64,000 nt of DNA. Origin: Candidatus Omnitrophota bacterium. GTDB lineage: Bacteria; Omnitrophota; Gorgyraeia; JAUYCX01. Within the stretch, counting starts at the first letter, position 1. Every line of letters begins with the position of its first letter. The stretch lies in assembly GCA_030692045.1 (NCBI GenBank), contig JAUYCX010000095.1, forward strand, positions 1 through 64,000. Direction: 5' to 3'. The translations under genes and the position numbers were made by a program. Below are positions 1 to 64,000 of this stretch, in pieces. Under the pieces are notes generated by a model, which had not been told where the DNA came from, did no database searches, and worked only from the letters and a program-made list of their open reading frames with translations.

Positions 1-1
1 C

Positions 2-30
2 TTGAAAATTTAATAATTATATGTTATACT
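2..30 (+). promoter_or_regulatory. sigma70-type promoter of the cysH leader
   Basis: TTGAAA at 2-7 and TATACT at 25-30 are separated by 17 bases. This places transcription start near 37 and gives cysH a leader of about 400 nt that contains a riboswitch, a terminator and a repeat. It is predicted from consensus only; the window begins at this point, so upstream sequence is unseen. Confidence 0.55.
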
Positions 31-70
31 TATATAGAGAAAAAGCCGAGTCTTTAGTGCCATTGAAAAA

Positions 71-112
71 TCCGCCAAAAATCGTGGCGGATCCGCCAAG
101 TACTGTGGCGGA
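71..112 (+). repeat. two tandem mini-hairpins, TCCGCCA-N7-TGGCGGA
   Basis: Two 21-bp hairpins (71-91 and 92-112) share the arms TCCGCCA and TGGCGGA but differ in their 7-base loops. The same arms sit inside family A elements near 388-408, near 53219-53241 and at 29482-29504, so this is a mobile hairpin module. Here the pair abuts the 5' side of the riboswitch. Confidence 0.75.
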
Positions 113-214
113 GGCAAACCATTCGCAAGGATGGGGCGCAAAGCTAGTAGGGTCCAGCACTAATTTTTATGATGAAAAAAAGACCCAAAAATTAGTGCTG
201 GATAGCCAGTTGCC
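111..214 (+). promoter_or_regulatory. c-di-GMP-I (GEMM) riboswitch aptamer
   Basis: The conserved GGCAAACC (113-120) is followed by a GCAA-tetraloop hairpin closed by CCAT/ATGG, then GGCGCAAAGC, then a variable stem, then GATAGCCAG and TTGCC (210-214), which pairs with GGCAA to close P1. This is the order of the class I c-di-GMP aptamer. The variable stem (153-202) is unusually long and has the sequence of the central stem of the family A repeats. A terminator follows at once, suggesting transcriptional control of the genes downstream. The ligand is inferred from the motif; the 3' strand is one base shorter than the usual pattern. Confidence 0.82.
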
Positions 215-224
215 AATGAGAAGT

Positions 225-256
225 AAACCTATTCTTTGCGTGGAATAGGTTTTTTT
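225..256 (+). terminator. intrinsic terminator, riboswitch expression platform
   Basis: AAACCTATTC (225-234) pairs with GAATAGGTTT (243-252), closing an 8-base loop and running into a T tract. It lies 10 nt after the riboswitch P1 helix and about 190 nt before cysH. It could end transcription depending on ligand. No clear antiterminator pairing was worked out. Confidence 0.75.
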
Positions 257-432
257 ATGTGAAGACACAACTTATGGAGTTCGTAGAACGACATAAGTTG
301 TATGTCTGAACATAATCCTTGACATTTTACTATTGAATTTGGACGATAAATGTCAAGGGTCAAATTCGCACTTATAACTTATGTCGTCCGCCACGAAACT
401 TGGCGGACTTCCATAGGTTATGTGCTCATTTG
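256..432 (+). repeat. family A composite hairpin element, copy A1
   Basis: Three stems: H1 256-314, H2 317-358 and H3 361-432. H1 has GA opposite GA at two levels, with an apical arm of CTTATG/CATAAG. H3 shows the same pattern on the other strand (TC opposite TC here). H2 is CCTTGACATTT paired with AAATGTCAAGG. The H3 loop carries the TCCGCCA/TGGCGGA mini-hairpin. The element ends right before the GAGGAGG ribosome-binding site of cysH. Confidence 0.85.
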
Positions 433-445
433 AGGAGGATTAAGA

Positions 446-1171
446 ATGAGTCTTTTGAATAATAATGATGATTTAAAAACTTTAGTAGAGAGTTTAAATT
501 TTAAACAAAAGGTGGACAGGTCACTTGCCCTGATAAAAGAAGCCTATGAAAAATATGGCGATGGCTTGGTTGTGGCTAACAGCTTAGGCAAGGACTCTGT
601 AACAGTCTGGGATTTAGCCAAAAAGATAAGCCCAAAGATACGAGGTTTTATTGTTACAACTCGCTTTAAGCCTAAGGAGACGATTCAATTTATGCAGGAG
701 ATGGTTGTGCGTTATCCAGAGCTTAAAATTTATAAAAGCGATATAGGAATCCCTGATAAGCTTTATGAAACCAATCCTGACAGATGCTGCGACCTTTTAA
801 AGGTTGGTCCCACGCGCCAGGCAATTAAAGAGATGAATGTTGCTTGCTGGGTTACGGGCTTACGCTGCACTGAAGGCAGAACCCGCACAGATTTTAAAGA
901 GGTTGAGGAGCGCGATAAGGGTTTAATTAAATTAAATCCAATTCTAATCTGGAAAGAGAGAGAGGTTTGGCAGTATTTGGCTTTAAATGGTGTTAAGGTA
1001 AATCCGCTTTACGCTCAGGGTTATAGGTCTTTGGGTTGCGCTCCCTGCACCAGGATTACTAATGAAGAAGATGAACGCGCTGGCCGCTGGATTGGTACAA
1101 GTAAATGCGGCGGTGAGTGCGGCATACACACACGGCCATTAAAAATCAATCTTGAAGGAGATGGAATTTAA
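446..1171 (+). CDS. cysH: phosphoadenosine/adenosine phosphosulfate reductase family protein
   Basis: This 241-residue PP-loop protein probably reduces APS or PAPS to sulfite in the cytoplasm, with thioredoxin as donor. SLGKDS (46-51) is the PP-loop. Cysteine pairs CC (114-115) and CxxC (198/201) form the 4Fe-4S site of the APS-type branch. The C-terminal CGGECGIH segment (221-228) carries the catalytic cysteine, most like C225. The start follows a strong GAGGAGG. It leads a run of sulfur and siroheme genes behind a c-di-GMP-type leader. No sat (ATP sulfurylase) or APS kinase gene is in the window. Which nucleotide it prefers is inferred. Confidence 0.85.
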   Translation: MSLLNNNDDLKTLVESLNFKQKVDRSLALIKEAYEKYGDGLVVANSLGKDSVTVWDLAKKISPKIRGFIVTTRFKPKETIQFMQEMVVRYPELKIYKSDIGIPDKLYETNPDRCCDLLKVGPTRQAIKEMNVACWVTGLRCTEGRTRTDFKEVEERDKGLIKLNPILIWKEREVWQYLALNGVKVNPLYAQGYRSLGCAPCTRITNEEDERAGRWIGTSKCGGECGIHTRPLKINLEGDGI

Positions 1172-2134
1172 TTGATCGGAACAATTCTTTTAATTGTCGT
1201 AGTTATATTTTTCGCTATGAATATGGGAGCAAGCGGCATTGCGCCTTCTTTTGCCGCAAGCTGGGGCGCAAAACTGATAAAAAAGAAAAACGCGCTTTTG
1301 CTCTTTGGAATTTTTGTGGTTTTAGGAGCGTTTTTTTTAGGCAGAAATGTAGCGTTTACTCTGGGCAAGGGCATAATCCCTCAGCAGTTCATCAGCTTTG
1401 AGGTGGTTTTAATTATCTTAACTGCGGCTACTTTAAGCCTTTTTTTAGCCAATATCTTAAAAATCCCGCAGTCAACAAGCCAGGTTACTGTGGGGGCACT
1501 TGTCGGCGCAGGTCTATATTTCAAACATCTTTACCTGAAAACCTTGCTTTTGAAGATACTGCCTGCGTGGGTGATATTACCTCTTCTTTCCTATATTTTC
1601 ACATTTTTACTCTACAGGAATATTTATCCCCCGGATCATGATAATCTTCATATTTATCAGAAGATGTTCGCCAATGAGAAAAAGTTAAAATTATCTTCTT
1701 TGATAGTCAGCTGCTATGTTGCCTTTGCTATCGGCACAAACAATGTGGCTAATGCGGTGGGGCCATTATTTGGAGCAGGGATCTTAGGGATTAACTCTGG
1801 ACTGGTATTAATTGGGCCGCTCTTTGGAGTGGGTGCGTGGCTGATGGGTAAGGGGACACTTGAGACCGCAGGAAACGAGATAGTTCCCTTGGGGGCATTT
1901 TCCGGAACTTTAGTTTCTTTTGTTACTGCTACTTTGCTTATTTTTGCTTCTTTACTGGGGATTCCGCAGTCATTGGTCCAACTTAATCTTGCTTCCATAT
2001 TTGCCATAAGTTCGGTAAAAAACGGCCACAAGTATACCTTGGACCGGCACATTACCCGAAAGACATTTTTTGTCTGGATAATTACGCCTTTACTTTCTAC
2101 GGGTATATCTTATCTGCTATTGTCTTTGAAATGA
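1172..2134 (+). CDS. PiT-family inorganic anion permease, probably sulfate
   Basis: This 320-residue integral membrane protein has about ten hydrophobic segments and the duplicated PiT signature (GTNNVANAVGP in the second half, NMGASG in the first). It starts with TTG right after the cysH stop, with AAGGAG 11 nt upstream. PiT proteins move phosphate, but members encoded beside cysH (CysP type) carry sulfate. The location here, and a separate Pit-DUF47 pair at 15.5 kb for phosphate, favour sulfate. Substrate is inferred from context. Confidence 0.8.
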   Translation: MIGTILLIVVVIFFAMNMGASGIAPSFAASWGAKLIKKKNALLLFGIFVVLGAFFLGRNVAFTLGKGIIPQQFISFEVVLIILTAATLSLFLANILKIPQSTSQVTVGALVGAGLYFKHLYLKTLLLKILPAWVILPLLSYIFTFLLYRNIYPPDHDNLHIYQKMFANEKKLKLSSLIVSCYVAFAIGTNNVANAVGPLFGAGILGINSGLVLIGPLFGVGAWLMGKGTLETAGNEIVPLGAFSGTLVSFVTATLLIFASLLGIPQSLVQLNLASIFAISSVKNGHKYTLDRHITRKTFFVWIITPLLSTGISYLLLSLK

Positions 2135-2529
2135 TTATTCTAAAAAAAGAATTGTTTGTTCAAATAAAAACTCAATGCATAAAAGAATTTCCTAATGAGG
2201 CCTGTGGAATTTTGGCAGGCAGAGACGCCAGGATTGAGAGGGTTTACGAAATGACAAATGTGGATAAAAGCCCGGCTTCATATTTTATGGATGCAAAAGA
2301 ACAGTTAAGGGTAATGAAAGAGATTCGAAATTTGGGATTAGAGATGCTGGGTATTTATCATTCGCATGTAGCGAGTGCTGCCTATCCCTCAGCTCATGAT
2401 GTAGAAATGGCATTTTATCCCGATGTTTCTTATATAATTATTTCATTAAAGAATAGAAATAATCCATCCGCAAAGTCCTTTAGGATTATTGACGGTGAAA
2501 TCAGCGAAGAGGAGCTGAAAATAGAATGA
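2131..2529 (+). CDS. JAMM/MPN+ metalloprotease (Mec/QbsD/HcyD-like)
   Basis: This 132-residue protein is a complete single-domain JAMM protease. The zinc motif H77-x-H79-x7-S87-x2-D90 is intact, and E23 in PNEACGIL is the expected catalytic glutamate. It overlaps the permease stop by 4 bp (ATGA). In sulfur-carrier pathways such enzymes trim residues after a GG end, or release amino acids built on the carrier. A MoaD-like protein ending GGAL is encoded at 12963-13244 and a ThiS-cysteine synthase fusion at 7960-9096; both are plausible substrates. Role is inferred. Confidence 0.85.
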   Translation: MIILKKELFVQIKTQCIKEFPNEACGILAGRDARIERVYEMTNVDKSPASYFMDAKEQLRVMKEIRNLGLEMLGIYHSHVASAAYPSAHDVEMAFYPDVSYIIISLKNRNNPSAKSFRIIDGEISEEELKIE

Positions 2530-3557
2530 GCTTTATCGTAGTGGGAACAAATTACAAATACAGTCCTATTGAATTAAGAGAAAAAATTTATTTTTCTAAA
2601 AGTCGAATAGGCGATGCGCTCCAGTTTTTAAAAGAAAGAAGTAATTTTAAGGCAGCCGTCATTCTTTCAACCTGTAACAGAGTGGAAATATATGCCAGCA
2701 TAGAAGACACAGGTACGGGAATAAAAGAAATAGAAGATTTTATTTCTCGATATCATGAAATTGAGAGCAAAATCACTTATCCGTATCTTTATAGGTATAG
2801 CGATAAGGAGGCAATAAAACATCTACTTTCAGTTGTTTGCGGTCTTGATTCCTTGATTTTAGGAGAGACCCAGATTTTAGCTCAAGCTCAATCTTCGCTT
2901 TTTGAATCAGAATCAGCGGGTTTTGCCGATGAATTCTTAAGAGAAATATTTTATTACGCCTTCCACATTGCTAAAAAGATTCATACAGAAACAAAAATTA
3001 ATGAAGGAGAAGTATCTGTGGGAAGCGTGACCATAGATTTTATAAAAGAAAAAATTGGCAGCATAACTAGTAAAAATATTTTAATTATTGGTGTAGGTAA
3101 GGTAACCGAGTTGCTGCTTAAGTATTTAGATAAAGAAGGAAGTAATGTTGTTTTTGTCTCTAATAGGACTTTTAAGAAGGCAGAAGAATTGGCGCAGCAG
3201 ATTAAGGCTAAGGCAGTGAGACTCGATGATTTAAAACAGTTTTTAAAAAATGCAGATATAGTGATAACCGCAACAAGTAGCCCGCATTTTATCATTAGAA
3301 AAGAATCATTAGATGAAATTAAAAATCATAAACTTTTAATTTTAGATTTAGCTGTGCCCAGAGATGTAGACCCTCAATTAAAACAACTAAAGAATGTGGA
3401 TTTATTTTATTTAGAAGATTTGAAATATATAATTGAAAGAAATGCCGGAAGAAAGATAAAAGAGGTTCAAGAGGCAGAGAATTTTTTAGAAATAGAGGCA
3501 AAGGAATTATGGCAGAGAATTACAAAGTTGGAACCAGAATCAGCCATCTCGCCTTAA
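2526..3557 (+). CDS. hemA: glutamyl-tRNA reductase, short C-terminus
   Basis: It reduces glutamyl-tRNA(Glu) to glutamate-1-semialdehyde, the first step of tetrapyrrole synthesis. Cys50 in STCNRVE is at the canonical catalytic position, followed by a Rossmann NADPH domain (GVGKVTELL). At 343 residues it is shorter than the usual 400-450 because most of the helical dimerisation domain after the spinal helix is missing. The start overlaps the JAMM gene by 4 bp. The 3' end overlaps hemC by 49 bp, so the short C-terminus may be a result of gene compaction. Confidence 0.9.
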   Translation: MSFIVVGTNYKYSPIELREKIYFSKSRIGDALQFLKERSNFKAAVILSTCNRVEIYASIEDTGTGIKEIEDFISRYHEIESKITYPYLYRYSDKEAIKHLLSVVCGLDSLILGETQILAQAQSSLFESESAGFADEFLREIFYYAFHIAKKIHTETKINEGEVSVGSVTIDFIKEKIGSITSKNILIIGVGKVTELLLKYLDKEGSNVVFVSNRTFKKAEELAQQIKAKAVRLDDLKQFLKNADIVITATSSPHFIIRKESLDEIKNHKLLILDLAVPRDVDPQLKQLKNVDLFYLEDLKYIIERNAGRKIKEVQEAENFLEIEAKELWQRITKLEPESAISP

Positions 3558-4174
3558 AGCAGGTAGAAGAGACTTTAGTTACTCTAAGAAAATTCTATCC
3601 CGATTTTAAGGCAGAGGTTGTTGGTATAGAAACTTATGGTGATAAGGATAAAATGACTCCCATTTCAGAGATTGAGGGAACAGATTTTTTTACTAGAGAA
3701 ATAGATCAGGCGCTTTTAGATGGTAAGATTGATTTTGCAGTGCATAGCGCTAAAGATTTGCCAGGTGACATTCCTGATGGATTATATGTCGTAGCAATTA
3801 CAAAAGCAATTTATCCTCACGACGCTTTAGTTTCAAAACATAATTTGAGGTTAGATGAATTAAGAAAAGGTGCAAAGGTCGGAGCAAGTAGTTTACGTCG
3901 CAAAACTCAGCTTAAAAAATATAGAGAAGATTTTCAAATAGTAGATATCCGTGGCACAATTGAAGAGCGGCTTTGGATATTAGACACTAACGGATTAGAT
4001 GCCATAATTGTGGCAGAATGTGCATTAGCGAGATTAGGTTTGAAAAATAGGATTATCCAAAGAATCCCATTTGAAATATTAAAGCCAAACCCTTTGCAAG
4101 GAGCTCTGGCAGTATTGGTCAGACAGGATAATCAAAAGTTAAAAGATTTATTAAAGGTTTTAGATGAAAGGTAA
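3509..4174 (+). CDS. hemC: porphobilinogen deaminase lacking domain 3
   Basis: It should polymerise four porphobilinogens to hydroxymethylbilane. Domains 1 and 2 are clear: catalytic Asp (D83 in HSAKDLP), arginine-rich GASSLRRKTQL, and PNPLQGALAV near the domain 2 end. The protein stops at 221 residues, where the usual enzyme of about 310 continues into domain 3. Domain 3 holds the cysteine that binds the dipyrromethane cofactor, and the only cysteine here is in AECALARLG. The cobA start overlaps its end by 11 bp with no frameshifted remnant visible. How the cofactor is anchored is open. Confidence 0.85.
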   Translation: MAENYKVGTRISHLALKQVEETLVTLRKFYPDFKAEVVGIETYGDKDKMTPISEIEGTDFFTREIDQALLDGKIDFAVHSAKDLPGDIPDGLYVVAITKAIYPHDALVSKHNLRLDELRKGAKVGASSLRRKTQLKKYREDFQIVDIRGTIEERLWILDTNGLDAIIVAECALARLGLKNRIIQRIPFEILKPNPLQGALAVLVRQDNQKLKDLLKVLDER

Positions 4175-5573
4175 AGTTTATTTGGTGGGTGCCGGTCCTG
4201 GTAGTCCAGATTTAATTACATTAAGAGGCTTAGAAATTTTGCGTCAGGCAGATGTAATAATTTATGATTATCTAGTGGATAAAAGGATTTTAGAAGAAGC
4301 AAAAGAAGACGCTGAATTAATTTGTTGTGATACATTGGGTAAAAATAGATACTCCGATGGTTTTTTGGTTCATAATGAGAAGATAAGTAATTTAGTAATT
4401 AAAAAGGTTAAACAAGGTAAAAAAGTTATCCGTCTTAAAAATGGTGATCCGAGTATTTTTAGTCGAACCTCTCAAGAGTTAGAACCTTTAGTTAGAAATA
4501 AAATCGAATTTGAAATTGTCCCGGGAGTAACTGCCGCAAGCGCTGCTTCTTCTTTTAGCGGAATACCTTTAACTGACAGGCGATTTGCCTCAACATGTGT
4601 TTTTGTAACTGGCCACGAGGACCCTGTAAAAAAGGAAAGTTCTATTAATTGGGAAAAAATTTCTGGCTGCGGCACAATAGTCTTATATATGGCAGTGGAA
4701 AATCTTTCTAAAATAGTCAAACACTTGCTTAAATTTGGTAAGGGCCATGATACGCCTGTTGCCATAATTCAGGATGCCAGCTTACCCACACAAAAGATTT
4801 TAATTGGCAGCTTAGAAGATATTTTGCTAAAAGCAAAGAAACATAAAATAAAGCCTCCTGCCATAATTATTGTGGGAGAGGTTGTAAAATTAGAAAAGCA
4901 ATTTAACTGGTTAAGAAAGAGCAGGCGAATTTTATTTACTGGTTTGTCTTCTGAAAGGTTTTTTACAAAAGGAACATATTTTCACCTTCCTTTAATTGAG
5001 ATAAAGCCGATAGAAGATTATCAGGAATTCGACAGTTATCTAAAAAGAATTAAAGAATTCGATTGGATAGTTTTTGCCAGCCGTTATGGAGTAGAATATT
5101 TTTTTAAGAGATTAAAATATTTAGAATTAGATTTAAGGATACTTAATGGAATTAAGATTGCCGTAATTGGCGCTTCAACTGCAAACCGGCTTTTAGATTT
5201 TGGAATACTTGCTGATTTGGTTCCCCAGAAAGAGTCATCAGAAGGCTTGCTAGAAGAATTCCAGAAATTAGAGTTAAAGGCAAGAAAAATATTTTTACCG
5301 CGCAGCGATATTTCTGATAAAGGTTTGACACAACAACTTAAGAATTTAGAAGCTGCGGTAACTACAAGTTTTGCCTATAAAAATGTAATGCCCAAAAATC
5401 TACCAGATTTAGACTTAGAATTTTTTAATGAAATTATGTTTACTAGCCCATCGACAGTTAGAAATTTTAAAAAAAGATATGGTAGAATTCCCAAAGGAAT
5501 CAAAGTTAGTTGTATAGGCGATGTAACTTTAAAGGAAGTCAAGCGAAGTCCAAACTTATGGAAGCAAAGCTGA
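4164..5573 (+). CDS. cobA-hemD: fused uroporphyrinogen-III C-methyltransferase / uroporphyrinogen-III synthase
   Basis: This 469-residue bifunctional protein joins SUMT (residues 1 to about 245, with GAGPGSPDLIT at the SAM site) to a HemD-like synthase (about 255-469). Together they cyclise hydroxymethylbilane and methylate it to precorrin-2, the branch to siroheme and cobalamin. The siroheme-dependent sulfite reductase lies 4 kb downstream. The last 12 codons and the TGA stop lie inside repeat copy A2, so the extreme C-terminus is repeat-encoded. No precorrin-2 dehydrogenase/ferrochelatase is in the window. Confidence 0.92.
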   Translation: MKGKVYLVGAGPGSPDLITLRGLEILRQADVIIYDYLVDKRILEEAKEDAELICCDTLGKNRYSDGFLVHNEKISNLVIKKVKQGKKVIRLKNGDPSIFSRTSQELEPLVRNKIEFEIVPGVTAASAASSFSGIPLTDRRFASTCVFVTGHEDPVKKESSINWEKISGCGTIVLYMAVENLSKIVKHLLKFGKGHDTPVAIIQDASLPTQKILIGSLEDILLKAKKHKIKPPAIIIVGEVVKLEKQFNWLRKSRRILFTGLSSERFFTKGTYFHLPLIEIKPIEDYQEFDSYLKRIKEFDWIVFASRYGVEYFFKRLKYLELDLRILNGIKIAVIGASTANRLLDFGILADLVPQKESSEGLLEEFQKLELKARKIFLPRSDISDKGLTQQLKNLEAAVTTSFAYKNVMPKNLPDLDLEFFNEIMFTSPSTVRNFKKRYGRIPKGIKVSCIGDVTLKEVKRSPNLWKQS

Positions 5574-5707
5574 CATAAGTTTGCTGACTGAGCTTGACCC
5601 AGCACTAATTTTTCAGAGAAGTCATTCAAAGCAGAAAATTAGTGCTGGGTTTAATTCGCACAACCAATTTACGTTCACTATGTTTCGTAAATTGAGTGCT
5701 CATTAAA
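5538..5707 (+). repeat. family A composite hairpin element, copy A2
   Basis: H1 (5538-5598) has perfect arms GTCAAGC/GCTTGAC, a GA/GA loop, AGTC/GACT, CAAACTTATG/CATAAGTTTG, a second GA/GA loop and an AGC/GCT tip. H2 (5598-5649) is the CCCAGCACTAATTTT type. H3 (5650-5707) ends one base before the hemB ATG. The element supplies the final codons and stop of cobA-hemD and all DNA up to hemB. Confidence 0.87.
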
Positions 5708-5708
5708 G

Positions 5709-6728
5709 ATGCCGATTATTAGATTAAGAAGATTAAGGAAGAATAATTCAGTAAGAGAGTTGTTGGTCCAGACAAGGCTTTCCATCAAAGATTTAATTTT
5801 ACCTTATTTTATCATTGAAGGCAGAAATAAAAAGCAAGATATTAAGTCAATGCCGGGAGTGTTTCGTTTCACAATTGATAATCTTCTTAAAGACCTTGAG
5901 GAGGCAAAAAAATTAGGCATAAATGCAATATTACTTTTTGGCATTGCCCAGAGAAAAGATTTTTTAGGTAAAGAAGCTTATTTAGAAAATGGTATTGTTC
6001 AAAAGGCAATAAGAGCAATTAAAAAACAGATAAAAGATTTAGTTGTAATAACTGATGTTTGTTTATGCGGTTATACAACACATGGGCATTGTGGAATTGT
6101 TACGCCGCAAAAACGCAAAATTTTCGCAAAAACGCAAAATTTTATTCTTGATAATGACAAAACTTTAGAAATATTATCAAAGATTGCTTTGTCTCATACA
6201 GAGGCAGGTTGTGATTTTGTAGCACCCTCGGCAATGATGGATGGGCAGGTAAAGGCCATAAGACAAGCTCTGGATAAAAATGGTTTTCAAAATACAGGAA
6301 TTTTAGCGTACTCTGCAAAATATGCCTCGAATTTTTATGGACCATTTAGAGAGGTGCTGGATTCTCGTCCACAGTTTAGCGATAGAAAAAGTTATCAGAT
6401 GGATTGTAGAAACTCTGATGAAGCCTTAAGAGAAATAGAGCAGGATATCCAAGAAGGCGCGGATATTGTTATGGTTAAGCCAGCATTGGCCTATTTAGAT
6501 ATTATTTATCGTGCAAAACAGAAATTTAATATTCCTCTTGCCGCATATAATGTGAGTGCTGAATTTGCAATGGTTAAGGCATATTGCAAGAAACCAGAGA
6601 ACAGAGAACAGAGAACAGAAATAGAGAAAAATTTGGTATTAGAAATTCTTACAGGTATAAAAAGGGCAGGAGCAGATTTGATTATTACTTATCATGCAAA
6701 AGAAGTGGCAAAATGGTTGAGGCATTAA
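5709..6728 (+). CDS. hemB: delta-aminolevulinic acid dehydratase
   Basis: It condenses two 5-aminolevulinates to porphobilinogen. Schiff-base lysines are K204 (YSAKYAS) and K257 (VMVKPAL); the catalytic zinc cysteines are C118, C120 and C128. Compared with usual family members it has an insertion at about 132-146, where the DNA holds a perfect 19-bp tandem duplication, and another of about six residues near 296-305, encoded by AGAACAG-type repeats. The ATG follows repeat A2 after one base with no real Shine-Dalgarno. It overlaps hemL by 16 bp. Confidence 0.92.
   Translation: MPIIRLRRLRKNNSVRELLVQTRLSIKDLILPYFIIEGRNKKQDIKSMPGVFRFTIDNLLKDLEEAKKLGINAILLFGIAQRKDFLGKEAYLENGIVQKAIRAIKKQIKDLVVITDVCLCGYTTHGHCGIVTPQKRKIFAKTQNFILDNDKTLEILSKIALSHTEAGCDFVAPSAMMDGQVKAIRQALDKNGFQNTGILAYSAKYASNFYGPFREVLDSRPQFSDRKSYQMDCRNSDEALREIEQDIQEGADIVMVKPALAYLDIIYRAKQKFNIPLAAYNVSAEFAMVKAYCKKPENREQRTEIEKNLVLEILTGIKRAGADLIITYHAKEVAKWLRH
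6106..6143 (+). repeat. perfect 19-bp tandem duplication within hemB
   Basis: Two identical 19-bp units (6106-6124 and 6125-6143, each beginning CGCAAAAACGC) lie inside the hemB reading frame. Because 19 is not a multiple of three, the two units are read in different frames. They encode an insertion between the zinc cysteines and the ILDND segment that is absent from typical family members. Confidence 0.9.
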
Positions 6729-7963
6729 ATAAAGAGTTATTTAGACAAGCAAAAAGATACATCGCTGGCGGTGTAAATAGTCCGATAAGGGCGTTACGCG
6801 CTGTGAATGTTGAACCTATTTTTATCAAATCAGCTCTTGGAACAAAGATTTATAGTGAGGATGGTCTGGGATTTATAGATTATTGTCAAAGTTTTGGAGC
6901 TTTGATTTTAGGACACGCACATCCCAAGGTAATAAAAGAACTAAATAGGGTAAGTGTGGGAGGTACAAGTTTTAGTCTGCCTACAAAATTAGAAACAAAA
7001 TTAGCGCAATTTATTAGTAAGGCGATTCCTTCGATAGAAAGAATTAGATTAACCAATTCTGGCACTGAAGCGGTTATGTCTGCTATAAGGCTTGCTCGCG
7101 CATTTACTAAAAAAGATAAGATTATAAAATTTGCAGGTTCCTACCATGGACATGCAGATTATCTTTTAGATTGCCCGGGTGTGCCCTTGGCGTTTAAAGA
7201 ACAAACATTGGTTGCGGAATTTAATGATATAAGAAAAGTTAAAGAATTAATTAAACACAACAAAAATAATATTGCAGCAATAATCGTTGAACCAGTGGCA
7301 GCAAATATGGGTGTGGTATTAGCGCAAAATGATTTTTTGAGAAGTTTAGAGAAGTTATCTAAAGAATTTAATATTGTATTAATCTTTGATGAAGTGATTA
7401 CTGGCTTTAGACTTATCTTTGGTGGGGCTCAAAAATTATTTAAGATAAAACCAGATTTGACTTGTTTAGGTAAAATAATTGGCGGAGGTTTGCCTGTAGG
7501 AGCCTTTGGCGGCAGAAAGGAAATTATGCAATTGTTAGCTCCGGAGGGAAAGGTTTATCAGGCAGGCACATTTTCTGGTAATCCTTTAACTGTAAGTGCT
7601 GGGCTTAATACCTTAAAAATATTATCCAAAAATAATTATTATAATTCTTTAGAATGCTTAACCAGATATTTATGCGAAGGCATTAAACAAAGGTCAACAA
7701 AATACGGCATTAAACTGAAAATAAATTTTATAGGCTCGATGTTTAGTTTATTTTTTGCAGAAAAAGAGGTAATGGATTATAATATAGCTAAGACTCAAAA
7801 TATTGGTTTGTTTAAAAGTTTTTATCAGGGATTGTTAAAACAGGGGATTTATTTTTCGCCCTCCCCTTTTGAGGCAAACTTTGTTTCAACCGCACACACC
7901 CCAAGAGATATAGAGAAAACTTTAAAGGCAGTTGATAAAACATTTAGGAGGATGGCAAGATGA
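6713..7963 (+). CDS. hemL: glutamate-1-semialdehyde 2,1-aminomutase
   Basis: This 416-residue PLP enzyme makes 5-aminolevulinate from the HemA product. The PLP lysine is in CLGKIIGGGLPVGAFGG; FDEVITGFR and the N-terminal YIAGGVNSPIRA are typical of the family. I chose the ATG at 6713, which gives MVEALNKELF, the usual N-terminus. A longer in-frame extension from 6584 reads through hemB and is not credible. With hemA, hemB and hemC it completes the C5 pathway here. Confidence 0.93.
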   Translation: MVEALNKELFRQAKRYIAGGVNSPIRALRAVNVEPIFIKSALGTKIYSEDGLGFIDYCQSFGALILGHAHPKVIKELNRVSVGGTSFSLPTKLETKLAQFISKAIPSIERIRLTNSGTEAVMSAIRLARAFTKKDKIIKFAGSYHGHADYLLDCPGVPLAFKEQTLVAEFNDIRKVKELIKHNKNNIAAIIVEPVAANMGVVLAQNDFLRSLEKLSKEFNIVLIFDEVITGFRLIFGGAQKLFKIKPDLTCLGKIIGGGLPVGAFGGRKEIMQLLAPEGKVYQAGTFSGNPLTVSAGLNTLKILSKNNYYNSLECLTRYLCEGIKQRSTKYGIKLKINFIGSMFSLFFAEKEVMDYNIAKTQNIGLFKSFYQGLLKQGIYFSPSPFEANFVSTAHTPRDIEKTLKAVDKTFRRMAR

Positions 7964-9096
7964 TAAATATTTCTTTAAACGGTAAAAAAGAACAAATTCA
8001 AGAAGATATAACTATCGCTAAACTTATCTTGGCTAAAAATATTAGACCAGAGGTTGTGACTGTAGAATTAAATGATAATATCATAGAAAAAAATAAATAT
8101 GCTGATGTTATCCTTAAGACAAATGACAGATTAGAATTTGTTTATTATATGGGAGGTGGGATGCCTTTTTCAAATAAGATTGCCAAGGATGTTTCCGAAT
8201 TAATTGGTCAAACACCAATAGTTAAACTTAATCGCATTGTGGAGCCATCTATGTCAGAAATCTTAGCTAAATTAGAGAACTTTAATCCAGGCGGAAGTGT
8301 AAAGGATCGGATTTGTTTTTCTATGATTGAGGATGCGGAAAAAAAGGGTTTGCTTAAAAGAGGTTCAACCATTATCGAACCAACCAGTGGCAACACAGGC
8401 ATTGGCTTAAGTATGATTTCAGCGATTAAGGGTTATAAATGCATTCTTACAATGCCAGAAACAATGAGCTTGGAAAGAATTTATATCATTAAATCATATG
8501 GTGCAGAGGTGATACTTACTTCTGGCATTGAAGGTATGAGTGGGGCAATTAAAAAGGCAGAGGAACTGCTTAAAAAAATTCCCAATAGCTTTATGCCGCA
8601 GCAGTTTAAAAATCCTGCCAACCCTGAAATTCATCGCAAAACTACTGCCCAAGAGATTTTACAGGCAACTAATGGCAATTTAGATGCCTTTGTGGCAGGG
8701 GTGGGAACGGGTGGAACAATTACAGGCGTAGGCGAGGTTTTAAAGAAGTATAACGATAAGATTAAAGTAATTGCTGTTGAACCAAAGAATAGCGCAGTTT
8801 TATCTGGAAAGCAAGCCGGCCCACATAAAATACAAGGTATCGGCGCTGGCTTTGTTCCCGAAATCTTAAATAAAAAAATCATCGATAGAATAATTCAGGT
8901 AGATGATAATGATGCCTTTAAGACTTCAAAAAGACTGGCTCAGGAGGAAGGATTATTCGTGGGCGTTTCTAGCGGCGCAGCTACTTGGGCAGCATTAAAT
9001 GTGGCTCGTGATTTAGGAAAGGGAAAAACAGTGGTTGTGGTATTGCCTGACACAGGAGAGAGATATTTTTCTATGCAACAATATTTTGAGGCGTAA
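7960..9096 (+). CDS. cysK: ThiS-like sulfur carrier fused to cysteine synthase
   Basis: Residues 1-67 form a ThiS/MoaD-like beta-grasp domain ending in GGG (65-67). From M68 a complete cysteine synthase follows, with the PLP lysine K115 in GGSVKDR, a TSGNTG substrate loop, and GTGGTITG. The enzyme would convert O-acetyl- or O-phosphoserine plus sulfide, free or carrier-bound, to cysteine. The codons for GGG read GGAGGTGGG and are followed by ATG at 8161, so the synthase might also start internally; spacing is tight. JAMM cleavage after GG could separate the parts. Fusion is seen directly; processing is inference. Confidence 0.9.
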   Translation: MINISLNGKKEQIQEDITIAKLILAKNIRPEVVTVELNDNIIEKNKYADVILKTNDRLEFVYYMGGGMPFSNKIAKDVSELIGQTPIVKLNRIVEPSMSEILAKLENFNPGGSVKDRICFSMIEDAEKKGLLKRGSTIIEPTSGNTGIGLSMISAIKGYKCILTMPETMSLERIYIIKSYGAEVILTSGIEGMSGAIKKAEELLKKIPNSFMPQQFKNPANPEIHRKTTAQEILQATNGNLDAFVAGVGTGGTITGVGEVLKKYNDKIKVIAVEPKNSAVLSGKQAGPHKIQGIGAGFVPEILNKKIIDRIIQVDDNDAFKTSKRLAQEEGLFVGVSSGAATWAALNVARDLGKGKTVVVVLPDTGERYFSMQQYFEA

Positions 9097-9325
9097 GTGA
9101 GGACATAAGTTATGGAGCTATAATTCTTAAATCTGCGACATAACTTATTTGTCCGAACTTACCCAGCACTAATTTTTGAAAGAGCACTTTATTAGAAACA
9201 AATGGTAAATTCAGTCAGTAACCAGATATTTTTGAACACTGCACTATTACAAAAATTAGTGCTGGGTTTAATTCGACCAGCAAACTTACGTTCACTAACG
9301 TTCCGTAAGTTTGGGTCTCATTAAA
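9093..9325 (+). repeat. family A composite hairpin element, copy A3
   Basis: H1 (9093-9162) has perfect GTAAGT/ACTTAC arms, GA/GA, GGAC/GTCC, a TAAGTTATG/CATAACTTA stem and a second GA/GA. H2 (9162-9266) pairs CCCAGCACTAATTTTTG with its complement around an unpaired 70-base spacer. H3 (9267-9325) ends one base before the sulfite reductase ATG. The cysK stop codon TAA is inside the first arm. Confidence 0.88.
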
Positions 9326-9326
9326 C

Positions 9327-11648
9327 ATGTTTAAATTACCTATTCAGATAAAAGAACAGATAAGTGACTACGAAAAATCCATAAAGGAATTTATGGATGG
9401 CAAGATGTCTTGGGCAAGATTTGCAGGTGTGCGTGTGCCTTGGGGCAATTACAGCCATCGGGGTGGTAAAATTTTTATGGCGAGAATCAGGATTCCGGCG
9501 GGCGTATTAACCGCCCAACAACTTAAAGGCATAGCCTTATGTAGCCAAAATTATGGCAATGGGATGCTTCATCTAACTACACGCCAAGATATCCAAATTC
9601 ACGAAGTCAAATTAGAAAATATTATCAAAATCCATCAATACTTAAAAGATTACGAGCTTTCCTCTCGAGGCGGAGGAGGTAATACCGTAAGAAATATTAC
9701 CAGCTGTCCATTAGCAGGCATCTGCGAAAGGCAAGTTTTTGATGTAAGAGAGGATGCAATTTCGCTAAGCGAATATCTTTTATCCCGCGATATTTCTTAT
9801 AATCTGCCCAGAAAATTTAAGATTGCTTTTTCCGGTTGCCAAGAGGATTGCGCAGGATGTTTAGTTAATGATATAGGTTTATTTGCTTTAAAAAATGAGG
9901 GAGTTTTAGGTTATCAGGTATTTGTAGGCGGCGGCATGGGGGCTAAGTCCAGTTTAGGAAAGCAAATAGAAGATTTTATCAAAAGAGATGATTTAGGAAA
10001 TGTTATCGTTGCCATACAAAATGTTTTTTATAAATATGGAGACAGGAGGAATAAACACCACAATCGTTTAAGATTCTTAATTGAGGATATAGGTTTTGAA
10101 TTATTTAAGGAATATTACAATAAAGAATTAAAAGAAATAAAAAATTCTGAATACATATCTTTAAGAAAAGAAAAATTCTCTTATCCAGAGGCAACAGAAG
10201 AAGAGCTACCTGAAGTTTCGGATAACGATTATAAAAAGTTTTTAGATTACAACTGCCAAGAGCAGAAACAAAGAGGTTTAATGCTTGTGAAATTAAGAAT
10301 TCCCCGAGGAGATTTAGAAAGTGAAAAGGCAGCCTCTATTAGTGATTTAGCCAATGAGTTTAAAGAAATAGAATTTAGGACTTCTCAGGAACAGAATTTA
10401 TTTGTTTGTAATCTAAGAAAAAAAGATTTATACAATTTTTATGGCAGGATAAAAAATATACTCGATGATTTTTTATGTCCAGAAACCCTGCTTGATGTTG
10501 TGGCTTGTAAGGGCTCATTAACCTGTAACTTAGGTTTATGCAATTCTCCGGGCTTAGCCAAGGAAATTGAGTTTCTGGTTAAAAGAAATTTTATTCAAAC
10601 TAATATATTCGGAAAGTTAAAGATAAAAATAAACGGCTGTCCCAACGCCTGCGGCCAGCACCCCATAGGAAATATTTCTTTGCACGGGGTTGCCCGAAGG
10701 ATTTTGGGCCGCATTGCCCCATTTTATAAACTTCTTTTAGGGGGAAGATTGGGCCTTAAGAATTCCAAATTAGCCAAGGACACAGAAATTTTGATACCTG
10801 CAAGAAATATTCCTTTATTTTTAAAAGATTTTTTAGCAAAAATAAATGAAGATATACACGAGGATACAGATATTTATAGATACATTGAAGAAAGGGCAGA
10901 GTTTTTAGCCAAGGAAATTATAGGCAAATACTCTTATGTGCCAACATATGCCCAAAATAAAGATTTTTATATTGATTGGGGTAAGAGCGAAGAGTTCTCT
11001 TTAGATGGTTTAGGGCCCGGAGAATGCGGAGCAGGTGTTTTGGATATGATTGAATCTGATTTAACAGAAGCGAAAATTGCTTTAGACCAGGCAGAAAAAG
11101 AAGATTATCACTCCCAAACTATTAAGAAGGCATTATTTTTAGCCAGCCGCGCCCTGTTGGTGGTAAAAGGAACTGACCCTAAAAATGAAGAAGAGGCATT
11201 TACTGAATTTGCAAAAAAATTTATTGAAGAAAAAATTGCTTCTGATAGCTACTCTAATATTGGAGAGTTTTTTCGCAGTATCGCAGATAATTTAAGTATA
11301 GAAGAAAGAAAAGAAAGGTTTCTTTATGCAAAAGCATTCCTTGAGCATATAAAACAGCTTTACAGAAGCATGGATTCTACTTTTAATTTTCCCAAACAAA
11401 TTCAGCAAGTAAGAATAGATAAGCCAAGCAATGTTTTGGATTTAAAGGGAACGCCCTGTCCAATAAACTATGTCAAGGCAAAATTATTTTTGGAAAATCA
11501 AGAAATAGGTGATATCATTGAAATATTCCTTGATGAGGGAGAGCCGATAAATAATGTTCCAAAAAGCTTGGAATCTGACGGCCATAAAATTCTAAGGATA
11601 GAAAAACTAAATGGTTTTTATAAGGTTGTGGTAGAGAAGAGCGCTTAA
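9327..11648 (+). CDS. siroheme sulfite/nitrite reductase with HEPN-like and TusA domains
   Basis: This 773-residue protein probably reduces sulfite to sulfide with six electrons. Two NIR_SIR repeats occupy roughly 1-510. The siroheme/4Fe-4S motif C-x5-C..C-x3-C occurs in both halves with equal spacing: C127, C133, C171, C175 and C394, C400, C438, C442. Typical single-chain assimilatory enzymes keep it only in the second half. A helical HEPN-like region (about 570-690) and a C-terminal TusA-like domain (about 704-773, TPCPIN) follow, suggesting direct sulfur hand-off. It sits after cysK and downstream of the siroheme genes. No Shine-Dalgarno is seen; the ATG abuts repeat A3. Confidence 0.85.
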   Translation: MFKLPIQIKEQISDYEKSIKEFMDGKMSWARFAGVRVPWGNYSHRGGKIFMARIRIPAGVLTAQQLKGIALCSQNYGNGMLHLTTRQDIQIHEVKLENIIKIHQYLKDYELSSRGGGGNTVRNITSCPLAGICERQVFDVREDAISLSEYLLSRDISYNLPRKFKIAFSGCQEDCAGCLVNDIGLFALKNEGVLGYQVFVGGGMGAKSSLGKQIEDFIKRDDLGNVIVAIQNVFYKYGDRRNKHHNRLRFLIEDIGFELFKEYYNKELKEIKNSEYISLRKEKFSYPEATEEELPEVSDNDYKKFLDYNCQEQKQRGLMLVKLRIPRGDLESEKAASISDLANEFKEIEFRTSQEQNLFVCNLRKKDLYNFYGRIKNILDDFLCPETLLDVVACKGSLTCNLGLCNSPGLAKEIEFLVKRNFIQTNIFGKLKIKINGCPNACGQHPIGNISLHGVARRILGRIAPFYKLLLGGRLGLKNSKLAKDTEILIPARNIPLFLKDFLAKINEDIHEDTDIYRYIEERAEFLAKEIIGKYSYVPTYAQNKDFYIDWGKSEEFSLDGLGPGECGAGVLDMIESDLTEAKIALDQAEKEDYHSQTIKKALFLASRALLVVKGTDPKNEEEAFTEFAKKFIEEKIASDSYSNIGEFFRSIADNLSIEERKERFLYAKAFLEHIKQLYRSMDSTFNFPKQIQQVRIDKPSNVLDLKGTPCPINYVKAKLFLENQEIGDIIEIFLDEGEPINNVPKSLESDGHKILRIEKLNGFYKVVVEKSA

Positions 11649-11663
11649 AGAAGGGGTGAATTA

Positions 11664-12893
11664 ATGAGTTTCATCAAAGGATTAAAATGTAGGGAATGCG
11701 CACGGGTTTACCCTAAAGAGGCTTTATATGTTTGCGAATATTGCTTTGGGCCTTTAGAGGTTGATTATGATTATGCCAAGATAAAAAAGGTTCTCAATCC
11801 CAAAGTGATAGCTAAGAGGCCAAAAAATATGTGGCGGTATCGAGAGCTTCTGCCCATAGATGGCAAGCCTACAGATGGCTTGGATTCAGGATTCACGCCT
11901 TTAATTCGCGCTAAGAATTTAGAAAAGGCTTTGGGAGTAAAGGAGCTTTATATCAAAGATGATTCAGTAAATCATCCTACACTTTCCTTTAAAGATAGGG
12001 TGGTGGCAGTTGCGCTTTCCAAGGCAAAGGAGTTTGGTTTTGATACAGTTGCCTGTGCTTCTACTGGCAATCTGGCTAATTCTGTGGCAGCTCAGAGTGC
12101 AAAGGCAAATCTTAAAAGGTATATATTTATTCCCGCAGATTTAGAATTAGGCAAAATCGTGGGAACCCTTATTTATAATCCAATTTTAGTGGCAGTGGAA
12201 GGGAATTATGACCAGGTAAACCGGCTTTGTTCGGAAATCGCTACAATTTACAAATGGGCATTTGTGAATATAAATATAAGGCCTTATTATGCCGAAGGCT
12301 CAAAGACCTACGCTTATGAAATTGCTGAACAACTCAATTTTCAACCGCCGAAGCATATTGTTGTTCCTTGCGCAGGCGGCTCACTGATTACCAAAATCTG
12401 GAAGGGCTTAAAAGAATTTCATAAATTGGGTTTTATCGATAGATGCGATACAAAAATTCATGCAGCCCAAGCCACTGGGTGCGCCCCAATTATAACTGCA
12501 TTTAAAGAAAATTCTGATGTAATTAAGCCAGTTAAGCCAAACACAATTGCCAAATCCTTAGCTATCGGTAATCCTGCAGACGGAGTTTATGCAGTGGCAA
12601 CAGTTAAAAAATCCAAAGGCTTTGCTGAAGATGTATCTGATGATGAGATTGTGCAGGCAATAAAATTATTGGCTAAAACTGAAGGGATATTTACTGAGAC
12701 AGCAGGAGGAGTTACTTTAGGCGTTACGCAGAAATTAATTAAGCAGAGAAAAATTCCTAAAGATGAATCTATTGTGGTTTGTATAACCGGCAATGGCTTA
12801 AAAACTCAAGAAGCTCTAACAGGAAGAATCGGCTCTCCTATAAAAATAAAGCCGAATCTAGCGTCGTTTGAAGAAAGCGTCCCTCGCTTTTAG
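11664..12893 (+). CDS. thrC: threonine synthase family enzyme
   Basis: This 409-residue PLP enzyme is of the threonine synthase type, normally converting O-phosphohomoserine to threonine. An N-terminal zinc ribbon (C9, C12, C24, C27) precedes the PLP lysine in LSFKDR and the phosphate-binding ACAGGS segment. It lies between sulfite reductase and the MoaD/MoeB carrier pair. A role using a carrier-bound thiol on O-phosphohomoserine, giving homocysteine, is therefore conceivable, but plain threonine synthesis is the default reading. Confidence 0.85.
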   Translation: MSFIKGLKCRECARVYPKEALYVCEYCFGPLEVDYDYAKIKKVLNPKVIAKRPKNMWRYRELLPIDGKPTDGLDSGFTPLIRAKNLEKALGVKELYIKDDSVNHPTLSFKDRVVAVALSKAKEFGFDTVACASTGNLANSVAAQSAKANLKRYIFIPADLELGKIVGTLIYNPILVAVEGNYDQVNRLCSEIATIYKWAFVNINIRPYYAEGSKTYAYEIAEQLNFQPPKHIVVPCAGGSLITKIWKGLKEFHKLGFIDRCDTKIHAAQATGCAPIITAFKENSDVIKPVKPNTIAKSLAIGNPADGVYAVATVKKSKGFAEDVSDDEIVQAIKLLAKTEGIFTETAGGVTLGVTQKLIKQRKIPKDESIVVCITGNGLKTQEALTGRIGSPIKIKPNLASFEESVPRF

Positions 12894-12918
12894 ATAAATA
12901 AAATTTAGAGGCTCGGGA

Positions 12919-12952
12919 CGATTTGCCTACTAATAGAAACTATAGCAAATCG
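12919..12952 (+). promoter_or_regulatory. hairpin next to the moaD ribosome-binding site
   Basis: CGATTTGC (12919-12926) pairs with GCAAATCG (12945-12952), and the second arm ends on the first G of the GGAGG ribosome-binding site (12952-12956) of the MoaD-like gene. It could affect translation of the carrier. There is no T tract, so it is not an intrinsic terminator. Confidence 0.45.
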
Positions 12953-12962
12953 GAGGCGAAAG

Positions 12963-13244
12963 ATGTCTATAAAAGTAAGAATACCAACACCATTGCAGAA
13001 GTTAACCCAGGATAAGTCTGAAGTGCAAGTAGAGGCTAAAGATATTCGAGAATTAATCGAAGATTTAGAAAACAATTTTCCTGGGATAAAGCAAAGAATT
13101 TGTGACGAAAAAGGAGTTTTAAGAAGGTTTATAAATATTTATGTGAATGAAGAAGACATCCGTTTCCTAAAGAAGGATAAAACGCCTCTTAAAGATGGAG
13201 ATGAGGTTTCTATTATACCGGCAATTGCCGGTGGTGCGTTATGA
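12963..13244 (+). CDS. MoaD/ThiS-family sulfur carrier with C-terminal GGAL
   Basis: This 93-residue beta-grasp protein matches the MoaD/CysO type ([14 protein letters not shown]). A mature carrier ends in GG, which is adenylated and thiocarboxylated. Here two more residues, AL, follow, as in carriers that must be trimmed by a JAMM protease; one is encoded at 2131-2529. GGAGG lies 6 nt upstream. The stop overlaps the E1 gene start, so carrier and activating enzyme are coupled. Function in cysteine or homocysteine synthesis is inferred from the neighbourhood; molybdopterin synthesis is not supported by any neighbour. Confidence 0.85.
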
Positions 13245-14056
13245 ATTTACGGGATGACCAAATAGAACGTTACAGTCGCCAAATAATCTTGCCAAACATT
13301 GGCGGAAAAGGACAAGAAAAACTCTTAAAAGCCAAAGTTTTAGTAATTGGCGCAGGAGGCTTAGGCTCTCCGAGCTCTCTTTATCTTGCCTCTGCTGGCA
13401 TTGGTAAGATTGGGATTGTAGATTCAGACAATGTAGAGTTAAATAATCTGCAAAGACAGATTGTTCATTCTACTAAGGAGGTAGGTAAGCCCAAAGTAGA
13501 ATCTGCAAAAGAAAGGCTAAGTGCTATAAATCCAGATGTAAAGATAGTTTCCTATAAACTTAGACTTACCTCAGAGAATATTTTAGATATTATTAAGGAC
13601 TATGATATAGTTGTGGATGGTTCAGATAACTTTCCCACGAGATATTTAGTGAATGATGCATGCGTTCTTTCAAAAAAGCCTTTATCGCATGCTGGTATAT
13701 TTAGGTTTGATGGCCAGGCAATAACAATTATTCCGAAGGTAAGTGCCTGTTACCGATGCCTATTTCCAGAGCCCCCTGCACCCGGGCTTGTACCGAGTTG
13801 TCAGGAGGCCGGTATTTTAGGCGTGGTAGCTGGCATAATGGGCACAATTCAAGCAAGTGAAGTCCTAAAATATATTTTAGGCATAGGAGATCTTTTAACT
13901 GGCAGGCTTTTAATATTTAATGGCTTAGACTCAAGCTTTAGACAAGTAAGGGTCACTAAGGACCCCAAATGTCCAGTTTGCGGAGAGCAACCTACAATCA
14001 AAAAATTGATAGATTACGAAGAGTTCTGTCAAATGAAGACGAAAGGAGTAGAATAA
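13241..14056 (+). CDS. moeB: MoeB/ThiF-family E1-like adenylyltransferase
   Basis: This 271-residue enzyme activates the C-terminus of a beta-grasp carrier as acyl-adenylate. The nucleotide loop GAGGLGSP (37-44), the SRQI segment, and two zinc CxxC pairs (CYRC and CPVC) are intact. It overlaps the MoaD-like gene by 4 bp, which identifies its likely partner. There is no C-terminal rhodanese domain, so sulfur must come from sulfide or another donor. A second paralogue is at 50841-51620. Confidence 0.9.
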
Positions 14057-14057
14057 A

Positions 14058-14297
14058 ATGGCAAAGCAGATTATGCATTTAGTTTTTCCACAAAAGCAGA
14101 TTAAACAACCAGTAATTTATACAATGGCAAAGAGGTATAATGTTATGCCAAATATCAGAAGGGCAAGTATTACAGAAACTATCGGAGAGGTTACTTTAGA
14201 GTTAAGTGGAACAAAAGAAGATTTGGATAAGGCAAGAAAATATTTAGATAGAGTTGGTATTAAAATTGAGCCAGTAGTTGGTGATATTGTAGAATAA
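14058..14297 (+). CDS. NIL-domain protein
   Basis: This 79-residue protein is a stand-alone NIL domain, a ferredoxin-like fold found at the C-terminus of MetN and in NIL-ferredoxin proteins linked to homocysteine synthesis in anaerobes. It has no cysteines and no iron-sulfur domain of its own. It begins one base after the MoeB-like gene, so it probably belongs to the same sulfur-amino-acid operon. The exact role is unknown. Confidence 0.75.
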   Translation: MAKQIMHLVFPQKQIKQPVIYTMAKRYNVMPNIRRASITETIGEVTLELSGTKEDLDKARKYLDRVGIKIEPVVGDIVE

Positions 14298-14389
14298 TGA
14301 GCTTTTTCTTTAATTATTTTCCTTTTAAAAATTCTTGAGTTTTAAGATATGGTATGCTATTTTATGATTGAATACCCATTTGGTTAAGA

Positions 14390-15079
14390 ATGAAACGAGT
14401 TTTAATTTCCTCAATTATAATTTTGTCGTTTGTGTTATTGATTTATAATCTTGGTTATTGCCTTAAGCTTCCAAAGTGGTTTCCTTTTAATAAAGAAAAT
14501 GCTTTGGATGAATGGCAGGAGAAGATATTTAAGGGTAAGGTGTTATATGTGGTTAAGTCGCAAAGGGGAAAAGGGTATCTTTTGGCAAAAAGCGAAAAAG
14601 CCGCCTCAGGGATATTTTATAGAATTACCTTCGACCCCAGGAAGTATCCGATGATAAGCTGGAAATGGCAGGTTAATCAATTCCCCGCTAAAAATTTGGC
14701 TGCTAAATCCTCTAAGGGTTGGATTGAGAGGGATGATTATGCCGCTAGATTTTATGTAATTTTTCCTGCTTTTTATTTTATGAACACAAAATGCCTGGAA
14801 TATGTTTGGGACCAAACACAGCCAAAAGGTAAAATCTTAACCAGCCCTTATTTTAGAAATATAAAATTAATTATTACAGAATCTGGCAGTTCAAATTTGG
14901 GTAAATGGGTGTTTGTTGAGCGCAATATCGCACAAGATTTTGAAGCCGCTTTTGGCAGGCCCATTCGACAAAAAGTGAGTGCTATTGCAATAATGACCGA
15001 TGCCGATAACACCAATAGCAGCGCAGAGGCAAATTACAGTGAAATAAAAGTGGGGTATGGAAAAAATGAAAAAGAATAA
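14390..15079 (+). CDS. DUF3047 protein, exported
   Basis: A 229-residue protein with an N-terminal hydrophobic segment (about 5-24) that looks like a signal peptide or anchor. The rest matches the DUF3047 pattern, including the ISWKW core, the VWD segment and a late DADNT motif. The family fold resembles carbohydrate-binding beta sandwiches, but no function is established. A weak TTGAGT/TATTTT pair upstream may be a promoter. Its 3' end overlaps the next gene by 23 bp. Confidence 0.75.
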   Translation: MKRVLISSIIILSFVLLIYNLGYCLKLPKWFPFNKENALDEWQEKIFKGKVLYVVKSQRGKGYLLAKSEKAASGIFYRITFDPRKYPMISWKWQVNQFPAKNLAAKSSKGWIERDDYAARFYVIFPAFYFMNTKCLEYVWDQTQPKGKILTSPYFRNIKLIITESGSSNLGKWVFVERNIAQDFEAAFGRPIRQKVSAIAIMTDADNTNSSAEANYSEIKVGYGKNEKE

Positions 15080-15485
15080 TAAGAGACAATTTTTTATCTG
15101 TAACAAATTTCAAAAAAGAATTCTTTTATTGGTTTTCCTTTCGGTTCTTATTCCTGTTGTCTTAACCTGTGCTTGCCTTTATTATTTGATTTTTAATATT
15201 ATTGCCAATGAATTGGTCTTTCCCGAAGCAATAGCGTATAGCCTTATTCCTTCTGCAAAAAAAGTTATTATTATTATTTTAATCTGTGTGCCTTTTTCTC
15301 TGCTTATCACCTTCTGGTGGGCATACTATGTTTCGTATAAATTTGCTGGACCTTTAAGCAGGCTGTATCGGGAATTAGACGAGAGGATAGAAGGAAAAAC
15401 CAGGGCGCACATCCGCTTTAGAAAGGGAGATTATCTCTCTGAACTAGCTGATAAGATTAACGCACTTTTAGATAAGCTACCATAA
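15057..15485 (+). CDS. two-TM membrane protein with HAMP-like tail
   Basis: A 142-residue protein with two transmembrane segments (about 22-48 and 70-92) followed by a HAMP-like region (about 93-140: FAGPLSRLYRELDE, then LSELADKINALLDKL). No output domain follows. It resembles the membrane part of a sensor without kinase or GGDEF domain. The start overlaps DUF3047; an alternative ATG is at 15066. A similar stub is encoded at 17503-17739. Function unknown. Confidence 0.65.
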   Translation: MEKMKKNNKRQFFICNKFQKRILLLVFLSVLIPVVLTCACLYYLIFNIIANELVFPEAIAYSLIPSAKKVIIIILICVPFSLLITFWWAYYVSYKFAGPLSRLYRELDERIEGKTRAHIRFRKGDYLSELADKINALLDKLP

Positions 15486-15522
15486 AAAAGCAAATTCTAT
15501 CACTTCCTTCAATTCATAATAA

Positions 15523-16500
15523 ATGGGTATAGTGCTAATAGTTCTGACCTTGATTATGGCCGGATATATTGGCTGGGCCATTGGCGCAAATGATGCGGCA
15601 AATTGCGTTGGTGCAGATATTGGTTCAGGCAAGATGACCGTTAGTCAGGGGATAATTATAACCTGTATTTTTAGTTTTTTAGGCGCAGTGCTTTTGGGTT
15701 CAAGGGTAATCAAGACAGTTGGCAAAGGCATTGTTCCTTTAGATAAGTTAGATCCCAATATAGGTATTTTAGTGGCACTGGCTGCCTGTTTTGGCGCAGG
15801 TACATGGGTACTTGTTGCTACGCTTAGGGGTTTGCCAGTTTCAACGAGCCATTCAATAGTCGGTGCTGTGGCAGGAGCTGGCTTAGCAATTGGCGCACCG
15901 GTAATCTGGAAGAAACTCTTAGATATTTTTATTTGCTGGGTCCTTACACCGATTGGCTCAGGGATAATTTCTTATATTTTATATAAGCCTTTTAGAAGAA
16001 TCTTTTATTATGTAGTTCCCCGGAGATTCAATGATGCGGTTATAATATTTTTTATATTCGCCACGAGCATTTATTTAGCTTTTACTTGGGGAGCAAATGA
16101 TGTGGCAAATGCCACAGGAGTAATTACAGGCGCTAAGATATTGACTCCAAATCAAGCTGCGGTTTTTGGTTCTATCGCCATTATAATTGGCATCATAACT
16201 TTTGGTCGAAAAGTTATTCAGACGGTCGGGTTTGGTATTACTCGTTTAGCGCCCCTAATGGCAATTGTGGCTGAGTTGTCGAGTGGTTTAAATGTGCATT
16301 TATACACGATATTTGGTATACCAGTTTCAACCAGCCATTCAATTGTGGGCGCAGTTGTGGGAGTAGGTTTAGTTAAGGGCATTAGAATGGTAAACAAAAA
16401 AATGGTCAGGGAAATTGTTTTTGCTTGGAGCCTGACACCCTTTGCCAGCGGCGCAATGTCATTTTTAACTATTAAATTATTGAGGTTGTTTATCAAATAA
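15523..16500 (+). CDS. pit: PiT-family phosphate permease
   Basis: A 325-residue integral membrane protein with both PiT signature repeats (GANDAANCVG near the N-terminus, GANDVANATG in the second half) and duplicated PVSTSHSIVGA segments. The DUF47/PhoU-like gene 20 bp downstream is the classic Pit partner, so phosphate uptake by cation symport is likely. It is clearly different from the permease at 1172, which lies in the sulfur cluster. Confidence 0.9.
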   Translation: MGIVLIVLTLIMAGYIGWAIGANDAANCVGADIGSGKMTVSQGIIITCIFSFLGAVLLGSRVIKTVGKGIVPLDKLDPNIGILVALAACFGAGTWVLVATLRGLPVSTSHSIVGAVAGAGLAIGAPVIWKKLLDIFICWVLTPIGSGIISYILYKPFRRIFYYVVPRRFNDAVIIFFIFATSIYLAFTWGANDVANATGVITGAKILTPNQAAVFGSIAIIIGIITFGRKVIQTVGFGITRLAPLMAIVAELSSGLNVHLYTIFGIPVSTSHSIVGAVVGVGLVKGIRMVNKKMVREIVFAWSLTPFASGAMSFLTIKLLRLFIK

Positions 16501-16519
16501 GAAAGGGAAGGAGATTAAA

Positions 16520-17188
16520 ATGAAAGAATCCAGAAATATATTGGGTTGGTTAGGTATGAAACAGGAAGAGCTTGTTTTAGAAGATGCAAAAAAACATGTG
16601 GAAGTTACCTACCAAACTGTGGAATGGTTTAAGAAGGCAGTTTTGGCGTATATATCAGGAGATATACAAGCGAAAACAGAAGCGATAGAGAAAGTTCGAG
16701 TTTGTGAACGACAAGCCGACGAATTCAGGTCAAAGATGGTTGATGAATTGTCTGAAGGACTGCTTGTTCCGCCTGATAGAGAAGATTTGATGCATTTTGT
16801 TAAATCTTTGGATAGGATTGCTGATTGGACTAATGGCGCAGCCAGAATCTTGGATTTTATAAAGGAAAAACTTCCTCAGCCAATCTTAGATGAACTTTCC
16901 ATAGCTGTAGACATAATTTTTAGTTCTATTTCTAAATTAAAGGATGGCATACAGTCGGTTATGAAAAATGAGCTCAAGCAGGCAATAGCAGATTGTAATG
17001 AGGTTGATGCTTATGAAACCAAGGCTGACGACCAGAAAAAGGTATTGATTGAGTCAATAATTGAAGCAAAATTAGATGCACCCACGCTTTTACTTTCTTA
17101 TCAATTGGCTGAATATATGGAAGGCGTTACGGATAAAATAGAGGATGCTGCCGATTTTATTAAGGTTGTTGCCATTAAATCAAAATAA
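16520..17188 (+). CDS. DUF47 (PhoU-like) regulator of Pit
   Basis: A 222-residue all-helical DUF47 protein, probably a dimeric cytoplasmic partner that modulates the Pit permease encoded just upstream. The PhoU-like E/D-rich helices (CERQADEFRSKM and DEVDAYETKADD-type segments, the latter beginning NEVDAYE) are visible. A good GGAGAT ribosome-binding site precedes the ATG. Assignment rests on helix pattern and the pit-DUF47 pairing. Confidence 0.85.
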   Translation: MKESRNILGWLGMKQEELVLEDAKKHVEVTYQTVEWFKKAVLAYISGDIQAKTEAIEKVRVCERQADEFRSKMVDELSEGLLVPPDREDLMHFVKSLDRIADWTNGAARILDFIKEKLPQPILDELSIAVDIIFSSISKLKDGIQSVMKNELKQAIADCNEVDAYETKADDQKKVLIESIIEAKLDAPTLLLSYQLAEYMEGVTDKIEDAADFIKVVAIKSK

Positions 17189-17204
17189 GTATATTTTACA
17201 AAAA

Positions 17205-17234
17205 TGAGAGTGTTGAAAAAATTCAACGGTCTCA
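17205..17234 (+). repeat. short family C hairpin
   Basis: TGAGAGTGTTGAA and TTCAACGGTCTCA pair around AAAA. The outer sequences (GAGnGTTGAA and TCAnCnGTCTC) match the ends of the longer repeat at 24463-24592. With no T tract it is a poor terminator, though it could protect the DUF47 mRNA end. Confidence 0.55.
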
Positions 17235-17277
17235 ATTATCAATTTAATTAGCCAGCCAAAAAGCTTAAGCAATTATC

Positions 17278-17305
17278 TTGCCCTTTAAAAGTTTTTTGGT
17301 ATAAT
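17278..17305 (+). promoter_or_regulatory. promoter upstream of repeat A4
   Basis: TTGCCC (17278-17283) and a perfect TATAAT (17300-17305) are 16 bp apart. Transcription would start inside repeat A4, so the leader RNA of the small membrane gene at 17503 would contain most of that repeat. Confidence 0.55.
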
Positions 17306-17306
17306 T

Positions 17307-17489
17307 TAAGTGAGGACATAACTTATGGAGCCCTTCGAGCGACATAAGTTATTTGTCAGAACTTACCCTTGACAATTTTTGAAATGCGGGTGGATGCTGA
17401 AAATAACCCTTAACTCAAAAATTGTCAAGGGTTTAATTCGCGCAAATGACTTACGTCACACCTCGTGTTCCGTAAGTCATGCGCTCATT
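17307..17489 (+). repeat. family A composite hairpin element, copy A4
   Basis: H1 (17307-17365) has TAAGT/ACTTA arms, GA/GA, TAACTTATG/CATAAGTTA and an apical GA/GA. H2 (17366-17431) is CCCTTGACAATTTTTG with its complement, a different sequence from the CCCAGCACT stems yet the same position and length. H3 (17432-17489) ends just before AAAGGAGG of the next gene. Confidence 0.85.
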
Positions 17490-17502
17490 GAAAGGAGGCA
17501 TG

Positions 17503-17739
17503 ATGGATAAAAAAATTTCCAAAATTATATCCATAACAAATCTGAATATGCGTCGTAAGTTGATGTTAGGGTTTGCTGTAGTTTCCACGCTTCCAGTTTT
17601 AATTTCCTTCTATCTTCTTTACGACCAAATCTTGGGTGGTTCTAAACGTGTGAGTGCTTTTTTGTTTATCGCCACTATCTTAACGCTAATTGGGTTATTT
17701 GTCTTTGTTGACATTATTAGGTCAGCGGCAAAGACTTAA
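17503..17739 (+). CDS. small two-TM membrane protein
   Basis: A 78-residue protein with a short basic N-terminus (NMRRKLMLGF) and two transmembrane segments (about 22-40 and 48-68). It looks like the first part of a membrane sensor with no signalling domain left. The ATG at 17503 is 4 nt after AAAGGAGG; the ATG at 17500 is too close. It has its own promoter and repeat A4 in its leader. It may be a true small protein or a truncated sensor gene. Confidence 0.6.
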   Translation: MDKKISKIISITNLNMRRKLMLGFAVVSTLPVLISFYLLYDQILGGSKRVSAFLFIATILTLIGLFVFVDIIRSAAKT

Positions 17740-17836
17740 CAACTAAAGAATATAGAGGCCTTACGATTTAAGCCAAGTATATAAATCTAACCCAAAATTT
17801 ATAATCCACAAAATACTTTCCTATACAAGCTGCTTT

Positions 17837-17842
17837 TATAAT
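17837..17842 (+). promoter_or_regulatory. possible -10 box for trxA
   Basis: A perfect TATAAT lies 48 bp before the trxA ATG in the 150-bp gap after the small membrane gene. No convincing -35 box is seen 16-18 bp upstream. GGAG lies close to the trxA start. Confidence 0.35.
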
Positions 17843-17889
17843 ATTTAAGAAAGAAATTAGTGGGAACTCAATAAAGGAGAAATTAAGAT

Positions 17890-18210
17890 ATGAGTTTAGT
17901 GCATTTGTCAGAAAAAACTTTTAATGAAGAAGTAATAAAGTCCAACCTTCCGGTATTAGTAGATTTTTGGGCACAATGGTGTGGGCCTTGCAAGAGGATT
18001 GCTCCTATAATTGACGAGCTTTCCCAAGAATATGCTGGTAAAATTAAGATAGCCAAGGTTAATGTGGATGAAGAGCCAAATATTGCAAGCAGGTATGGCA
18101 TAATGTCCATTCCTACTTTGATTATTTTTAAGGCTGGAAAGGCAGTTGACCAGATAATCGGACTTTTAAGTAAAGCGCAACTCAAGTCCAAGATTAATGA
18201 GAACCTATGA
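17890..18210 (+). CDS. trxA: thioredoxin
   Basis: A 106-residue classical thioredoxin with the redox motif WCGPC (C31, C34), the cis-proline segment SIPTL and full-length fold. It reduces cytoplasmic disulfides and is a likely electron donor for the APS/PAPS reductase. Thioredoxin reductase is encoded at 23539-24450. It overlaps the DRTGG gene start by 4 bp. Confidence 0.95.
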   Translation: MSLVHLSEKTFNEEVIKSNLPVLVDFWAQWCGPCKRIAPIIDELSQEYAGKIKIAKVNVDEEPNIASRYGIMSIPTLIIFKAGKAVDQIIGLLSKAQLKSKINENL

Positions 18211-19310
18211 AACCAAAAAGAATATTTATTGCAGCAACCTGCCAGAATGACGGCAAAACTACCGTGGCATTGGGTTTAATTTATAATTTTAAAGAAAGAT
18301 TCTCGAATATTGGATTTATTAAACCCATTGGCCAAAGATATCTTGAAGAAGAAGGTCAAAAGGTAGATGAGGATTCTGTATTAATTGAAAAGGTGTTTGA
18401 GCCTTGCAACATAAAGTGCGGCATAAAGGACATGAGCCCAATTGCAGTAGAAAGGGGTTTTACAGAAAAATACATCCTTAATCCTGAGAAAGAGAAAATT
18501 TCTCATAAGATAGAGGAGTCTTTTAAGAAGATTTCCCTTGATAAAGATTTGGTAATTATTGAGGGAACCGGCCACGCGGGTGTTGGCAGTGTTTTTGACC
18601 ATTCCAATGCCACTGTTGCTAAGCAATTAGACTCCCAGGTGATTTTGATTTCTTCTGGCGGGGTGGGACGGCCAATTGATGAGATACTTTTAAACAGGGC
18701 TCTCTTTAAACAAGAGGGTGTAGAATTGTTAGGAGTTATAATTAATAAGGTAATGCCTGAAAAGTTTGAAAAGGTTTCGGAATTGGTAAAGAAGGGCCTT
18801 AAAAGATTTGGCATAGAAGTTTTAGGAGTTATTCCATATTATCCGTTATTAACTGCACCGACAATTTCTCATATATTAGAAGAAACTGATTTTAAACTTT
18901 TATCCGGCAAAAGTGAGATGCTTTCTAATAAGGTAACCAACATTGTGGTTGCAGCTATGCAGCCACACGATGCATTAAATTACATTAAGTCAGGAAGTTT
19001 AGTGATTACTCCGGGTGATAGAGAAGATATTATCATGACCATATTAAATCTTCGTTTTACTAAAGAAAAAGATTTAACAATTTCTGGAGTAATCTTAACT
19101 GGAGGCATAGTACCACATCCTACAATTAATGAAATTATTAGTTACTCAGACATTCCCTTTATCTTAGCCAAACAGGATACCTATACGGTTGCCGGTTTAA
19201 TTGGAGACTTAAATGTCAAGATTAGGCCGGATGATAAAGATAAAATTAAGACTGTTGTAAATATGGTTAGAGAGTTCGTGGATATTGATAAGATTTATAA
19301 AGGTTTATAA
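18207..19310 (+). CDS. P-loop (BioD-like) plus DRTGG domain protein, Pta-associated
   Basis: A 367-residue protein with an N-terminal AAA_26/dethiobiotin-synthetase-like P-loop (ATCQNDGKTTVALG, about 9-22) and a DRTGG domain (about 235-340). This is the layout of the N-terminal half of long phosphotransacetylases, here encoded separately just before pta. It may regulate or scaffold acetyl-phosphate metabolism. The biochemical function of this module is not established. Confidence 0.85.
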   Translation: MKPKRIFIAATCQNDGKTTVALGLIYNFKERFSNIGFIKPIGQRYLEEEGQKVDEDSVLIEKVFEPCNIKCGIKDMSPIAVERGFTEKYILNPEKEKISHKIEESFKKISLDKDLVIIEGTGHAGVGSVFDHSNATVAKQLDSQVILISSGGVGRPIDEILLNRALFKQEGVELLGVIINKVMPEKFEKVSELVKKGLKRFGIEVLGVIPYYPLLTAPTISHILEETDFKLLSGKSEMLSNKVTNIVVAAMQPHDALNYIKSGSLVITPGDREDIIMTILNLRFTKEKDLTISGVILTGGIVPHPTINEIISYSDIPFILAKQDTYTVAGLIGDLNVKIRPDDKDKIKTVVNMVREFVDIDKIYKGL

Positions 19311-19312
19311 AA

Positions 19313-20254
19313 ATGCAAGAGTTAATTAAAAAGATACACAAAAAAGCAAAGTCAGAATTAAAAACCATTGTTTTGCCAGAGGGCGATGAGGCAAGGGTCA
19401 AGCAAGCAGCCAAAGAAATCTCTGCAAAGGGATTAGCAAAAGTAATTTTATTAAATGAGAAAGATTTAAAACCAGAGAAATTAAAAATTTATGGCCAAGA
19501 ATTTTACGAATTAAGAAAGCATAAGGGCGTTTCTTTGGCAGATGCCCAATTGCAAGTTTCTAAGCCGCTTTATTATGGGGCAATGATGGTAAGAAATCGT
19601 GAGGCAGACGGATTTGTTGCAGGGGCGAGCCTGTCAACCCCAGATGTTGCTCGTTGTGCCATATATTGTTTAGGGGTTAATCCAGACATAGCCACAGTTT
19701 CAAGTTGTTTTATTATGGTTGTACCAAATTGTTCTTTGGGAGCGGAGGGTGTGTTTGTATTTGCCGATTGTGGCATTGTGCCTAATCCTACAGCAAAGGA
19801 GCTTGCCAATATTGCCATTGCCACAGCAGAATTAACCAAAGAGGTATTAGAATTTACTCCCCGCATAGCAATGTTAAGTTATTCTACAAAGGGTTCTGCC
19901 AAGGGTGAGGCAGTTGACAAGGTCAGAGAGGCCACTCAATTAGTTAAAAATCAGAGGCCAGATTTAATTATCGACGGAGAACTACAGGTAGATAGTGCTA
20001 TAGTACCAGAGGTAGCCAAAATTAAAGACCCACAAGGGCAATTTGCCGGAGAAGCAAATATCTTGATTTTTCCTAATTTAGATTCAGGCAATATTTCTTA
20101 TAAGTTAGTTAACCGCTTAGCAAAGGCAAGAGCAATCGGGCCTTTGCTACAGGGTTTAAATTTTCCCTGCAGTGATCTATCCCGCGGTTGCAATGTAGAG
20201 GAAATTATTGATTGTGTAGCTGTTACAGCTGTTAGGGCACAATATAGAAAATAA
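19313..20254 (+). CDS. pta: phosphate acetyltransferase
   Basis: A 313-residue short-form enzyme that exchanges CoA and phosphate on the acetyl group, giving acetyl phosphate. It has the LPEGDEARV start, MVRNREADGFVAGA and the C-terminal DLSRGC segment typical of Pta. With ackA downstream it yields ATP and acetate in fermentation. The regulatory half is encoded separately upstream. A 309-bp gap filled by a palindromic repeat separates it from ackA. Confidence 0.92.
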   Translation: MQELIKKIHKKAKSELKTIVLPEGDEARVKQAAKEISAKGLAKVILLNEKDLKPEKLKIYGQEFYELRKHKGVSLADAQLQVSKPLYYGAMMVRNREADGFVAGASLSTPDVARCAIYCLGVNPDIATVSSCFIMVVPNCSLGAEGVFVFADCGIVPNPTAKELANIAIATAELTKEVLEFTPRIAMLSYSTKGSAKGEAVDKVREATQLVKNQRPDLIIDGELQVDSAIVPEVAKIKDPQGQFAGEANILIFPNLDSGNISYKLVNRLAKARAIGPLLQGLNFPCSDLSRGCNVEEIIDCVAVTAVRAQYRK

Positions 20255-20292
20255 AGACACACTGTTAACTTAAAATGAAAAATATCTGTTTA

Positions 20293-20533
20293 AATCCGAA
20301 ATCCGAATATCGAAATCCGAAACAATTCTCTAATTACTGAAAATTTAAATGTTAAACCCTAAATCCCAAACCCTAAACTCTAAACAAACCCAAAACCCAA
20401 ATTTCCCAAACCCAAAACAAGTTTTGTATTTTGAGTTTTGTGTTTTGAAATTGTTTAGGATTTAGAGTTTAGTGTTTAGAGTTTAAAGTTAATTCGGATT
20501 TGTTTCGAAATTAGTATTTCGTGTTTCAAATTT
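20293..20533. repeat. family B long palindrome (AAACCCTAAA type), copy B1
   Basis: The 309-bp gap between pta and ackA is almost wholly a nested inverted repeat. The outer arms repeat AATCCGAA and its complement; the core (20352-20490) repeats AAACCCTAAA, AAACTCTAAA and CCCAAAAC on one side with TTTAGGGTTT-like complements on the other. Related cores are at 35426-35558 and 62977-63113. I see no gene or promoter in it. Confidence 0.85.
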
Positions 20534-20563
20534 AAGTAAGTTACATTAACACAGATGAAATAG

Positions 20564-21643
20564 ATGAAAGTATTAGTTTTAAATTCTGGAAGTTCTTCTA
20601 TTAAATATCAATTATTTGATATGCCATCACAAAAATTATTATTCAAGGGAATGATTGAGCAAATTGGCGAAAAGGCTTCCAAAATAAAAAATCATGAACA
20701 GGGCATAATATTAATTCTTAAAAAAATTCAAAATATTCAGGCTGTGGGACACAGGGTGGTGCAAGGCGGCGAGAGGTTTCAGAAGCCCTGTTTAATTAAT
20801 AAGCAGGTCATAAAAAGGATTGGAAGTTATTGCAAGATAGCTCCTTTGCATAATCCTGCGAATTTATCTGGCATACTTGCTTGTTTAAAGTTTATGAAAG
20901 GCATACCTCAGGTGGCAGTGTTTGATACAGCCTTTCACCAGACCATTCCAGATTTTGCCTATCTTTATGGTTTGCCTTACAAGTTTTATAATAATTTAGG
21001 CATTAGAAAATATGGTTTTCATGGCACCAGCCATGAATATGTAACAAAAGAGGCAGCAAAAATATTAAATAAACCGCTTAATAAAGTTTCACTTATTACC
21101 TGCCATTTGGGTAATGGCTGTAGTATTACTGCTGTAGAAAACGGAAAGTCAGTGGATACAAGTATGGGTTTTACGCCTTTAGAGGGTTTGTTGATGGGAA
21201 CCCGATGCGGTGATTTAGACCCTGCGATTGTAACATATCTACAGCGTCGGATGAATTTTAGCCCAGAAAGAATTGATCAGCTTTTAAACAAAGAGAGTGG
21301 GCTTTTGGGAATTTCTGGCATAAGTAATGATATGAGAAGAATTCGTAAAGCAGCAAAAAATGGAAATAGCCGCGCGAGGTTGGCTATAAAAATTTTTATC
21401 TATCGTATTAGAAAATATATCGGAGCATATCTAACTATTTTAGGTAAAATTGATGCCCTTGTTTTTACTGCTGGGATCGGAGAAAACCAAAGTCAAATTC
21501 GCAAAAACATTTGTTTTCAATTATTCGATAATTTAAAAAAGAAGCCAAAGGTTTTAGTTATTACTACTAACGAGGAATTAATGATTGCAAAACAGACATT
21601 TTCATTATTAAGTCAAATGAAGACGAGACTTACGGAGCGATAG
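20564..21643 (+). CDS. ackA: acetate kinase
   Basis: It makes ATP and acetate from acetyl phosphate. The ASKHA motifs are present: NSGSSSIKY at the N-terminus, FGFHGTSH-like KYGFHGTSH, HLGNGCS, and DTSMGFTPLEG. At 359 residues it is shorter than the usual 400, mainly through trimmed loops in the first domain. The last ten codons and TAG lie inside repeat A5, so its C-terminus is repeat-encoded. Confidence 0.93.
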   Translation: MKVLVLNSGSSSIKYQLFDMPSQKLLFKGMIEQIGEKASKIKNHEQGIILILKKIQNIQAVGHRVVQGGERFQKPCLINKQVIKRIGSYCKIAPLHNPANLSGILACLKFMKGIPQVAVFDTAFHQTIPDFAYLYGLPYKFYNNLGIRKYGFHGTSHEYVTKEAAKILNKPLNKVSLITCHLGNGCSITAVENGKSVDTSMGFTPLEGLLMGTRCGDLDPAIVTYLQRRMNFSPERIDQLLNKESGLLGISGISNDMRRIRKAAKNGNSRARLAIKIFIYRIRKYIGAYLTILGKIDALVFTAGIGENQSQIRKNICFQLFDNLKKKPKVLVITTNEELMIAKQTFSLLSQMKTRLTER

Positions 21644-21831
21644 CGAACGTAAGTCTCTGTCTGAATTTGACCCAGCACTAATTTTTGTAATAGTGCGTTA
21701 TTCAAAATTGTTGGATTAGTTATTAGATTCCCCTTTTATTTTTAAAAAAGCTCTTTTTCAAAAATTAGTGCTGGGTCCAATTCGCACAGTGACTTACTCA
21801 CACTGTTGTGTTCGTAAGTCACGTGCTCATT
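21614..21831 (+). repeat. family A composite hairpin element, copy A5
   Basis: H1 (21614-21669) has CAAAT/ATTTG arms with GA/GA, AGAC/GTCT, and GACTTACG/CGTAAGTC with a second GA pair. H2 (21671-21775) is CCCAGCACTAATTTTTG with its complement. H3 (21779-21831) ends before AAAGGAG of panD. It begins within the ackA coding region. Confidence 0.86.
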
Positions 21832-21848
21832 AAAGGAGTTATTTACAA

Positions 21849-22199
21849 ATGCTACATACTTTCTGTAAATCTAAAATTGCCAAGGCAAAGGTTACCAATG
21901 TAGAGCTTTTTTATGAAGGCTCAGTTACAATTGACAAGCTGCTCTTAGAGAAAGCAAATATTACTCCCGGAGAAAAGGTTGAGCTATTAAATTTAAATAA
22001 TGGCTCAAGGGTTGAGACATATGCAATCGAAGGGAAAAAAGGAAGCGGTGTTATTTGTTTAAATGGGCCAGCAGCTCGCAGTGGTTGCGTAGGTGATGAG
22101 TTGGTGATACTTTGTTATTGCTTAGTAGATAGCAAGGAATTGAAAACCATAAAAACAAAGGTTGTTTATGTCAATAGTAAAAATCATCCCAGAGATTAA
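21849..22199 (+). CDS. panD: aspartate 1-decarboxylase
   Basis: A 116-residue pyruvoyl enzyme that makes beta-alanine for pantothenate/CoA. The self-cleavage site Gly-Ser in YEGSVTID gives the pyruvoyl group, and LNGPAAR with the GD segment is typical. Length matches the family. AAAGGAG precedes the ATG. The 3' end overlaps def by 32 bp. Confidence 0.92.
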   Translation: MLHTFCKSKIAKAKVTNVELFYEGSVTIDKLLLEKANITPGEKVELLNLNNGSRVETYAIEGKKGSGVICLNGPAARSGCVGDELVILCYCLVDSKELKTIKTKVVYVNSKNHPRD

Positions 22200-22680
22200 G
22201 ATTTTAGGCGAGCCTATACTTCGTAGGAAAGCCAAACCTCTAAAATATATCTCAGAGACTGAACGCAAAATCTTTGAAGAAATGGCTAGGATTATGCACA
22301 AGGCAGAGGGTATTGGTATTGCGGCAAATCAAATAGGCATTGATAAGCAAATGTTGGTTTTAGATATTGGCCATGGTGTAATGATGTTAGCTAATCCCAA
22401 AATTATTAAGAAGGAAGGTGTTGACACACTCGAGGAGGGGTGTTTAAGTATTCCTGGGATAATTATTAAAGTACGGCGCCCCAAAAAAATAGTTGTGGAA
22501 TGTTTAGATAAAGATAACTGTGTAATTAAGTTTGAGGCAGTTGACATTTTGTCCCGCGCCCTACAGCATGAAATTGACCATTTAAATGGCAAATTAATTA
22601 TTGACTATGCAGGTTGGCGGCAAAGATTAATGTTGAGAAAAAAAATAAAACAATTAAAAAGGCAAGCAAGCTTCAGATAA
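22168..22680 (+). CDS. def: peptide deformylase
   Basis: It removes the formyl group from new proteins. The three motifs are intact: GIAANQIG, EEGCLSIPG and QHEIDHLNG (zinc histidines plus catalytic glutamate). I prefer the start MSIVKI at 22168; an ATG two codons earlier is also possible. It overlaps panD, so translation may be coupled. Confidence 0.93.
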   Translation: MSIVKIIPEIKILGEPILRRKAKPLKYISETERKIFEEMARIMHKAEGIGIAANQIGIDKQMLVLDIGHGVMMLANPKIIKKEGVDTLEEGCLSIPGIIIKVRRPKKIVVECLDKDNCVIKFEAVDILSRALQHEIDHLNGKLIIDYAGWRQRLMLRKKIKQLKRQASFR

Positions 22681-22696
22681 AAACTGCACTCTCAAA

Positions 22697-23551
22697 ATGA
22701 ATAGACTGCCTCCATGGTTTAAGCAGGGTTTACCTAATGGATTATATCAGGAAAGGTTAAATTTATTTAAAGACCTAACCTTAAATACTGTCTGTCAGAG
22801 TGCGCATTGCCCAAATATGGGATTTTGTTTTAAGCAGGGAAGAGCAACATTTCTAATCTTAGGAGATATCTGCACGAGAAATTGCAGATTTTGTGCAGTA
22901 AAAAAAGGTAATCCCCAAGCATTAAATCTTAAGGAACCCTCTAACTTAGCCAAAACAATTCAAAGGTTGAATTTAAACTATGTTGCAATAACTTCAGTTA
23001 CACGCGATGATTTGAATGATGGTGGTGCAAGCCAATTTGTACGTTGTGTTCGAGAAATCAGTTACTTAAACGCAAGCAAAAAGATAGAGTTATTAATTCC
23101 TGATTTTCAAGGCAAAAGAGATAGCTTAGGAATGGTTATTGGCTCTAAACCGGATGTTATCTGCCACAATCTTGAAACTGTATTTAGGCTCTATGCAAAG
23201 GTAAGGCCCAAGGCGAATTACGCTCTTTCACTTAAGATTTTAAGCCAAATAAAACAGATGGATAAATCAATTTTTACAAAATCAGGTATAATGCTTGGTT
23301 TAGGCGAGAGAGAAGTTGAGGTAATTGATTTGATGCAGGATTTGCGCCAAGTTAATTGCGACATTCTTACGATAGGGCAGTATCTTGCGCCATCAAAGAA
23401 TCATTTACCAGTAGAAAGATTTTTATTGCCCGAGGAATTTGATAAATTTAAGGGACTGGGATTATCTTTAGGGTTTAAATGTGTTCAAAGCGCGCCCTTG
23501 GTGCGTAGTTCTTATATGGCGCAGGAGACGTTTAGAGAATGTTTGATCTAG
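22697..23551 (+). CDS. lipA: lipoyl synthase
   Basis: A 284-residue radical-SAM enzyme that inserts two sulfurs into protein-bound octanoate. The auxiliary cluster ligands CQSAHCPNMGFC and the SAM cluster CTRNCRFC are present, as is the late serine ligand in VRSSYMA. Each turnover releases two 5'-deoxyadenosines, relevant to the salvage genes at 56.8 kb. It overlaps trxB by 13 bp. Confidence 0.95.
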   Translation: MNRLPPWFKQGLPNGLYQERLNLFKDLTLNTVCQSAHCPNMGFCFKQGRATFLILGDICTRNCRFCAVKKGNPQALNLKEPSNLAKTIQRLNLNYVAITSVTRDDLNDGGASQFVRCVREISYLNASKKIELLIPDFQGKRDSLGMVIGSKPDVICHNLETVFRLYAKVRPKANYALSLKILSQIKQMDKSIFTKSGIMLGLGEREVEVIDLMQDLRQVNCDILTIGQYLAPSKNHLPVERFLLPEEFDKFKGLGLSLGFKCVQSAPLVRSSYMAQETFRECLI

Positions 23552-24450
23552 TGATTATTGGCGCTGGCCCTGCTGGTTTAACTGCGGCAATTTACGCAGG
23601 ACGCGCCAGGCTTAAAACCTTAGTTTTAGAAAAATTATCTCCCGGTGGTCAGGTAATGCTAACTGATTCCCTTGAGAATTATCCTGGTTTTCCAGGAGGC
23701 ATTACCACAAAAGAGTTGATTGAAAGATTAGTGCAGCAGGTAGAAGATTTGGATATCGAAATTGAATTAAACCAGATTGAAAGAATTGAAAAGGCAAATG
23801 GTTTTAGATTGAATTCACAAGACAATAAAGAATATCAGGCAAAGGCAGTAATTATTGCCACAGGCGCACAGCCAAAAAAATTAGATTGTGTTGGTGAAGA
23901 TAAACTTAGAGGCAGGGGTGTGAGTTATTGTGCAATTTGCGATGCGCCATTATACAAAAACAAGGAAATCTTGGTAGTAGGAGGAGGAGATAAAGCAGTT
24001 GAAGAAGCGCTCTACTTAAAAAGATTTGCCAAGTCTGTGAAGCTAATACACAGGAGAGATAAGTTGCGTGCTACCGCCGTACTCCAAGAAAGAATACTTA
24101 ATCATAAATCAATTGAAATAATTTGGAAATCAGTAATTAAACAGATACAGGGCAAGGAAAGGGTAGAATCTATAATTATCCAGGATGTTGAAACTAAGCT
24201 TGAAAGAAAAATCAGTATAGAAGGAGTTTTTGTATCTGTAGGAGTTGCGCCCAATACAGAATTTTTAAAGGAAATAATTAATTTAGATGAATTAGGCTAT
24301 ATCTTAACTGATGAGACAATGCGGACTTCTTGTTTGGGAATTTTTGCCTGTGGCGACTGCAGAAAAAGACCTCTGCAGCAGGTGATTACTGCCTGCAGTG
24401 ATGGCGCTGTTGCAGCTGTTGCATGTTGTAAATATTTAGAGGAAAATTAA
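23539..24450 (+). CDS. trxB: thioredoxin reductase
   Basis: A 303-residue FAD enzyme that reduces thioredoxin with NAD(P)H. GAGPAGLTAA (FAD), CAICDAP (redox CxxC) and the C-terminal FACGDCR segment are intact. In the NAD(P)-binding domain the loop reads GGGDKAVEEA, followed by HRRDKLRA. It starts inside the lipA end. Confidence 0.92.
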   Translation: MFDLVIIGAGPAGLTAAIYAGRARLKTLVLEKLSPGGQVMLTDSLENYPGFPGGITTKELIERLVQQVEDLDIEIELNQIERIEKANGFRLNSQDNKEYQAKAVIIATGAQPKKLDCVGEDKLRGRGVSYCAICDAPLYKNKEILVVGGGDKAVEEALYLKRFAKSVKLIHRRDKLRATAVLQERILNHKSIEIIWKSVIKQIQGKERVESIIIQDVETKLERKISIEGVFVSVGVAPNTEFLKEIINLDELGYILTDETMRTSCLGIFACGDCRKRPLQQVITACSDGAVAAVACCKYLEEN

Positions 24451-24462
24451 ACCGTAAAAATC

Positions 24463-24592
24463 AGAGCGTTGAAAAACCATTTTGGACACGGATTACACGG
24501 ATAAAAGAGCGGATTTTACGGATAAAAAATCCGTGAAATCAGTAAGAAATCCGTGAAAATCCGTGTTAAAAAATACTTTTTCAGCAGTCTCT
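24463..24592. repeat. family C inverted repeat with ACGGAT units
   Basis: The ends (GAGCGTTGAAAAA and TTTTTCAGCAGTCTC) are imperfect complements. Inside, ACACGGAT-type units on the left face ATCCGTG units on the right (several copies each). It fills most of the trxB-pckG gap. A short relative is at 17205-17234. Confidence 0.75.
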
Positions 24593-24610
24593 AAAAATAA
24601 AGGTAAATTG

Positions 24611-26407
24611 ATGACCGAAAATAAAAAATTAAAAGAATGGGTTAAAGAAATGGCAAATATGTGTCGCCCAGAAAGAATAGTTTGGATAGAGGGCTCTGAA
24701 GAAGAGAAAATACGTTTAGAAAAAGAGGCTTTTTTAACAGGAGAGCTTATCCAATTAAACCAAGAGAAACTTCCCGGCTGTGTTTACCATCGCACGGCAG
24801 TTAATGATGTTGCCCGAACTGAGCACCTAACCTTTATCTGTACAAAAAAACAAGAAGATGCGGGCCCGACTAATAACTGGATGTCACCAAAAGATGCGTA
24901 TAGCAAAGCCAAAGAAATATTTTCTGGCTCTATGAAGGGGCGCACAATGTATGTTGTGCCGTTTTCCATGGGGCCAATTGGCTCAGAATTTAGCAAGGTT
25001 GGCGTTGAACTTACAGACAGCATATATGTTGTGCTGAATATGAGAATTATGACTCGCATAGGAAAAAGTGTATTGGAGCCATTGGGTAAAGATGGAAAAT
25101 TTACAGAATGTTTACACAGTAAAGCCGAATTAGATATCAACAAACGTTTAATCTTGCATTTCCCCCAGGACAATGCTATTTGGAGCGTAGGTTCTGGATA
25201 TGGCGGCAATGTGCTTTTGGGCAAAAAATGTTTGTCGCTGCGTATTGCCAGTTACTTGGCAAGAGATGAAGGTTGGCTGGCTGAACATATGTTAATTATG
25301 GGAATTGAGGAGCCCGATGGACACATCGAATATATTGCCGCAGCTTTTCCCAGTGCCTGCGGAAAAACCAACTTAGCAATGCTTGTTCTTCCTCAGGGCT
25401 TAAAGAAAAAGGGCTACAAGATTTGGACTGTAGGAGATGATATTGCCTGGATGCGTATTGATACAGATGGTTCTTTATGGGCGATTAATCCAGAAACTGG
25501 TTTTTTTGGAGTAGCTCCGGGAACAAATTCTCATACCAATCCTAATGCCATGAAAACTATTCAAAGAAATTCTATCTACACCAATGTGCTTTTAAAAAAA
25601 GATGGAACAGTTTGGTGGGAGGATGGTGATGAAGAGGCGCCTAAAGAAGGCATTGATTGGCGAGGCCTTCCTTGGAAGAGCGGTATGTTGGATGAAAATG
25701 GTAAACCCATTCCCGGCGCACATCCTAACAGCCGTTTCACAGCTCCTATTAGTCAATGTCCTACGGCTTCATTTCGCCTTGAACAGCATCACGGAGTGCC
25801 AATTTCTGCCATAATTTTTGGTGGCAGGCGCGCACATTTAGCGCCTTTGGTTTATGAAAGCTTTAGTTGGCAGCATGGAGTTTATGTGGGCGCTACTATG
25901 GCTTCAGAACGCACAGCTGCTCAGTTTGGTTTACAAGGAGAAGTGCGCAGGGACCCTATGGCAATGTTACCTTTTTGCGGATACAACATGGCAGATTATT
26001 TTAGGCATTGGCTGCAAATGGGCTCTAAGATGATTAAGCCGCCTAAGATATTTCATGTTAATTGGTTTAGGACCAACGAGAGAGGAAAGTTTATTTGGCC
26101 AGGATTTTCAGAAAATCTACGAGTCTTGGAGTGGATACTGGAGCGCTGTAATAATAAGGTAGAGGCAGAGAAGACTCCTATTGGCTATATTCCATATGCT
26201 AAAGATATTGATCTGACAGGATTAGAACTGCCAAAAGGAGCCTTAGAGAGGCTTTTAGTAATTGATAAAAAACAATGGCTTCAGGAATTAGAAGAGCAAA
26301 AAGATTTTTTCAAGATTTTTTCAGATAATTTACCTTGCGAAATTATAGAAGAGTGGCAGGCACTTAAAAAACGGTTTGCTAACTTAAAAACACTTAATGC
26401 ATCTTAA
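24611..26407 (+). CDS. pckG: phosphoenolpyruvate carboxykinase (GTP)
   Basis: A 598-residue GTP-type PEPCK interconverting oxaloacetate and PEP. The P-loop FPSACGKTNLAM, the YGGNVLLGKKC substrate loop and the FSWQHGVYVG segment are all typical. The ATG at 24611 gives the normal N-terminus MTENKKLKEW; a GTG 16 codons earlier would read repeat DNA. In a fermenter it may run toward PEP or as an anaplerotic step. Confidence 0.95.
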   Translation: MTENKKLKEWVKEMANMCRPERIVWIEGSEEEKIRLEKEAFLTGELIQLNQEKLPGCVYHRTAVNDVARTEHLTFICTKKQEDAGPTNNWMSPKDAYSKAKEIFSGSMKGRTMYVVPFSMGPIGSEFSKVGVELTDSIYVVLNMRIMTRIGKSVLEPLGKDGKFTECLHSKAELDINKRLILHFPQDNAIWSVGSGYGGNVLLGKKCLSLRIASYLARDEGWLAEHMLIMGIEEPDGHIEYIAAAFPSACGKTNLAMLVLPQGLKKKGYKIWTVGDDIAWMRIDTDGSLWAINPETGFFGVAPGTNSHTNPNAMKTIQRNSIYTNVLLKKDGTVWWEDGDEEAPKEGIDWRGLPWKSGMLDENGKPIPGAHPNSRFTAPISQCPTASFRLEQHHGVPISAIIFGGRRAHLAPLVYESFSWQHGVYVGATMASERTAAQFGLQGEVRRDPMAMLPFCGYNMADYFRHWLQMGSKMIKPPKIFHVNWFRTNERGKFIWPGFSENLRVLEWILERCNNKVEAEKTPIGYIPYAKDIDLTGLELPKGALERLLVIDKKQWLQELEEQKDFFKIFSDNLPCEIIEEWQALKKRFANLKTLNAS

Positions 26408-27374
26408 AGGAAGAATTAAAAATTTATCAATCCTAATTTTAAGGATTGCTTTTAGTTTGGGTTTAATAATCTTTTTATTTTATAAATTCGACTTCGCTAA
26501 AACCTTACTGGTAATTAAAAAAGCAGATTTAAATTATTTTATCTTTGTATTATTGCTTACCTTTTTTGTAAATTTTTTACTGCTTTTGCGCTGGTATATG
26601 TTGATTAAAGCCTGCGGTATTAAAATACCCTTTAAAAGAATAGTAGTGGCATTCTGTGGCGGCATATTTTTTAATCTTTTCTTACCCTCTGCTGCAGGCG
26701 GCGATATCGTAAGAAGCATTGCTTTATTTGGCCAGACAAAAGAAAGAGCAAAGGTTGTTGCCTCGGTAATTTTAGATAGACTTAGCGGATTTATTTCTAT
26801 TGCGATAATTGCCTCAATTTCGCTATTTATTGGTTTTAAATTGGTAAACGATAGTTCCATTTTATTAATCCTGGCAATCGTTTTGTTAAGTCTTTTTTCT
26901 CTTACTCTGATCTTATTTAATTCGACTATATTCTCAAAGTTTTCTAAAGCTTTTATTAGATTTAAAGGTATTAAACTAAAGTTAGAAAACCTACACAATT
27001 CAATAAAAGTTTATCGTCATAAATATAAAGTAATCTTTGCCAATATTCTTTTGTCTTTCATATCTCAACTTATATCAATTTTTAGTTTTTTCCTTATAGC
27101 TAAATCGCTGCATACCCATATTGACTTTATCTACTTTTTTATTTTTGTACCCTTGATTTTCGCTATATCAATAATTCCCATTTCTATTGGCGGTTTGGGA
27201 GTGCGAGATGGTAGCTTCATTTTTTTATTTTCCAAGGTTGGTGTTAGCCCAAATATTTCCTTAAGCATATCCTTAATAAATTTTTTTACCCTTTTAATTT
27301 CCGGCATTGTAGGCGGGATAATCTATGTCTGTTCACTTTATCTTAGACGGCTACAATATCGTAAAACAAACTAA
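26397..27374 (+). CDS. lysylphosphatidylglycerol synthase TM-like (YbhN/AglD family) membrane protein
   Basis: A 325-residue integral membrane protein with about eight helices and the conserved FNLFLPSAAGGD and SIGGLGVRDGS segments of UPF0104/DUF2029-like flippase-type proteins. Members act in lipid or lipid-linked sugar translocation; the substrate here is unknown. It overlaps pckG by 11 bp and the NYN gene by 50 bp. Confidence 0.85.
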   Translation: MHLKGRIKNLSILILRIAFSLGLIIFLFYKFDFAKTLLVIKKADLNYFIFVLLLTFFVNFLLLLRWYMLIKACGIKIPFKRIVVAFCGGIFFNLFLPSAAGGDIVRSIALFGQTKERAKVVASVILDRLSGFISIAIIASISLFIGFKLVNDSSILLILAIVLLSLFSLTLILFNSTIFSKFSKAFIRFKGIKLKLENLHNSIKVYRHKYKVIFANILLSFISQLISIFSFFLIAKSLHTHIDFIYFFIFVPLIFAISIIPISIGGLGVRDGSFIFLFSKVGVSPNISLSISLINFFTLLISGIVGGIIYVCSLYLRRLQYRKTN

Positions 27375-27801
27375 ATTTATTAATTCAACAACCCTTAAAG
27401 CTGGTCGTGAAGGCCTTTTAAGTTTCATTGAAAATTACCATCCCCAAGGAAGCTTTAAAAATAAAGTAACAATTGTTTTTGACGGAAAAAAAGATATAAA
27501 TATTAAGTTGTGTTCAAGCATTCCCGAGGTTATATTTACAAAAGGTGAGACCGCAGACGCTTATATTAAAAGAATTGTAGAAAAAGTAGCTTTCCCTAAG
27601 AATGTGGTTGTAGTTACAAATGATAGGGAGCTTGAATTTTTCGTAAGGCGCTCTGGTGCTAAAATAATGTCTGTTAATGAGTTTTTATTGAAGGCAAAGA
27701 TTAATAAGTCAAAAGATTTAGAACAAACCTTGGAATTGCCATCTTATGTATCTGATAAGATAACCTCAGAATTAAAGCAACTTTGGCTTAAGGATAGATA
27801 A
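27325..27801 (+). CDS. YacP-like NYN-domain protein
   Basis: A 158-residue protein of the NYN (PIN-like) nuclease group. The acidic residues expected at the metal site are visible: D in FILDGYNI, D in VFDGKK, E/D in KGETADAYI and D in VTNDREL. YacP (Rae1) cleaves ribosome-bound mRNA in Bacillus, so an RNA-processing role is plausible. It overlaps the upstream membrane gene by 50 bp. Confidence 0.85.
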   Translation: MSVHFILDGYNIVKQTKFINSTTLKAGREGLLSFIENYHPQGSFKNKVTIVFDGKKDINIKLCSSIPEVIFTKGETADAYIKRIVEKVAFPKNVVVVTNDRELEFFVRRSGAKIMSVNEFLLKAKINKSKDLEQTLELPSYVSDKITSELKQLWLKDR

Positions 27802-27804
27802 TTT

Positions 27805-28593
27805 ATGGCGGAAAAAAAAAGATTACAAAATCTTGGCAATTGGTTAAAATTCTTAGGCACTGCCGGAGCAAGATTTGTGATGATAAAACAGCTTCGCGCC
27901 TCAGGCGGTATTTGGCTTTCATTTTCAGGCAGCAATATTCTTATTGATCCTGGGCCTGGTAGTTTGGTTAAGTGTGCCTTAAGCCGTCCCAAACTTGACC
28001 CCAGCAAATTAGACGCTATTATTCTAACCCACAAACATCTTGACCACAGTAACGACATTAATGTGATGATTGAGGCAATGACAGGGGGAGGCTTTAAGAA
28101 AAGGGGAAGAGTTTTTCTCCCTTTAGATGCCTTAGATGTTGATGCAGTAGTTTTAAGACATGCGCGCAATTTCCCTGAGGAAATTGTCATTTTAAAAGAA
28201 AATTCTCAATATGAAATTGGTAAGATTAAATTCACAACACCCAAGCGACAGATTCACACCGTCGAGACCTATGGGCTAAAGTTCAAATTAAATGAAACCA
28301 CACTTTCGCTAATTACCGATACCCTCTATTTTAAAGGCATAAAGGATTTCTACAAGGCAGATATTATAATTATAAATGTTGTGTTTTATGAACCAAGGCC
28401 AGGGGTTGAGCATTTAAGCCTGCAAGACGCAATTACCATAATCCAAGAAATAAATCCTAAGATTGCAATTCTTACCCATTTTGGCATGACCATGCTTAAG
28501 GCAAAGCCGCATGATATTGCAATGCGCCTGACAAAGGAATTAGGTATCAATGTTATTGCGGCATATGATGGAATGAGATTTGAATTGCCTTAG
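27805..28593 (+). CDS. metallo-beta-lactamase fold hydrolase
   Basis: A 262-residue MBL-fold protein with the metal motif THKHLDHSND and further ligands in LITDTLYF and ILTHFGM. The N-terminal GTAGAR is like that of RNase Z and PhnP-type proteins. Substrate unknown; a phosphodiesterase is likely. It starts 3 nt after the NYN gene, which hints at joint RNA or nucleotide work. Confidence 0.85.
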   Translation: MAEKKRLQNLGNWLKFLGTAGARFVMIKQLRASGGIWLSFSGSNILIDPGPGSLVKCALSRPKLDPSKLDAIILTHKHLDHSNDINVMIEAMTGGGFKKRGRVFLPLDALDVDAVVLRHARNFPEEIVILKENSQYEIGKIKFTTPKRQIHTVETYGLKFKLNETTLSLITDTLYFKGIKDFYKADIIIINVVFYEPRPGVEHLSLQDAITIIQEINPKIAILTHFGMTMLKAKPHDIAMRLTKELGINVIAAYDGMRFELP

Positions 28594-28656
28594 TTTCGTT
28601 TTTAATTAATCTATAAAAAAATCAAATAAGTATTTTTTAAATTCTATAAATAAGCG

Positions 28657-28662
28657 TATAAT
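28657..28662 (+). promoter_or_regulatory. possible -10 box of the mla operon
   Basis: A perfect TATAAT sits only 11 bp before the mlaE ATG, and no ribosome-binding site is seen. If used, the transcript would have a leader of about 5 nt and be nearly leaderless. No clear -35 is visible. Confidence 0.4.
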
Positions 28663-28673
28663 AATTTATAGTT

Positions 28674-29477
28674 ATGAGTAATCCGAAGTCAAAATATAAA
28701 ATTATTTTTAAGGAGATAAAGGCTTATCTTTTATCTGTTATTACCGAAGTGGGAAGCGCTGTGTTTTTTCTCTATGAGGTAATGGAAAGAATTTTTACTG
28801 GCAGGGTTCGTTTTAAAGAACTGATTACGCAGATTTACGAGCAAGGTTCTCAGTCAGTGGGAATAATAATTTTAATTTCTTTATCCACGGGTATGGTGTT
28901 AGCGCTTCAAGGTTATGTAATCCTAAACAGATTTGGTGCTAAAGAATATGTTGCGCAGTTAGTGGCATTATCGTTGATTAGAGAACTAAGCCCTATTTTA
29001 AGCTCAATTGTTTTTTCAGGCAAGGCAGGAGCGCGTATTTCTGCGGAACTGGGTACAATGAGTGTTAATGACCAGATACTTGCCACCCGTACTTTAGGTG
29101 TTGACCCTATTGAATTTCTGGCTGTGAGTAGGATTTTAGCCTGTATAATAGTATTGCCGCTATTAATAGTTATTTCAGAGCTTGTGGGAGTTTTGGGTGG
29201 TTTTATTATGGGAGTTTTTAGCGCAAAGATTACCGCCAGCTATTATTTGCGCCGCTCAATTGAGGCTATTGCTTTTGTGGATTTTTTTAGCGGTCTAATT
29301 AAAACCGTATGCTTTTCTGTAATCATAGGCTGGGTTTGTTGCTATCAAGGATTTGCCACAAAGGGAGGCTCTTTGGGCGTGGGGCGTTATACAACTAAGG
29401 CAGTTGCTTATTGTTATATATTTATTATATTGTCAAATTTTGTTTTAACTAAGATAATTCTTTCTATCTGGGGATAA
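28674..29477 (+). CDS. mlaE: MlaE-family ABC permease
   Basis: A 267-residue inner-membrane permease of the MCE lipid transporter, with about five helices and the family signatures GMVLALQGY, LIRELSPILSSIVFSGKAG and LGTMSVNDQI. It should move phospholipid between the membranes with MlaF and MlaD encoded next. Its presence supports a diderm envelope. The TAA stop is the first part of repeat A8. Confidence 0.92.
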   Translation: MSNPKSKYKIIFKEIKAYLLSVITEVGSAVFFLYEVMERIFTGRVRFKELITQIYEQGSQSVGIIILISLSTGMVLALQGYVILNRFGAKEYVAQLVALSLIRELSPILSSIVFSGKAGARISAELGTMSVNDQILATRTLGVDPIEFLAVSRILACIIVLPLLIVISELVGVLGGFIMGVFSAKITASYYLRRSIEAIAFVDFFSGLIKTVCFSVIIGWVCCYQGFATKGGSLGVGRYTTKAVAYCYIFIILSNFVLTKIILSIWG

Positions 29478-29510
29478 GTGAGTCCGCCATTAAACTTGGC
29501 GGACTCATTT
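29476..29510 (+). repeat. minimal family A element, copy A8
   Basis: A 35-bp near-palindrome: the left end AAGTGAG, the mini-hairpin TCCGCCA/TGGCGGA, then the right end CTCATTT. It looks like the two outer ends of a family A element fused around the mini-hairpin, with H1, H2 and H3 bodies lost. It begins in the mlaE stop codon and is followed by GAGGAGG. Confidence 0.75.
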
Positions 29511-29523
29511 GAGGAGGTTTAAG

Positions 29524-29862
29524 ATGAATAATATACATAATATGTTATATTTTAATTTACTACTAATAATCTTTATTTTGGTTGGTTGTGTAGGCCACAG
29601 CCCAAGAATTCCAGAGATTTATCCCGCACCCCATATTGAAGCAGATTGGATTAGGCAGGGAGAGCCAATCGAATACGCAGGAGAACTTTGGTATCCGGTG
29701 GATGTTTTAGAAAATCTTTTGGATTCAGAAATGTATTTATTAGGGGAATATCGCAATGTTCAATTTTTTATTTCAAAAGAAGATATAAGGCCATATGACC
29801 GACTTTATACCAAATTTGGTTTGCACAAATACCGTGTATTTGAAAAATCAAATAAGAGATGA
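29524..29862 (+). CDS. small lipoprotein in the mla operon
   Basis: A 112-residue protein with a signal peptide and lipobox LVGC (cysteine about 21). The mature part of about 90 residues has no motif I recognise. It lies between the permease and ATPase genes, so it may be a periplasmic or membrane-anchored helper of this lipid transporter. The ATG at 29524 follows GAGGAGG at good spacing. Confidence 0.75.
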   Translation: MNNIHNMLYFNLLLIIFILVGCVGHSPRIPEIYPAPHIEADWIRQGEPIEYAGELWYPVDVLENLLDSEMYLLGEYRNVQFFISKEDIRPYDRLYTKFGLHKYRVFEKSNKR

Positions 29863-30581
29863 TTAAAATAATGCATTTAAACAAAAGTTTTGGCATTCAG
29901 AGAGTCTTAAATGATATAAATTTGGATATCGCAAGCGGTGAGATTTTAGTAGTAATGGGAGAGAGCGGTTCTGGAAAGACGGTTTTCTTGCAGCATCTTA
30001 TTGGCCTTCTAAAACCAGATACTGGTGCAATTGAAATAGACGGACAAAACATAATACCCTTAACCGAGAAAGAACTATTAAAGATTAGAAAAGGCATTGG
30101 TTATCTTTTTCAGGAAGGCGCTTTATATGATTTTATGACTGTTTTTGAAAATTTATCCTTTCCATTGCAGGAGCATACTAAATTAACCAATCATCAGATT
30201 AGAGAAAAGGTAAAAGAGATTATAAGTGTGGTTGGCCTTAAAGGGGCTGAAGAAAAATATCCTTCACAATTAAGCGGCGGAATGAAGAAGAGAGCTGCTT
30301 TAGCCAGAGCAATTATCCTTGATTCAAAAATTCTTTTGTGCGATGAGCCAACCTCTGGACTTGATCCTCAACGTAGCCGCGATATTTCAGATTTAATCTT
30401 AGGAATTTCGCGCAAATTCTCCTCCACAACTGTTGTTACTTCACACGATATCACAAATTCCTTTCGTATTGCTGATAGATTAGCCTTAATTAAGGATGGT
30501 CAAATTATTGCCTTAGGTACTAAAAAGGAGCTTGAGTCTTCAGAAGATCAAGAAATAAAGAGATTTTTGTTGAAGATTTAG
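29859..30581 (+). CDS. mlaF: MlaF-family ABC transporter ATPase
   Basis: A 240-residue cytoplasmic ATPase powering the MlaE permease. Walker A GESGSGKT (about 36-43), signature LSGGMKKRAA, Walker B ILLCDEP and the H-loop SHDI are intact. The GGMKKR form of the signature is characteristic of the Mla/TGD3 branch. It overlaps the lipoprotein gene by 4 bp. Confidence 0.93.
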   Translation: MIKIMHLNKSFGIQRVLNDINLDIASGEILVVMGESGSGKTVFLQHLIGLLKPDTGAIEIDGQNIIPLTEKELLKIRKGIGYLFQEGALYDFMTVFENLSFPLQEHTKLTNHQIREKVKEIISVVGLKGAEEKYPSQLSGGMKKRAALARAIILDSKILLCDEPTSGLDPQRSRDISDLILGISRKFSSTTVVTSHDITNSFRIADRLALIKDGQIIALGTKKELESSEDQEIKRFLLKI

Positions 30582-30593
30582 GGAGGGTTTAAA

Positions 30594-31187
30594 ATGTATA
30601 ATAAAGAAAATATTAAAAAAATTTATGCAGGTATGTTTTTCATTGCGGGAGTTATTTTAATCTTTATTATAGTATTTATGATTGGTTTAGAAAAGGGTGC
30701 AACTCAGCCAAAGTTTCAGATTACAGTTATTTTTAGAAATGTGGGCGGCTTATCCACAGGAGCTTCTGTTCGCCTTTCTGGTGTAAGTGTGGGAACAGTT
30801 TATTCGGTAGATTTTTTAGATCAAAAAATTCAAAACAGGGGCGTTAAGGTTGTTTTAAGTATTTTTAAAAAATATAAAAAACAGATTGAAAATTGCTCTA
30901 TATTTTCTATAAAGGCAGTAAATATTTTAGGCGAGAAGGTAGTTGATATTGAACCTCCGGGAGATGTAAAGGTTTGTGACTTGAGTAAGCCCATTATTGG
31001 ATTTGACCCTTTAGATGTGCAGAATTTGGCTGAGTCATTTGAGGATACCGCCGTTTCCTTAACGCATATGACTAAAGAGATAAATTCTCTTATCGGAGAG
31101 TTTAAATATTTTTCCAGAACCTCAAAAAGGGTATTAGACCGAATTGAGGATAAGCTTATTGAAGGAAATCTTATAAATTTATTTTAA
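30594..31187 (+). CDS. mlaD: MlaD-family MCE-domain protein
   Basis: A 197-residue membrane-anchored substrate-binding subunit: one N-terminal helix (about 10-32) followed by a single MCE domain (about 42-125, VGGLSTGASVRLSGVSVG) and a helical tail. MCE proteins form hexameric lipid-binding rings. GGGAGGG-like ribosome-binding sequence precedes the ATG. It completes the core Mla transporter with mlaE and mlaF. Confidence 0.9.
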   Translation: MYNKENIKKIYAGMFFIAGVILIFIIVFMIGLEKGATQPKFQITVIFRNVGGLSTGASVRLSGVSVGTVYSVDFLDQKIQNRGVKVVLSIFKKYKKQIENCSIFSIKAVNILGEKVVDIEPPGDVKVCDLSKPIIGFDPLDVQNLAESFEDTAVSLTHMTKEINSLIGEFKYFSRTSKRVLDRIEDKLIEGNLINLF

Positions 31188-31193
31188 GATAGG

Positions 31194-31733
31194 ATGAAAA
31201 TTTATACTGCAAAAGGAGACCAGGGTAAGACAAGCTTACTTTTTGGCGCAAGGATTAGCAAGTCTAATTTGGTAATTGAATGCTTAGGCTGTTTGGATGA
31301 GTTAAATTCTTTCTTAGGTTTAGCTAAGGCCGTAGTTAAATCAGCCTCATTTAAAAAATTAATTCATAAATTACAAACAGACATCTATGTTATCAGTTCA
31401 GAGATTGCTGCAAAATCAGAAAATTTAAATAAGCTTGCAATAAGATTTAGAAAGAAAAGGCTATTGTGGTTAGAAAAAGAAATAAATAATTTAGCCCTTA
31501 AAGCAAAATTTAAGTCTTGTTGTTTTTTTGTTGCTGGCAGTAATTTTCCTTCTGCAATTTTGGATGTCTGCCGCACAGTTTGCCGGCGCGCAGAAAGGAA
31601 GCTTGTTTTTCTTAATTGTAAGGCAAAGATTAAAAATCAGGTAATTTTAGCTTACCTAAACCGCCTCTCGAGCTTGCTGTTTGTTTTAGTCAGGGCTTTT
31701 GAAAAAAAGCATAAAAAATTCCCATCCCTTTAA
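31194..31733 (+). CDS. PduO-type ATP:cob(I)alamin adenosyltransferase
   Basis: A 179-residue enzyme that makes adenosylcobalamin. TAKGDQGKTSL at the N-terminus, CLDELNSFLG, and CRTVCRRAERK are the ATP- and cobalamin-site motifs. Precorrin-2 from region 1 could feed a B12 route, but no other cobalamin gene is here. It converges on the GH1 gene, and the two stop codons overlap (31730-31733) with no terminator between. Confidence 0.9.
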   Translation: MKIYTAKGDQGKTSLLFGARISKSNLVIECLGCLDELNSFLGLAKAVVKSASFKKLIHKLQTDIYVISSEIAAKSENLNKLAIRFRKKRLLWLEKEINNLALKAKFKSCCFFVAGSNFPSAILDVCRTVCRRAERKLVFLNCKAKIKNQVILAYLNRLSSLLFVLVRAFEKKHKKFPSL

Positions 31734-33010
31734 TCTAATCCAATCTTTTTAATATAGTCCGAGTAAAAATAAGCACTTTGGCGAATCATCCTCTGAAGGC
31801 TGGCATAATCAATTTTAACCAGACCGAAATGCGGCTGAAAGCCGTCTGCCCATTCAAAGTTATCCATTAAAGACCAATAAAAGTATCCCTTAACCAAAAA
31901 ACCATCGGCCCTGGCTTTTGCTACTGCATCTAAATGTTCTTTAATAAATTCAATACGTTGATTATCGTCATCTGTGGCAATGCCGTTTTCAGTAATAATA
32001 ATAGGCAGATGATATCGAGAGAATTCTTTTATTAAATCGTAAAGCCCCTGTGCATAAGATTCCCACCAAAGGTCAGTGCGTTTACCGCCGATTCGGTGTT
32101 CCAGGCAAAGGCAGTCATCTCCTAACATTTTTTTAAGGGTTAAGCCAGCATATTTTATGTGAAATCTACGGTAGTAATTCAGGCCGATAAAATCCAGGCT
32201 GCCTCTTAAGGGCAATATTTTAAAAAATAAACCCGGAAAGAATATGCATCCGTGTTTCAATGACCAGATGAAAAAGTGATTATAGAAATGGTGTCTCCAG
32301 AAGGTGGGTAAGATATTTTTAATAAACCCGTCAGTGCAGGGGTCCATTTTCGCTACATTTTTAGCAATGCCAACATAAATTTTCTTGTGATGAATGTTAT
32401 TAGCAGTTTTGTGCATAACCCGGTAAGCCTTGACGTGCGCCTCCATTTGAAGTTCAATTGCCTTTGTCATATTGGCAACACTGGTTTTACCCGGCGGCCA
32501 TATACCAACCAGATATGAAAGAATGGCCAAGACCATTGGTTCATTTAGTGTCAGCCAATAGGTAACGAGGTTACCTAATTTTTCTACTGCCTTTTTGGCA
32601 AAATTTTCAAAATAGTTTGAGATTTGTAAGTAATTCCATCCGCCTTTATCAGCTAACCATTTTGGTAGCGTAAAATGATTCAAGGTTAAAAAAGGCTCTA
32701 TGCCTAAGGAATTAAGAGTAGATAACACTTCGCGGTAATGAGACCAAGCATTTTCATCCCATTTATTTTCTTTGGGCTCTAACCTGCTCCATTCTAAGGA
32801 AAGGCGATGACTATTGTGTCCTAATTGCTTGACTATTCTGAAATCTTCTCTAAACCGATTATAGTGGTCACAGGCAAGAAGGGATTGGTCTGGCACCTTT
32901 AAAGCCTGCTCCCACGACCACCAGTCATTGAAATAATTTTGTCCTTCAACTTGATGAGAACTAGTAGCCGCTCCCCATAAAAATTTGTCTGAGATTTTTT
33001 TATCCATCAA
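31730..33010 (-). CDS. GH1 beta-glycosidase
   Basis: The only gene on the minus strand. A 426-residue family 1 glycosidase, probably a cytoplasmic beta-glucosidase. The N-terminal FLWGAATSSHQVEG, acid/base glutamate in TLNEP and nucleophile in ITENG are intact, as is the C-terminal DNFEWADGF. No signal peptide is seen. Substrate specificity cannot be told. Start is the first of two adjacent ATGs. Confidence 0.93.
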   Translation of the reverse strand: MMDKKISDKFLWGAATSSHQVEGQNYFNDWWSWEQALKVPDQSLLACDHYNRFREDFRIVKQLGHNSHRLSLEWSRLEPKENKWDENAWSHYREVLSTLNSLGIEPFLTLNHFTLPKWLADKGGWNYLQISNYFENFAKKAVEKLGNLVTYWLTLNEPMVLAILSYLVGIWPPGKTSVANMTKAIELQMEAHVKAYRVMHKTANNIHHKKIYVGIAKNVAKMDPCTDGFIKNILPTFWRHHFYNHFFIWSLKHGCIFFPGLFFKILPLRGSLDFIGLNYYRRFHIKYAGLTLKKMLGDDCLCLEHRIGGKRTDLWWESYAQGLYDLIKEFSRYHLPIIITENGIATDDDNQRIEFIKEHLDAVAKARADGFLVKGYFYWSLMDNFEWADGFQPHFGLVKIDYASLQRMIRQSAYFYSDYIKKIGLD

Positions 33011-33068
33011 TAAGACTATATATTAGAATTAATTTAAAGTCAATATTTGAAAAAGAAGTTTTTTAAAA

Positions 33069-33097
33069 TTAAACTTTTCAGAAAAATATAGTATAAT
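33069..33097 (+). promoter_or_regulatory. promoter of the flippase gene
   Basis: TATAAT (33092-33097) stands 24 bp before the flippase ATG, with a weak TTAAAC 17 bp upstream. It lies in the 110-bp divergent gap with the GH1 gene. Confidence 0.45.
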
Positions 33098-33120
33098 AAT
33101 TGTTAAATCTTAAGTTTATT

Positions 33121-34344
33121 ATGAAAAAATTATCCCAAAACTTTATCTGGATGTCTGCAGCAAATATTGTCAGCAGTATCTTTAATGGCTTAATATTTAT
33201 TTATTTGGCCAGAACGCTTAAGGCAGAGGCCTTTGGAAAATTTTCTTATGTCCAATCTTTGGTTTTTTTCCTATTTAACTTTATTGATTTAGGACTTTCT
33301 ACATATGGGTTGCGCGAAATTGCTAAGAAAAGGGATGAAATTTTCGAGTATGTTAAAACAATAGTTTCCTTAAGGATAATCATTGCTTCATTTTTGTATG
33401 TTATTTGTATAATTATTCTTAACTTTGTGCCAAAAGGAATTTCCTTTAAGGTTTTAATGTCATTAATGCTGCTTATGCTTTTTTCTTCTGCACTAGCAAC
33501 AGAATGGGCTTTTCAGGGCTTGGAGAAGATGCATATGGTTTTTATTTCATTTTCGCTAACCGCCATCTTGCAGTTTGTCTTACTGACAATTTTTGTAAGA
33601 AGTCCTTTGGATTTATGGGCAGCGCCATTAGTTATTTTCTTAGGGGCGCTGCCCATTATCATCATTTTCTTAAGAATTCTAAAATTCAATCTTGAAATTA
33701 AAAATTTTAATTTAGCGCGTATTAAAACTTATCTTAAAAGTGCTGCAATTATCTGGGCAATAGGTTTATTTGCGCAGATCTACAATGGCTTAGATGTTGT
33801 TATTTTAGGATTGTTTAGAGGCGTAGAAATTGTAGCTTATTTTTCAGTTGCGCGTAGATTTATAGGCGGAATAATATTTTTTACAATCTTTTTGGCTAAT
33901 GCCGCATTACCACGTTTATCCAGCGCATTTAAAGAAGATTTGCAGAAATTTAAAATAGCTACAAAAGATTTTTCAAAATTAATGATGATTTTAGGGATTT
34001 TATTATTTATTCCTTTAATCCTCTTCTCTAACCAAATAATTTCTTTGACAGTAGGCAAGGCATATCTGCCAGCCAGTTTATCCTTTAGGATTCTTGTTTT
34101 AGCAGCCTGTTTAGTTTTACTTAATTTGCCGTTTTCAACTGGCTTAATTTCTGCAGGTTTTGAAAAAGAGGTTTTAAAGCAGGCAGCGGCTTGCGCAGTT
34201 TTGAATCTTGCTTTAAATTTTGTTCTCATACCTAAATTTGGTATGGAGGGTGCGGCGATTTCTTTCTTTTTTACCGAGGCTTTGGGATTAACCTTGATTT
34301 TATTGGCATACCATAGAAACATAAGACAAAAGATTATTTTCTAA
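33121..34344 (+). CDS. polysaccharide flippase (Wzx/MATE-like)
   Basis: A 407-residue integral membrane protein with about twelve helices of the polysaccharide biosynthesis flippase family (NFIWMSAANIVSS start, AEAFGKFSYVQS). It should flip a lipid-linked oligosaccharide. No glycosyltransferase genes are beside it, so its cargo is unknown. I chose the ATG at 33121; a TTG seven codons upstream is less likely. Confidence 0.85.
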   Translation: MKKLSQNFIWMSAANIVSSIFNGLIFIYLARTLKAEAFGKFSYVQSLVFFLFNFIDLGLSTYGLREIAKKRDEIFEYVKTIVSLRIIIASFLYVICIIILNFVPKGISFKVLMSLMLLMLFSSALATEWAFQGLEKMHMVFISFSLTAILQFVLLTIFVRSPLDLWAAPLVIFLGALPIIIIFLRILKFNLEIKNFNLARIKTYLKSAAIIWAIGLFAQIYNGLDVVILGLFRGVEIVAYFSVARRFIGGIIFFTIFLANAALPRLSSAFKEDLQKFKIATKDFSKLMMILGILLFIPLILFSNQIISLTVGKAYLPASLSFRILVLAACLVLLNLPFSTGLISAGFEKEVLKQAAACAVLNLALNFVLIPKFGMEGAAISFFFTEALGLTLILLAYHRNIRQKIIF

Positions 34345-34374
34345 ATCATTACTTTATGTTAGAATAATTTACCA

Positions 34375-35403
34375 ATGCGCGTGGCAATGTATTATAAAAA
34401 TGATGATTTGCGTATAGAGGAAATGGCTACTCCCCTAATTGGAAGCGAAGAGATTTTGCTACGCGTTTGGGCAAGTGGCATATGCGGAAGCGATGTAATG
34501 CAGTGGTATCGCATTCATAAAGTTCCGCTTGTTTTAGGCCATGAAGTTAGCGGCGAAATTGTTGAGATTGGAAAAGCAGTTACGGCTTACAAAAATGGCG
34601 ATAGGGTGGCAGTTTCACACCATGTTCCATGCGGAAACTGCCACTATTGTTTGAATGGCCATGAGACAGTTTGTGAAGTCTTGCGTAAAACCAATTTTTT
34701 CCCCGGTGGTTTTTCTGAATATATTAGGGTGCCTGAGATTAATCTTAAGCAAGGAATTTATATTTTGCCGGAAAGCGTTTCCTATGAAGAGGCAACCTTC
34801 ATTGAACCATTGGCTTGTGTTTTACGCGGCCAAAGATTAGCCCAGATTAATCCTTATAAAAGTGTTCTAATTATTGGTTGCGGCATAGCCGGATTATTAC
34901 ACATCAAATTAGCCAGGGCAATCGCAGTTAAAAACCTAATTGCCACAGACATCGAAGATTTTAGATTAAGAGCCGCTAAGAGTTTTGGAGCCAACCTTGT
35001 ATTTAATGCAAATGAATATTCCCCGCAGGAACTACGCAAAATTAATAGTGGATATTTAGCAGATGTAGTGATATTATGTGCAGGTGCCGATAGCGCTGTT
35101 AAGTGTGCATTAGAGTCTGTTGAGCGGGGAGGAACTGTTTTAATCTTTTCTGCCACAAATCCTGGTCTTAAGTTTGAAAAAAATATAAATGACATTTTTT
35201 GGCGAAATGAAATAACCCTTACATCTTCATACGCTGGTAGCCCTCAAGATCACAGTGAGGCTTTGGAATTAATTCGCACCAATAAAATTGTTGTTAAGGA
35301 TATGATTACGCATCGTTTGCCTTTATCCGAAACTGGTTTAGGATTTAAACTGGTAGAAGAGGCAAGAGAATCTTTAAAAGTGATTATTGAGCCACAGAAG
35401 TAG
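34375..35403 (+). CDS. zinc-dependent medium-chain alcohol dehydrogenase
   Basis: A 342-residue MDR dehydrogenase of the sorbitol/threonine dehydrogenase type. Catalytic zinc ligands are in GICGSDV and GHEVSGE. The structural zinc cysteines are in CGNCHYC and a following C. GCGIAG is the NAD loop. Substrate is a polyol, sugar or amino alcohol; not resolvable. TAGAATAAT lies 19 bp before the ATG as a possible -10. Confidence 0.88.
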   Translation: MRVAMYYKNDDLRIEEMATPLIGSEEILLRVWASGICGSDVMQWYRIHKVPLVLGHEVSGEIVEIGKAVTAYKNGDRVAVSHHVPCGNCHYCLNGHETVCEVLRKTNFFPGGFSEYIRVPEINLKQGIYILPESVSYEEATFIEPLACVLRGQRLAQINPYKSVLIIGCGIAGLLHIKLARAIAVKNLIATDIEDFRLRAAKSFGANLVFNANEYSPQELRKINSGYLADVVILCAGADSAVKCALESVERGGTVLIFSATNPGLKFEKNINDIFWRNEITLTSSYAGSPQDHSEALELIRTNKIVVKDMITHRLPLSETGLGFKLVEEARESLKVIIEPQK

Positions 35404-35425
35404 ACTTTGTTAACTTGAAATGGAA

Positions 35426-35558
35426 TTAAACCCTAAATCCAAAATCCTAAACCCTAAACAAATCCAAAACTCAAATTCCAAATTCTCCAAGCAAAAGAGA
35501 CTTTTGAGTTTTAGATTTTGAGTTTATTTAGAGTTTAGGGTTTTGAGTTTAGAGTTTG
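35426..35558. repeat. family B long palindrome, copy B2
   Basis: Left arm units AAACCCTAAA, CCAAAATCC and AAACAAATCC face right arm units GTTTATTTAG, TTTAGGGTTTT and GAGTTTAGAG. It fills the gap between the dehydrogenase and the aldolase gene. Same family as the cores at 20352 and 62977. Confidence 0.82.
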
Positions 35559-35596
35559 CTCTATAAGTAAAAAAAGTTAGCTAAAAGGGGGGTTAT

Positions 35597-36397
35597 ATGG
35601 ACTGGGGAATGAAAAATCGAATAAGCAGGATTATTAAGCCAGAAACTGGCCGCACAGTAATGTTGGCAGTTGACCACGGATATTTCTTGGGTCCCACAAG
35701 TTCGCTTGAGGAGCCGCGCAAAACTATTGAGCCGCTTATTCCTTATGTAGATTCGCTAATGCTTACTCGCGGGGTCTTAAGAAATTGTGTGGAGGCAAAA
35801 TATAATATACCTATTGTCTTACGTGTATCTGGAGGAAATAGTATTATCTCTGAAGAGCTTTCCAATGAAGAGATTACAGTTTCCTTGAAGGAAGCTTTGC
35901 GGCTTAATGTTTGTGCAGTTGCTCTCTCTATTTATGTGGGCGCAAAATATGAACATCAAACACTGATAAGTTTAGCCAATTTAATAAATGAAGCGCAGGA
36001 TTTTGGCATGCCAGTTTTGGCAGTAACAGCTGTGGGAAAGGAATTGGAAAAAAGGGATGCTCGATTTTTATCCTTATCCTGTCGTATTGCTGCTGAGTTA
36101 GGATGCCAAATAGTTAAGACTTACTATTGTGAGGATTTTGAAAAGGTTGTGAAGAGCTGTCCTGTTCCAGTTGTGATTGCCGGCGGACCAAAACTCGATA
36201 AAGAAATTGATGCTTTAAAGCTTTGCTTTGATGCTGTAAATCATGGCGCGGTGGGAGTAGATATGGGTAGAAATATCTGGCAGTCAGACTGGCCTGTTGC
36301 AATGATTAGGGCTGTGGGTGCAATTGTCCATGAAAAAGCAACTATCAAGCAGGCATTTGATGTCTTCCATAATTTAAAGACAAAAAAGAAAAAGTAA
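35597..36397 (+). CDS. class I aldolase of the DhnA/LsrF/FbaB family
   Basis: A 266-residue Schiff-base aldolase or thiolase-like enzyme. The N-terminal AVDHGYFLGP, catalytic lysine in IVKTYYCED and phosphate-site VIAGGPK and GVDMGRNIW are intact. Family members include fructose-bisphosphate aldolase, LsrF and shikimate-precursor ADH synthase. The proline-rich start and LSIYVG are closest to LsrF-like proteins. Substrate uncertain. AAAGGGGGG precedes the start. Confidence 0.85.
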   Translation: MDWGMKNRISRIIKPETGRTVMLAVDHGYFLGPTSSLEEPRKTIEPLIPYVDSLMLTRGVLRNCVEAKYNIPIVLRVSGGNSIISEELSNEEITVSLKEALRLNVCAVALSIYVGAKYEHQTLISLANLINEAQDFGMPVLAVTAVGKELEKRDARFLSLSCRIAAELGCQIVKTYYCEDFEKVVKSCPVPVVIAGGPKLDKEIDALKLCFDAVNHGAVGVDMGRNIWQSDWPVAMIRAVGAIVHEKATIKQAFDVFHNLKTKKKK

Positions 36398-36421
36398 ATT
36401 TTTAAGAATAGGAGGTGTGAG

Positions 36422-36892
36422 ATGAGGTTAGCTAAATTTTTTACGATTATTTTAGCGTTAGGATTGACAGGTTGCGCAACAAGTAGAAAGGTTCAAGATT
36501 TAGAGACAAAGGTAGGAATAATCGAGGGAAGAATAAACACAATTGAGCAGCGTCAGGGAATAACGGAGAGCCAAACTGGGGAATCCCGCGAATCAGTGGG
36601 TTATCTTAAAGGAAAGGTAGAGAGTTTTCCTGTTGCGCCCTCCACAACTGCAGTGGCTGGTGCAAAAGGCAATGAAGGTTTAATTTATAAAGCTTCCCCA
36701 GGCAAGATGACTAAAAAAGATATCCAAAAAGCCCTTAAAAATGCTAATTTTTACGACGGGCCAATAGATGGGATGCTCGGAAAGAGAACGAGAAGGGCAA
36801 TAAAGGAGTTTCAGAAATCCGTAGGTTTAAAAGCAGATGGGATTATAGGCCGGGAGACTATGGAAAAGCTAAGTATTTATTTAACAAACTAA
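36422..36892 (+). CDS. lipoprotein with peptidoglycan-binding domain
   Basis: A 156-residue lipoprotein: signal peptide and lipobox LTGC (cysteine about 17), a short coiled coil (about 25-60), a linker, and a PG_binding_1 domain (about 95-150, with FYDGPIDGMLGKRTRRAIKEFQ). It probably anchors the outer membrane to the cell wall. GGAGGTG precedes the ATG. Confidence 0.88.
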   Translation: MRLAKFFTIILALGLTGCATSRKVQDLETKVGIIEGRINTIEQRQGITESQTGESRESVGYLKGKVESFPVAPSTTAVAGAKGNEGLIYKASPGKMTKKDIQKALKNANFYDGPIDGMLGKRTRRAIKEFQKSVGLKADGIIGRETMEKLSIYLTN

Positions 36893-36936
36893 AGGTATGC
36901 TGGAATAATGAATCTCAAAAATTCTTTATTTTTTTG

Positions 36937-36965
36937 TTGCAATTAATATTTGTTTCTGATATAAG
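36937..36965 (+). promoter_or_regulatory. promoter of the 59-residue membrane protein gene
   Basis: TTGCAA (36937-36942) and TATAAG (36960-36965) are 17 bp apart. The small gene at 36997 follows with a strong ribosome-binding site, and a terminator lies after it, so it looks like its own transcription unit. Confidence 0.55.
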
Positions 36966-36996
36966 ATAATCATCAGAGATAAAGGGAGGTGAAAAG

Positions 36997-37176
36997 ATGA
37001 AGAATCTGGAAAAGGTATTTTTAGTGGTTGGTATTATCTTAATTGCATATGCCATCTTTTCAAGGTTTTACGGAGCACCATCAATTGCTGCCATACAATT
37101 TAGATCACTTAGTGTTTTGATTTTGGCAAATACAGCTTTGGTTTTGGCTGTTTTGGCAAGAGGCGCTGGTAAATAG
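36997..37176 (+). CDS. 59-residue two-TM membrane protein
   Basis: A short gene with ATG after AAAGGGAGGTG. The protein starts MKNLEKVFLVVG and has two hydrophobic stretches (about 7-23 and 38-54) with a short polar middle around RFYGAPSIAA, ending ARGAGK. A promoter 32 bp upstream and a terminator 37 bp downstream support it as real. No family is recognised. Confidence 0.65.
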   Translation: MKNLEKVFLVVGIILIAYAIFSRFYGAPSIAAIQFRSLSVLILANTALVLAVLARGAGK

Positions 37177-37212
37177 CAGTTAGTTTAAAAACTAAAATTT
37201 TTTGAATAAATT

Positions 37213-37249
37213 GAAAAAAGGAGACTAGTTTTTTAAGTCTTCTTTTTTC
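37213..37249 (+). terminator. intrinsic terminator after the small membrane gene
   Basis: GAAAAAAGGAGACT pairs with AGTCTTCTTTTTTC with one mismatch, with an A/T loop and a run of T. The A run on the 5' side makes it possibly bidirectional, but no minus-strand gene follows. Confidence 0.7.
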
Positions 37250-37344
37250 ATTAATAGGCTTATCTAAAAACTTGCTTTCCTTCCATAAATCAGAATTATT
37301 TATTTTCAATTAAACCTTGTTCTAAATAGCCATTCATTTTGTTA

Positions 37345-37373
37345 TTGCATAAAATTAGAAAATCGGTTAGAAT
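37345..37373 (+). promoter_or_regulatory. promoter of amrS
   Basis: TTGCAT (37345-37350) and TAGAAT (37368-37373) are separated by 17 bp. The amrS ATG is 69 bp after the -10 box. The leader shows no known regulatory motif. Confidence 0.5.
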
Positions 37374-37441
37374 AATATTCCTTTCATTGGTTCTTTCTTT
37401 AGTTAAAATTTCTTTGATACCCTACCAGTTAATGAAAGATT

Positions 37442-38458
37442 ATGTTGAAAGAAGCGCTGCTTTATAAAAAGCTTGAGGATGAGAAAGTGTCTTGTTATCT
37501 TTGCAGTCATCATTGTCTTATTCTCGACGGTAGATTTGGCATTTGCGGCGTTCGGGAAAATAAAGAAGGAACTTTATTTACTCATGCTTACGGCAGTGTA
37601 ATTGCCGCACACATTGACCCAATTGAGAAAAAACCATTGTTTCATGTAATGCCTGGTTCAATGTCTTTTTCAATTGCTGCAATTGGTTGTAATTTTCGTT
37701 GTGGTTTTTGCCAGAACTGGCAGATTTCCCAAAAACAAGAGGCACAAAATTTAGGATTAGTCCCTCAGGCAATGGAGCCTTTGGAAGTTGTTAAATTAGC
37801 CAGAAAAGCCGGCTGTGAAAGTATATCTTATACTTATACAGAACCTTCCATTTTCTTTGAATATGCTCTGGAAATTGCCAAGCTGGCAAAAGAACAAGGC
37901 CTTTTAAATATTTTTGTTACCAATGGCTATATGACCAAAGAAGCCTTAGAGATGATTAAACCTTATTTAGATGCAGCAAACGTAGATTTAAAATTCTTTA
38001 AGGATGATTCTTATAAAAAAGTCTGTAATGCGAGATTATTTCCAGTTTTGGAATCCATAAAATTAATGCACGCAATGGGCATCTGGCAAGAGATTACTAC
38101 CTTGGTTGTACCTACGCTTAATGATTCTCAAGGGGAATTAGAAGATATCGCTAATTTTATTGCTAGTGTGGGTATTGAAATGCCCTGGCATATCTCAAGA
38201 TTTCATCCGGATTATAAATTAATTGATAACGAGCCTACATCTGTTACTAGCTTAAAATTAGCAGAAAGCTTAGGCAGAAAAGCGAACTTACGTTATGTTT
38301 ATCTGGGGAATATTCCACCAGAAGGGGAGAATACTTATTGTTATAAGTGTGGTAAGCTTTTGATTAAACGCTTTGGTTTTGAAGTCTTAGAACAGAGGTT
38401 AAAAGATTCAAAATGTAGTTATTGTCAAACAAAAATTGAGGGTTTATACCTAGATTAA
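37442..38458 (+). CDS. amrS: AmmeMemoRadiSam-type radical SAM protein AmrS
   Basis: A 338-residue radical-SAM enzyme with the cluster motif CNFRCGFC and the PflA-like FHVMPGSMSFS and DPIEKKPLFH segments of the AmrS family. An N-terminal CSHHC segment and a C-terminal CYKCG/CSYC zinc-like pair are present. The Amme and Memo partners are not in the window. The reaction is not established; it is another source of 5'-deoxyadenosine. Confidence 0.88.
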   Translation: MLKEALLYKKLEDEKVSCYLCSHHCLILDGRFGICGVRENKEGTLFTHAYGSVIAAHIDPIEKKPLFHVMPGSMSFSIAAIGCNFRCGFCQNWQISQKQEAQNLGLVPQAMEPLEVVKLARKAGCESISYTYTEPSIFFEYALEIAKLAKEQGLLNIFVTNGYMTKEALEMIKPYLDAANVDLKFFKDDSYKKVCNARLFPVLESIKLMHAMGIWQEITTLVVPTLNDSQGELEDIANFIASVGIEMPWHISRFHPDYKLIDNEPTSVTSLKLAESLGRKANLRYVYLGNIPPEGENTYCYKCGKLLIKRFGFEVLEQRLKDSKCSYCQTKIEGLYLD

Positions 38459-38520
38459 AGTTAAAATAAACATTTTCACCAATCTATTCACCAGCTGGTA
38501 ATTTTTGTTGGTATTTTTTG

Positions 38521-38588
38521 CTTGCGTCGAAAAAGTTTTTTCGACATCAAGCGAAAATTAAACGTCAGTTGACAATTTTCGCTTGACA
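38521..38588 (+). repeat. family D palindromic promoter element, copy D1
   Basis: CTTGCG begins a 68-bp element with two hairpins: GTCGAAAAA/TTTTTCGAC (38526-38545) and TCAAGCGAAAATT/AATTTTCGCTTGA (38547-38586) with an inner GTCA-GT-TGAC tip. Its end supplies the TTGACA -35 box. Copy D2 at 55182-55249 has the same length and spacings with compensating base changes. Confidence 0.8.
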
Positions 38589-38610
38589 AACTAAAAAAAG
38601 ATGTTAAAGT
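38583..38610 (+). promoter_or_regulatory. promoter of the hydrogenase operon
   Basis: A consensus TTGACA (38583-38588) lies 16 bp from TAAAGT (38605-38610). The -35 box overlaps the right arm of hairpin D1, so a protein binding the palindrome would block or recruit polymerase. Confidence 0.65.
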
Positions 38611-38636
38611 ACTTTTGGTTTTTTAATTTCGTCAAT

Positions 38637-38654
38637 TTGTGAAAATTATCACAA
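38637..38654 (+). promoter_or_regulatory. Rex-like (or CRP/FNR-type) operator
   Basis: TTGTGAAAATTATCACAA is an 18-bp inverted repeat. It matches the Rex consensus TTGTGAA-N4-TTCACAA with one mismatch and also TGTGA-N6-TCACA of CRP-type sites. It lies 26 bp after the -10 box and 17 bp before the first hydrogenase gene, a repression position. Rex senses NADH/NAD+, fitting an operon with a NAD(P)-binding subunit. Confidence 0.55.
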
Positions 38655-38671
38655 TTTGGACATAGTTTAAT

Positions 38672-39724
38672 ATGGAATATTATTACATTACCAAAGAGGA
38701 TTTTGTTAAATTTCTGGCAAAACTTAGTAGGAAATATAAATGTTTTATTCCAGAAAAGATTAATCAAGTTGATTACCATTTAATTCCTTTTCCTGCCGAA
38801 GAACCGTTACAAATTGTTTTTAACGAATATCGCACTGTTGAGCCACTAAAGACTTATCTTTACCCTGCCCAGGAAGAAGTAGCAGAGTATTTTCAAGATG
38901 TAGACTCCTCAAAAGAGACACTACCTACATGTTTAGTCGGGGTTAAATCCTGCGACCTTTTTTCTCTTAAAATACAGGATTTTGTTTTTTTAGAAGGGGA
39001 AGCTTCTGACCCCAAATATTTAGCCAGACGAAAAAAACTGTTTATTATTTCTTCTGACTGCACAGCATTTAAAGAGGTTTGCTTTTGTTTGGCTCTTGAG
39101 ATACTTCCGCACCCCAGCGAACTATTTGATATTAATTTATCTATTCTAAATGATGGATTTATAGTTGAGGTTGGTTCTCAGTTAGGCAAGGATACGATAA
39201 ATGAGCATAATCAATATTTTAGACCTGCAAATTCCGGACAGCTTGCAGGTAGAAAGATGAAACGCGAAAAATTAATTGAGGATATAAAAAAGCATATTGA
39301 GAAGCAACATCTAGCAAAAAAGGATATTCTTCAAAGGGCTGTTAAGCAAGGTTACAATTCCAATATTTGGCCAGAGGAAATGCTTACTTGTGTAGAATGC
39401 GGCGCCTGTAATTTTATCTGCTGTACCTGCCATTGCTTTCTTTTATCTGATAATCCATCTCAAAATGTATCGAAGAGAATTAGACAGTGGGACTCTTGTC
39501 AGTATGCTAACTTTGCTAGAGTTGCCGGAGGGGCCAATCCTTTAAAGTTAAGAAGGGAAAGACTGCGAAATCGATTTATGAAAAAATTTGATTTCTTTCC
39601 AGATGTTTTAGGCTTATATGCCTGCACCGGATGTGGCAGATGCATTGAGGCTTGTCCTGCAAAAATTGATATAAGAAGAATTTTAAAAAATTTAGCTAAT
39701 GAAAAATCCCTACCTACCTATTGA
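38672..39724 (+). CDS. 4Fe-4S dicluster electron-transfer subunit (AsrA / sulfhydrogenase beta-like)
   Basis: A 350-residue cytoplasmic iron-sulfur protein. The C-terminal half carries two cluster motifs, CVECGACNFICCTCHC and CTGCGRCIEACP. The N-terminal half has the CLVGVKSCD segment and further cysteines typical of HydB/AsrA. It normally relays electrons between an FAD/NAD(P) subunit and a catalytic subunit. Here it opens a group 4 hydrogenase operon. It overlaps the next gene by 26 bp. Confidence 0.85.
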   Translation: MEYYYITKEDFVKFLAKLSRKYKCFIPEKINQVDYHLIPFPAEEPLQIVFNEYRTVEPLKTYLYPAQEEVAEYFQDVDSSKETLPTCLVGVKSCDLFSLKIQDFVFLEGEASDPKYLARRKKLFIISSDCTAFKEVCFCLALEILPHPSELFDINLSILNDGFIVEVGSQLGKDTINEHNQYFRPANSGQLAGRKMKREKLIEDIKKHIEKQHLAKKDILQRAVKQGYNSNIWPEEMLTCVECGACNFICCTCHCFLLSDNPSQNVSKRIRQWDSCQYANFARVAGGANPLKLRRERLRNRFMKKFDFFPDVLGLYACTGCGRCIEACPAKIDIRRILKNLANEKSLPTY

Positions 39725-40514
39725 AGCAGTTATCAAAGATATAAGGCTTGAGACTAATACCATAAAGACCTTTCGTATTCGTCCCAAAGAAGCCATTGAT
39801 TTTAAGACAGGGCAATTTGTGCAATTATCAGTTCCCGGATTTGGCGAGGCACCCTTTACTCCATCATCCAACCCAGCGAATAAGGATGAGATGGAAATCA
39901 CCATTATGAAAGCAGGAAAAATTACTTCAATTTTAGATGAAATTTCATCAGGTGAGAGTTTGGGCATAAGAGGGCCCTTTGGCAAGGGTTATCCAATTGA
40001 AGAATTTAAAGGAAAAGAAATTTTAATTGTAGGCGGAGGAGTGGGATTAGCGCCTTTGCGCTCGCTTTTATTTACGCTTTTTTCTTGCTTAAATGATTAT
40101 CCTAAATTGGCAATCCGCTATGGCGCACGCACTCCCTCGGATATTGTGTATAAAGAAAGTATCCCTCTGTGGCAAAAAAAAGACAAGGTAGATTTTGTGC
40201 TTACAGTTGATATAGGAGATGCAACCTGGAGCGGCAATGTGGGGTTGGTCACCACTATACTTAAGGACTTGCCTTTAGATTGTAAAGAAGCTAAGGCAGT
40301 TGTCTGCGGACCACCAATAATGATGAAGTTTACTACCTTTAAATTGCTGGACCAGGGTTTTAAGCCAGACAATATTTATTTATCTATGGAAAAGAATATG
40401 TCCTGCGGTTTGGGCAAATGCGGCCATTGCAGATTAGGCAGGTTCTACGTTTGTAAGGATGGGCCAGTCTTAACCCTGGATAAAATAAAGGATATGCCGG
40501 ATATTTGGGATTAA
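39699..40514 (+). CDS. FAD/NAD(P)-binding subunit (AsrB / sulfhydrogenase gamma-like)
   Basis: A 271-residue ferredoxin-reductase-type protein. An FAD domain (TGQFVQLSVPG, about 34-44), an NAD(P) domain (VGGGVGLAPLRSL) and C-terminal cysteines CGLGKCGHC plus a fourth Cys bind 2Fe-2S as in PyrK. It would give the hydrogenase complex a route to NAD(P)H. This is distinct from the maturase HydG at 51636 despite the similar name used in sulfhydrogenases. Confidence 0.87.
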   Translation: MKNPYLPIEAVIKDIRLETNTIKTFRIRPKEAIDFKTGQFVQLSVPGFGEAPFTPSSNPANKDEMEITIMKAGKITSILDEISSGESLGIRGPFGKGYPIEEFKGKEILIVGGGVGLAPLRSLLFTLFSCLNDYPKLAIRYGARTPSDIVYKESIPLWQKKDKVDFVLTVDIGDATWSGNVGLVTTILKDLPLDCKEAKAVVCGPPIMMKFTTFKLLDQGFKPDNIYLSMEKNMSCGLGKCGHCRLGRFYVCKDGPVLTLDKIKDMPDIWD

Positions 40515-40517
40515 GAT

Positions 40518-41012
40518 ATGAAGCGTTTATTCATTGATTTAGATAAATGTAGCGAATGTAAAGAGTGCCAAGTCTCTTGCGGTTATTTCTATCATCCTCA
40601 TAATATGGGTGTGGCATCCTTATTTGAGTTTGCCACATTCTCTACACTTTGCCGACGCTGTGAAGAAGCACCTTGTGTAAATAGTTGCTACTATGAGGCC
40701 CTAGAAAGACAGCCAGATGGAATTTTAAAACGATATCTAATGCGTTGTACGAGTTGCAAATCCTGCACAATCGCTTGTCCGTTTGGGGTGATTTTCCTAG
40801 AGTATATTCCTTACTTAAGCTCCAGTTGTGATTATTGTATTGGTATTTCAAAAACAGAGCTACCAAAATGTGTTTCAACTTGTGAGCATTTAGCAGTTGA
40901 ATTTAGAGAGATTAAGGAAGACCCTGAGAATTTTATCTTTTTTGTGGGGGATAAACTGGCAGTTAAAAGCAGAAAATGGTTTAGAGAGGATACACCATTA
41001 AAAAATAAATGA
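40518..41012 (+). CDS. 4Fe-4S ferredoxin-like electron carrier (HycB/CooF type)
   Basis: A 164-residue polyferredoxin with four cysteine groups: CSECKECQVSC, CRRCEEAPCVNSC, CTSCKSCTIACP, and a final CDYC...CVSTC. This fits four 4Fe-4S clusters as in HycB, CooF and DmsB-type subunits. It likely links the two upstream subunits to the hydrogenase small subunit. Four-bp overlap with the next gene. Confidence 0.87.
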   Translation: MKRLFIDLDKCSECKECQVSCGYFYHPHNMGVASLFEFATFSTLCRRCEEAPCVNSCYYEALERQPDGILKRYLMRCTSCKSCTIACPFGVIFLEYIPYLSSSCDYCIGISKTELPKCVSTCEHLAVEFREIKEDPENFIFFVGDKLAVKSRKWFREDTPLKNK

Positions 41013-41929
41013 ATCTAATTTTGATCTTATTTAATTTTTTAATATTTCCTGGATTTTTATTTACAGCAGTTACAGGGATGCTTGCTAGCTGGTTGGACAG
41101 AAAGGTAACTGCCAGAATTCAATGGCGTAAGGGGCCTCCTTGGTATCAGAGTTTTGCAGACTTTGTAAAACTTTTAGGAAAAGAAACTATTCTTCCTCAG
41201 GGTGCCAAATGGACATTTTTATTGGCACCGCTTTTGGGTTTGGCTAGCATTACTGTTGTGGCAACCTTAATTGGGCTTACGATGATTAATCCCAAGATTA
41301 GCTTTTTAGGAGATTTAATTGTAGTAATTTATCTTTTGATAATACCTTCTTTAGCAGTAATTATGGGAGGAGCAGCATCTGCAAATCCCTTGGCATCGGT
41401 AGGAATTTCTCGAGAGATAAAGCTTGTCCTTTCTTACGAACTTCCTTTTATTTTGGCAATTTTAGTACCAATTATAAAAACAGGTGGAGCTATTAAGATA
41501 GGCGAGATTATTAGGTATCAGATTAGCCAGGGTTCTGTTTGGTTTTCCCTTTCTGGAAGCTTGGCCCTATTTGTTGCAATTATTTGCATGCAGGCAAAGT
41601 TAGGAATTGTGCCTTTTGATATGGCAGAGGCAGATCAGGAAATTATGGCAGGCCCTTTTATTGAATATTCAGGGCCAAGCTTAGCAATGTTTAAACTAAC
41701 CCGTTGGATGATGCTTATTTGGCTACCGCTATTTTTAATTGGCCTGTTTTGGTCTTTTAGTTATAATATATTTTGGATTATTTTAAAGTATGTAGCACTT
41801 CTCGTGATTATTATATTAATCAAAAATACAAATCCCCGCTTAAGGATTGACCAGGCAATGAGATTTTTTTGGGGACCAATGACATTAATTGCCATTATTG
41901 CCGTTGTATTGGCATTATTTGGCAAATAA
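41009..41929 (+). CDS. NuoH/EchB/MbhM-like membrane anchor subunit
   Basis: A 306-residue protein with about eight helices, homologous to complex I NuoH. Family segments DRKVTARIQWRKGPPW, DFVKLLGKE, ISREIKLVLSYELPF and PFDMAEADQEI are clear. It anchors the hydrogenase peripheral arm to the ion-pumping membrane arm. Confidence 0.92.
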   Translation: MNLILILFNFLIFPGFLFTAVTGMLASWLDRKVTARIQWRKGPPWYQSFADFVKLLGKETILPQGAKWTFLLAPLLGLASITVVATLIGLTMINPKISFLGDLIVVIYLLIIPSLAVIMGGAASANPLASVGISREIKLVLSYELPFILAILVPIIKTGGAIKIGEIIRYQISQGSVWFSLSGSLALFVAIICMQAKLGIVPFDMAEADQEIMAGPFIEYSGPSLAMFKLTRWMMLIWLPLFLIGLFWSFSYNIFWIILKYVALLVIIILIKNTNPRLRIDQAMRFFWGPMTLIAIIAVVLALFGK

Positions 41930-41939
41930 AGAATATAGT

Positions 41940-42362
41940 ATGAACCTTAAACTAAAAGCCTTAACTAAATCAATCTGGGTCTATCATTTTGCCTGCACTC
42001 CCTGTAATAATTGCGATATTGAAATCTTGGATTTATTGACCCCTCGTTATGATGTTGAGCGTTTTGGCATTCAATTGGTGGGAAGTATTCGCCATGCTGA
42101 TTGTTTGTTAGTAACTGGCATACCCAACCGCAAAACTGGTGAAATGTTAAAGAGGGTTTATGCCCAGGCACCTCAGCCCTGTCTTGTGGTTGCCATTGGT
42201 AGCTGTGCTTTGGGAAAGGGTGTTTTTAGAGGTTCTTACAACAATGTGGGTTTTGTGGATGATTATGTTCCAGTGAGTGCCTATGTGCCGGGATGCCCGC
42301 CTAAGCCAGAAGCATTGATTGCGGGCGTTGTAAAACTCTTAAATAAATTAAAGGGAGGTTAA
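41940..42362 (+). CDS. group 4 [NiFe] hydrogenase small subunit (NuoB/EchC/MbhJ-like)
   Basis: A 140-residue small subunit carrying the proximal 4Fe-4S cluster: CTPCNNCD (cysteines about 18 and 21/24), GSCALG and PGCPPKPEA provide the four ligands. I chose the ATG at 41940; an in-frame start 17 codons earlier lies inside the previous gene and lacks similarity. It pairs with the large subunit at 42809. Confidence 0.88.
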   Translation: MNLKLKALTKSIWVYHFACTPCNNCDIEILDLLTPRYDVERFGIQLVGSIRHADCLLVTGIPNRKTGEMLKRVYAQAPQPCLVVAIGSCALGKGVFRGSYNNVGFVDDYVPVSAYVPGCPPKPEALIAGVVKLLNKLKGG

Positions 42363-42363
42363 G

Positions 42364-42819
42364 TTGACTCTGGATTTAATTGACGAGATTAAGGAAAGGT
42401 TAAGCGAGAAATTATCAAATTTAGAGATAAGGTCTGCAAGAAGAATTTATTCTGAAGTTAACCCTAAGAATTTAATTGATGTTGCCAAGGTTTTATTTAT
42501 GGATTTGGGCTTAAGGTTTGTTACGGCAAGCGGCGTAGATGCACCTCAAGCTTTTGAGATACTTTATCATTTCAGTTTTGATAAGACTGGCCAGATGTTT
42601 TCGCTACGGGTGTTTTTAAAAGATAAAGATAAGCCGGAAATTGAATCCATTACTCCCTTATTTAAAGCTGCAGAGTGGATAGAGCGAGAGATGCATGAGA
42701 TTTTGGGCATTGATTTTAAGAATCACCCCAATCTAAGCCATTTACTTTTAGCTGATGATTGGCCTGAAGGGGAATTTCCTTTAAGGCATAAACATAAAGA
42801 AGAAAAAAATGAGCCATAA
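42364..42819 (+). CDS. NuoC/EchD/MbhK-like hydrogenase subunit
   Basis: A 151-residue protein with the NuoC 30-kDa signature (AAEWIEREMHEILGIDFKNHP, seen as EREMHEILGI and then LLADDWP). TTG is the start codon, after GGGAGGTTAAG. It stabilises the large subunit in complex I-like hydrogenases. Overlaps the large subunit gene by 11 bp. Confidence 0.88.
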   Translation: MTLDLIDEIKERLSEKLSNLEIRSARRIYSEVNPKNLIDVAKVLFMDLGLRFVTASGVDAPQAFEILYHFSFDKTGQMFSLRVFLKDKDKPEIESITPLFKAAEWIEREMHEILGIDFKNHPNLSHLLLADDWPEGEFPLRHKHKEEKNEP

Positions 42820-43996
42820 AGTTATTATTCCTATTGGTCCATACCATCCTTTGCAGGAAGAACCTGAATTTTTCAAGCTTTATGTTGAAGGCGAAAAGGT
42901 TGTTGATATAGACATAATTATTGGTTATATGCACCGCGGCATTGAGCAACTCTCTGAAACCAAGCATTTTGAGCAGGTGACTTTTCTGGTGGAGCGCATC
43001 TGTGGCATTTGTTCCAATAGCCATCCCTTTGCCTATGTTAATGCAATTGAGGATTTGGCGCAAATTCAGGTTCCTGAAAGGGCATTGTATATTCGTTCGA
43101 TTATTGCAGAGTTGGAAAGATTGCACAGCCATCTTTTGTGGTTGGGTTTAGCCGGGCACTTTATCGGTTACAACACTGTCTGGATGTGGTCGTGGAAATA
43201 CCGCGAGCCAGTTTTAGATATTTTAGAAATGATTAGCGGTAACCGTCAGCATTATGCGATGATGAAAATAGGAGGGGCGCGTCGAGACATAAAGCAAGAT
43301 GATATTCCTAAGATTAAAAAGATGGCTGATGATTTATTGCCGGTTTTGGATATGTTTAAGGGCGCTGTAATGGATGACCCGGTTATCCAAGCCAGAACAA
43401 AGGGTGTAGCAATCCTAACCAAAAAAGAGGCAATTGAATTTAGCGTCTTAGGCCCCACTGCCCGCGCCTCAGGAGTTGATATTGATGTCAGGCGTGACGA
43501 CCCCTATGGAGCTTATGATAGAATAGACTGGAATGTTATTGTTTTAAAAAATGGGGATGTATTTGATAAATTGGTAGTCAGGGTTTTGGAGATGTATGAG
43601 TCAATTAAGATTATTCGTCAGTGTTTAAACAAGATGCCTAAAGGTGAAATTGACGCCAATGTTAAAGATATTCCTCCTGGAGAAGGTATTGGGCGTATTG
43701 AAGCACCGCGAGGGGAGTGTTTTCATTATGTGCGCTCTGATGGAACAAATAGGCCCATTCGGCATAAAATAAGAGCGCCCAGTTACATGAACGTGCCTTC
43801 TAATAAGGTCGCAGCTGTGGGGGGTACAATTTCTGATGCGGCAATATGCCTGGCAGCAGTTGACCCTTGTTATTGTTGTACCGAGAGAACCGCTGTGTTG
43901 GATAAATCTAATCACAAGAAGATTCTAAATGGTTTCGATCTTATCCGGCTTTCGCAAGAAAAAACTGAAGAAGTAAGAAAGGCTATGGGGCTTTAA
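42809..43996 (+). CDS. group 4 [NiFe] hydrogenase large subunit
   Basis: A 395-residue catalytic subunit. Both nickel motifs are intact: RICGIC near the N-terminus (C65, C68, with H72) and DPCYCCTER near the C-terminus (C354, C357). That rules out a non-nickel NuoD. The 35 residues after TER look like the peptide removed by a HycI-type endopeptidase, one of which is encoded at 50356. It reduces protons or oxidises H2 on the cytoplasmic side. Confidence 0.93.
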   Translation: MSHKVIIPIGPYHPLQEEPEFFKLYVEGEKVVDIDIIIGYMHRGIEQLSETKHFEQVTFLVERICGICSNSHPFAYVNAIEDLAQIQVPERALYIRSIIAELERLHSHLLWLGLAGHFIGYNTVWMWSWKYREPVLDILEMISGNRQHYAMMKIGGARRDIKQDDIPKIKKMADDLLPVLDMFKGAVMDDPVIQARTKGVAILTKKEAIEFSVLGPTARASGVDIDVRRDDPYGAYDRIDWNVIVLKNGDVFDKLVVRVLEMYESIKIIRQCLNKMPKGEIDANVKDIPPGEGIGRIEAPRGECFHYVRSDGTNRPIRHKIRAPSYMNVPSNKVAAVGGTISDAAICLAAVDPCYCCTERTAVLDKSNHKKILNGFDLIRLSQEKTEEVRKAMGL

Positions 43997-45685
43997 ATGC
44001 AGATAAATTTGTTATATCCTTGGTTTAGAATAGATAGGCTTAATGGCTTTATTGCTTTGTCCATAATTTTATTTTCGATTTTAACTGCGATTTATTCTTT
44101 TAGATTTATGAGAGGCAAACCTCAGCTTATCCAGTATTATTCCTGTATCCTTTTAACTGCGCTTGCTTCTTTATTCGCGGTTCTGTCTAATAATCTAATC
44201 TTACTTGTGATATTTTGGGGTTTTTTGGGGTTAACTTTGTATCTACTGATTAACTTAGGCCAGAAGGGCTGTGATCTAGCGGCAAAAAAGACCCTTGTCA
44301 TTGTGGGCGGCAGTGATATTCTAATGCTTTTGGGAATTGCAATTATCTATTTTTTAACTGGCACTTTTCAAATGGATAAAATAAGCATTTCCCTAAGCCT
44401 TAGCTACAACATAGTTGCTAATCTTGCGTATCTGTGTTTAGCCATTGCTTGTTTTGCTAAAGCAGGAGCAATGCCGTTTCATTCCTGGATTCCAGATTGC
44501 AGTGAATTTGCACCTATTCCTGTGGTGGCATATTTACCAGCTTCTTTGGATAAGTTATTAGGCATTTATCTTTTGGCTAGAATTTCCTTGGATTTATTTG
44601 TAATGAATACAGCAATGAATATATTTTTGATGGCTATTGGCGCTTTTACCATAATTGCCGCTGTAATGATGGCTTTAGTCCAACATAATCTTAAGCGCTT
44701 GTTAGGTTATCATGCTGTTTCGCAGGTAGGTTATATGGTTTTAGGTATTGGCACGGGAAATCCTATTGGCATTGCCGGCGGAATATTTCATATGTTGAAT
44801 AATTCTATATATAAACAGGCGCTTTTCTTGACTGGCGGAAATATAGAATATAAAACTGGCACAAGCGATTTAGATAAGCTTGGTGGTTTAACCAAGGCAA
44901 TGCCTGTTACTTATATTTCTTTTCTTATTGCCAGCCTTGCCATATCCGGAGTTCCTCCGTTTAATGGCTTTGTGTCCAAGTGGATGATATATCAGGGATT
45001 AATTAAAGCGTATCAAGTATCAAATATCACCTCGACTTCGCTCTGGTCAATCATTTATCAGGTATTTATTTTGTTGGCTTTAGTTGGGGCAATGTTTGGG
45101 TCTGGCCTTACATTAGCCAGCTTTATGAAATTACTTCATGCGGCATTTTTAGGTGAAAGAAGAGAGACAGATTCCCAAGATTATAAAGAGGTAAATTGGC
45201 AGATGTGGCTGCCACCTGCATTTTTAGCTATATTATGTTTAGTCTTAGGGATTTTTGCCTATGAAATCCCTTTAAGATTATTTATACTGCCTTCAGTCAA
45301 GGGTGTAGAATTTTTGGGTTTTTGGTCGCCTTCTTGGACTACATTATTAATTTTTGTGGGTTTGTTAATAGGTTTGATTATCTATTGGCTGGGCAGTTTA
45401 AAAAGTCGAGCCAGATACGATAGCTATTTTGTGGGTGGAGAAATAATGCCGATAGATTCAAGGGTTACGGGAACGCAATTTTATAACACAGTAATGGATT
45501 TTAAGCTGATTAAATTTATTTATGAAAAGGCAAAGCAAAAAACCTTTGATATCTACGAGCAGTCAAAGAATCTCGTGTTTAGCATAGATAAATTCTTACA
45601 ATATCTGCACAATGGTATTTTACCAACGTATCTAGTTTGGATACTTTTAGGCACGATTGGGTTGTTTTTGATACTCATAAGATAG
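43997..45685 (+). CDS. NuoL/MrpD-like ion-translocating subunit of the hydrogenase
   Basis: A 562-residue antiporter-like protein with about fourteen helices. The key lysine/histidine helices are visible in AKAGAMPFHSWIPD and LVQHNLKRLLGYHAVSQVGYM. It has a C-terminal extension with FVGGE and TGTQFYNTV segments as in Ech/Hyf proton channels. It is the first of two such subunits in the operon (see 46985). Confidence 0.9.
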   Translation: MQINLLYPWFRIDRLNGFIALSIILFSILTAIYSFRFMRGKPQLIQYYSCILLTALASLFAVLSNNLILLVIFWGFLGLTLYLLINLGQKGCDLAAKKTLVIVGGSDILMLLGIAIIYFLTGTFQMDKISISLSLSYNIVANLAYLCLAIACFAKAGAMPFHSWIPDCSEFAPIPVVAYLPASLDKLLGIYLLARISLDLFVMNTAMNIFLMAIGAFTIIAAVMMALVQHNLKRLLGYHAVSQVGYMVLGIGTGNPIGIAGGIFHMLNNSIYKQALFLTGGNIEYKTGTSDLDKLGGLTKAMPVTYISFLIASLAISGVPPFNGFVSKWMIYQGLIKAYQVSNITSTSLWSIIYQVFILLALVGAMFGSGLTLASFMKLLHAAFLGERRETDSQDYKEVNWQMWLPPAFLAILCLVLGIFAYEIPLRLFILPSVKGVEFLGFWSPSWTTLLIFVGLLIGLIIYWLGSLKSRARYDSYFVGGEIMPIDSRVTGTQFYNTVMDFKLIKFIYEKAKQKTFDIYEQSKNLVFSIDKFLQYLHNGILPTYLVWILLGTIGLFLILIR

Positions 45686-45686
45686 T

Positions 45687-46211
45687 ATGGAACTGCATTT
45701 ACTTTTATTATTTATGATTCTGGCGGCAATTGTAGCTGTTGAGGTAGAGGACCTGCTTTCCAGCGTAATTGCAGTTGGCGCTGTGGGGTTAGGTTTATCT
45801 TTGGCTTTTTTAATATTAAAGGCGCCAGATTTAGCCATAACGCAGTTGGTGGTTGAGATTTTATGCCTCATAATACTTATTCGCGCAACCTTAAAAAAAG
45901 ACTTGCCCGCGGTAAAAGATGGGCGCTGGCTTTTTAATACAATCTCAACTTTATTATTTATCGCTTGTTTCTTAATATTTGCCTATTTTGCCTTAAAGGA
46001 ATTGCCAAATTTTGGGGAAACTCAGATGAGAGTGGCTAAAAAATATATTGAACTGGGCTTAGGAAATACAGGAGCCACTAATATTGTGTCTGCCATAATC
46101 TTAGACTTCAGGGGTTATGATACTTTGGGAGAGGCAACTATTCTCTTTACTGCGGTAATGGGAGTTTTGGCGATAATGCGTCAAAAAGGAAGAGTCAGAA
46201 ATGAAAAATAG
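45687..46211 (+). CDS. MbhD/MbhE-like (MrpA C-terminal) membrane subunit
   Basis: A 174-residue membrane protein. The first half is a DUF4040/MbhD domain (APDLAITQLVVEIL). The second half is an MbhE-like segment (GATNIVSAIILDFRGYDTLGE). Together they match the C-terminal part of MrpA, which is split in Pyrococcus Mbh and fused here. It likely links Mrp and hydrogenase arms. Confidence 0.88.
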   Translation: MELHLLLLFMILAAIVAVEVEDLLSSVIAVGAVGLGLSLAFLILKAPDLAITQLVVEILCLIILIRATLKKDLPAVKDGRWLFNTISTLLFIACFLIFAYFALKELPNFGETQMRVAKKYIELGLGNTGATNIVSAIILDFRGYDTLGEATILFTAVMGVLAIMRQKGRVRNEK

Positions 46212-46653
46212 AGAAGAAGGCATGACCCTGATTGTAAAAACGATTACCCGACTCACTGTCGGACTAATATTACTTTATGGAATTTATATTGTTTTGCATG
46301 GACACATTAGTCCGGGTGGTGGGTTTGCCGGCGGGGTAATCATTGCACTTTCTTTTATTCATCTAACACTTGCCTTTGGGGCTAAGGTTGCTTTAAAGAA
46401 GCTAAACCAAGTGCGTGCTTCATTTTTTGAGAACTTGGGTGCAATAATGTTTTTATCTATCGCCGTACTCGGATTTGTTATCGGCAGGTACTTCTTCTTT
46501 AACTTTTTTCCAGAGAAAGGTAAACCCTTTGAATTGTTCAGTGCCGGTATAATTCCATTATGCAATATTGCGATATGCCTTAAAGTGGGTGCAGGTTTGT
46601 TCGCTATTTTTCTGGCTTTGATTTTATTTCAAAAAACAAAGGAAACGCAATGA
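46201..46653 (+). CDS. mnhB: MrpB/MnhB-like antiporter subunit
   Basis: A 150-residue four-helix protein with the MnhB signature YIVLHGHISPGGGFAGGV (about 27-44). It is part of the Mrp-type Na+/H+ antiporter module of the hydrogenase. It starts inside the upstream gene and overlaps the next by 4 bp. Confidence 0.92.
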   Translation: MKNREEGMTLIVKTITRLTVGLILLYGIYIVLHGHISPGGGFAGGVIIALSFIHLTLAFGAKVALKKLNQVRASFFENLGAIMFLSIAVLGFVIGRYFFFNFFPEKGKPFELFSAGIIPLCNIAICLKVGAGLFAIFLALILFQKTKETQ

Positions 46654-46988
46654 CAGTATATATTTTATGTTTAATTTTATTTTGTATCGGGCTTTATTGC
46701 GTATTAAGGAAAAGAAATATTATTAAAATTATTATTGGCTTGGGTATTATTGAATACGCCATAAATTTATTTTTTGTCCTCGTAGGTTATAAAATGAATG
46801 GACGTGCGCCAATATTAGCCAAAGACCAGGCAATCGCAAATATGGTTGACCCTCTGCCGCAAGCATTAGTTTTAACTTCTATTGTTATTGGTTTGGCAGT
46901 TACGGCATTGATTGTAGCTCTTGCCATAAGAATCTATGAGAAATACGGCACCTTTGATATAACCAAGATTAGGAGATTAAAGGGATGA
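46650..46988 (+). CDS. mnhC: MrpC/MnhC-like antiporter subunit
   Basis: A 112-residue three-helix protein of the NuoK/MnhC family (GLGIIEYAINLFFVLVGY, ADPLPQALVLTSIVIG type segment). It is the third Mrp subunit of the operon, overlapping both neighbours by 4 bp. Confidence 0.92.
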   Translation: MTVYILCLILFCIGLYCVLRKRNIIKIIIGLGIIEYAINLFFVLVGYKMNGRAPILAKDQAIANMVDPLPQALVLTSIVIGLAVTALIVALAIRIYEKYGTFDITKIRRLKG

Positions 46989-48475
46989 TGGTTTTGCCTT
47001 TTTTTGTAATTATTCCTCTGGGCTGTGCATTTCTTATTTCACTCTTGGGAAAAAAGATAAGCAAATTTGCTGATTGTTTAGCTAACTTAGGTAGCTTAAG
47101 TCTATTAGCACTTTCCTTATATTCAGTCGCATTAGTTAATAATTATAAAGTTATTGTTTATAAGGTTGGGGGATGGATGCCGCCCATAGGAATTTGTTTA
47201 AGCCTTGACGGCCTGACTAGTTTTATGTTAGTGACAGTAAATTTAGTAAGTTTTTTAGTGACAATTTATTCTATAAATTATATGGCAAGATACACAGATA
47301 AATACAGATTTTATACCTTATTTATGCTTATGCTTGCAGGGATGAATGGTATTATTGTTACGGGAGATTTATTTAATCTCTTTGTTTTTTTAGAAATTGC
47401 CTCAATTGCTAGCTATGCCTTGGTTGCCTTTGGAACTGAGGCAGAGGAATTAGAGGCTTCCTTTAAATATGCAATTATGGGCTCAGTTGCTTCTAGTTTT
47501 GTGCTTTTGGGGATTGCCTTACTTTATGGTTATACCTCTAGCTTAAATATGGCTGATATTGCTCAGGCTTTAAGCACAAAACCAAGCACTTGGCTTATAC
47601 CTTTTGTATCTGCTTTTTTCTTGATGGGTTTTGGTTTAAAGGCGGCGCTAGTTCCTTTTCATGCCTGGCTTGCTGATGCTCATTCGTCTGCACCAGCGCC
47701 CATATCAGCCATGCTTTCAGGGGTTTTTATCAAGACATTGGGTGTTTATGCGCTTTGTCGTATTTTCTTCAATGTCTTGGGAGCATCTTCCAAGATACTT
47801 TTTGTTTTAGTAATCTTAGGGATTATATCGCAGATTTTGGGTGCATTCTTAGCCATAGCACAGCGCGATATAAAAAGGATGTTTGCCTATTCGAGCATTA
47901 GCCAAATAGGATACATTATATTTGCTTTAGGTATTGGAACGCCTTTGGCTGTTTTGGGAGGGCTTTTTCATTTGTTTAATCATGCTATTTTTAAATCTTT
48001 ACTATTTTTGAATTCTGGTTCAATTGAATATGCAACTGGTACTCGCGACATGCAAAAATTAGGAGGACTTAACAAGCGTTTGCCTGTTACAGGATTTACG
48101 AGTTTTTTAGGCTCAATTGGCATATCTGGCATCCCTCCTTTGGGAGGATTTTTTAGTAAGCTGATTATTATAATCGCAGCAGTACAAGCCCGATACTTTG
48201 GCTTGGCGATAATTTCTGTGTTGGTAAGCATCCTAACATTAGTTTATTATTTAAAATTTCTTGGGCTAACATTTTTCGGAAAGCTCGATGAGATTTGGTT
48301 GAAGGTTAAAGAACCGCCTATTGCCATGAGATTATCAATGATAATTCTGGCAATTATTTGTACAATCAGCGGACTTTTGCTTACTCCCTTATTGAAACCA
48401 TTTCTTCATTCAGCAGTTAATGTTTTATTATTGGGAACTAGTTATAAAGACGCAGTTTTTGGAGCACTCAGGTGA
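46985..48475 (+). CDS. mnhD: MrpD/MnhD-like antiporter subunit
   Basis: A 496-residue NuoN/M-like ion-translocating protein. FEIASIASYALVAFG-type (here FLEIASIASYALV), LKAALVPFHAWLADAHSSAP and QRDIKRMFAYSSISQIGYI carry the expected charged helix residues. It is the second large antiporter subunit, probably the Na+/H+ exchanger. Confidence 0.93.
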   Translation: MMVLPFFVIIPLGCAFLISLLGKKISKFADCLANLGSLSLLALSLYSVALVNNYKVIVYKVGGWMPPIGICLSLDGLTSFMLVTVNLVSFLVTIYSINYMARYTDKYRFYTLFMLMLAGMNGIIVTGDLFNLFVFLEIASIASYALVAFGTEAEELEASFKYAIMGSVASSFVLLGIALLYGYTSSLNMADIAQALSTKPSTWLIPFVSAFFLMGFGLKAALVPFHAWLADAHSSAPAPISAMLSGVFIKTLGVYALCRIFFNVLGASSKILFVLVILGIISQILGAFLAIAQRDIKRMFAYSSISQIGYIIFALGIGTPLAVLGGLFHLFNHAIFKSLLFLNSGSIEYATGTRDMQKLGGLNKRLPVTGFTSFLGSIGISGIPPLGGFFSKLIIIIAAVQARYFGLAIISVLVSILTLVYYLKFLGLTFFGKLDEIWLKVKEPPIAMRLSMIILAIICTISGLLLTPLLKPFLHSAVNVLLLGTSYKDAVFGALR

Positions 48476-48969
48476 AAAAAAGTCAAATTATTTTGTTTTT
48501 ACTGGCACTCTTAATCTGGACGCTCCTAACTTGGCCATTAGATTTACAGCATTTAATCGTAGGTGTTTTAGTTTGCAGCTTTGTTTCTTTTATGACTGGC
48601 GACCTATTTATTAAAAGGCCGTATACGCTTAAGCATGCGAGACGATATTTGTGGTTTCTCTATTATATCCCGTTGTTTATCTGGGAATGTATTAAAGCAA
48701 ATATTGATGTCGCCTATAGAGTAATTCATCCTGATTTACCGATTAATCCCGGCATTGTTAAGGTAAAAACAAGTTTAAAATCAGATACAGCACTTACATT
48801 TTTGGCAAATTCCATTACCCTTACGCCCGGAACGATGTCAGTGGATATAGACCAAGAAAATGGCTACTTATATATTCATTGGATTGATGTTAAGCATAAA
48901 GATATTCAAAAAGCCACGCAAATAATTGTCAAGACATTTGAAGATGTCTTAAGAAGGATTTTTGAATGA
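48472..48969 (+). CDS. mnhE: MrpE/MnhE-like antiporter subunit
   Basis: A 165-residue subunit with two or three N-terminal helices and a cytoplasmic C-terminal domain (NSITLTPGTMSVDID, YIHWIDV). It starts with GTG and overlaps both neighbours by 4 bp. Confidence 0.92.
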   Translation: MKKSQIILFLLALLIWTLLTWPLDLQHLIVGVLVCSFVSFMTGDLFIKRPYTLKHARRYLWFLYYIPLFIWECIKANIDVAYRVIHPDLPINPGIVKVKTSLKSDTALTFLANSITLTPGTMSVDIDQENGYLYIHWIDVKHKDIQKATQIIVKTFEDVLRRIFE

Positions 48970-49328
48970 GCAAGAGGCTGCGTTGGTTATTAGGAGTTGT
49001 ATTCTTTATAGCAATAGCTTTATTTGCTTGGATTAATCCTTTTACCTCTTTGTTGGAATGGCAGTCGCCTTTTCTAAAACATACTTTTTATGTGCTTTAC
49101 TTATGTGGTTTGCTTTGCCTTTGGCGTATACTTAAAGGCCCAACTCCTGCAGATAGGGCTGTAGCAATTGATATCTTAGGAATTTTAGTTGTGGGTTTTT
49201 GCGCAATATTAGGAATTCCCACTGGCAGAGACTGGTACATTGATATTGGTATTGCCTGGGCTTTACAGAGTTTTATCTCTACCTTGGCTTTAGCAAAATA
49301 TTTAGAGGGAAGGGATTTTGATGAATGA
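48966..49328 (+). CDS. mnhF: MrpF/MnhF-like antiporter subunit
   Basis: A 120-residue three-helix protein with the MnhF core RILKGPTPADRAVAID and an ALQSFISTLALAKYLEGRDF end. An extra N-terminal helix (about 7-23) makes it longer than the usual 90 residues. It overlaps the next gene by 11 bp. Confidence 0.9.
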   Translation: MSKRLRWLLGVVFFIAIALFAWINPFTSLLEWQSPFLKHTFYVLYLCGLLCLWRILKGPTPADRAVAIDILGILVVGFCAILGIPTGRDWYIDIGIAWALQSFISTLALAKYLEGRDFDE

Positions 49329-49665
49329 AATATTAGGAATGGTTTTTATTGTTATAGGGCTTATCTTTGATTTTTTTGGTTGCTTAGGGTTAGTTAGGCT
49401 TCCTGATGTGTACAATAGACTTCAGGCCTCTACCAAGTGCGTCACATTAGGAACTTGCAGTATTTTGTTTGGTTTATTTTTATTCAAGGGATTTTCTGCT
49501 GCAGGAATGAAAGCAATTCTATGTATAGTTTTTATTATTCTTACAGCACCGGTTTCTGCGCATGCCTTGGCAAGAGGAGCGCATAAATCAGGGGTTAAGC
49601 TTTGGGAAAAGTCAGTTTGCGATGAGTATGCACAAGACAGAGAACAGAAAACAGACAACAGATAA
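49318..49665 (+). CDS. mnhG: MrpG/MnhG-like antiporter subunit
   Basis: A 115-residue three-helix protein with the MnhG core LVRLPDVYNRLQASTKCVTLG and TAPVSAHALARGAHKSG. The last ten residues (AQDREQKTDNR) come from AGAACAG-type repeat DNA like that inserted in hemB, so the C-terminal tail is repeat-derived. It closes the seven-gene Mrp module. Confidence 0.92.
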   Translation: MMNEILGMVFIVIGLIFDFFGCLGLVRLPDVYNRLQASTKCVTLGTCSILFGLFLFKGFSAAGMKAILCIVFIILTAPVSAHALARGAHKSGVKLWEKSVCDEYAQDREQKTDNR

Positions 49666-49715
49666 AAATCTGTCTTCTGATTTTAACTTCTATTTTCTTA
49701 AAACAAATTGTTACT

Positions 49716-50324
49716 ATGAGATATCCTAAACTGCGAGAATTAAAAGAAGCTGTTAAGGCTTTGATTAAAGGGCCGTATACCTCAAAATTTCCTTTTCAGC
49801 CACATAAGCCATTTGAGGGGTTTCGCGGTAAACCGCAATTTTTTGAAAAGGATTGTGTGGGTTGCACTGCTTGTGTAAATGTTTGCCCATCAGGCGCCTT
49901 AAGCTTTGAGGACAGGGTTGAGAATGGCAAGGGCTCTCGATTGCTTACACGCCGCCTGGATATTTGTATTTTTTGCGGCCAGTGTCAGGCGAATTGTCTA
50001 ACAGGTGAGGGCATAAAATTAACCCAAGAGTTTGATCTTGCAATACTGGGCAAACGCGATGAATTAGCTGAAACAATTGAAAAAGAGCTGGTTCTTTGTG
50101 CAGGCTGTTTGGAGATTATTGCACCAGCTGATCAGATTAAATGGGTAGCTAAAAAATTAGGACCCCTAACTTTTTCCAATGCTTCTTTAATGCTTTATTA
50201 TCTTGCAGAGAAAGGATTATCTTACATAAATTCTTTCCTCTCTAAAGAGACTTCTGCTTCCAGAAAAGATAGGATTAAGTTACTTTGCCCAAAATGCCGG
50301 CGCCTTGCGGTGATTAAATCCTAA
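49716..50324 (+). CDS. NuoI/MbhN-like ferredoxin subunit of the hydrogenase
   Basis: A 202-residue protein with two 4Fe-4S motifs: CVGCTACVNVCPSGAL and CIFCGQCQANC. The second lacks the usual proline. C-terminal CAGC and CPKC pairs may bind an additional metal. It should carry electrons to the small subunit, as MbhN and HyfH do. The placement after the Mrp genes is typical of neither Mbh nor Ech. Confidence 0.85.
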   Translation: MRYPKLRELKEAVKALIKGPYTSKFPFQPHKPFEGFRGKPQFFEKDCVGCTACVNVCPSGALSFEDRVENGKGSRLLTRRLDICIFCGQCQANCLTGEGIKLTQEFDLAILGKRDELAETIEKELVLCAGCLEIIAPADQIKWVAKKLGPLTFSNASLMLYYLAEKGLSYINSFLSKETSASRKDRIKLLCPKCRRLAVIKS

Positions 50325-50355
50325 TAAAATTTTCGCAATTTAATTTAGTAAGACC

Positions 50356-50844
50356 ATGTTAAAACAAAAGACGAATTCTATTTTTCAGAAATTAGAGGCA
50401 GAATTAGAGGGCAGGACGATAATCGTGGGTATGGGCAATACCTTAAGACAGGACGATGGTTTTGGTTGTTGCTTGGCTCAAAAATTAAAGAATAAGATAA
50501 GACTTAAGGTGTTGGATGTAGGTAGTGTTTTAGAGAATTTCTTTGGCGAAATTATAAAAGAAAATCCTAAGACGGTCTTGCTTATCGATGCATTAGATTC
50601 TCGAAATTCCGTAGGTGAACTTAGTCTTTTGAATTCAGAAGAGCTTAAAACAAGCAATTTTTTTCTTTCGCACAATATTTCGCCAAGCTTGCTTTTTGAT
50701 TTTTTAAAGGAAAATACTAATGCAAAGCTTTATTTACTGGCAATTCAGCCTAAGGCAATTGGTTTTGGAGAGGAAATGACATTTAAGATAAAAGAGCGTT
50801 TGGAAGAATTAAGAAATTGGTTTTTAGATAAATACCCAATATGA
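50356..50844 (+). CDS. hydrogenase maturation endopeptidase (HycI/HyaD family)
   Basis: A 162-residue protease that removes the C-terminal peptide of the [NiFe] large subunit after nickel insertion. GMGNTLRQDDGFG, the aspartate in LLIDALD and the histidine in LSHNIS are the metal-site residues. It fits the 35-residue C-terminal extension of the large subunit at 42809. It overlaps the ThiF-like gene by 4 bp. Confidence 0.9.
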   Translation: MLKQKTNSIFQKLEAELEGRTIIVGMGNTLRQDDGFGCCLAQKLKNKIRLKVLDVGSVLENFFGEIIKENPKTVLLIDALDSRNSVGELSLLNSEELKTSNFFLSHNISPSLLFDFLKENTNAKLYLLAIQPKAIGFGEEMTFKIKERLEELRNWFLDKYPI

Positions 50845-51620
50845 GCAAAACAGAAAGATTAATTAAGACTTCAAGTGCAAAAATAGAATTAACCAACTTA
50901 GAATTAAAACGTTATCATCGTCAGATGCTTTTAGATGATTGGGGGCTTAAAGGTCAGCAGAAATTAAAACAGGCCTGTGTATTTATTGCCGGAGCAGGCG
51001 GCTTAGGCTCACCAGTTGCAATATATTTAGCAGCCGCAGGAGTAGGCAGGCTTCGCATCTGTGACTACGATACGTTGGAGGTGTCTAATCTTAACCGACA
51101 GATATTGCATACACATACCCGCATAGGAAAATATAAGGCCTTAAGCGCCAAGATTACCTTAAAAAAGATAAATCCGCATGTTAAAGTGGAGGCATTTTCT
51201 AATAAGATAGACGAGAAAAGCATTGCGGAATTGGTGGGAGGAGCTTCAGTAATTATCGACTGTATGGATAATTTCTTAACCCGTTATGTTCTAAATGAAT
51301 TTGCCATAAAAAATAGACTGCTATTGGTGCATGGCAGTATCTGGGGTTTGGAAGGAAGAATTAGCGCAATCCATTTTCCTAAAACTGCTTGTCTAGCTTG
51401 TATTTTTCCCCAACAGCCGCCCTCTGGAGTTTTTCCAGTGTTAGGCTCAACGCCAGGCGTTATTGGATGTCTTCAAGCAACTGAGGTTATAAAGTATTTG
51501 GTTGGCATTGGTAAAAATCTTTATAATCAATTGCTTATTTTTGATGGGTCTGATATGGGTTTTCAAAGATTAACTGTAAAGGTTGATCCAAATTGCGCAG
51601 TTTGCTCAAAGTATAGATAG
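50841..51620 (+). CDS. ThiF/MoeB/HesA-family E1-like enzyme
   Basis: A 259-residue adenylyltransferase paralogous to the one at 13241. The [10 protein letters not shown] loop, SNLNRQILH, and zinc pairs CLAC and CAVC are intact. No beta-grasp carrier is encoded beside it. It lies between the hydrogenase endopeptidase and HydG, overlapping the former by 4 bp. It could activate a carrier for sulfur delivery or serve hydrogenase maturation; this is unproven. Confidence 0.85.
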   Translation: MSKTERLIKTSSAKIELTNLELKRYHRQMLLDDWGLKGQQKLKQACVFIAGAGGLGSPVAIYLAAAGVGRLRICDYDTLEVSNLNRQILHTHTRIGKYKALSAKITLKKINPHVKVEAFSNKIDEKSIAELVGGASVIIDCMDNFLTRYVLNEFAIKNRLLLVHGSIWGLEGRISAIHFPKTACLACIFPQQPPSGVFPVLGSTPGVIGCLQATEVIKYLVGIGKNLYNQLLIFDGSDMGFQRLTVKVDPNCAVCSKYR

Positions 51621-51635
51621 AAAATATAAAAATTT

Positions 51636-53009
51636 ATGGAACAAAAGATAATTAATCAAGACCAGATTCAAGATATTTTATCTCGGGCAGAAAAAGTATC
51701 CCCCAAAACCATCCTTAATATTCTTAAAAAAGCCAGGAAGAAGCAGGGATTGAACTTAGAAGAAGCAGGCTTTTTGTTGATACTTAATGAGCCACAATTA
51801 AAACAAGAATTATTTAATACTGCAAGTTTTATTAAAGAAGAAATTTATGGAGAAAGACTGGTGTTTTTTGCGCCTTTGTATATTTCAGATTTTTGTGTTA
51901 ATGATTGCAAATATTGTAATTTTCACATAAGTAACCAGATTTTAAGGCGTCTTCGCCTAAGTTTAGAAGAAATAGAAGAGCAAACAAAAATTCTAATCAA
52001 TATGGGTCATAAGAGGATTCTTTTGGAATGCGCAGAAGACCCCATAAATTGCGATATTGATTTTGTGATTAAAGCAATCGAAAGAATTTATGCAGTTGCC
52101 GCTCCTAAGGGCAATATCCGTCGGATAAATGTGAATATTGCTGCTACTTCCAGAGAGAATTATCGCAAATTAAAGTCTGCAAAAATTGGCACCTATCAGC
52201 TATTTCAGGAAACCTATCATAGAGAAACTTATGAAAAGCTGCACAACGGCCCAAAGCAGGATTACGAAAGACAAATAACTGCTCATTGTCGGGCATTTGA
52301 AGCAGGCTTGGATGATTTAGGAATTGGGGTTCTATTTGGTTTGTATGATTGGCGTTTCGAGGTATTGGCGCTTATTTCCCATGCCCAGTTTTTGGATAAA
52401 AAATATGGTGTGGGGCCTCACACGATTTCTGTGCCGCGGTTTAGACCAGGACCAACCATTAATTTTACACCCGCTCAACGAGTTTCTGATAATGATTTTT
52501 TAAAGTTGATTGCCATCTTAAGATTGGCAGTTCCCTATACAGGCATGATAATTTCTACTCGTGAAAGCCCGCAGATAAGAAGACAAGCATTTAAAATTGG
52601 AATATCTCAAGCATCGGCTGCTTCTCAGACTTCCACTGGCGGTTACGGTAAAGTGAATAGCCAACCGCAATTTGAACTTGAGGATAAGCGTTCGCTTGAA
52701 GAGGTAATTAAGGATGTGGTGAATGAAGGATTTCTACCCAGTTTCTGCACTGCCTGTTATAGGTCAGGCCGCACAGGAAAGGAATTTATGCGCCTTTCAA
52801 AACCTGGGCAAATTCATAAGTTTTGTCGGTCAAATGGCCTTTTAACCTTTAGTGAATATCTTGAGGACTTTGTAACCGATGGCCTTAAGAAAAAGGCGCA
52901 GATACTAATTAAATCTTATTTGGAAAAAATAGAAGAGAAAGAGTTACGCAAAGAAACTGAAAAGCGTATTTTAAGCATTAAGCAAGGTGAAAGGGATTTA
53001 TATTTTTAA
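51636..53009 (+). CDS. hydG: HydG, tyrosine lyase of [FeFe] hydrogenase maturation
   Basis: A 457-residue radical-SAM enzyme that cleaves tyrosine to yield CO and cyanide bound to iron. The SAM cluster motif CVNDCKYC (C87, C91, C94) and the C-terminal auxiliary cluster C371-x2-C374-x22-C397 (in CTACYRSGRTG) are both intact; the latter distinguishes HydG from ThiH. FFAPLYISDF is typical. It sits in a [NiFe] hydrogenase operon, and neither HydF nor a [FeFe] hydrogenase is in the window. Confidence 0.92.
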   Translation: MEQKIINQDQIQDILSRAEKVSPKTILNILKKARKKQGLNLEEAGFLLILNEPQLKQELFNTASFIKEEIYGERLVFFAPLYISDFCVNDCKYCNFHISNQILRRLRLSLEEIEEQTKILINMGHKRILLECAEDPINCDIDFVIKAIERIYAVAAPKGNIRRINVNIAATSRENYRKLKSAKIGTYQLFQETYHRETYEKLHNGPKQDYERQITAHCRAFEAGLDDLGIGVLFGLYDWRFEVLALISHAQFLDKKYGVGPHTISVPRFRPGPTINFTPAQRVSDNDFLKLIAILRLAVPYTGMIISTRESPQIRRQAFKIGISQASAASQTSTGGYGKVNSQPQFELEDKRSLEEVIKDVVNEGFLPSFCTACYRSGRTGKEFMRLSKPGQIHKFCRSNGLLTFSEYLEDFVTDGLKKKAQILIKSYLEKIEEKELRKETEKRILSIKQGERDLYF

Positions 53010-53262
53010 TCAGCGCACAACTTATGGAGTCGTAATTCTTCTTTTTAGAGACATAAGTTGTATGCGCGAATTAAACCCAGCACTTATTTTACTGAGAGTG
53101 CTTATATTCTGAAAAAAACAGTTATTTTTGAATAATCCCTTTACTCTATTGACACTGCCGTTGGTAAAATAAGTGCTGGGTCAAATTCAGACACGGCCTT
53201 CGGCCTATAACTTATGTCGTCCGCCACAAATATTGGCGGACTCCATAAGTTAAGTGCTCATT
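53005..53262 (+). repeat. family A composite hairpin element, copy A6
   Basis: H1 (53005-53075) has TTTAAT/ATTAAA-type arms, a CA/GA loop (one base changed from GA), GCGC, CAACTTATG/CATAAGTTG and a GA/GA loop. H2 (53076-53180) is CCCAGCACTTATTTT with its complement. H3 (53181-53262) carries two inserted modules, GGCC-TTC-GGCC and TCCGCCA/TGGCGGA. It starts in the hydG stop codon and ends two bases before the HypC-HydE ATG. Confidence 0.85.
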
Positions 53263-53264
53263 CG

Positions 53265-54443
53265 ATGTGTTACTCCATACCCGGAAAAATCTTAGAAATA
53301 AAAGACAATATTGTTACAGTTGACTATTTTGGCGAAAGAAAAAAAGCCAAAAATGAATTCTTAGACTTGTCAATTGGTGACTATATTTATGCCCAGGCAG
53401 GATTTGTCATACAAAGGATTACAGCTAATGAAGCAAGCGCCTCATTAGAGACATGGAAAGAGCTTTTTTTTAAACTGCGCGAAATTGATTTGCGCCTGGC
53501 CAAAGCACCTAAAAACTTATATCAGATTGCCAACAATATTCGTCAAAAGCACTTAGGCAATTCTTGTTGTGTGCATGGGATTATAGAATTCTCCAACTAC
53601 TGCCGTAATGATTGTCTCTACTGTGGTTTAAGAAAAAGCAATTCCTCACTTTCCCGTTACAGAATGAGCCCTGATGAAATAATTGCAGCTGTAGAATTGA
53701 GTGCCAAAGAATTGGGATTTAAGGCCTTAGTTTTGCAATCAGGAGAAGACCTCTATTATGACGATGATATGCTTGTGGGAATCATTAAAGGAATTCTAAA
53801 AAAAAATGCAGTCTTTTTAAGTCTAAGTATTGGAGAAAAAGATATTGTTACATACAAAAAACTTTATGAGGCAGGTGCAAGGGGGCTGCTTTTACGTTTT
53901 GAAACGAGTAACCCATCTTTATATTCCAAGATGCGGCCAGGTTTTTTTCTAGAAAATCGTCTCGAGCTAATTAAACAATTACGCAAAATGGGTTTTTTAA
54001 TTATGACTGGTTTTCTTATTGGCTTGCCCCAACAAAGTGAGCAGGATATTTTAAAAGATATTGAACAAACCCATTCTTTAGGGGCTGATATGTTTTCCTT
54101 CGGTCCGTTTATTCCTCATCCGCAAACTCCTTTAGAAAATTCCGTTTCTCCTTCGCTTGGTTTGGTTTTAAACACGATTGCCCAAGCACGCATTCTTAAT
54201 CCCGAGGCAAAAATTCTCGTAACCACCTCTTTAGAAACGCTGGACAAAGAAAATGGAGCCAGGCTCGGCCTTCTTTCAGGCGGAAATTCTTTGATGATTA
54301 ATCTAACACCAGAAAAATACCGCAAGCTCTATGAGATTTATCCTAACCGCGCTGGAATTGATTTGGATCTGAAAAAGAGGATTAATCAGGTGGTTGAATT
54401 ATTGCATTCCCTTGGCAGAGCACCTACGGATTTAGGGATTTAG
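53265..54443 (+). CDS. hydE: HypC-HydE fusion protein
   Basis: A 392-residue fusion. Residues 1 to about 78 form a HypC/HupF domain starting MCYSIPGKILEI, with the essential Cys2. At the place of the conserved HypC histidine (H51 in E. coli) there is Gln44 in AQAGF. Residues about 82-392 are HydE: SAM cluster CRNDCLYC (C113, C117, C120), FSNYC start and GPFIPHPQTPL. HydE is the radical-SAM maturase acting on the iron-cysteine product of HydG. I chose the ATG at 53265 because HypC needs Met-Cys; an upstream ATG reads repeat DNA. HypC belongs to [NiFe] maturation, so the fusion bridges two pathways. Confidence 0.92.
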   Translation: MCYSIPGKILEIKDNIVTVDYFGERKKAKNEFLDLSIGDYIYAQAGFVIQRITANEASASLETWKELFFKLREIDLRLAKAPKNLYQIANNIRQKHLGNSCCVHGIIEFSNYCRNDCLYCGLRKSNSSLSRYRMSPDEIIAAVELSAKELGFKALVLQSGEDLYYDDDMLVGIIKGILKKNAVFLSLSIGEKDIVTYKKLYEAGARGLLLRFETSNPSLYSKMRPGFFLENRLELIKQLRKMGFLIMTGFLIGLPQQSEQDILKDIEQTHSLGADMFSFGPFIPHPQTPLENSVSPSLGLVLNTIAQARILNPEAKILVTTSLETLDKENGARLGLLSGGNSLMINLTPEKYRKLYEIYPNRAGIDLDLKKRINQVVELLHSLGRAPTDLGI

Positions 54444-54495
54444 TTTTCCGCTCGCTGTCAAACTTCTCCCGCACTGTATTTTTATAAAAGTTTTA

Positions 54496-54530
54496 AAAAC
54501 GGGTGTCTTGGTTTGACAGGACCCGTTTTA
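54496..54530 (+). terminator. intrinsic terminator after hydE
   Basis: AAAACGGGT (54496-54504) pairs with ACCCGTTTT (54521-54529) around a 16-base loop. The T run is short. It would end the 16-kb hydrogenase transcription unit. Confidence 0.65.
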
Positions 54531-54582
54531 TGATTGAATTACGTGATAAGTTAAATAATTCTTGCCAAAACTCCTTCTGAGT

Positions 54583-54593
54583 TATAATATAAT
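54583..54593 (+). promoter_or_regulatory. possible -10 region of padR
   Basis: Two overlapping TATAAT hexamers (54583-54588, 54588-54593) follow TTGCCA at 54562-54567 with spacers of 15 and 20 bp, neither ideal. They lie 38-48 bp before the padR ATG. Confidence 0.4.
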
Positions 54594-54630
54594 TTAAATT
54601 CTTAAAACATTAAGAAGATTTTAAAATAAT

Positions 54631-55146
54631 ATGAACGAACAGGAATTATTATTTTTGGGCTTGCTTAAGGCCGGGCCAAAGCATGGTTATGAGATTAAGC
54701 GTCTGCTTAAAGATACTCTTATGCCGTTTATCAGCTTAGATATAAAATCTATTTATTATCCCTTAAAAAAGATGGAAGAAAAGGGTTTGATTGCCAAATA
54801 TGCGGGCCGCGAAGGCAATTTTCCCGAAAAACACATTTATAGCCTTACCCCTAAAGGAGAAAAAAGATTTGATTCAATTCTAAATGAGAGTTTTTTAACC
54901 ATTAAACGACCTTATTTTAATATCGACCTGTCCTTGTATTTCTTGCCTTATGCAAAACCGCAAATTGCCAAGCGTAGATTTCGCGCAAGAGTTTTATTTT
55001 TAAGAAGGATTAAAAGAGAACTGGCAGCCCTTAAAAAAAATCTAAAGCCAGAAATAAAACACTTGGGCGTTATCTTGGAGCACAATATTGACCTGGTTCA
55101 AGCAGAGATAAAATCTATTTCCCGCCTGATTAAAGCCATTCTTTAG
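54631..55146 (+). CDS. PadR-family transcriptional regulator
   Basis: A 171-residue PadR regulator: N-terminal winged helix (about 1-80, with LLKAGPKHGYEIKRLL and YYPLKKMEEKGLI) and a C-terminal helical dimerisation region rich in basic residues. PadR proteins bind palindromic operators as dimers. A perfect 24-bp palindrome at 55273-55296 just downstream is the natural candidate, so it likely represses the acyl-CoA ligase operon. Its inducer is unknown. Confidence 0.9.
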   Translation: MNEQELLFLGLLKAGPKHGYEIKRLLKDTLMPFISLDIKSIYYPLKKMEEKGLIAKYAGREGNFPEKHIYSLTPKGEKRFDSILNESFLTIKRPYFNIDLSLYFLPYAKPQIAKRRFRARVLFLRRIKRELAALKKNLKPEIKHLGVILEHNIDLVQAEIKSISRLIKAIL

Positions 55147-55181
55147 TTTACTTCCCTGTTATTTAAAAATATTAAAAAAAA

Positions 55182-55249
55182 CTTGCGCCGCAAAAGTATT
55201 TGCTGCATCAAACAAAATTTTAACGCTAGTTAGCAAATTTTGCTTGACA
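55182..55249 (+). repeat. family D palindromic promoter element, copy D2
   Basis: The same 68-bp layout as D1: CTTGCG, hairpin GCCGCAAA/TTTGCTGC (55187-55206), then TCAAACAAAATTT/AAATTTTGCTTGA (55208-55247) with a GCTA-GT-TAGC tip, ending in TTGACA. Arms differ from D1 mostly by paired changes, and one mismatch is present in each hairpin. Confidence 0.78.
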
Positions 55250-55271
55250 AAATTAAAAAATATATTAAAAT
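55244..55271 (+). promoter_or_regulatory. promoter of the acyl-CoA ligase operon
   Basis: TTGACA (55244-55249) and TAAAAT (55266-55271) are 16 bp apart, the same spacing as in the hydrogenase promoter. The -35 box lies in the end of hairpin D2, and the operator palindrome begins one base after the -10. Confidence 0.65.
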
Positions 55272-55272
55272 C

Positions 55273-55296
55273 TAACTAGTAAAATTTTACTAGTTA
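55273..55296. promoter_or_regulatory. 24-bp perfect palindrome, likely PadR operator
   Basis: TAACTAGTAAAA and its exact complement TTTTACTAGTTA form a perfect palindrome over the expected transcription start. A dimeric repressor bound here would block initiation. The PadR gene just upstream is the likely source of that repressor. Confidence 0.65.
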
Positions 55297-55312
55297 AAGG
55301 ATTTAAACTAAG

Positions 55313-56809
55313 ATGAAAGTCTCCCAGATACTGCAAGATACAGCAAAAAGTCTTTCTGAAAAACCCGCGATATTCTTCAAAGAGGATAAAATTACCTTTA
55401 GAGAATTAGCTGAGAAGTCAAATCAGCTTGCCTGCGGTTTAAAGAAATTAGGCGTTAAAAAAGGCGATAAAATTGCCCTTTTTCTGCCTAACTGGCCAGA
55501 GTATATTTATAGCTATTTAGCTGTTTTTATTTTAGGAGCTGTGGCAGTGCCATTAGATTTAATGCTTAGACAGGAAGAATTGGAGGCCTGTTTAATCCAT
55601 TCTGAAGCAAAAGTGCTTATTAGCGTAACATCTGCTCATATTTCTTTGGAAGTCCTGCAGAAAAACATTCTTAGTTTAGAAAGCATTATTCTCTGTAATG
55701 AGAAAAGAGAAGGTTTTTTATCATTTGAAGAGATTCTAGAAGAACCAAAAGCACAAATAAATTGCCAATTTGAGCAAGATAGTCCGGCTTTAATTATGTA
55801 TACCTCAGGCACAACCGGCAGGCCAAAAGGTGTGGTGCTTAATTATCGCCATCTAAATGGCTCGCCTGAGGCAATGAAATATTTTGTAGACTTAAATCAG
55901 AAAGATGTAAAAATTTCTAGCCTTCCCTTAAGCCACATCGCAGGCTTAATATATATCCAAAATTGCATTATTTTTGGGATAAGCCTCGTGTTAATGGAGA
56001 GGTTTTCTCCTTTAGAATTTTTAAAAAATATCCAGAATTATAGAGTTACCTGTTTTCATATTGTTCCCTCGATGTATTTGGCACTTTTACAGGTTAAGGA
56101 AATCGAGAATTTCGATTTAAGCAGTCTTAGATGGATTGTAGTTTTTGGCGCACCCTCAAGTCCAGAAATCTTAAAGAAATTTCATCAATATTGTCCGAAT
56201 GCGCATTTTTTGAATGGCTGGGGTCTAACTGAAACTTGTCCTCCTAATACAGTAATTCCTTTAGGATGCAATAGGATAGAAAGTGTGGGAAAACCAGCGC
56301 CCTGGTATGAAATAAAAATTTTCGAGGAAAACGATAAAGAAGTGCCAACTGGAGAGGTAGGAGAAGTTGTGATTAAGGGTTGGATTGTAATGCAGGGTTA
56401 TTACAAAGATGAAGAGGCAACTGCACAGGTTTTAAGGGATGGTTGGTTTCATACCGGTGATTTAGGCAGGTTTGACAATGAGGGATTTTTGTATATTGTG
56501 GGCAGAAAAAAAGAGATGATTAAGGTTTCTGGACAGATTGTTTATGCGCCTGAGGTGGAAGCTGCACTTTATAAGAATACTGCAATTGTTGAAGCAGCGG
56601 TAATAGGCATCCCTGATAAAATGCGCGGAGAATTGGTTAAGGCATTTGTAGTTTTAAAACCCGGACAATTGCTTAAGGAAGAAGATCTGCGCTATTTTTG
56701 TCGGGAGCATCTGGCTCATTTTAAAGTGCCGCATGAGGTGGAATTTAGAGAAAACTTGCCAAAGAATCGCGCTGGAAAGATTGATAAGGAAGTTTTAAAG
56801 AATTCCTAG
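55313..56809 (+). CDS. AMP-forming acyl-CoA ligase
   Basis: A 498-residue ANL-superfamily enzyme that activates a carboxylic acid to its CoA thioester with ATP. YTSGTTGRPKG is the P-loop; GWGLTETCP, TGDLGRFD and the late lysine in NRAGKIDKE are all in place. Substrate is not evident; closest in style are medium/long-chain or aryl ligases. It heads a PadR-controlled operon with nucleoside salvage enzymes and an aldehyde dehydrogenase, so it might take up the acid made by the latter. Confidence 0.9.
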   Translation: MKVSQILQDTAKSLSEKPAIFFKEDKITFRELAEKSNQLACGLKKLGVKKGDKIALFLPNWPEYIYSYLAVFILGAVAVPLDLMLRQEELEACLIHSEAKVLISVTSAHISLEVLQKNILSLESIILCNEKREGFLSFEEILEEPKAQINCQFEQDSPALIMYTSGTTGRPKGVVLNYRHLNGSPEAMKYFVDLNQKDVKISSLPLSHIAGLIYIQNCIIFGISLVLMERFSPLEFLKNIQNYRVTCFHIVPSMYLALLQVKEIENFDLSSLRWIVVFGAPSSPEILKKFHQYCPNAHFLNGWGLTETCPPNTVIPLGCNRIESVGKPAPWYEIKIFEENDKEVPTGEVGEVVIKGWIVMQGYYKDEEATAQVLRDGWFHTGDLGRFDNEGFLYIVGRKKEMIKVSGQIVYAPEVEAALYKNTAIVEAAVIGIPDKMRGELVKAFVVLKPGQLLKEEDLRYFCREHLAHFKVPHEVEFRENLPKNRAGKIDKEVLKNS

Positions 56810-56833
56810 TTCAAAAAGAAAGGAAGACTAGAA

Positions 56834-57583
56834 ATGCCAATGCAAAAAGAGATCCATTTAACTGCCCAGGATTTAATGGCTATGGTGCAGTTAAGGCCTC
56901 AAGATGTAGGCAAATACGCAATTGTGCCAGGCCCTGTGGACAGGTTGCAAGCCATACTTAAGAAGTTAGAAAATCCAGTGCGCAATTTTTCTTTTATGGA
57001 ATATTCAATGTACACAGGGAATTTAAACGGGATAAAGGTTACTGCGATGAATGGCGGGAGATTTTCCCCTGACACGGCAATCACTACTGAAATAATTTGC
57101 GAAAGTCAAATACCACACATTATCAGAATCGGCAGTTGCGGGGCGCTACGTGAAGATATAAAAGTAGGAGATTTGATTGTTGTTGATGCAGCCTTAAGAG
57201 GCGATGGTGTAACTCCATATTATGTGGAGAAGGATTTTAATACGGTTTCTGATAAAGATTTAACTGAGAATATTTTAGAGGTTATAAAATCAACTGGCAA
57301 AACAGTGCATACAGGCGGTTGCTGGACAACTGATGCGCTTTTACAAGAAACTAAACACAGGGTTAATCAGGCAGTTAAAAAAGGTGCAATTGCTGTTGAT
57401 ATGGTTACATCTACATTGCTAACTATTTGCCAGCTTAAGAAGGTTAAAGCAGCTGTAATTTTGGCAGTAAGTGACAACATCATCACGGGAGAATTAGGCT
57501 TTGTAAACCCAATGTACTATATGGCAGAGTCAGCAATGATAGATATTGCTTTAAATACCATCAAAAAATTAGAGGGTAAATAA
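56834..57583 (+). CDS. nucleoside phosphorylase (PNP/UDP family)
   Basis: A 249-residue phosphorylase. VPGPVDR (phosphate), MNGGRFSPDT and RIGSCGAL are family motifs. At the ribose-binding site the usual MExA/MES glutamate is replaced: the sequence reads DMVTSTL with valine. SDN near the C-terminus is the purine-site aspartate. Given the isomerase and aldolase that follow, the substrate may be 5'-deoxyadenosine or methylthioadenosine, but the Glu to Val change leaves this open. Confidence 0.85.
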   Translation: MPMQKEIHLTAQDLMAMVQLRPQDVGKYAIVPGPVDRLQAILKKLENPVRNFSFMEYSMYTGNLNGIKVTAMNGGRFSPDTAITTEIICESQIPHIIRIGSCGALREDIKVGDLIVVDAALRGDGVTPYYVEKDFNTVSDKDLTENILEVIKSTGKTVHTGGCWTTDALLQETKHRVNQAVKKGAIAVDMVTSTLLTICQLKKVKAAVILAVSDNIITGELGFVNPMYYMAESAMIDIALNTIKKLEGK

Positions 57584-57589
57584 ATTTCT

Positions 57590-58525
57590 ATGAAGGAATC
57601 ACCTTTATTTTGGCCAGTAAGGTTTAAGGATAATACTATTTATATCCTTGATGAGAGCCTGTTACCCCACAAAGCTACTTACATAAAGGTAAAGGATTAT
57701 AAGGGCGCTTGTTGGGCAATAAAAGAAATGAAGACGCTCGCAGTGGGTCAAGTGTTACTCGTTCTTTATACCTTCCTTTTGGTGATTAAGAAGAATAAAC
57801 TTAAGAGTAATTTGCTTCACATTTTAGAAAACGTTGCGAAGAATATCAATGATACTCGCCCCACAATTTCCCTAAAATCCTTAACAGATATGGTTCTTGT
57901 TTGGGCAAAAACACCAGCTTGTTTAGAAAATAACATTCTGGGATTTTTAGCGTCGCTAAAAAACAAGCGTATTGCTCAGGCAAAAGAAGCGAGCGCCTTA
58001 ATTAAAGACAATGATGTAATTTTAACTTATTGCAATGTCAGCGGTCTGATGCCTTTGATGGGAAATTTCTGCAGATTGCAAAAAAAAGAAATAAGTTTTT
58101 ATGTGGCTGAAACCAGGCCATATTTGCAAGGCTCTCGCTTAACTGCCTGGGAATTAAAAAAACAGGGCTTTGATGTTACCATTATTGCTGACAATATGGT
58201 AGCCAAGGTTTTATCCGAAGGTAAGATTAATAAGGTAATCGTGGGCGCTGACCACTTGGCTCAAAACGGAGATATTGCCAATAAAATTGGCACCTATCAG
58301 ATTGCTATCTTAGCCAAATATTTTAGAATACCTTTTTATGTTTTGTGTCCTCCCAAAGCTTCGACAAAAACCGGCAAAGATATTAAAATTGAAATCCGTC
58401 CGGAAAAAGAATTATTGGAGTATTCAGGGATTCGAATTGCTCCCAAGGGTGTTAAGGCTTATTATCCGGCATTTGATATTACTCCCAATGAATTAATTAC
58501 TAAACATATTTATTTGAAGGTTTAG
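57590..58525 (+). CDS. MtnA-like (eIF2B-alpha family) sugar-phosphate isomerase
   Basis: A 311-residue isomerase of the methylthioribose-1-phosphate / ribose-1,5-bisphosphate isomerase group. The catalytic cysteine is in TYCNVSGL (His of the usual THCN is Tyr here). ETRPYLQGSRLTAWEL and GADHLAQNGDIANKIGTY carry the catalytic aspartate and sugar-phosphate site. It would turn 5-deoxyribose-1-phosphate or methylthioribose-1-phosphate into the ribulose form for the aldolase next door. Confidence 0.87.
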   Translation: MKESPLFWPVRFKDNTIYILDESLLPHKATYIKVKDYKGACWAIKEMKTLAVGQVLLVLYTFLLVIKKNKLKSNLLHILENVAKNINDTRPTISLKSLTDMVLVWAKTPACLENNILGFLASLKNKRIAQAKEASALIKDNDVILTYCNVSGLMPLMGNFCRLQKKEISFYVAETRPYLQGSRLTAWELKKQGFDVTIIADNMVAKVLSEGKINKVIVGADHLAQNGDIANKIGTYQIAILAKYFRIPFYVLCPPKASTKTGKDIKIEIRPEKELLEYSGIRIAPKGVKAYYPAFDITPNELITKHIYLKV

Positions 58526-58527
58526 AG

Positions 58528-59532
58528 ATGGAAGAAGGACAATTAAAAAATGAAATAAAAACAATCGGTCAACTGCTTTGGCAAAAGAACTTAGTTTCCG
58601 GCAGGAATGGAAATATAAGTTGTCGTGTGGATAGCCAGAAATTTTTATTGAGTTGCCATGGAAGTAGCTTAGGTTTTTTAAAACATAAAGATTTACTTTT
58701 AATGGATATGGATGGTAATGCCTTGGAAGAAGGCGAGGTTTCTACAGAGAAGAATTTGCATCTTGCAATTTATAAAAATATTCCTGCTATAAAAGCAGTA
58801 ATACACACGCACACTCCCTATATCAATAGCTATTTTTCAGTTAATGAAAAGTTATTGCCATTCACATTTGAAACCAAACTCTATTTAGGAGAAGTTAGGG
58901 CAGTTGCTCAAGATACACCCTCGGTTACCCAAATTGAACCAGTAATCGAGTCATTAAAGAAGAATAATATTTTAGTAATCAAAAATCATGGAGTTGTAGC
59001 TGTGGGTGAGAATTTGTGGGATTGTTTTTTTCTTATTCAGGCTTTAGAAGAAGCGGTGATGACGGAAGCTTTAAAAAAGATTTTTGAAGAAAAAACATTA
59101 GATAATCAGCAAGTACAAAATATAGGTTCGTTGCCAGAGCATAAATCAAACAAGAAATTTAAAATTTTTTCCAGAGAACAAATAGATTATATCGTTAAGT
59201 TGGCAAATGAAGATAAACAATTAGAAGAGTTAGGTAAAAGCACTGTCTTAACCACAAATCTGGCAGTTAAGATGGATGAAACAGGCCAGGTTTATAGTTT
59301 TCAGTTTGAAAACGGAAAAATTGTAAAAATCGGAAATGCCGAGCAAGTAGAATTTCTTATTTCTGGTCCAAAACAAGTTTGGCAACAGATTTTTAATCGC
59401 GAGCTCGACCCTTTTGTTGCCACAACCCAAAAGAAGCTTAAATTAAAAGGCGATTTTGCCAAGATTTCCCAATGGTATGTTCCTTTTAGCCGCTTGTTTG
59501 AACTCTGGCAAAATGTGCCGGTAGAGGATTAA
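58528..59532 (+). CDS. class II aldolase fused to an SCP2-like domain
   Basis: Residues 1 to about 195 form a class II (adducin/fuculose-phosphate type) aldolase: SGRNGNISCR, the STEKNLHLAIY acid region, zinc histidines in HTHTPY and a later H in KNHGVVAVG. Residues about 225-330 resemble an SCP2 sterol-carrier fold (YSFQFENGKIVKIG, LISGPKQVW). In the DHAP shunt such aldolases split 5-deoxyribulose- or methylthioribulose-1-phosphate to DHAP and an aldehyde. The SCP2-like tail is unusual; it might bind a hydrophobic ligand. Confidence 0.83.
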   Translation: MEEGQLKNEIKTIGQLLWQKNLVSGRNGNISCRVDSQKFLLSCHGSSLGFLKHKDLLLMDMDGNALEEGEVSTEKNLHLAIYKNIPAIKAVIHTHTPYINSYFSVNEKLLPFTFETKLYLGEVRAVAQDTPSVTQIEPVIESLKKNNILVIKNHGVVAVGENLWDCFFLIQALEEAVMTEALKKIFEEKTLDNQQVQNIGSLPEHKSNKKFKIFSREQIDYIVKLANEDKQLEELGKSTVLTTNLAVKMDETGQVYSFQFENGKIVKIGNAEQVEFLISGPKQVWQQIFNRELDPFVATTQKKLKLKGDFAKISQWYVPFSRLFELWQNVPVED

Positions 59533-59536
59533 ATTT

Positions 59537-61021
59537 ATGAAAAAATATCAAATGTATATAAATGGTGCTTTTTTTGAAGGCGCAAGAAAAGAAACTTTAG
59601 AAAGCATTAATCCTTCGAATGAAGAGGTGATTGCCAGTTTTCCCAAGGCCTCTTTGGAGGATGCACGAGAAGCTATTGATGTAGCACGGCTCGCATTTGA
59701 TAAAGGTGAATGGCCGTGTCTTTCTCACCAAGAAAGAGGCCAGTATCTATTAAAAATTGCTCAAGCTATTAGACAAGAAGCAAAGGCTTTATCTCAAATT
59801 GAAAGTATGTCTACCGGCAAAACCTTAAAACAAACAACCTTTATTGATATTCCTACTTGTGCCTCTACATTTGAATATTTTGCTTTTGTCGCATCTGAGT
59901 TAAAAGGTGAAACCATCCCTGTTCCAGCACCAGCTTTAAGCCTGACGCAAAGAGAGCCTACTGGAGTTGTTGCCAGTATTATTCCTTGGAACTATCCTTT
60001 GATAATGTTTGCTTGGAAAATAGCGCCTGCCTTGGCTTGTGGCAATACGGTTGTATTGAAGCCCTCGCAATTTGGGTGTCTATCTATTTTAGAATTGACT
60101 GCTTTGATTGATAAAATAGGGTTACCTAAGGGTGTAGTTAATGTCATTACAGGCGATGGTAAGGAATTAGGTCCAGAATTAGCAGCTAACCCTAAGGTAG
60201 ATATGATTTCATTTACTGGTTCTACTAATGTTGGTAAAGAGATTATGCGTTTAGCCAGTAATAACACTAAAAAAATTCATTTGGAATTGGGAGGTAAGTC
60301 TCCCAACATAGTTTTTGCTGACTGCGATTTAGAGGCAGCTTTAGGTGGAGCAATGTCAGCAATTTTTATGAATCAGGGTCAAATGTGCACTGCTGGTTCA
60401 CGGCTTTTGATTGAAGAAAGCATCCACGATAAATTCCTTAAATGTCTGATTGAAAAAACTAAGCGCCTTAAAATCGGCAACAGTTTAGATTACACAACAG
60501 ATTTTGGGCCACTTATTTCAAGGGAACATAGACAAAATGTCTTGAAATTTATTGAAACAGGCGTTAAGGAAAAAGCAAGTTTAGTTTGCGGTGGAAAAAT
60601 TCCATCAGCTGAACAATTCAAAAAAGGATTTTATTTAGAGCCAACAATTTTTGCTAATGTAGAAAATTCTATGACCATAGCTCAGGAAGAAATCTTTGGA
60701 CCGGTTTTATCAGTAATAAAGTTTACTTCAGTTGAAGAAGCCATAAAAATTGCCAATGACACAAAATACGGTTTGGCAGCAATGGTCTGGACAAAGGATT
60801 TAAACAAGGCAAATATGGTGGCCAAAAAATTACAGGTAGGCACAGTCTGGATAAATACATATGGAGGCTTTTACAATGAAGCTCCTTTTGGCGGATATAA
60901 GCAAAGCGGTATAGGAAGAGAGCTGGGCAAGGAAGGGCTTTGGGAATATACCCAATTAAAACATATTAACTTAGATTTAACAGAAGGCGGTAAAAGTTTA
61001 GTTACTACGTGGTTTGGATAA
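59537..61021 (+). CDS. NAD(P)-dependent aldehyde dehydrogenase
   Basis: A 494-residue ALDH. Catalytic cysteine in NQGQMCTAG, general-base glutamate in LELGGKSPN, IPWNYPL and FTGSTNVG for the cofactor are all intact. It would oxidise the aldehyde released by the aldolase (acetaldehyde or methylthioacetaldehyde) to the acid. Directly after the aldolase gene with 4 bp between. Confidence 0.92.
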   Translation: MKKYQMYINGAFFEGARKETLESINPSNEEVIASFPKASLEDAREAIDVARLAFDKGEWPCLSHQERGQYLLKIAQAIRQEAKALSQIESMSTGKTLKQTTFIDIPTCASTFEYFAFVASELKGETIPVPAPALSLTQREPTGVVASIIPWNYPLIMFAWKIAPALACGNTVVLKPSQFGCLSILELTALIDKIGLPKGVVNVITGDGKELGPELAANPKVDMISFTGSTNVGKEIMRLASNNTKKIHLELGGKSPNIVFADCDLEAALGGAMSAIFMNQGQMCTAGSRLLIEESIHDKFLKCLIEKTKRLKIGNSLDYTTDFGPLISREHRQNVLKFIETGVKEKASLVCGGKIPSAEQFKKGFYLEPTIFANVENSMTIAQEEIFGPVLSVIKFTSVEEAIKIANDTKYGLAAMVWTKDLNKANMVAKKLQVGTVWINTYGGFYNEAPFGGYKQSGIGRELGKEGLWEYTQLKHINLDLTEGGKSLVTTWFG

Positions 61022-61023
61022 TT

Positions 61024-61077
61024 AAGTGAGACCCAGACTTATGTCGGCTGTCGCCTCCATAAGTTATGTGCTCATTT
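61024..61077 (+). repeat. short family A element, copy A7
   Basis: A 54-bp version with the outer ends AAGTGA and TCATTT and a single hairpin ACTTATG/CATAAGT whose tip has GA/GA on the minus strand. H1 and H2 are missing. It lies between the aldehyde dehydrogenase stop and the GAGGAGAG of the next gene. Confidence 0.75.
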
Positions 61078-61091
61078 GAGGAGAGATTGTT

Positions 61092-61370
61092 ATGTCGCAA
61101 GATTTAAAATGGGATGAAACAGTGCTTAAAAAATTTAATCTGATGATTCAAAAGATGCCTTTATTTCATCGTCGCATTGCTGAGGATTTAGCCAGAAATA
61201 AAGCCGAGGCAAATGCTAAAGAAAGAAAATCAAATATTGTGCAAGAAATGGATGTAGTTAAAGCATTTTTTTCAGAAGTTCCCAAGCCATTTTATAGTTT
61301 GATGATTCGGCTGATGGAAAATGTAGGATTTGACTATAAGGAATTTGCTTTGAACCAAAAAATAAAATGA
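61092..61370 (+). CDS. PCP_red-like small helical protein
   Basis: A 92-residue helical protein resembling the small C-terminal domain of light-independent protochlorophyllide reductase subunit B (PCP_red): DLKWDETVLKKFN, then PLFHRRIAEDLARNKAEANAK-type helix and a VQEMDVVKAF segment. Such domains occur alone in non-phototrophs with unknown role. No cysteines are present. It overlaps the PanE-like gene by 4 bp. Confidence 0.6.
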   Translation: MSQDLKWDETVLKKFNLMIQKMPLFHRRIAEDLARNKAEANAKERKSNIVQEMDVVKAFFSEVPKPFYSLMIRLMENVGFDYKEFALNQKIK

Positions 61371-62374
61371 TAATATCAATTATTGGCGCAGGAGCAATTG
61401 GCAGTGTTGTTGCAGCTTATTTAACTAAAAAAGGTCAACAGGCTTTACTTGTTTGTCATCCTGAGCAGTTAGATGCCATCAAAGAAAAAGGCTTAAATGT
61501 CAATGGTGTAAGGGGAAGTTTTCATATCAATGTTGAGGCAGTTCCTATTTTGGATAGAGAGGTTGATTTAATCATTTTTGCAGTTAAGACTCAGGATATT
61601 GTAAAGGCAGCAATAGAAAATCAAAGATATTTAAAAGGAAAACCAGTTTTAACTACCCAAAATGGCGTTCAGGCGGATACACTTCTTTCAAAGATTGTAG
61701 ATAAAAACAATATTATAAGTTCCATTGTAATGTTTGGCGCAACTTATCTTGAGATAGGAAATGTGGTGCATAACTTTGAAGGCAGCTGGATTTTGGGAAG
61801 GGCATTTGGTCCAAATGATGAGTTAGTGCACAAAATAGGCGGCATTTTAAATGAGATTTTTCCTGTGGTTAAGACTGAAGAGATTATGCCAATGAAATAT
61901 TTAAAAATTTTTGTGAATGCCAACAATTGTATTCCAGCAATTTTGGGGCTTGGCATGCAGGAGTCGTTTGTTGATTTAGAGATAAGCCGTATAGGCATTT
62001 CTATTTGGAAGGAAGGCCTAAATATAGTAAATAAATCTAATATAAAATTAACTTCTTTGCCGGATTTTCCTTTAGAGCGCTTGATAAAATTAACTGCAAT
62101 GCCTTCAATGGAAGCAGCTAAAATATTTTCTGGAATTATGGTCAATCTAAGTAAAGAGCCTCTTTTCGGTTCAATATTACAGAGTATAAAAAGAGGCAGA
62201 AACTCTGAAATAGATTATATTAACGGTGAATTTGTTAACATTGCTAAGAAAAATAGTCTCTCTGCCCTACTAAATGAAAGACTGGTTAATATGGTTCATG
62301 AGGTTGAAAGAACTAAGTCATTTTTTAGCAAAGACAAACTAATGACAGCTACAAAAGATTTAATTAGTACATAG
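61367..62374 (+). CDS. panE: ketopantoate reductase family (PanE/ApbA) protein
   Basis: A 335-residue NADPH-dependent 2-oxoacid reductase. GAGAIGSVVAAYL is the nucleotide loop; VKTQD, TTQNGV and a lysine in MPMKYLKIFVNANN are the catalytic-site segments. It could make pantoate for CoA (panD is at 21849), but the context does not prove the substrate; other 2-hydroxyacid roles are possible. Confidence 0.82.
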   Translation: MIISIIGAGAIGSVVAAYLTKKGQQALLVCHPEQLDAIKEKGLNVNGVRGSFHINVEAVPILDREVDLIIFAVKTQDIVKAAIENQRYLKGKPVLTTQNGVQADTLLSKIVDKNNIISSIVMFGATYLEIGNVVHNFEGSWILGRAFGPNDELVHKIGGILNEIFPVVKTEEIMPMKYLKIFVNANNCIPAILGLGMQESFVDLEISRIGISIWKEGLNIVNKSNIKLTSLPDFPLERLIKLTAMPSMEAAKIFSGIMVNLSKEPLFGSILQSIKRGRNSEIDYINGEFVNIAKKNSLSALLNERLVNMVHEVERTKSFFSKDKLMTATKDLIST

Positions 62375-62387
62375 ATGAGGTTAAATT

Positions 62388-62987
62388 ATGATAGATTCAC
62401 CATTTCCCAAATTAAAACTTACTGTCAATAAAGTTGAGGGACACTGTTACCATGGATACAAAAAAGATGATGTGCTTATTTTAGAAGATTTTACTCATCC
62501 GCCGAAATATTTTTGTTTGGGTTTGGCGCATGTTTTATTTCCTGTAATATACGCCTTGAGTTTTGGAGCGAGGTTTCCTTTTATGGATAATCAGCGCTCT
62601 TTACTGATTACCTGCCCTGATGGCGGAAAATTAGAATTTAAAGCAGAGGTTTTGGATAAAAAAGGAAAAATAGAATTTATTCCCCAAGACCCGAATTGGA
62701 AAGGGCCAAAGCCAAAAAAGATGCGTTTAGAAGTGGTTAAGGCAAAAGGTAAATGTGCCTATAAATATAAGGTAGGAGATACATTTGAAGCAGAGGGATT
62801 AAAGTGTATCCCGGGATTTTGTGGCGCTGCATTTCATTGTGCTTTTCCTGCACTTTTTGCACTTAATTTTGGCGCTAATTTTTTCTTTATGAATGATCCT
62901 AATTCTATTGATACGGTAACCTGCCCCGATGGAGGCAATATCGTGTTCAAGGTGTCGAGAATAGAAGAAAATGAGTCTAAACCCTAA
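62388..62987 (+). CDS. TIGR04076 protein, tandem two-domain form
   Basis: A 199-residue protein made of two similar domains (about 8-88 and 108-190). Each has a GxC start (GHCYHGYKKDD, GKCAYKYKVGD), a central cysteine-rich helix, a FALNFGA-like segment and a final TCPDGG. This is the TIGR04076 pattern duplicated in one chain. Family function unknown. The last four codons and stop lie in repeat B3. Confidence 0.8.
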   Translation: MIDSPFPKLKLTVNKVEGHCYHGYKKDDVLILEDFTHPPKYFCLGLAHVLFPVIYALSFGARFPFMDNQRSLLITCPDGGKLEFKAEVLDKKGKIEFIPQDPNWKGPKPKKMRLEVVKAKGKCAYKYKVGDTFEAEGLKCIPGFCGAAFHCAFPALFALNFGANFFFMNDPNSIDTVTCPDGGNIVFKVSRIEENESKP

Positions 62988-63113
62988 ACACAAAACCCTA
63001 AACTCTAAACAAACTAAAAACTTAAAACTCAAAACACAAAACAATCTGTTTTGGATTTGGAGTTTTGGATTTTGGATTTGTTTAGGATTTAGAGTTTAGA
63101 ATTTAGGGTTTAT
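62977..63113. repeat. family B long palindrome, copy B3
   Basis: Left units AAACCCTAAA, AAACCCTAAACTC and AAACTTAAAAC face right units GTTTTGGATT, GTTTAGGATT, TTTAGAGTTTAG and TTTAGGGTTTA. It includes the stop codon of the TIGR04076 gene and ends 20 bp before the ketosynthase start. Confidence 0.83.
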
Positions 63114-63132
63114 TCTAAAAGAGGTGCGTTTT

Positions 63133-64000
63133 ATGGTAAAAAGAAGAGTTGCAATCACCGGGGTAGGAGTAATTTCTCCCAACGGCATTGGCAAAGAAAA
63201 ATTTTGGTATGGAATGTCAAACGGAATTTCCGCAGTTAAGCGCGTAACAGAGTTTGATGTTTCCGCATTTAACACCAAAATTGCTGCACAGGTTAGAGAC
63301 TTTGACCCCTTAGAATTTGGTTTAACACACAATGAAGTTATCCGGATGGATAGATATGTGCAATTTGCAATTGTAGCAGCTCAAATGGCATTGGAAGATT
63401 CTGGTTTAAATTTAGAAAAAATAGATAGGAACAGGATGGGTGTGTCTTTAGCCAATGCAATTTGCGGCACAAAGTATATGGAAGAGGAATTTGCTTTAGT
63501 TACCAATAGCGGACACGAACCAATTGACCCCTCATTAGTGCGGCCTGATTTGTATGATGCCTCGATGTTTAATACCCCCTCCAGTGAAATATCAGCAAAA
63601 TATAAACTTAATGGCATCTGTAACACAATCTCTACAGGTTGCACAGCTGGAACTGATTCTGTGGGATTTTCTCTGGAGTCCATTCAGGATGGAGATGTAG
63701 ATATTTTAATTACTGGTGCAGCAGAAGCGCCCATAACACCCATTACCTTTGGTGCATTTGATGTGGTAAATGTTTTATCTACGAGAAATGATGAACCGGA
63801 AAAAGCCTCTCGGCCATTTGATGCTAAGAGAAATGGCTTTGTGCTTTCTGAAGGCTGCGGAATTTTAATCTTAGAAGAATTAGAGCATGCCTTAAAAAGA
63901 AACGCGCATATTTATTGCGAGGTTATTGGCTACGGCACATCCAATAATGCCTTTCATATGACGGATTTACCAGCTGATGGAGTTGCTATGGCAGATTGTA
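63133..64000 (+). CDS. FabF-like beta-ketoacyl synthase, cut by window end
   Basis: The first 289 residues of a KAS II-type condensing enzyme; the gene runs off the window. It starts MVKRRVAITGVGVISPNG after GAGGTG. The nucleophile is C170 in STGCTAGTDSVG, followed by ITGAAEAPI and the RPFDAKRNGFVLSEG region. The two catalytic histidines lie beyond the edge. With the acyl-CoA ligase upstream it may serve a specialised acyl or polyketide product rather than bulk fatty acid synthesis; that is inference. Confidence 0.88.
   Translation, partial: MVKRRVAITGVGVISPNGIGKEKFWYGMSNGISAVKRVTEFDVSAFNTKIAAQVRDFDPLEFGLTHNEVIRMDRYVQFAIVAAQMALEDSGLNLEKIDRNRMGVSLANAICGTKYMEEEFALVTNSGHEPIDPSLVRPDLYDASMFNTPSSEISAKYKLNGICNTISTGCTAGTDSVGFSLESIQDGDVDILITGAAEAPITPITFGAFDVVNVLSTRNDEPEKASRPFDAKRNGFVLSEGCGILILEELEHALKRNAHIYCEVIGYGTSNNAFHMTDLPADGVAMADC

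Follow-up and report, generated by a model that had tools for sequence, protein, structure and literature searches.

The 64 000 nt window analysed here (contig JAUYCX010000095.1, positions 1 to 64 000, from a Candidatus Omnitrophota bacterium) contains a single gene that encodes a HypC domain joined to a HydE domain. This fusion probably stands at the centre of a route to the [NiFe] hydrogenase cofactor that does not depend on HypD, HypE or HypF. The comparative evidence that the fusion, together with HydG, replaces these three proteins in [NiFe] hydrogenase operons is strong, and the chemistry by which they would do so is predicted. The features found in the window are listed in Table 1.

An earlier note, made from the letters of the window alone, had described a full HypC domain with a Met-Cys start, fused to HydE. 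The fusion, its coordinates and its start hold. The Pfam model PF01455 (HupF_HypC) spans residues 1–64 end to end with 56.9 bits (cut-off 28.5). TIGR00074 (HypC) gives 47.5 bits, 0.5 under its cut-off of 48, and the stretch containing only HypC matches solved HypC structures (2z1c, 3.6e-9). The NCBIfam HydE equivalog, TIGR03956, matches residues 79–382 with 255.7 bits, barely above its cut-off of 254.6, and structures of Thermotoga maritima HydE match this part with a best value of 6.6e-71. AlphaFold2 predicts a single well-packed model for the whole protein (mean pLDDT 95.1, pTM 0.92). All 69 aligned fusions match both the HydE and the HypC models (TIGR00074 at E≤1e-3). An upstream in-frame start exists at 53214, but the conserved N-terminus is MCY. 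This alternative start falls inside the 255 bases that separate HydG from the fusion (window 53010-53262), a stretch packed with short inverted repeats (25-nt arms, 92 % complementary). A probe from this stretch (53221-53252) has no other copy in the window.

Table 1. Features of the [NiFe] hydrogenase operon and of the HypC-HydE fusion in the window
Feature	Position	Strand	Basis or remark
ShyB, ShyC, Fe-S subunit, NuoH	38672..41929	+	
Small subunit, NuoB type	41889..42362	+	
Group-4 [NiFe] hydrogenase large subunit	42809..43996	+	RICGIC, EAPRGE, DPCYCC, C-terminal tail
Mrp/antiporter membrane module of group-4 [NiFe] hydrogenase	43997..49665	+	
HycF-like Fe-S subunit	49716..50324	+	PRK12387, 112 bits, under cut-off of 204
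HycI-type [NiFe] hydrogenase maturation protease	50356..50844	+	TIGR00072, 93.5 bits, cut-off 47.45
ThiF/MoeB-like E1	50841..51620	+	PF00899, 5.2e-70
HydG, tyrosine lyase	51636..53009	+	TIGR03955, 529.3 bits, cut-off 312; 4wcx alignment
HypC-HydE fusion ORF	53265..54443	+	392 aa; kept as single ORF in relatives
HypC domain, residues 1-64, Met-Cys start	53265..53456	+	PF01455, 2.3e-15
Cys2 codon of HypC domain	53268-53270	+	
Gln44 codon, at place of HypD-contacting HypC histidine	53394..53396	+	AQ(G/S)G-type signature
HydE domain, residues 79-382	53499..54410	+	TIGR03956; top Foldseek matches all T. maritima HydE
Fusion-specific Cys101-Cys102-x-His104	53565..53576	+	Alignment of 69 sequences
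Radical-SAM [4Fe-4S] motif C113-x3-C117-x2-C120	53601..53624	+	Translation; invariant

The fusion is widespread. Full-length copies were found in 15 of the 117 relatives from the same class, and across the phylum 58 of 384 genomes have full or near-full-length copies. Scanning GTDB contigs returned 210 relatives, and of the 80 best loci at least 78 contain the fusion ORF. The fusion loci span more than 10 phyla including archaea, the hosts being Omnitrophota, Elusimicrobia, Planctomycetes, Lentisphaerae, Margulisbacteria/Saganbacteria, Spirochaetes, Chlamydiae, WOR-3, Firestonebacteria, Patescibacteria and several DPANN archaea. These hosts are draft, mostly metagenome-assembled genomes, and some bins may be misnamed, though it is unlikely that all are. 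The fusion HydE domains form one clade (SH-aLRT 100) with a long stem, inside which the phyla are intermixed. No second stretch matching the HypC part was found in the host genome of the window, and the plasmid records contained just ordinary HydE-type matches that were less than 60 % identical.

The draft state of the host genomes, and an estimated contamination of 7.5 % for the window genome, could suggest a chimeric gene, an assembly error or a decaying remnant without function. This explanation has a negligible probability and is refuted by conservation: the frame is open and alignable in at least 78 loci drawn from many separate assemblies, and Cys2, Gln44, Cys102, His104 and the cluster cysteines are invariant. 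These loci, together with the full-length fusions in the class, also rule out that a sequencing error has joined two genes.

In the 69 aligned fusions, M1, C2, Y3, I5, P6, Gln44, C102, H104, C113, C117 and C120 are invariant, and C101 is kept in at least 90 %. Position 44, the place of His44 in Thermococcus kodakarensis HypC, is Gln in all 78 fusions examined, and when the conserved HypC histidine (residue 51 in Escherichia coli, 44 in T. kodakarensis) was tested for as a feature it was missing from the fusions. In E. coli HypC, this histidine forms part of the interface with HypD, and replacing it weakens HypD binding (PMC9002611). Gln44 fits a HypC that works without HypD, because the canonical histidine serves the HypD contact and the genomes with the fusion lack HypD. 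The exchange had already been pointed out in the earlier note and is confirmed; its further suggestion, that iron may be held differently, is possible, yet loss of the HypD contact is better grounded. In the HydE part, Cys101-Cys102-x-His104 aligns with Val51-His52-x-Arg54 of canonical HydE (T. maritima numbering, derived by PDB alignment), and the unfused HydE of relatives, for example G005 and G013, retain His-x-Arg.

Gene absences were determined by HMM searches of whole genomes at curated cut-offs, with control genomes positive, in a set of 22 genomes made up of the 15 with the fusion and seven with an unfused HydE. Neither HypD nor HypB turned up in any of the 22 genomes (HypD in 0 of the 15 with the fusion). 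HypE and HypF were also not found over the cut-offs in this set, where there were just sub-threshold matches of at most about 70 bits, which were not counted as genes. Of the 15 fusion genomes, only G038 and G064 have HydA and a HydF over its cut-off; the other 13 have neither. The HydF matches present in every genome were discounted, as they are sub-threshold, cover part of the GTPase domain and appear likewise in the controls. In the host of the window, HypB, HypD, HypE and HypF were not found over the cut-offs, and HydF and HydA are missing as well. The proposal in the earlier note that the fusion physically links the two maturation systems is not supported, since the host has neither system complete.

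Among those of the 117 relatives that carry the fusion or have a [NiFe] protease, HypD is present in 0 of 15 genomes with the fusion versus 45 of 48 without it (Fisher 6.7e-12, with kinship ignored). G054, G080 and G096 have HycI and neither a HypD match nor the fusion. Two of these, G054 (L190, L191) and G080 (L192, L193), contain a [NiFe] hydrogenase together with HycI, and in G054 a 1238-aa frame ending in a HypE-like (AIRS_C) domain lies near a group-3b operon. In G029 and G057, radical SAM proteins next to HycI were also considered and dropped, as by sequence motif they resemble biotin synthase.

All 15 fusion genomes contain [NiFe] hydrogenase genes, and 14 of them a maturation protease. 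Where the contig shows it, the fusion adjoins a [NiFe] hydrogenase of group 4 or group 3b and HycI; elsewhere, the fusion and HydG form a small separate unit. In the window, the fusion is the last gene of a group-4 operon with the order ShyB/ShyC, Fe-S subunit, NuoH, small subunit, NuoC, large subunit, Mrp module, HycF, HycI, ThiF-like E1, HydG, fusion. In five relatives of the Hyp type (G024, G077, G041, G067 and G007), the group-4 operon reads HycF-HycI-HypA-HypF-HypC-HypD-HypE. In fusion genomes, HydG and HypC-HydE occupy the segment after HycI in otherwise alike group-4 operons, with or without HypA. The arrangements include HycI-HypA-fusion-HydG (L149 and G283), HycI-HypA-fusion (G146), HycI-HydG-fusion (G001) and HycI-ThiF-HydG-fusion (the window and G021). 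In G164, HypC, HydE and HydG are joined in a single 915-aa ORF (L217:7651-10398), right behind HycI-HypA in a group-4 [NiFe] operon. HypD, HypE and HypF were not found near the fusion in any of the 80 named loci.

The large subunit of L149, which lies in a fusion operon, shares 84–85 % identity with those of G024 and G041, from Hyp operons, and 68 % with that of the window, and the large-subunit tree requires at least three switches between fusion-type and Hyp-type operons. Large subunits beside the fusion retain RICGIC and DPCxxC, both CxxC motifs for Ni-Fe, and the C-terminal tail. When residues separating fusion-served from Hyp-served large subunits were sought, no difference was found in the metal-binding or EAPRG motifs.

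Regular linkage to the fusion is confined to hydrogenase genes, HydG and HypA. The ThiF/MoeB-like E1 was rejected as a core part; it adjoins the fusion just in the window, G021 and G091 within the class and in 4 of the 80 named loci, and is probably an occasional neighbour. Genes for a Rex-like regulator and RibD recur close to some fusions (L163, L127, L134 and others) and are probably lineage-specific neighbours. HypA-like genes are present at 22 fusion loci and HypB at few, among them L111 and G221, where it lies beside the fusion. The nickel arm of maturation thus seems to be separable and partly kept.

Within the class, HydG was found in 14 of the 15 fusion genomes, and it shares the locus of the fusion in 56 of the 80 named loci. 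The one fusion genome in which it was not found is G004 (96 % complete); in five others it lies away from the fusion, and the remote HydG of G058 has genes for HypA and a ZIP metal transporter close by. The HydG of the window carries CX3CX2C, the C-terminal CX2CX22C and a GPHTISVPR segment. CX3CX2C and the C-terminal CX2CX22C are present in 56 of 63 fusion-linked HydGs, and the remainder are a CTAGYRC variant. This variant, with CTAGYRC and not CTACYR at the C-terminal cluster motif, is seen in L135, L138, L141, L143, L146, L149 and L150, and further in L070, L073, L188, L189 and L195, among both fusion-linked and local [FeFe]-linked HydGs. The idea of HydG as a single co-evolving clade was rejected, because the fusion-linked HydGs are scattered over several positions in the tree.

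As the HydE domain exceeds the cut-off of the model for [FeFe] HydE, the fusion might be read as an [FeFe] hydrogenase maturase with an added HypC domain, with HydA elsewhere in the genome as its client. HydA is indeed found at a few loci, for example L163, and G038 and G064 have both HydA and HydF. However, these two genomes own a second, unfused HydE, the other 13 of the 15 fusion genomes contain neither HydA nor HydF, the fusion HydE domains stand apart as a single long-stemmed clade and the neighbours of the fusion are [NiFe] genes. We consider this reading very improbable.

In the route that we propose, HydG would cleave tyrosine to form a mononuclear Fe(CO)x(CN)(Cys) unit, which the HydE domain would take over and process by radical SAM chemistry. 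Instead of dimerising the unit for HydF, HydE would hand it to HypC within one chain. Cys2 of HypC would receive the unit and deliver it to the apo large subunit, with no HypD scaffold and no HypE/HypF cyanide source. Nickel would be inserted next, HypA being kept in many loci, and HycI would then trim the tail. We infer the chemistry, the transfer from the HydE to the HypC domain and the ligands of the finished cofactor. [NiFe] enzymes carry one CO and two CN ligands, versus two CO and one CN in the HydG product, so that ligand exchange or another source of CN is needed unless the cofactor differs. The swap of one CO for a second CN would be the weakest step of the route. Parts of the scheme have precedents: HydG forms [Fe(cys)(CN)(CO)2]-, which is passed directly to HydE (PMC12752695), the T. 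maritima HydE structure 7o1t, among the Foldseek matches, contains an Fe(CO)2CNCl species, and HypC-type chaperones bring Fe(CN)2CO to the large subunit (PMC8692609).

Two alternatives concern the ligands. The fusion and HydG might give just the CO, or CO and Fe, of the [NiFe] cofactor, with cyanide coming from an unrecognised source. A 2025 review, which considers six Hyp proteins necessary and leaves HydG unmentioned, calls the anaerobic source of CO the most pressing open question (PMC12134894), and in addition the HydG product has one CN and not two (PMC12752695) and a ThiF-type E1 is present in some operons. Yet HydG yields CN plus CO, which makes a scheme without an extra cyanide source the simplest, and the lack of any further gene regularly linked to the fusion also argues against this alternative, which appears improbable. 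The second, for which the chance is slightly better but still small, is that HydG and HypC-HydE make another cofactor, for example Fe(CO)2(CN), in an enzyme merely resembling a standard [NiFe] hydrogenase. The number of CO and CN ligands on the known HydG product (PMC12752695) would agree with this, and the fusion-specific Cys101, Cys102 and His104 suggest an altered HydE chemistry. It is conceivable, at the same low level of expectation, that the finished cofactor differs, the HydG-derived unit being inserted as Fe(CO)2(CN) with inverted CO/CN ligation and perhaps held en route by the Cys101/Cys102 pair. However, the large subunits retain the four cysteines and EAPRGE and are up to 85–86 % identical to Hyp-served ones, so the pocket looks standard. 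Because the pocket is unchanged, the standard Fe(CO)(CN)2 set is expected, and a HypD/HypE/HypF-independent route to this set remains the preferred reading.

Compared with known systems, the fusion system shares with the canonical Hyp pathway (HypA-F and a HycI-type protease) the client enzymes, the Met-Cys start of HypC, HycI and HypA-like genes. It differs in having no HypD scaffold and no HypE/HypF cyanide synthesis, in the exchange of the HypC histidine for Gln and in using HydG and HydE instead. With the [FeFe] H-cluster pathway (HydE, HydF and HydG) it shares the radical-SAM HydG, mostly with the C-terminal cluster motif, and the HydE fold and cluster motif. In contrast to that pathway, it is without HydF and usually without HydA, has a [NiFe] client, has Cys-Cys-x-His for Val-His-x-Arg and has HydE joined to HypC. 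HypX, a formyl-THF decarbonylase of the aerobic CO route, is likewise dedicated to the CO ligand of [NiFe] hydrogenases (PMC12134894). It works alongside the Hyp proteins and uses formyl-THF under O2, whereas the fusion system would use radical SAM enzymes and, as we infer, tyrosine, without HypD, HypE or HypF. Though every part comes from a known family, defining features of both known pathways that were tested for are lacking in the fusion system. The earlier note knew of no described protein of this kind, and we likewise found no description of a HypC-HydE fusion or of Hyp-free maturation in the openly licensed literature, an unseen report being possible. Two papers on Omnitrophota that describe the hydrogenase groups do not contain the word "maturation".

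In this system, nature has repeatedly replaced HypD, HypE and HypF with enzymes of already known CO- and CN-forming chemistry, and the question of the CO source becomes directly testable in a defined system. It also suggests a compact cassette of two genes, or of one gene as in one genome, for engineering [NiFe] hydrogenases. As the fusion passes the HydE cut-off, it may be misread as a sign of [FeFe] hydrogenase in genomes of candidate phyla and DPANN archaea. The findings suggest that many uncultured bacteria and archaea assemble the iron-CO-cyanide part of [NiFe] hydrogenase by an undescribed route.
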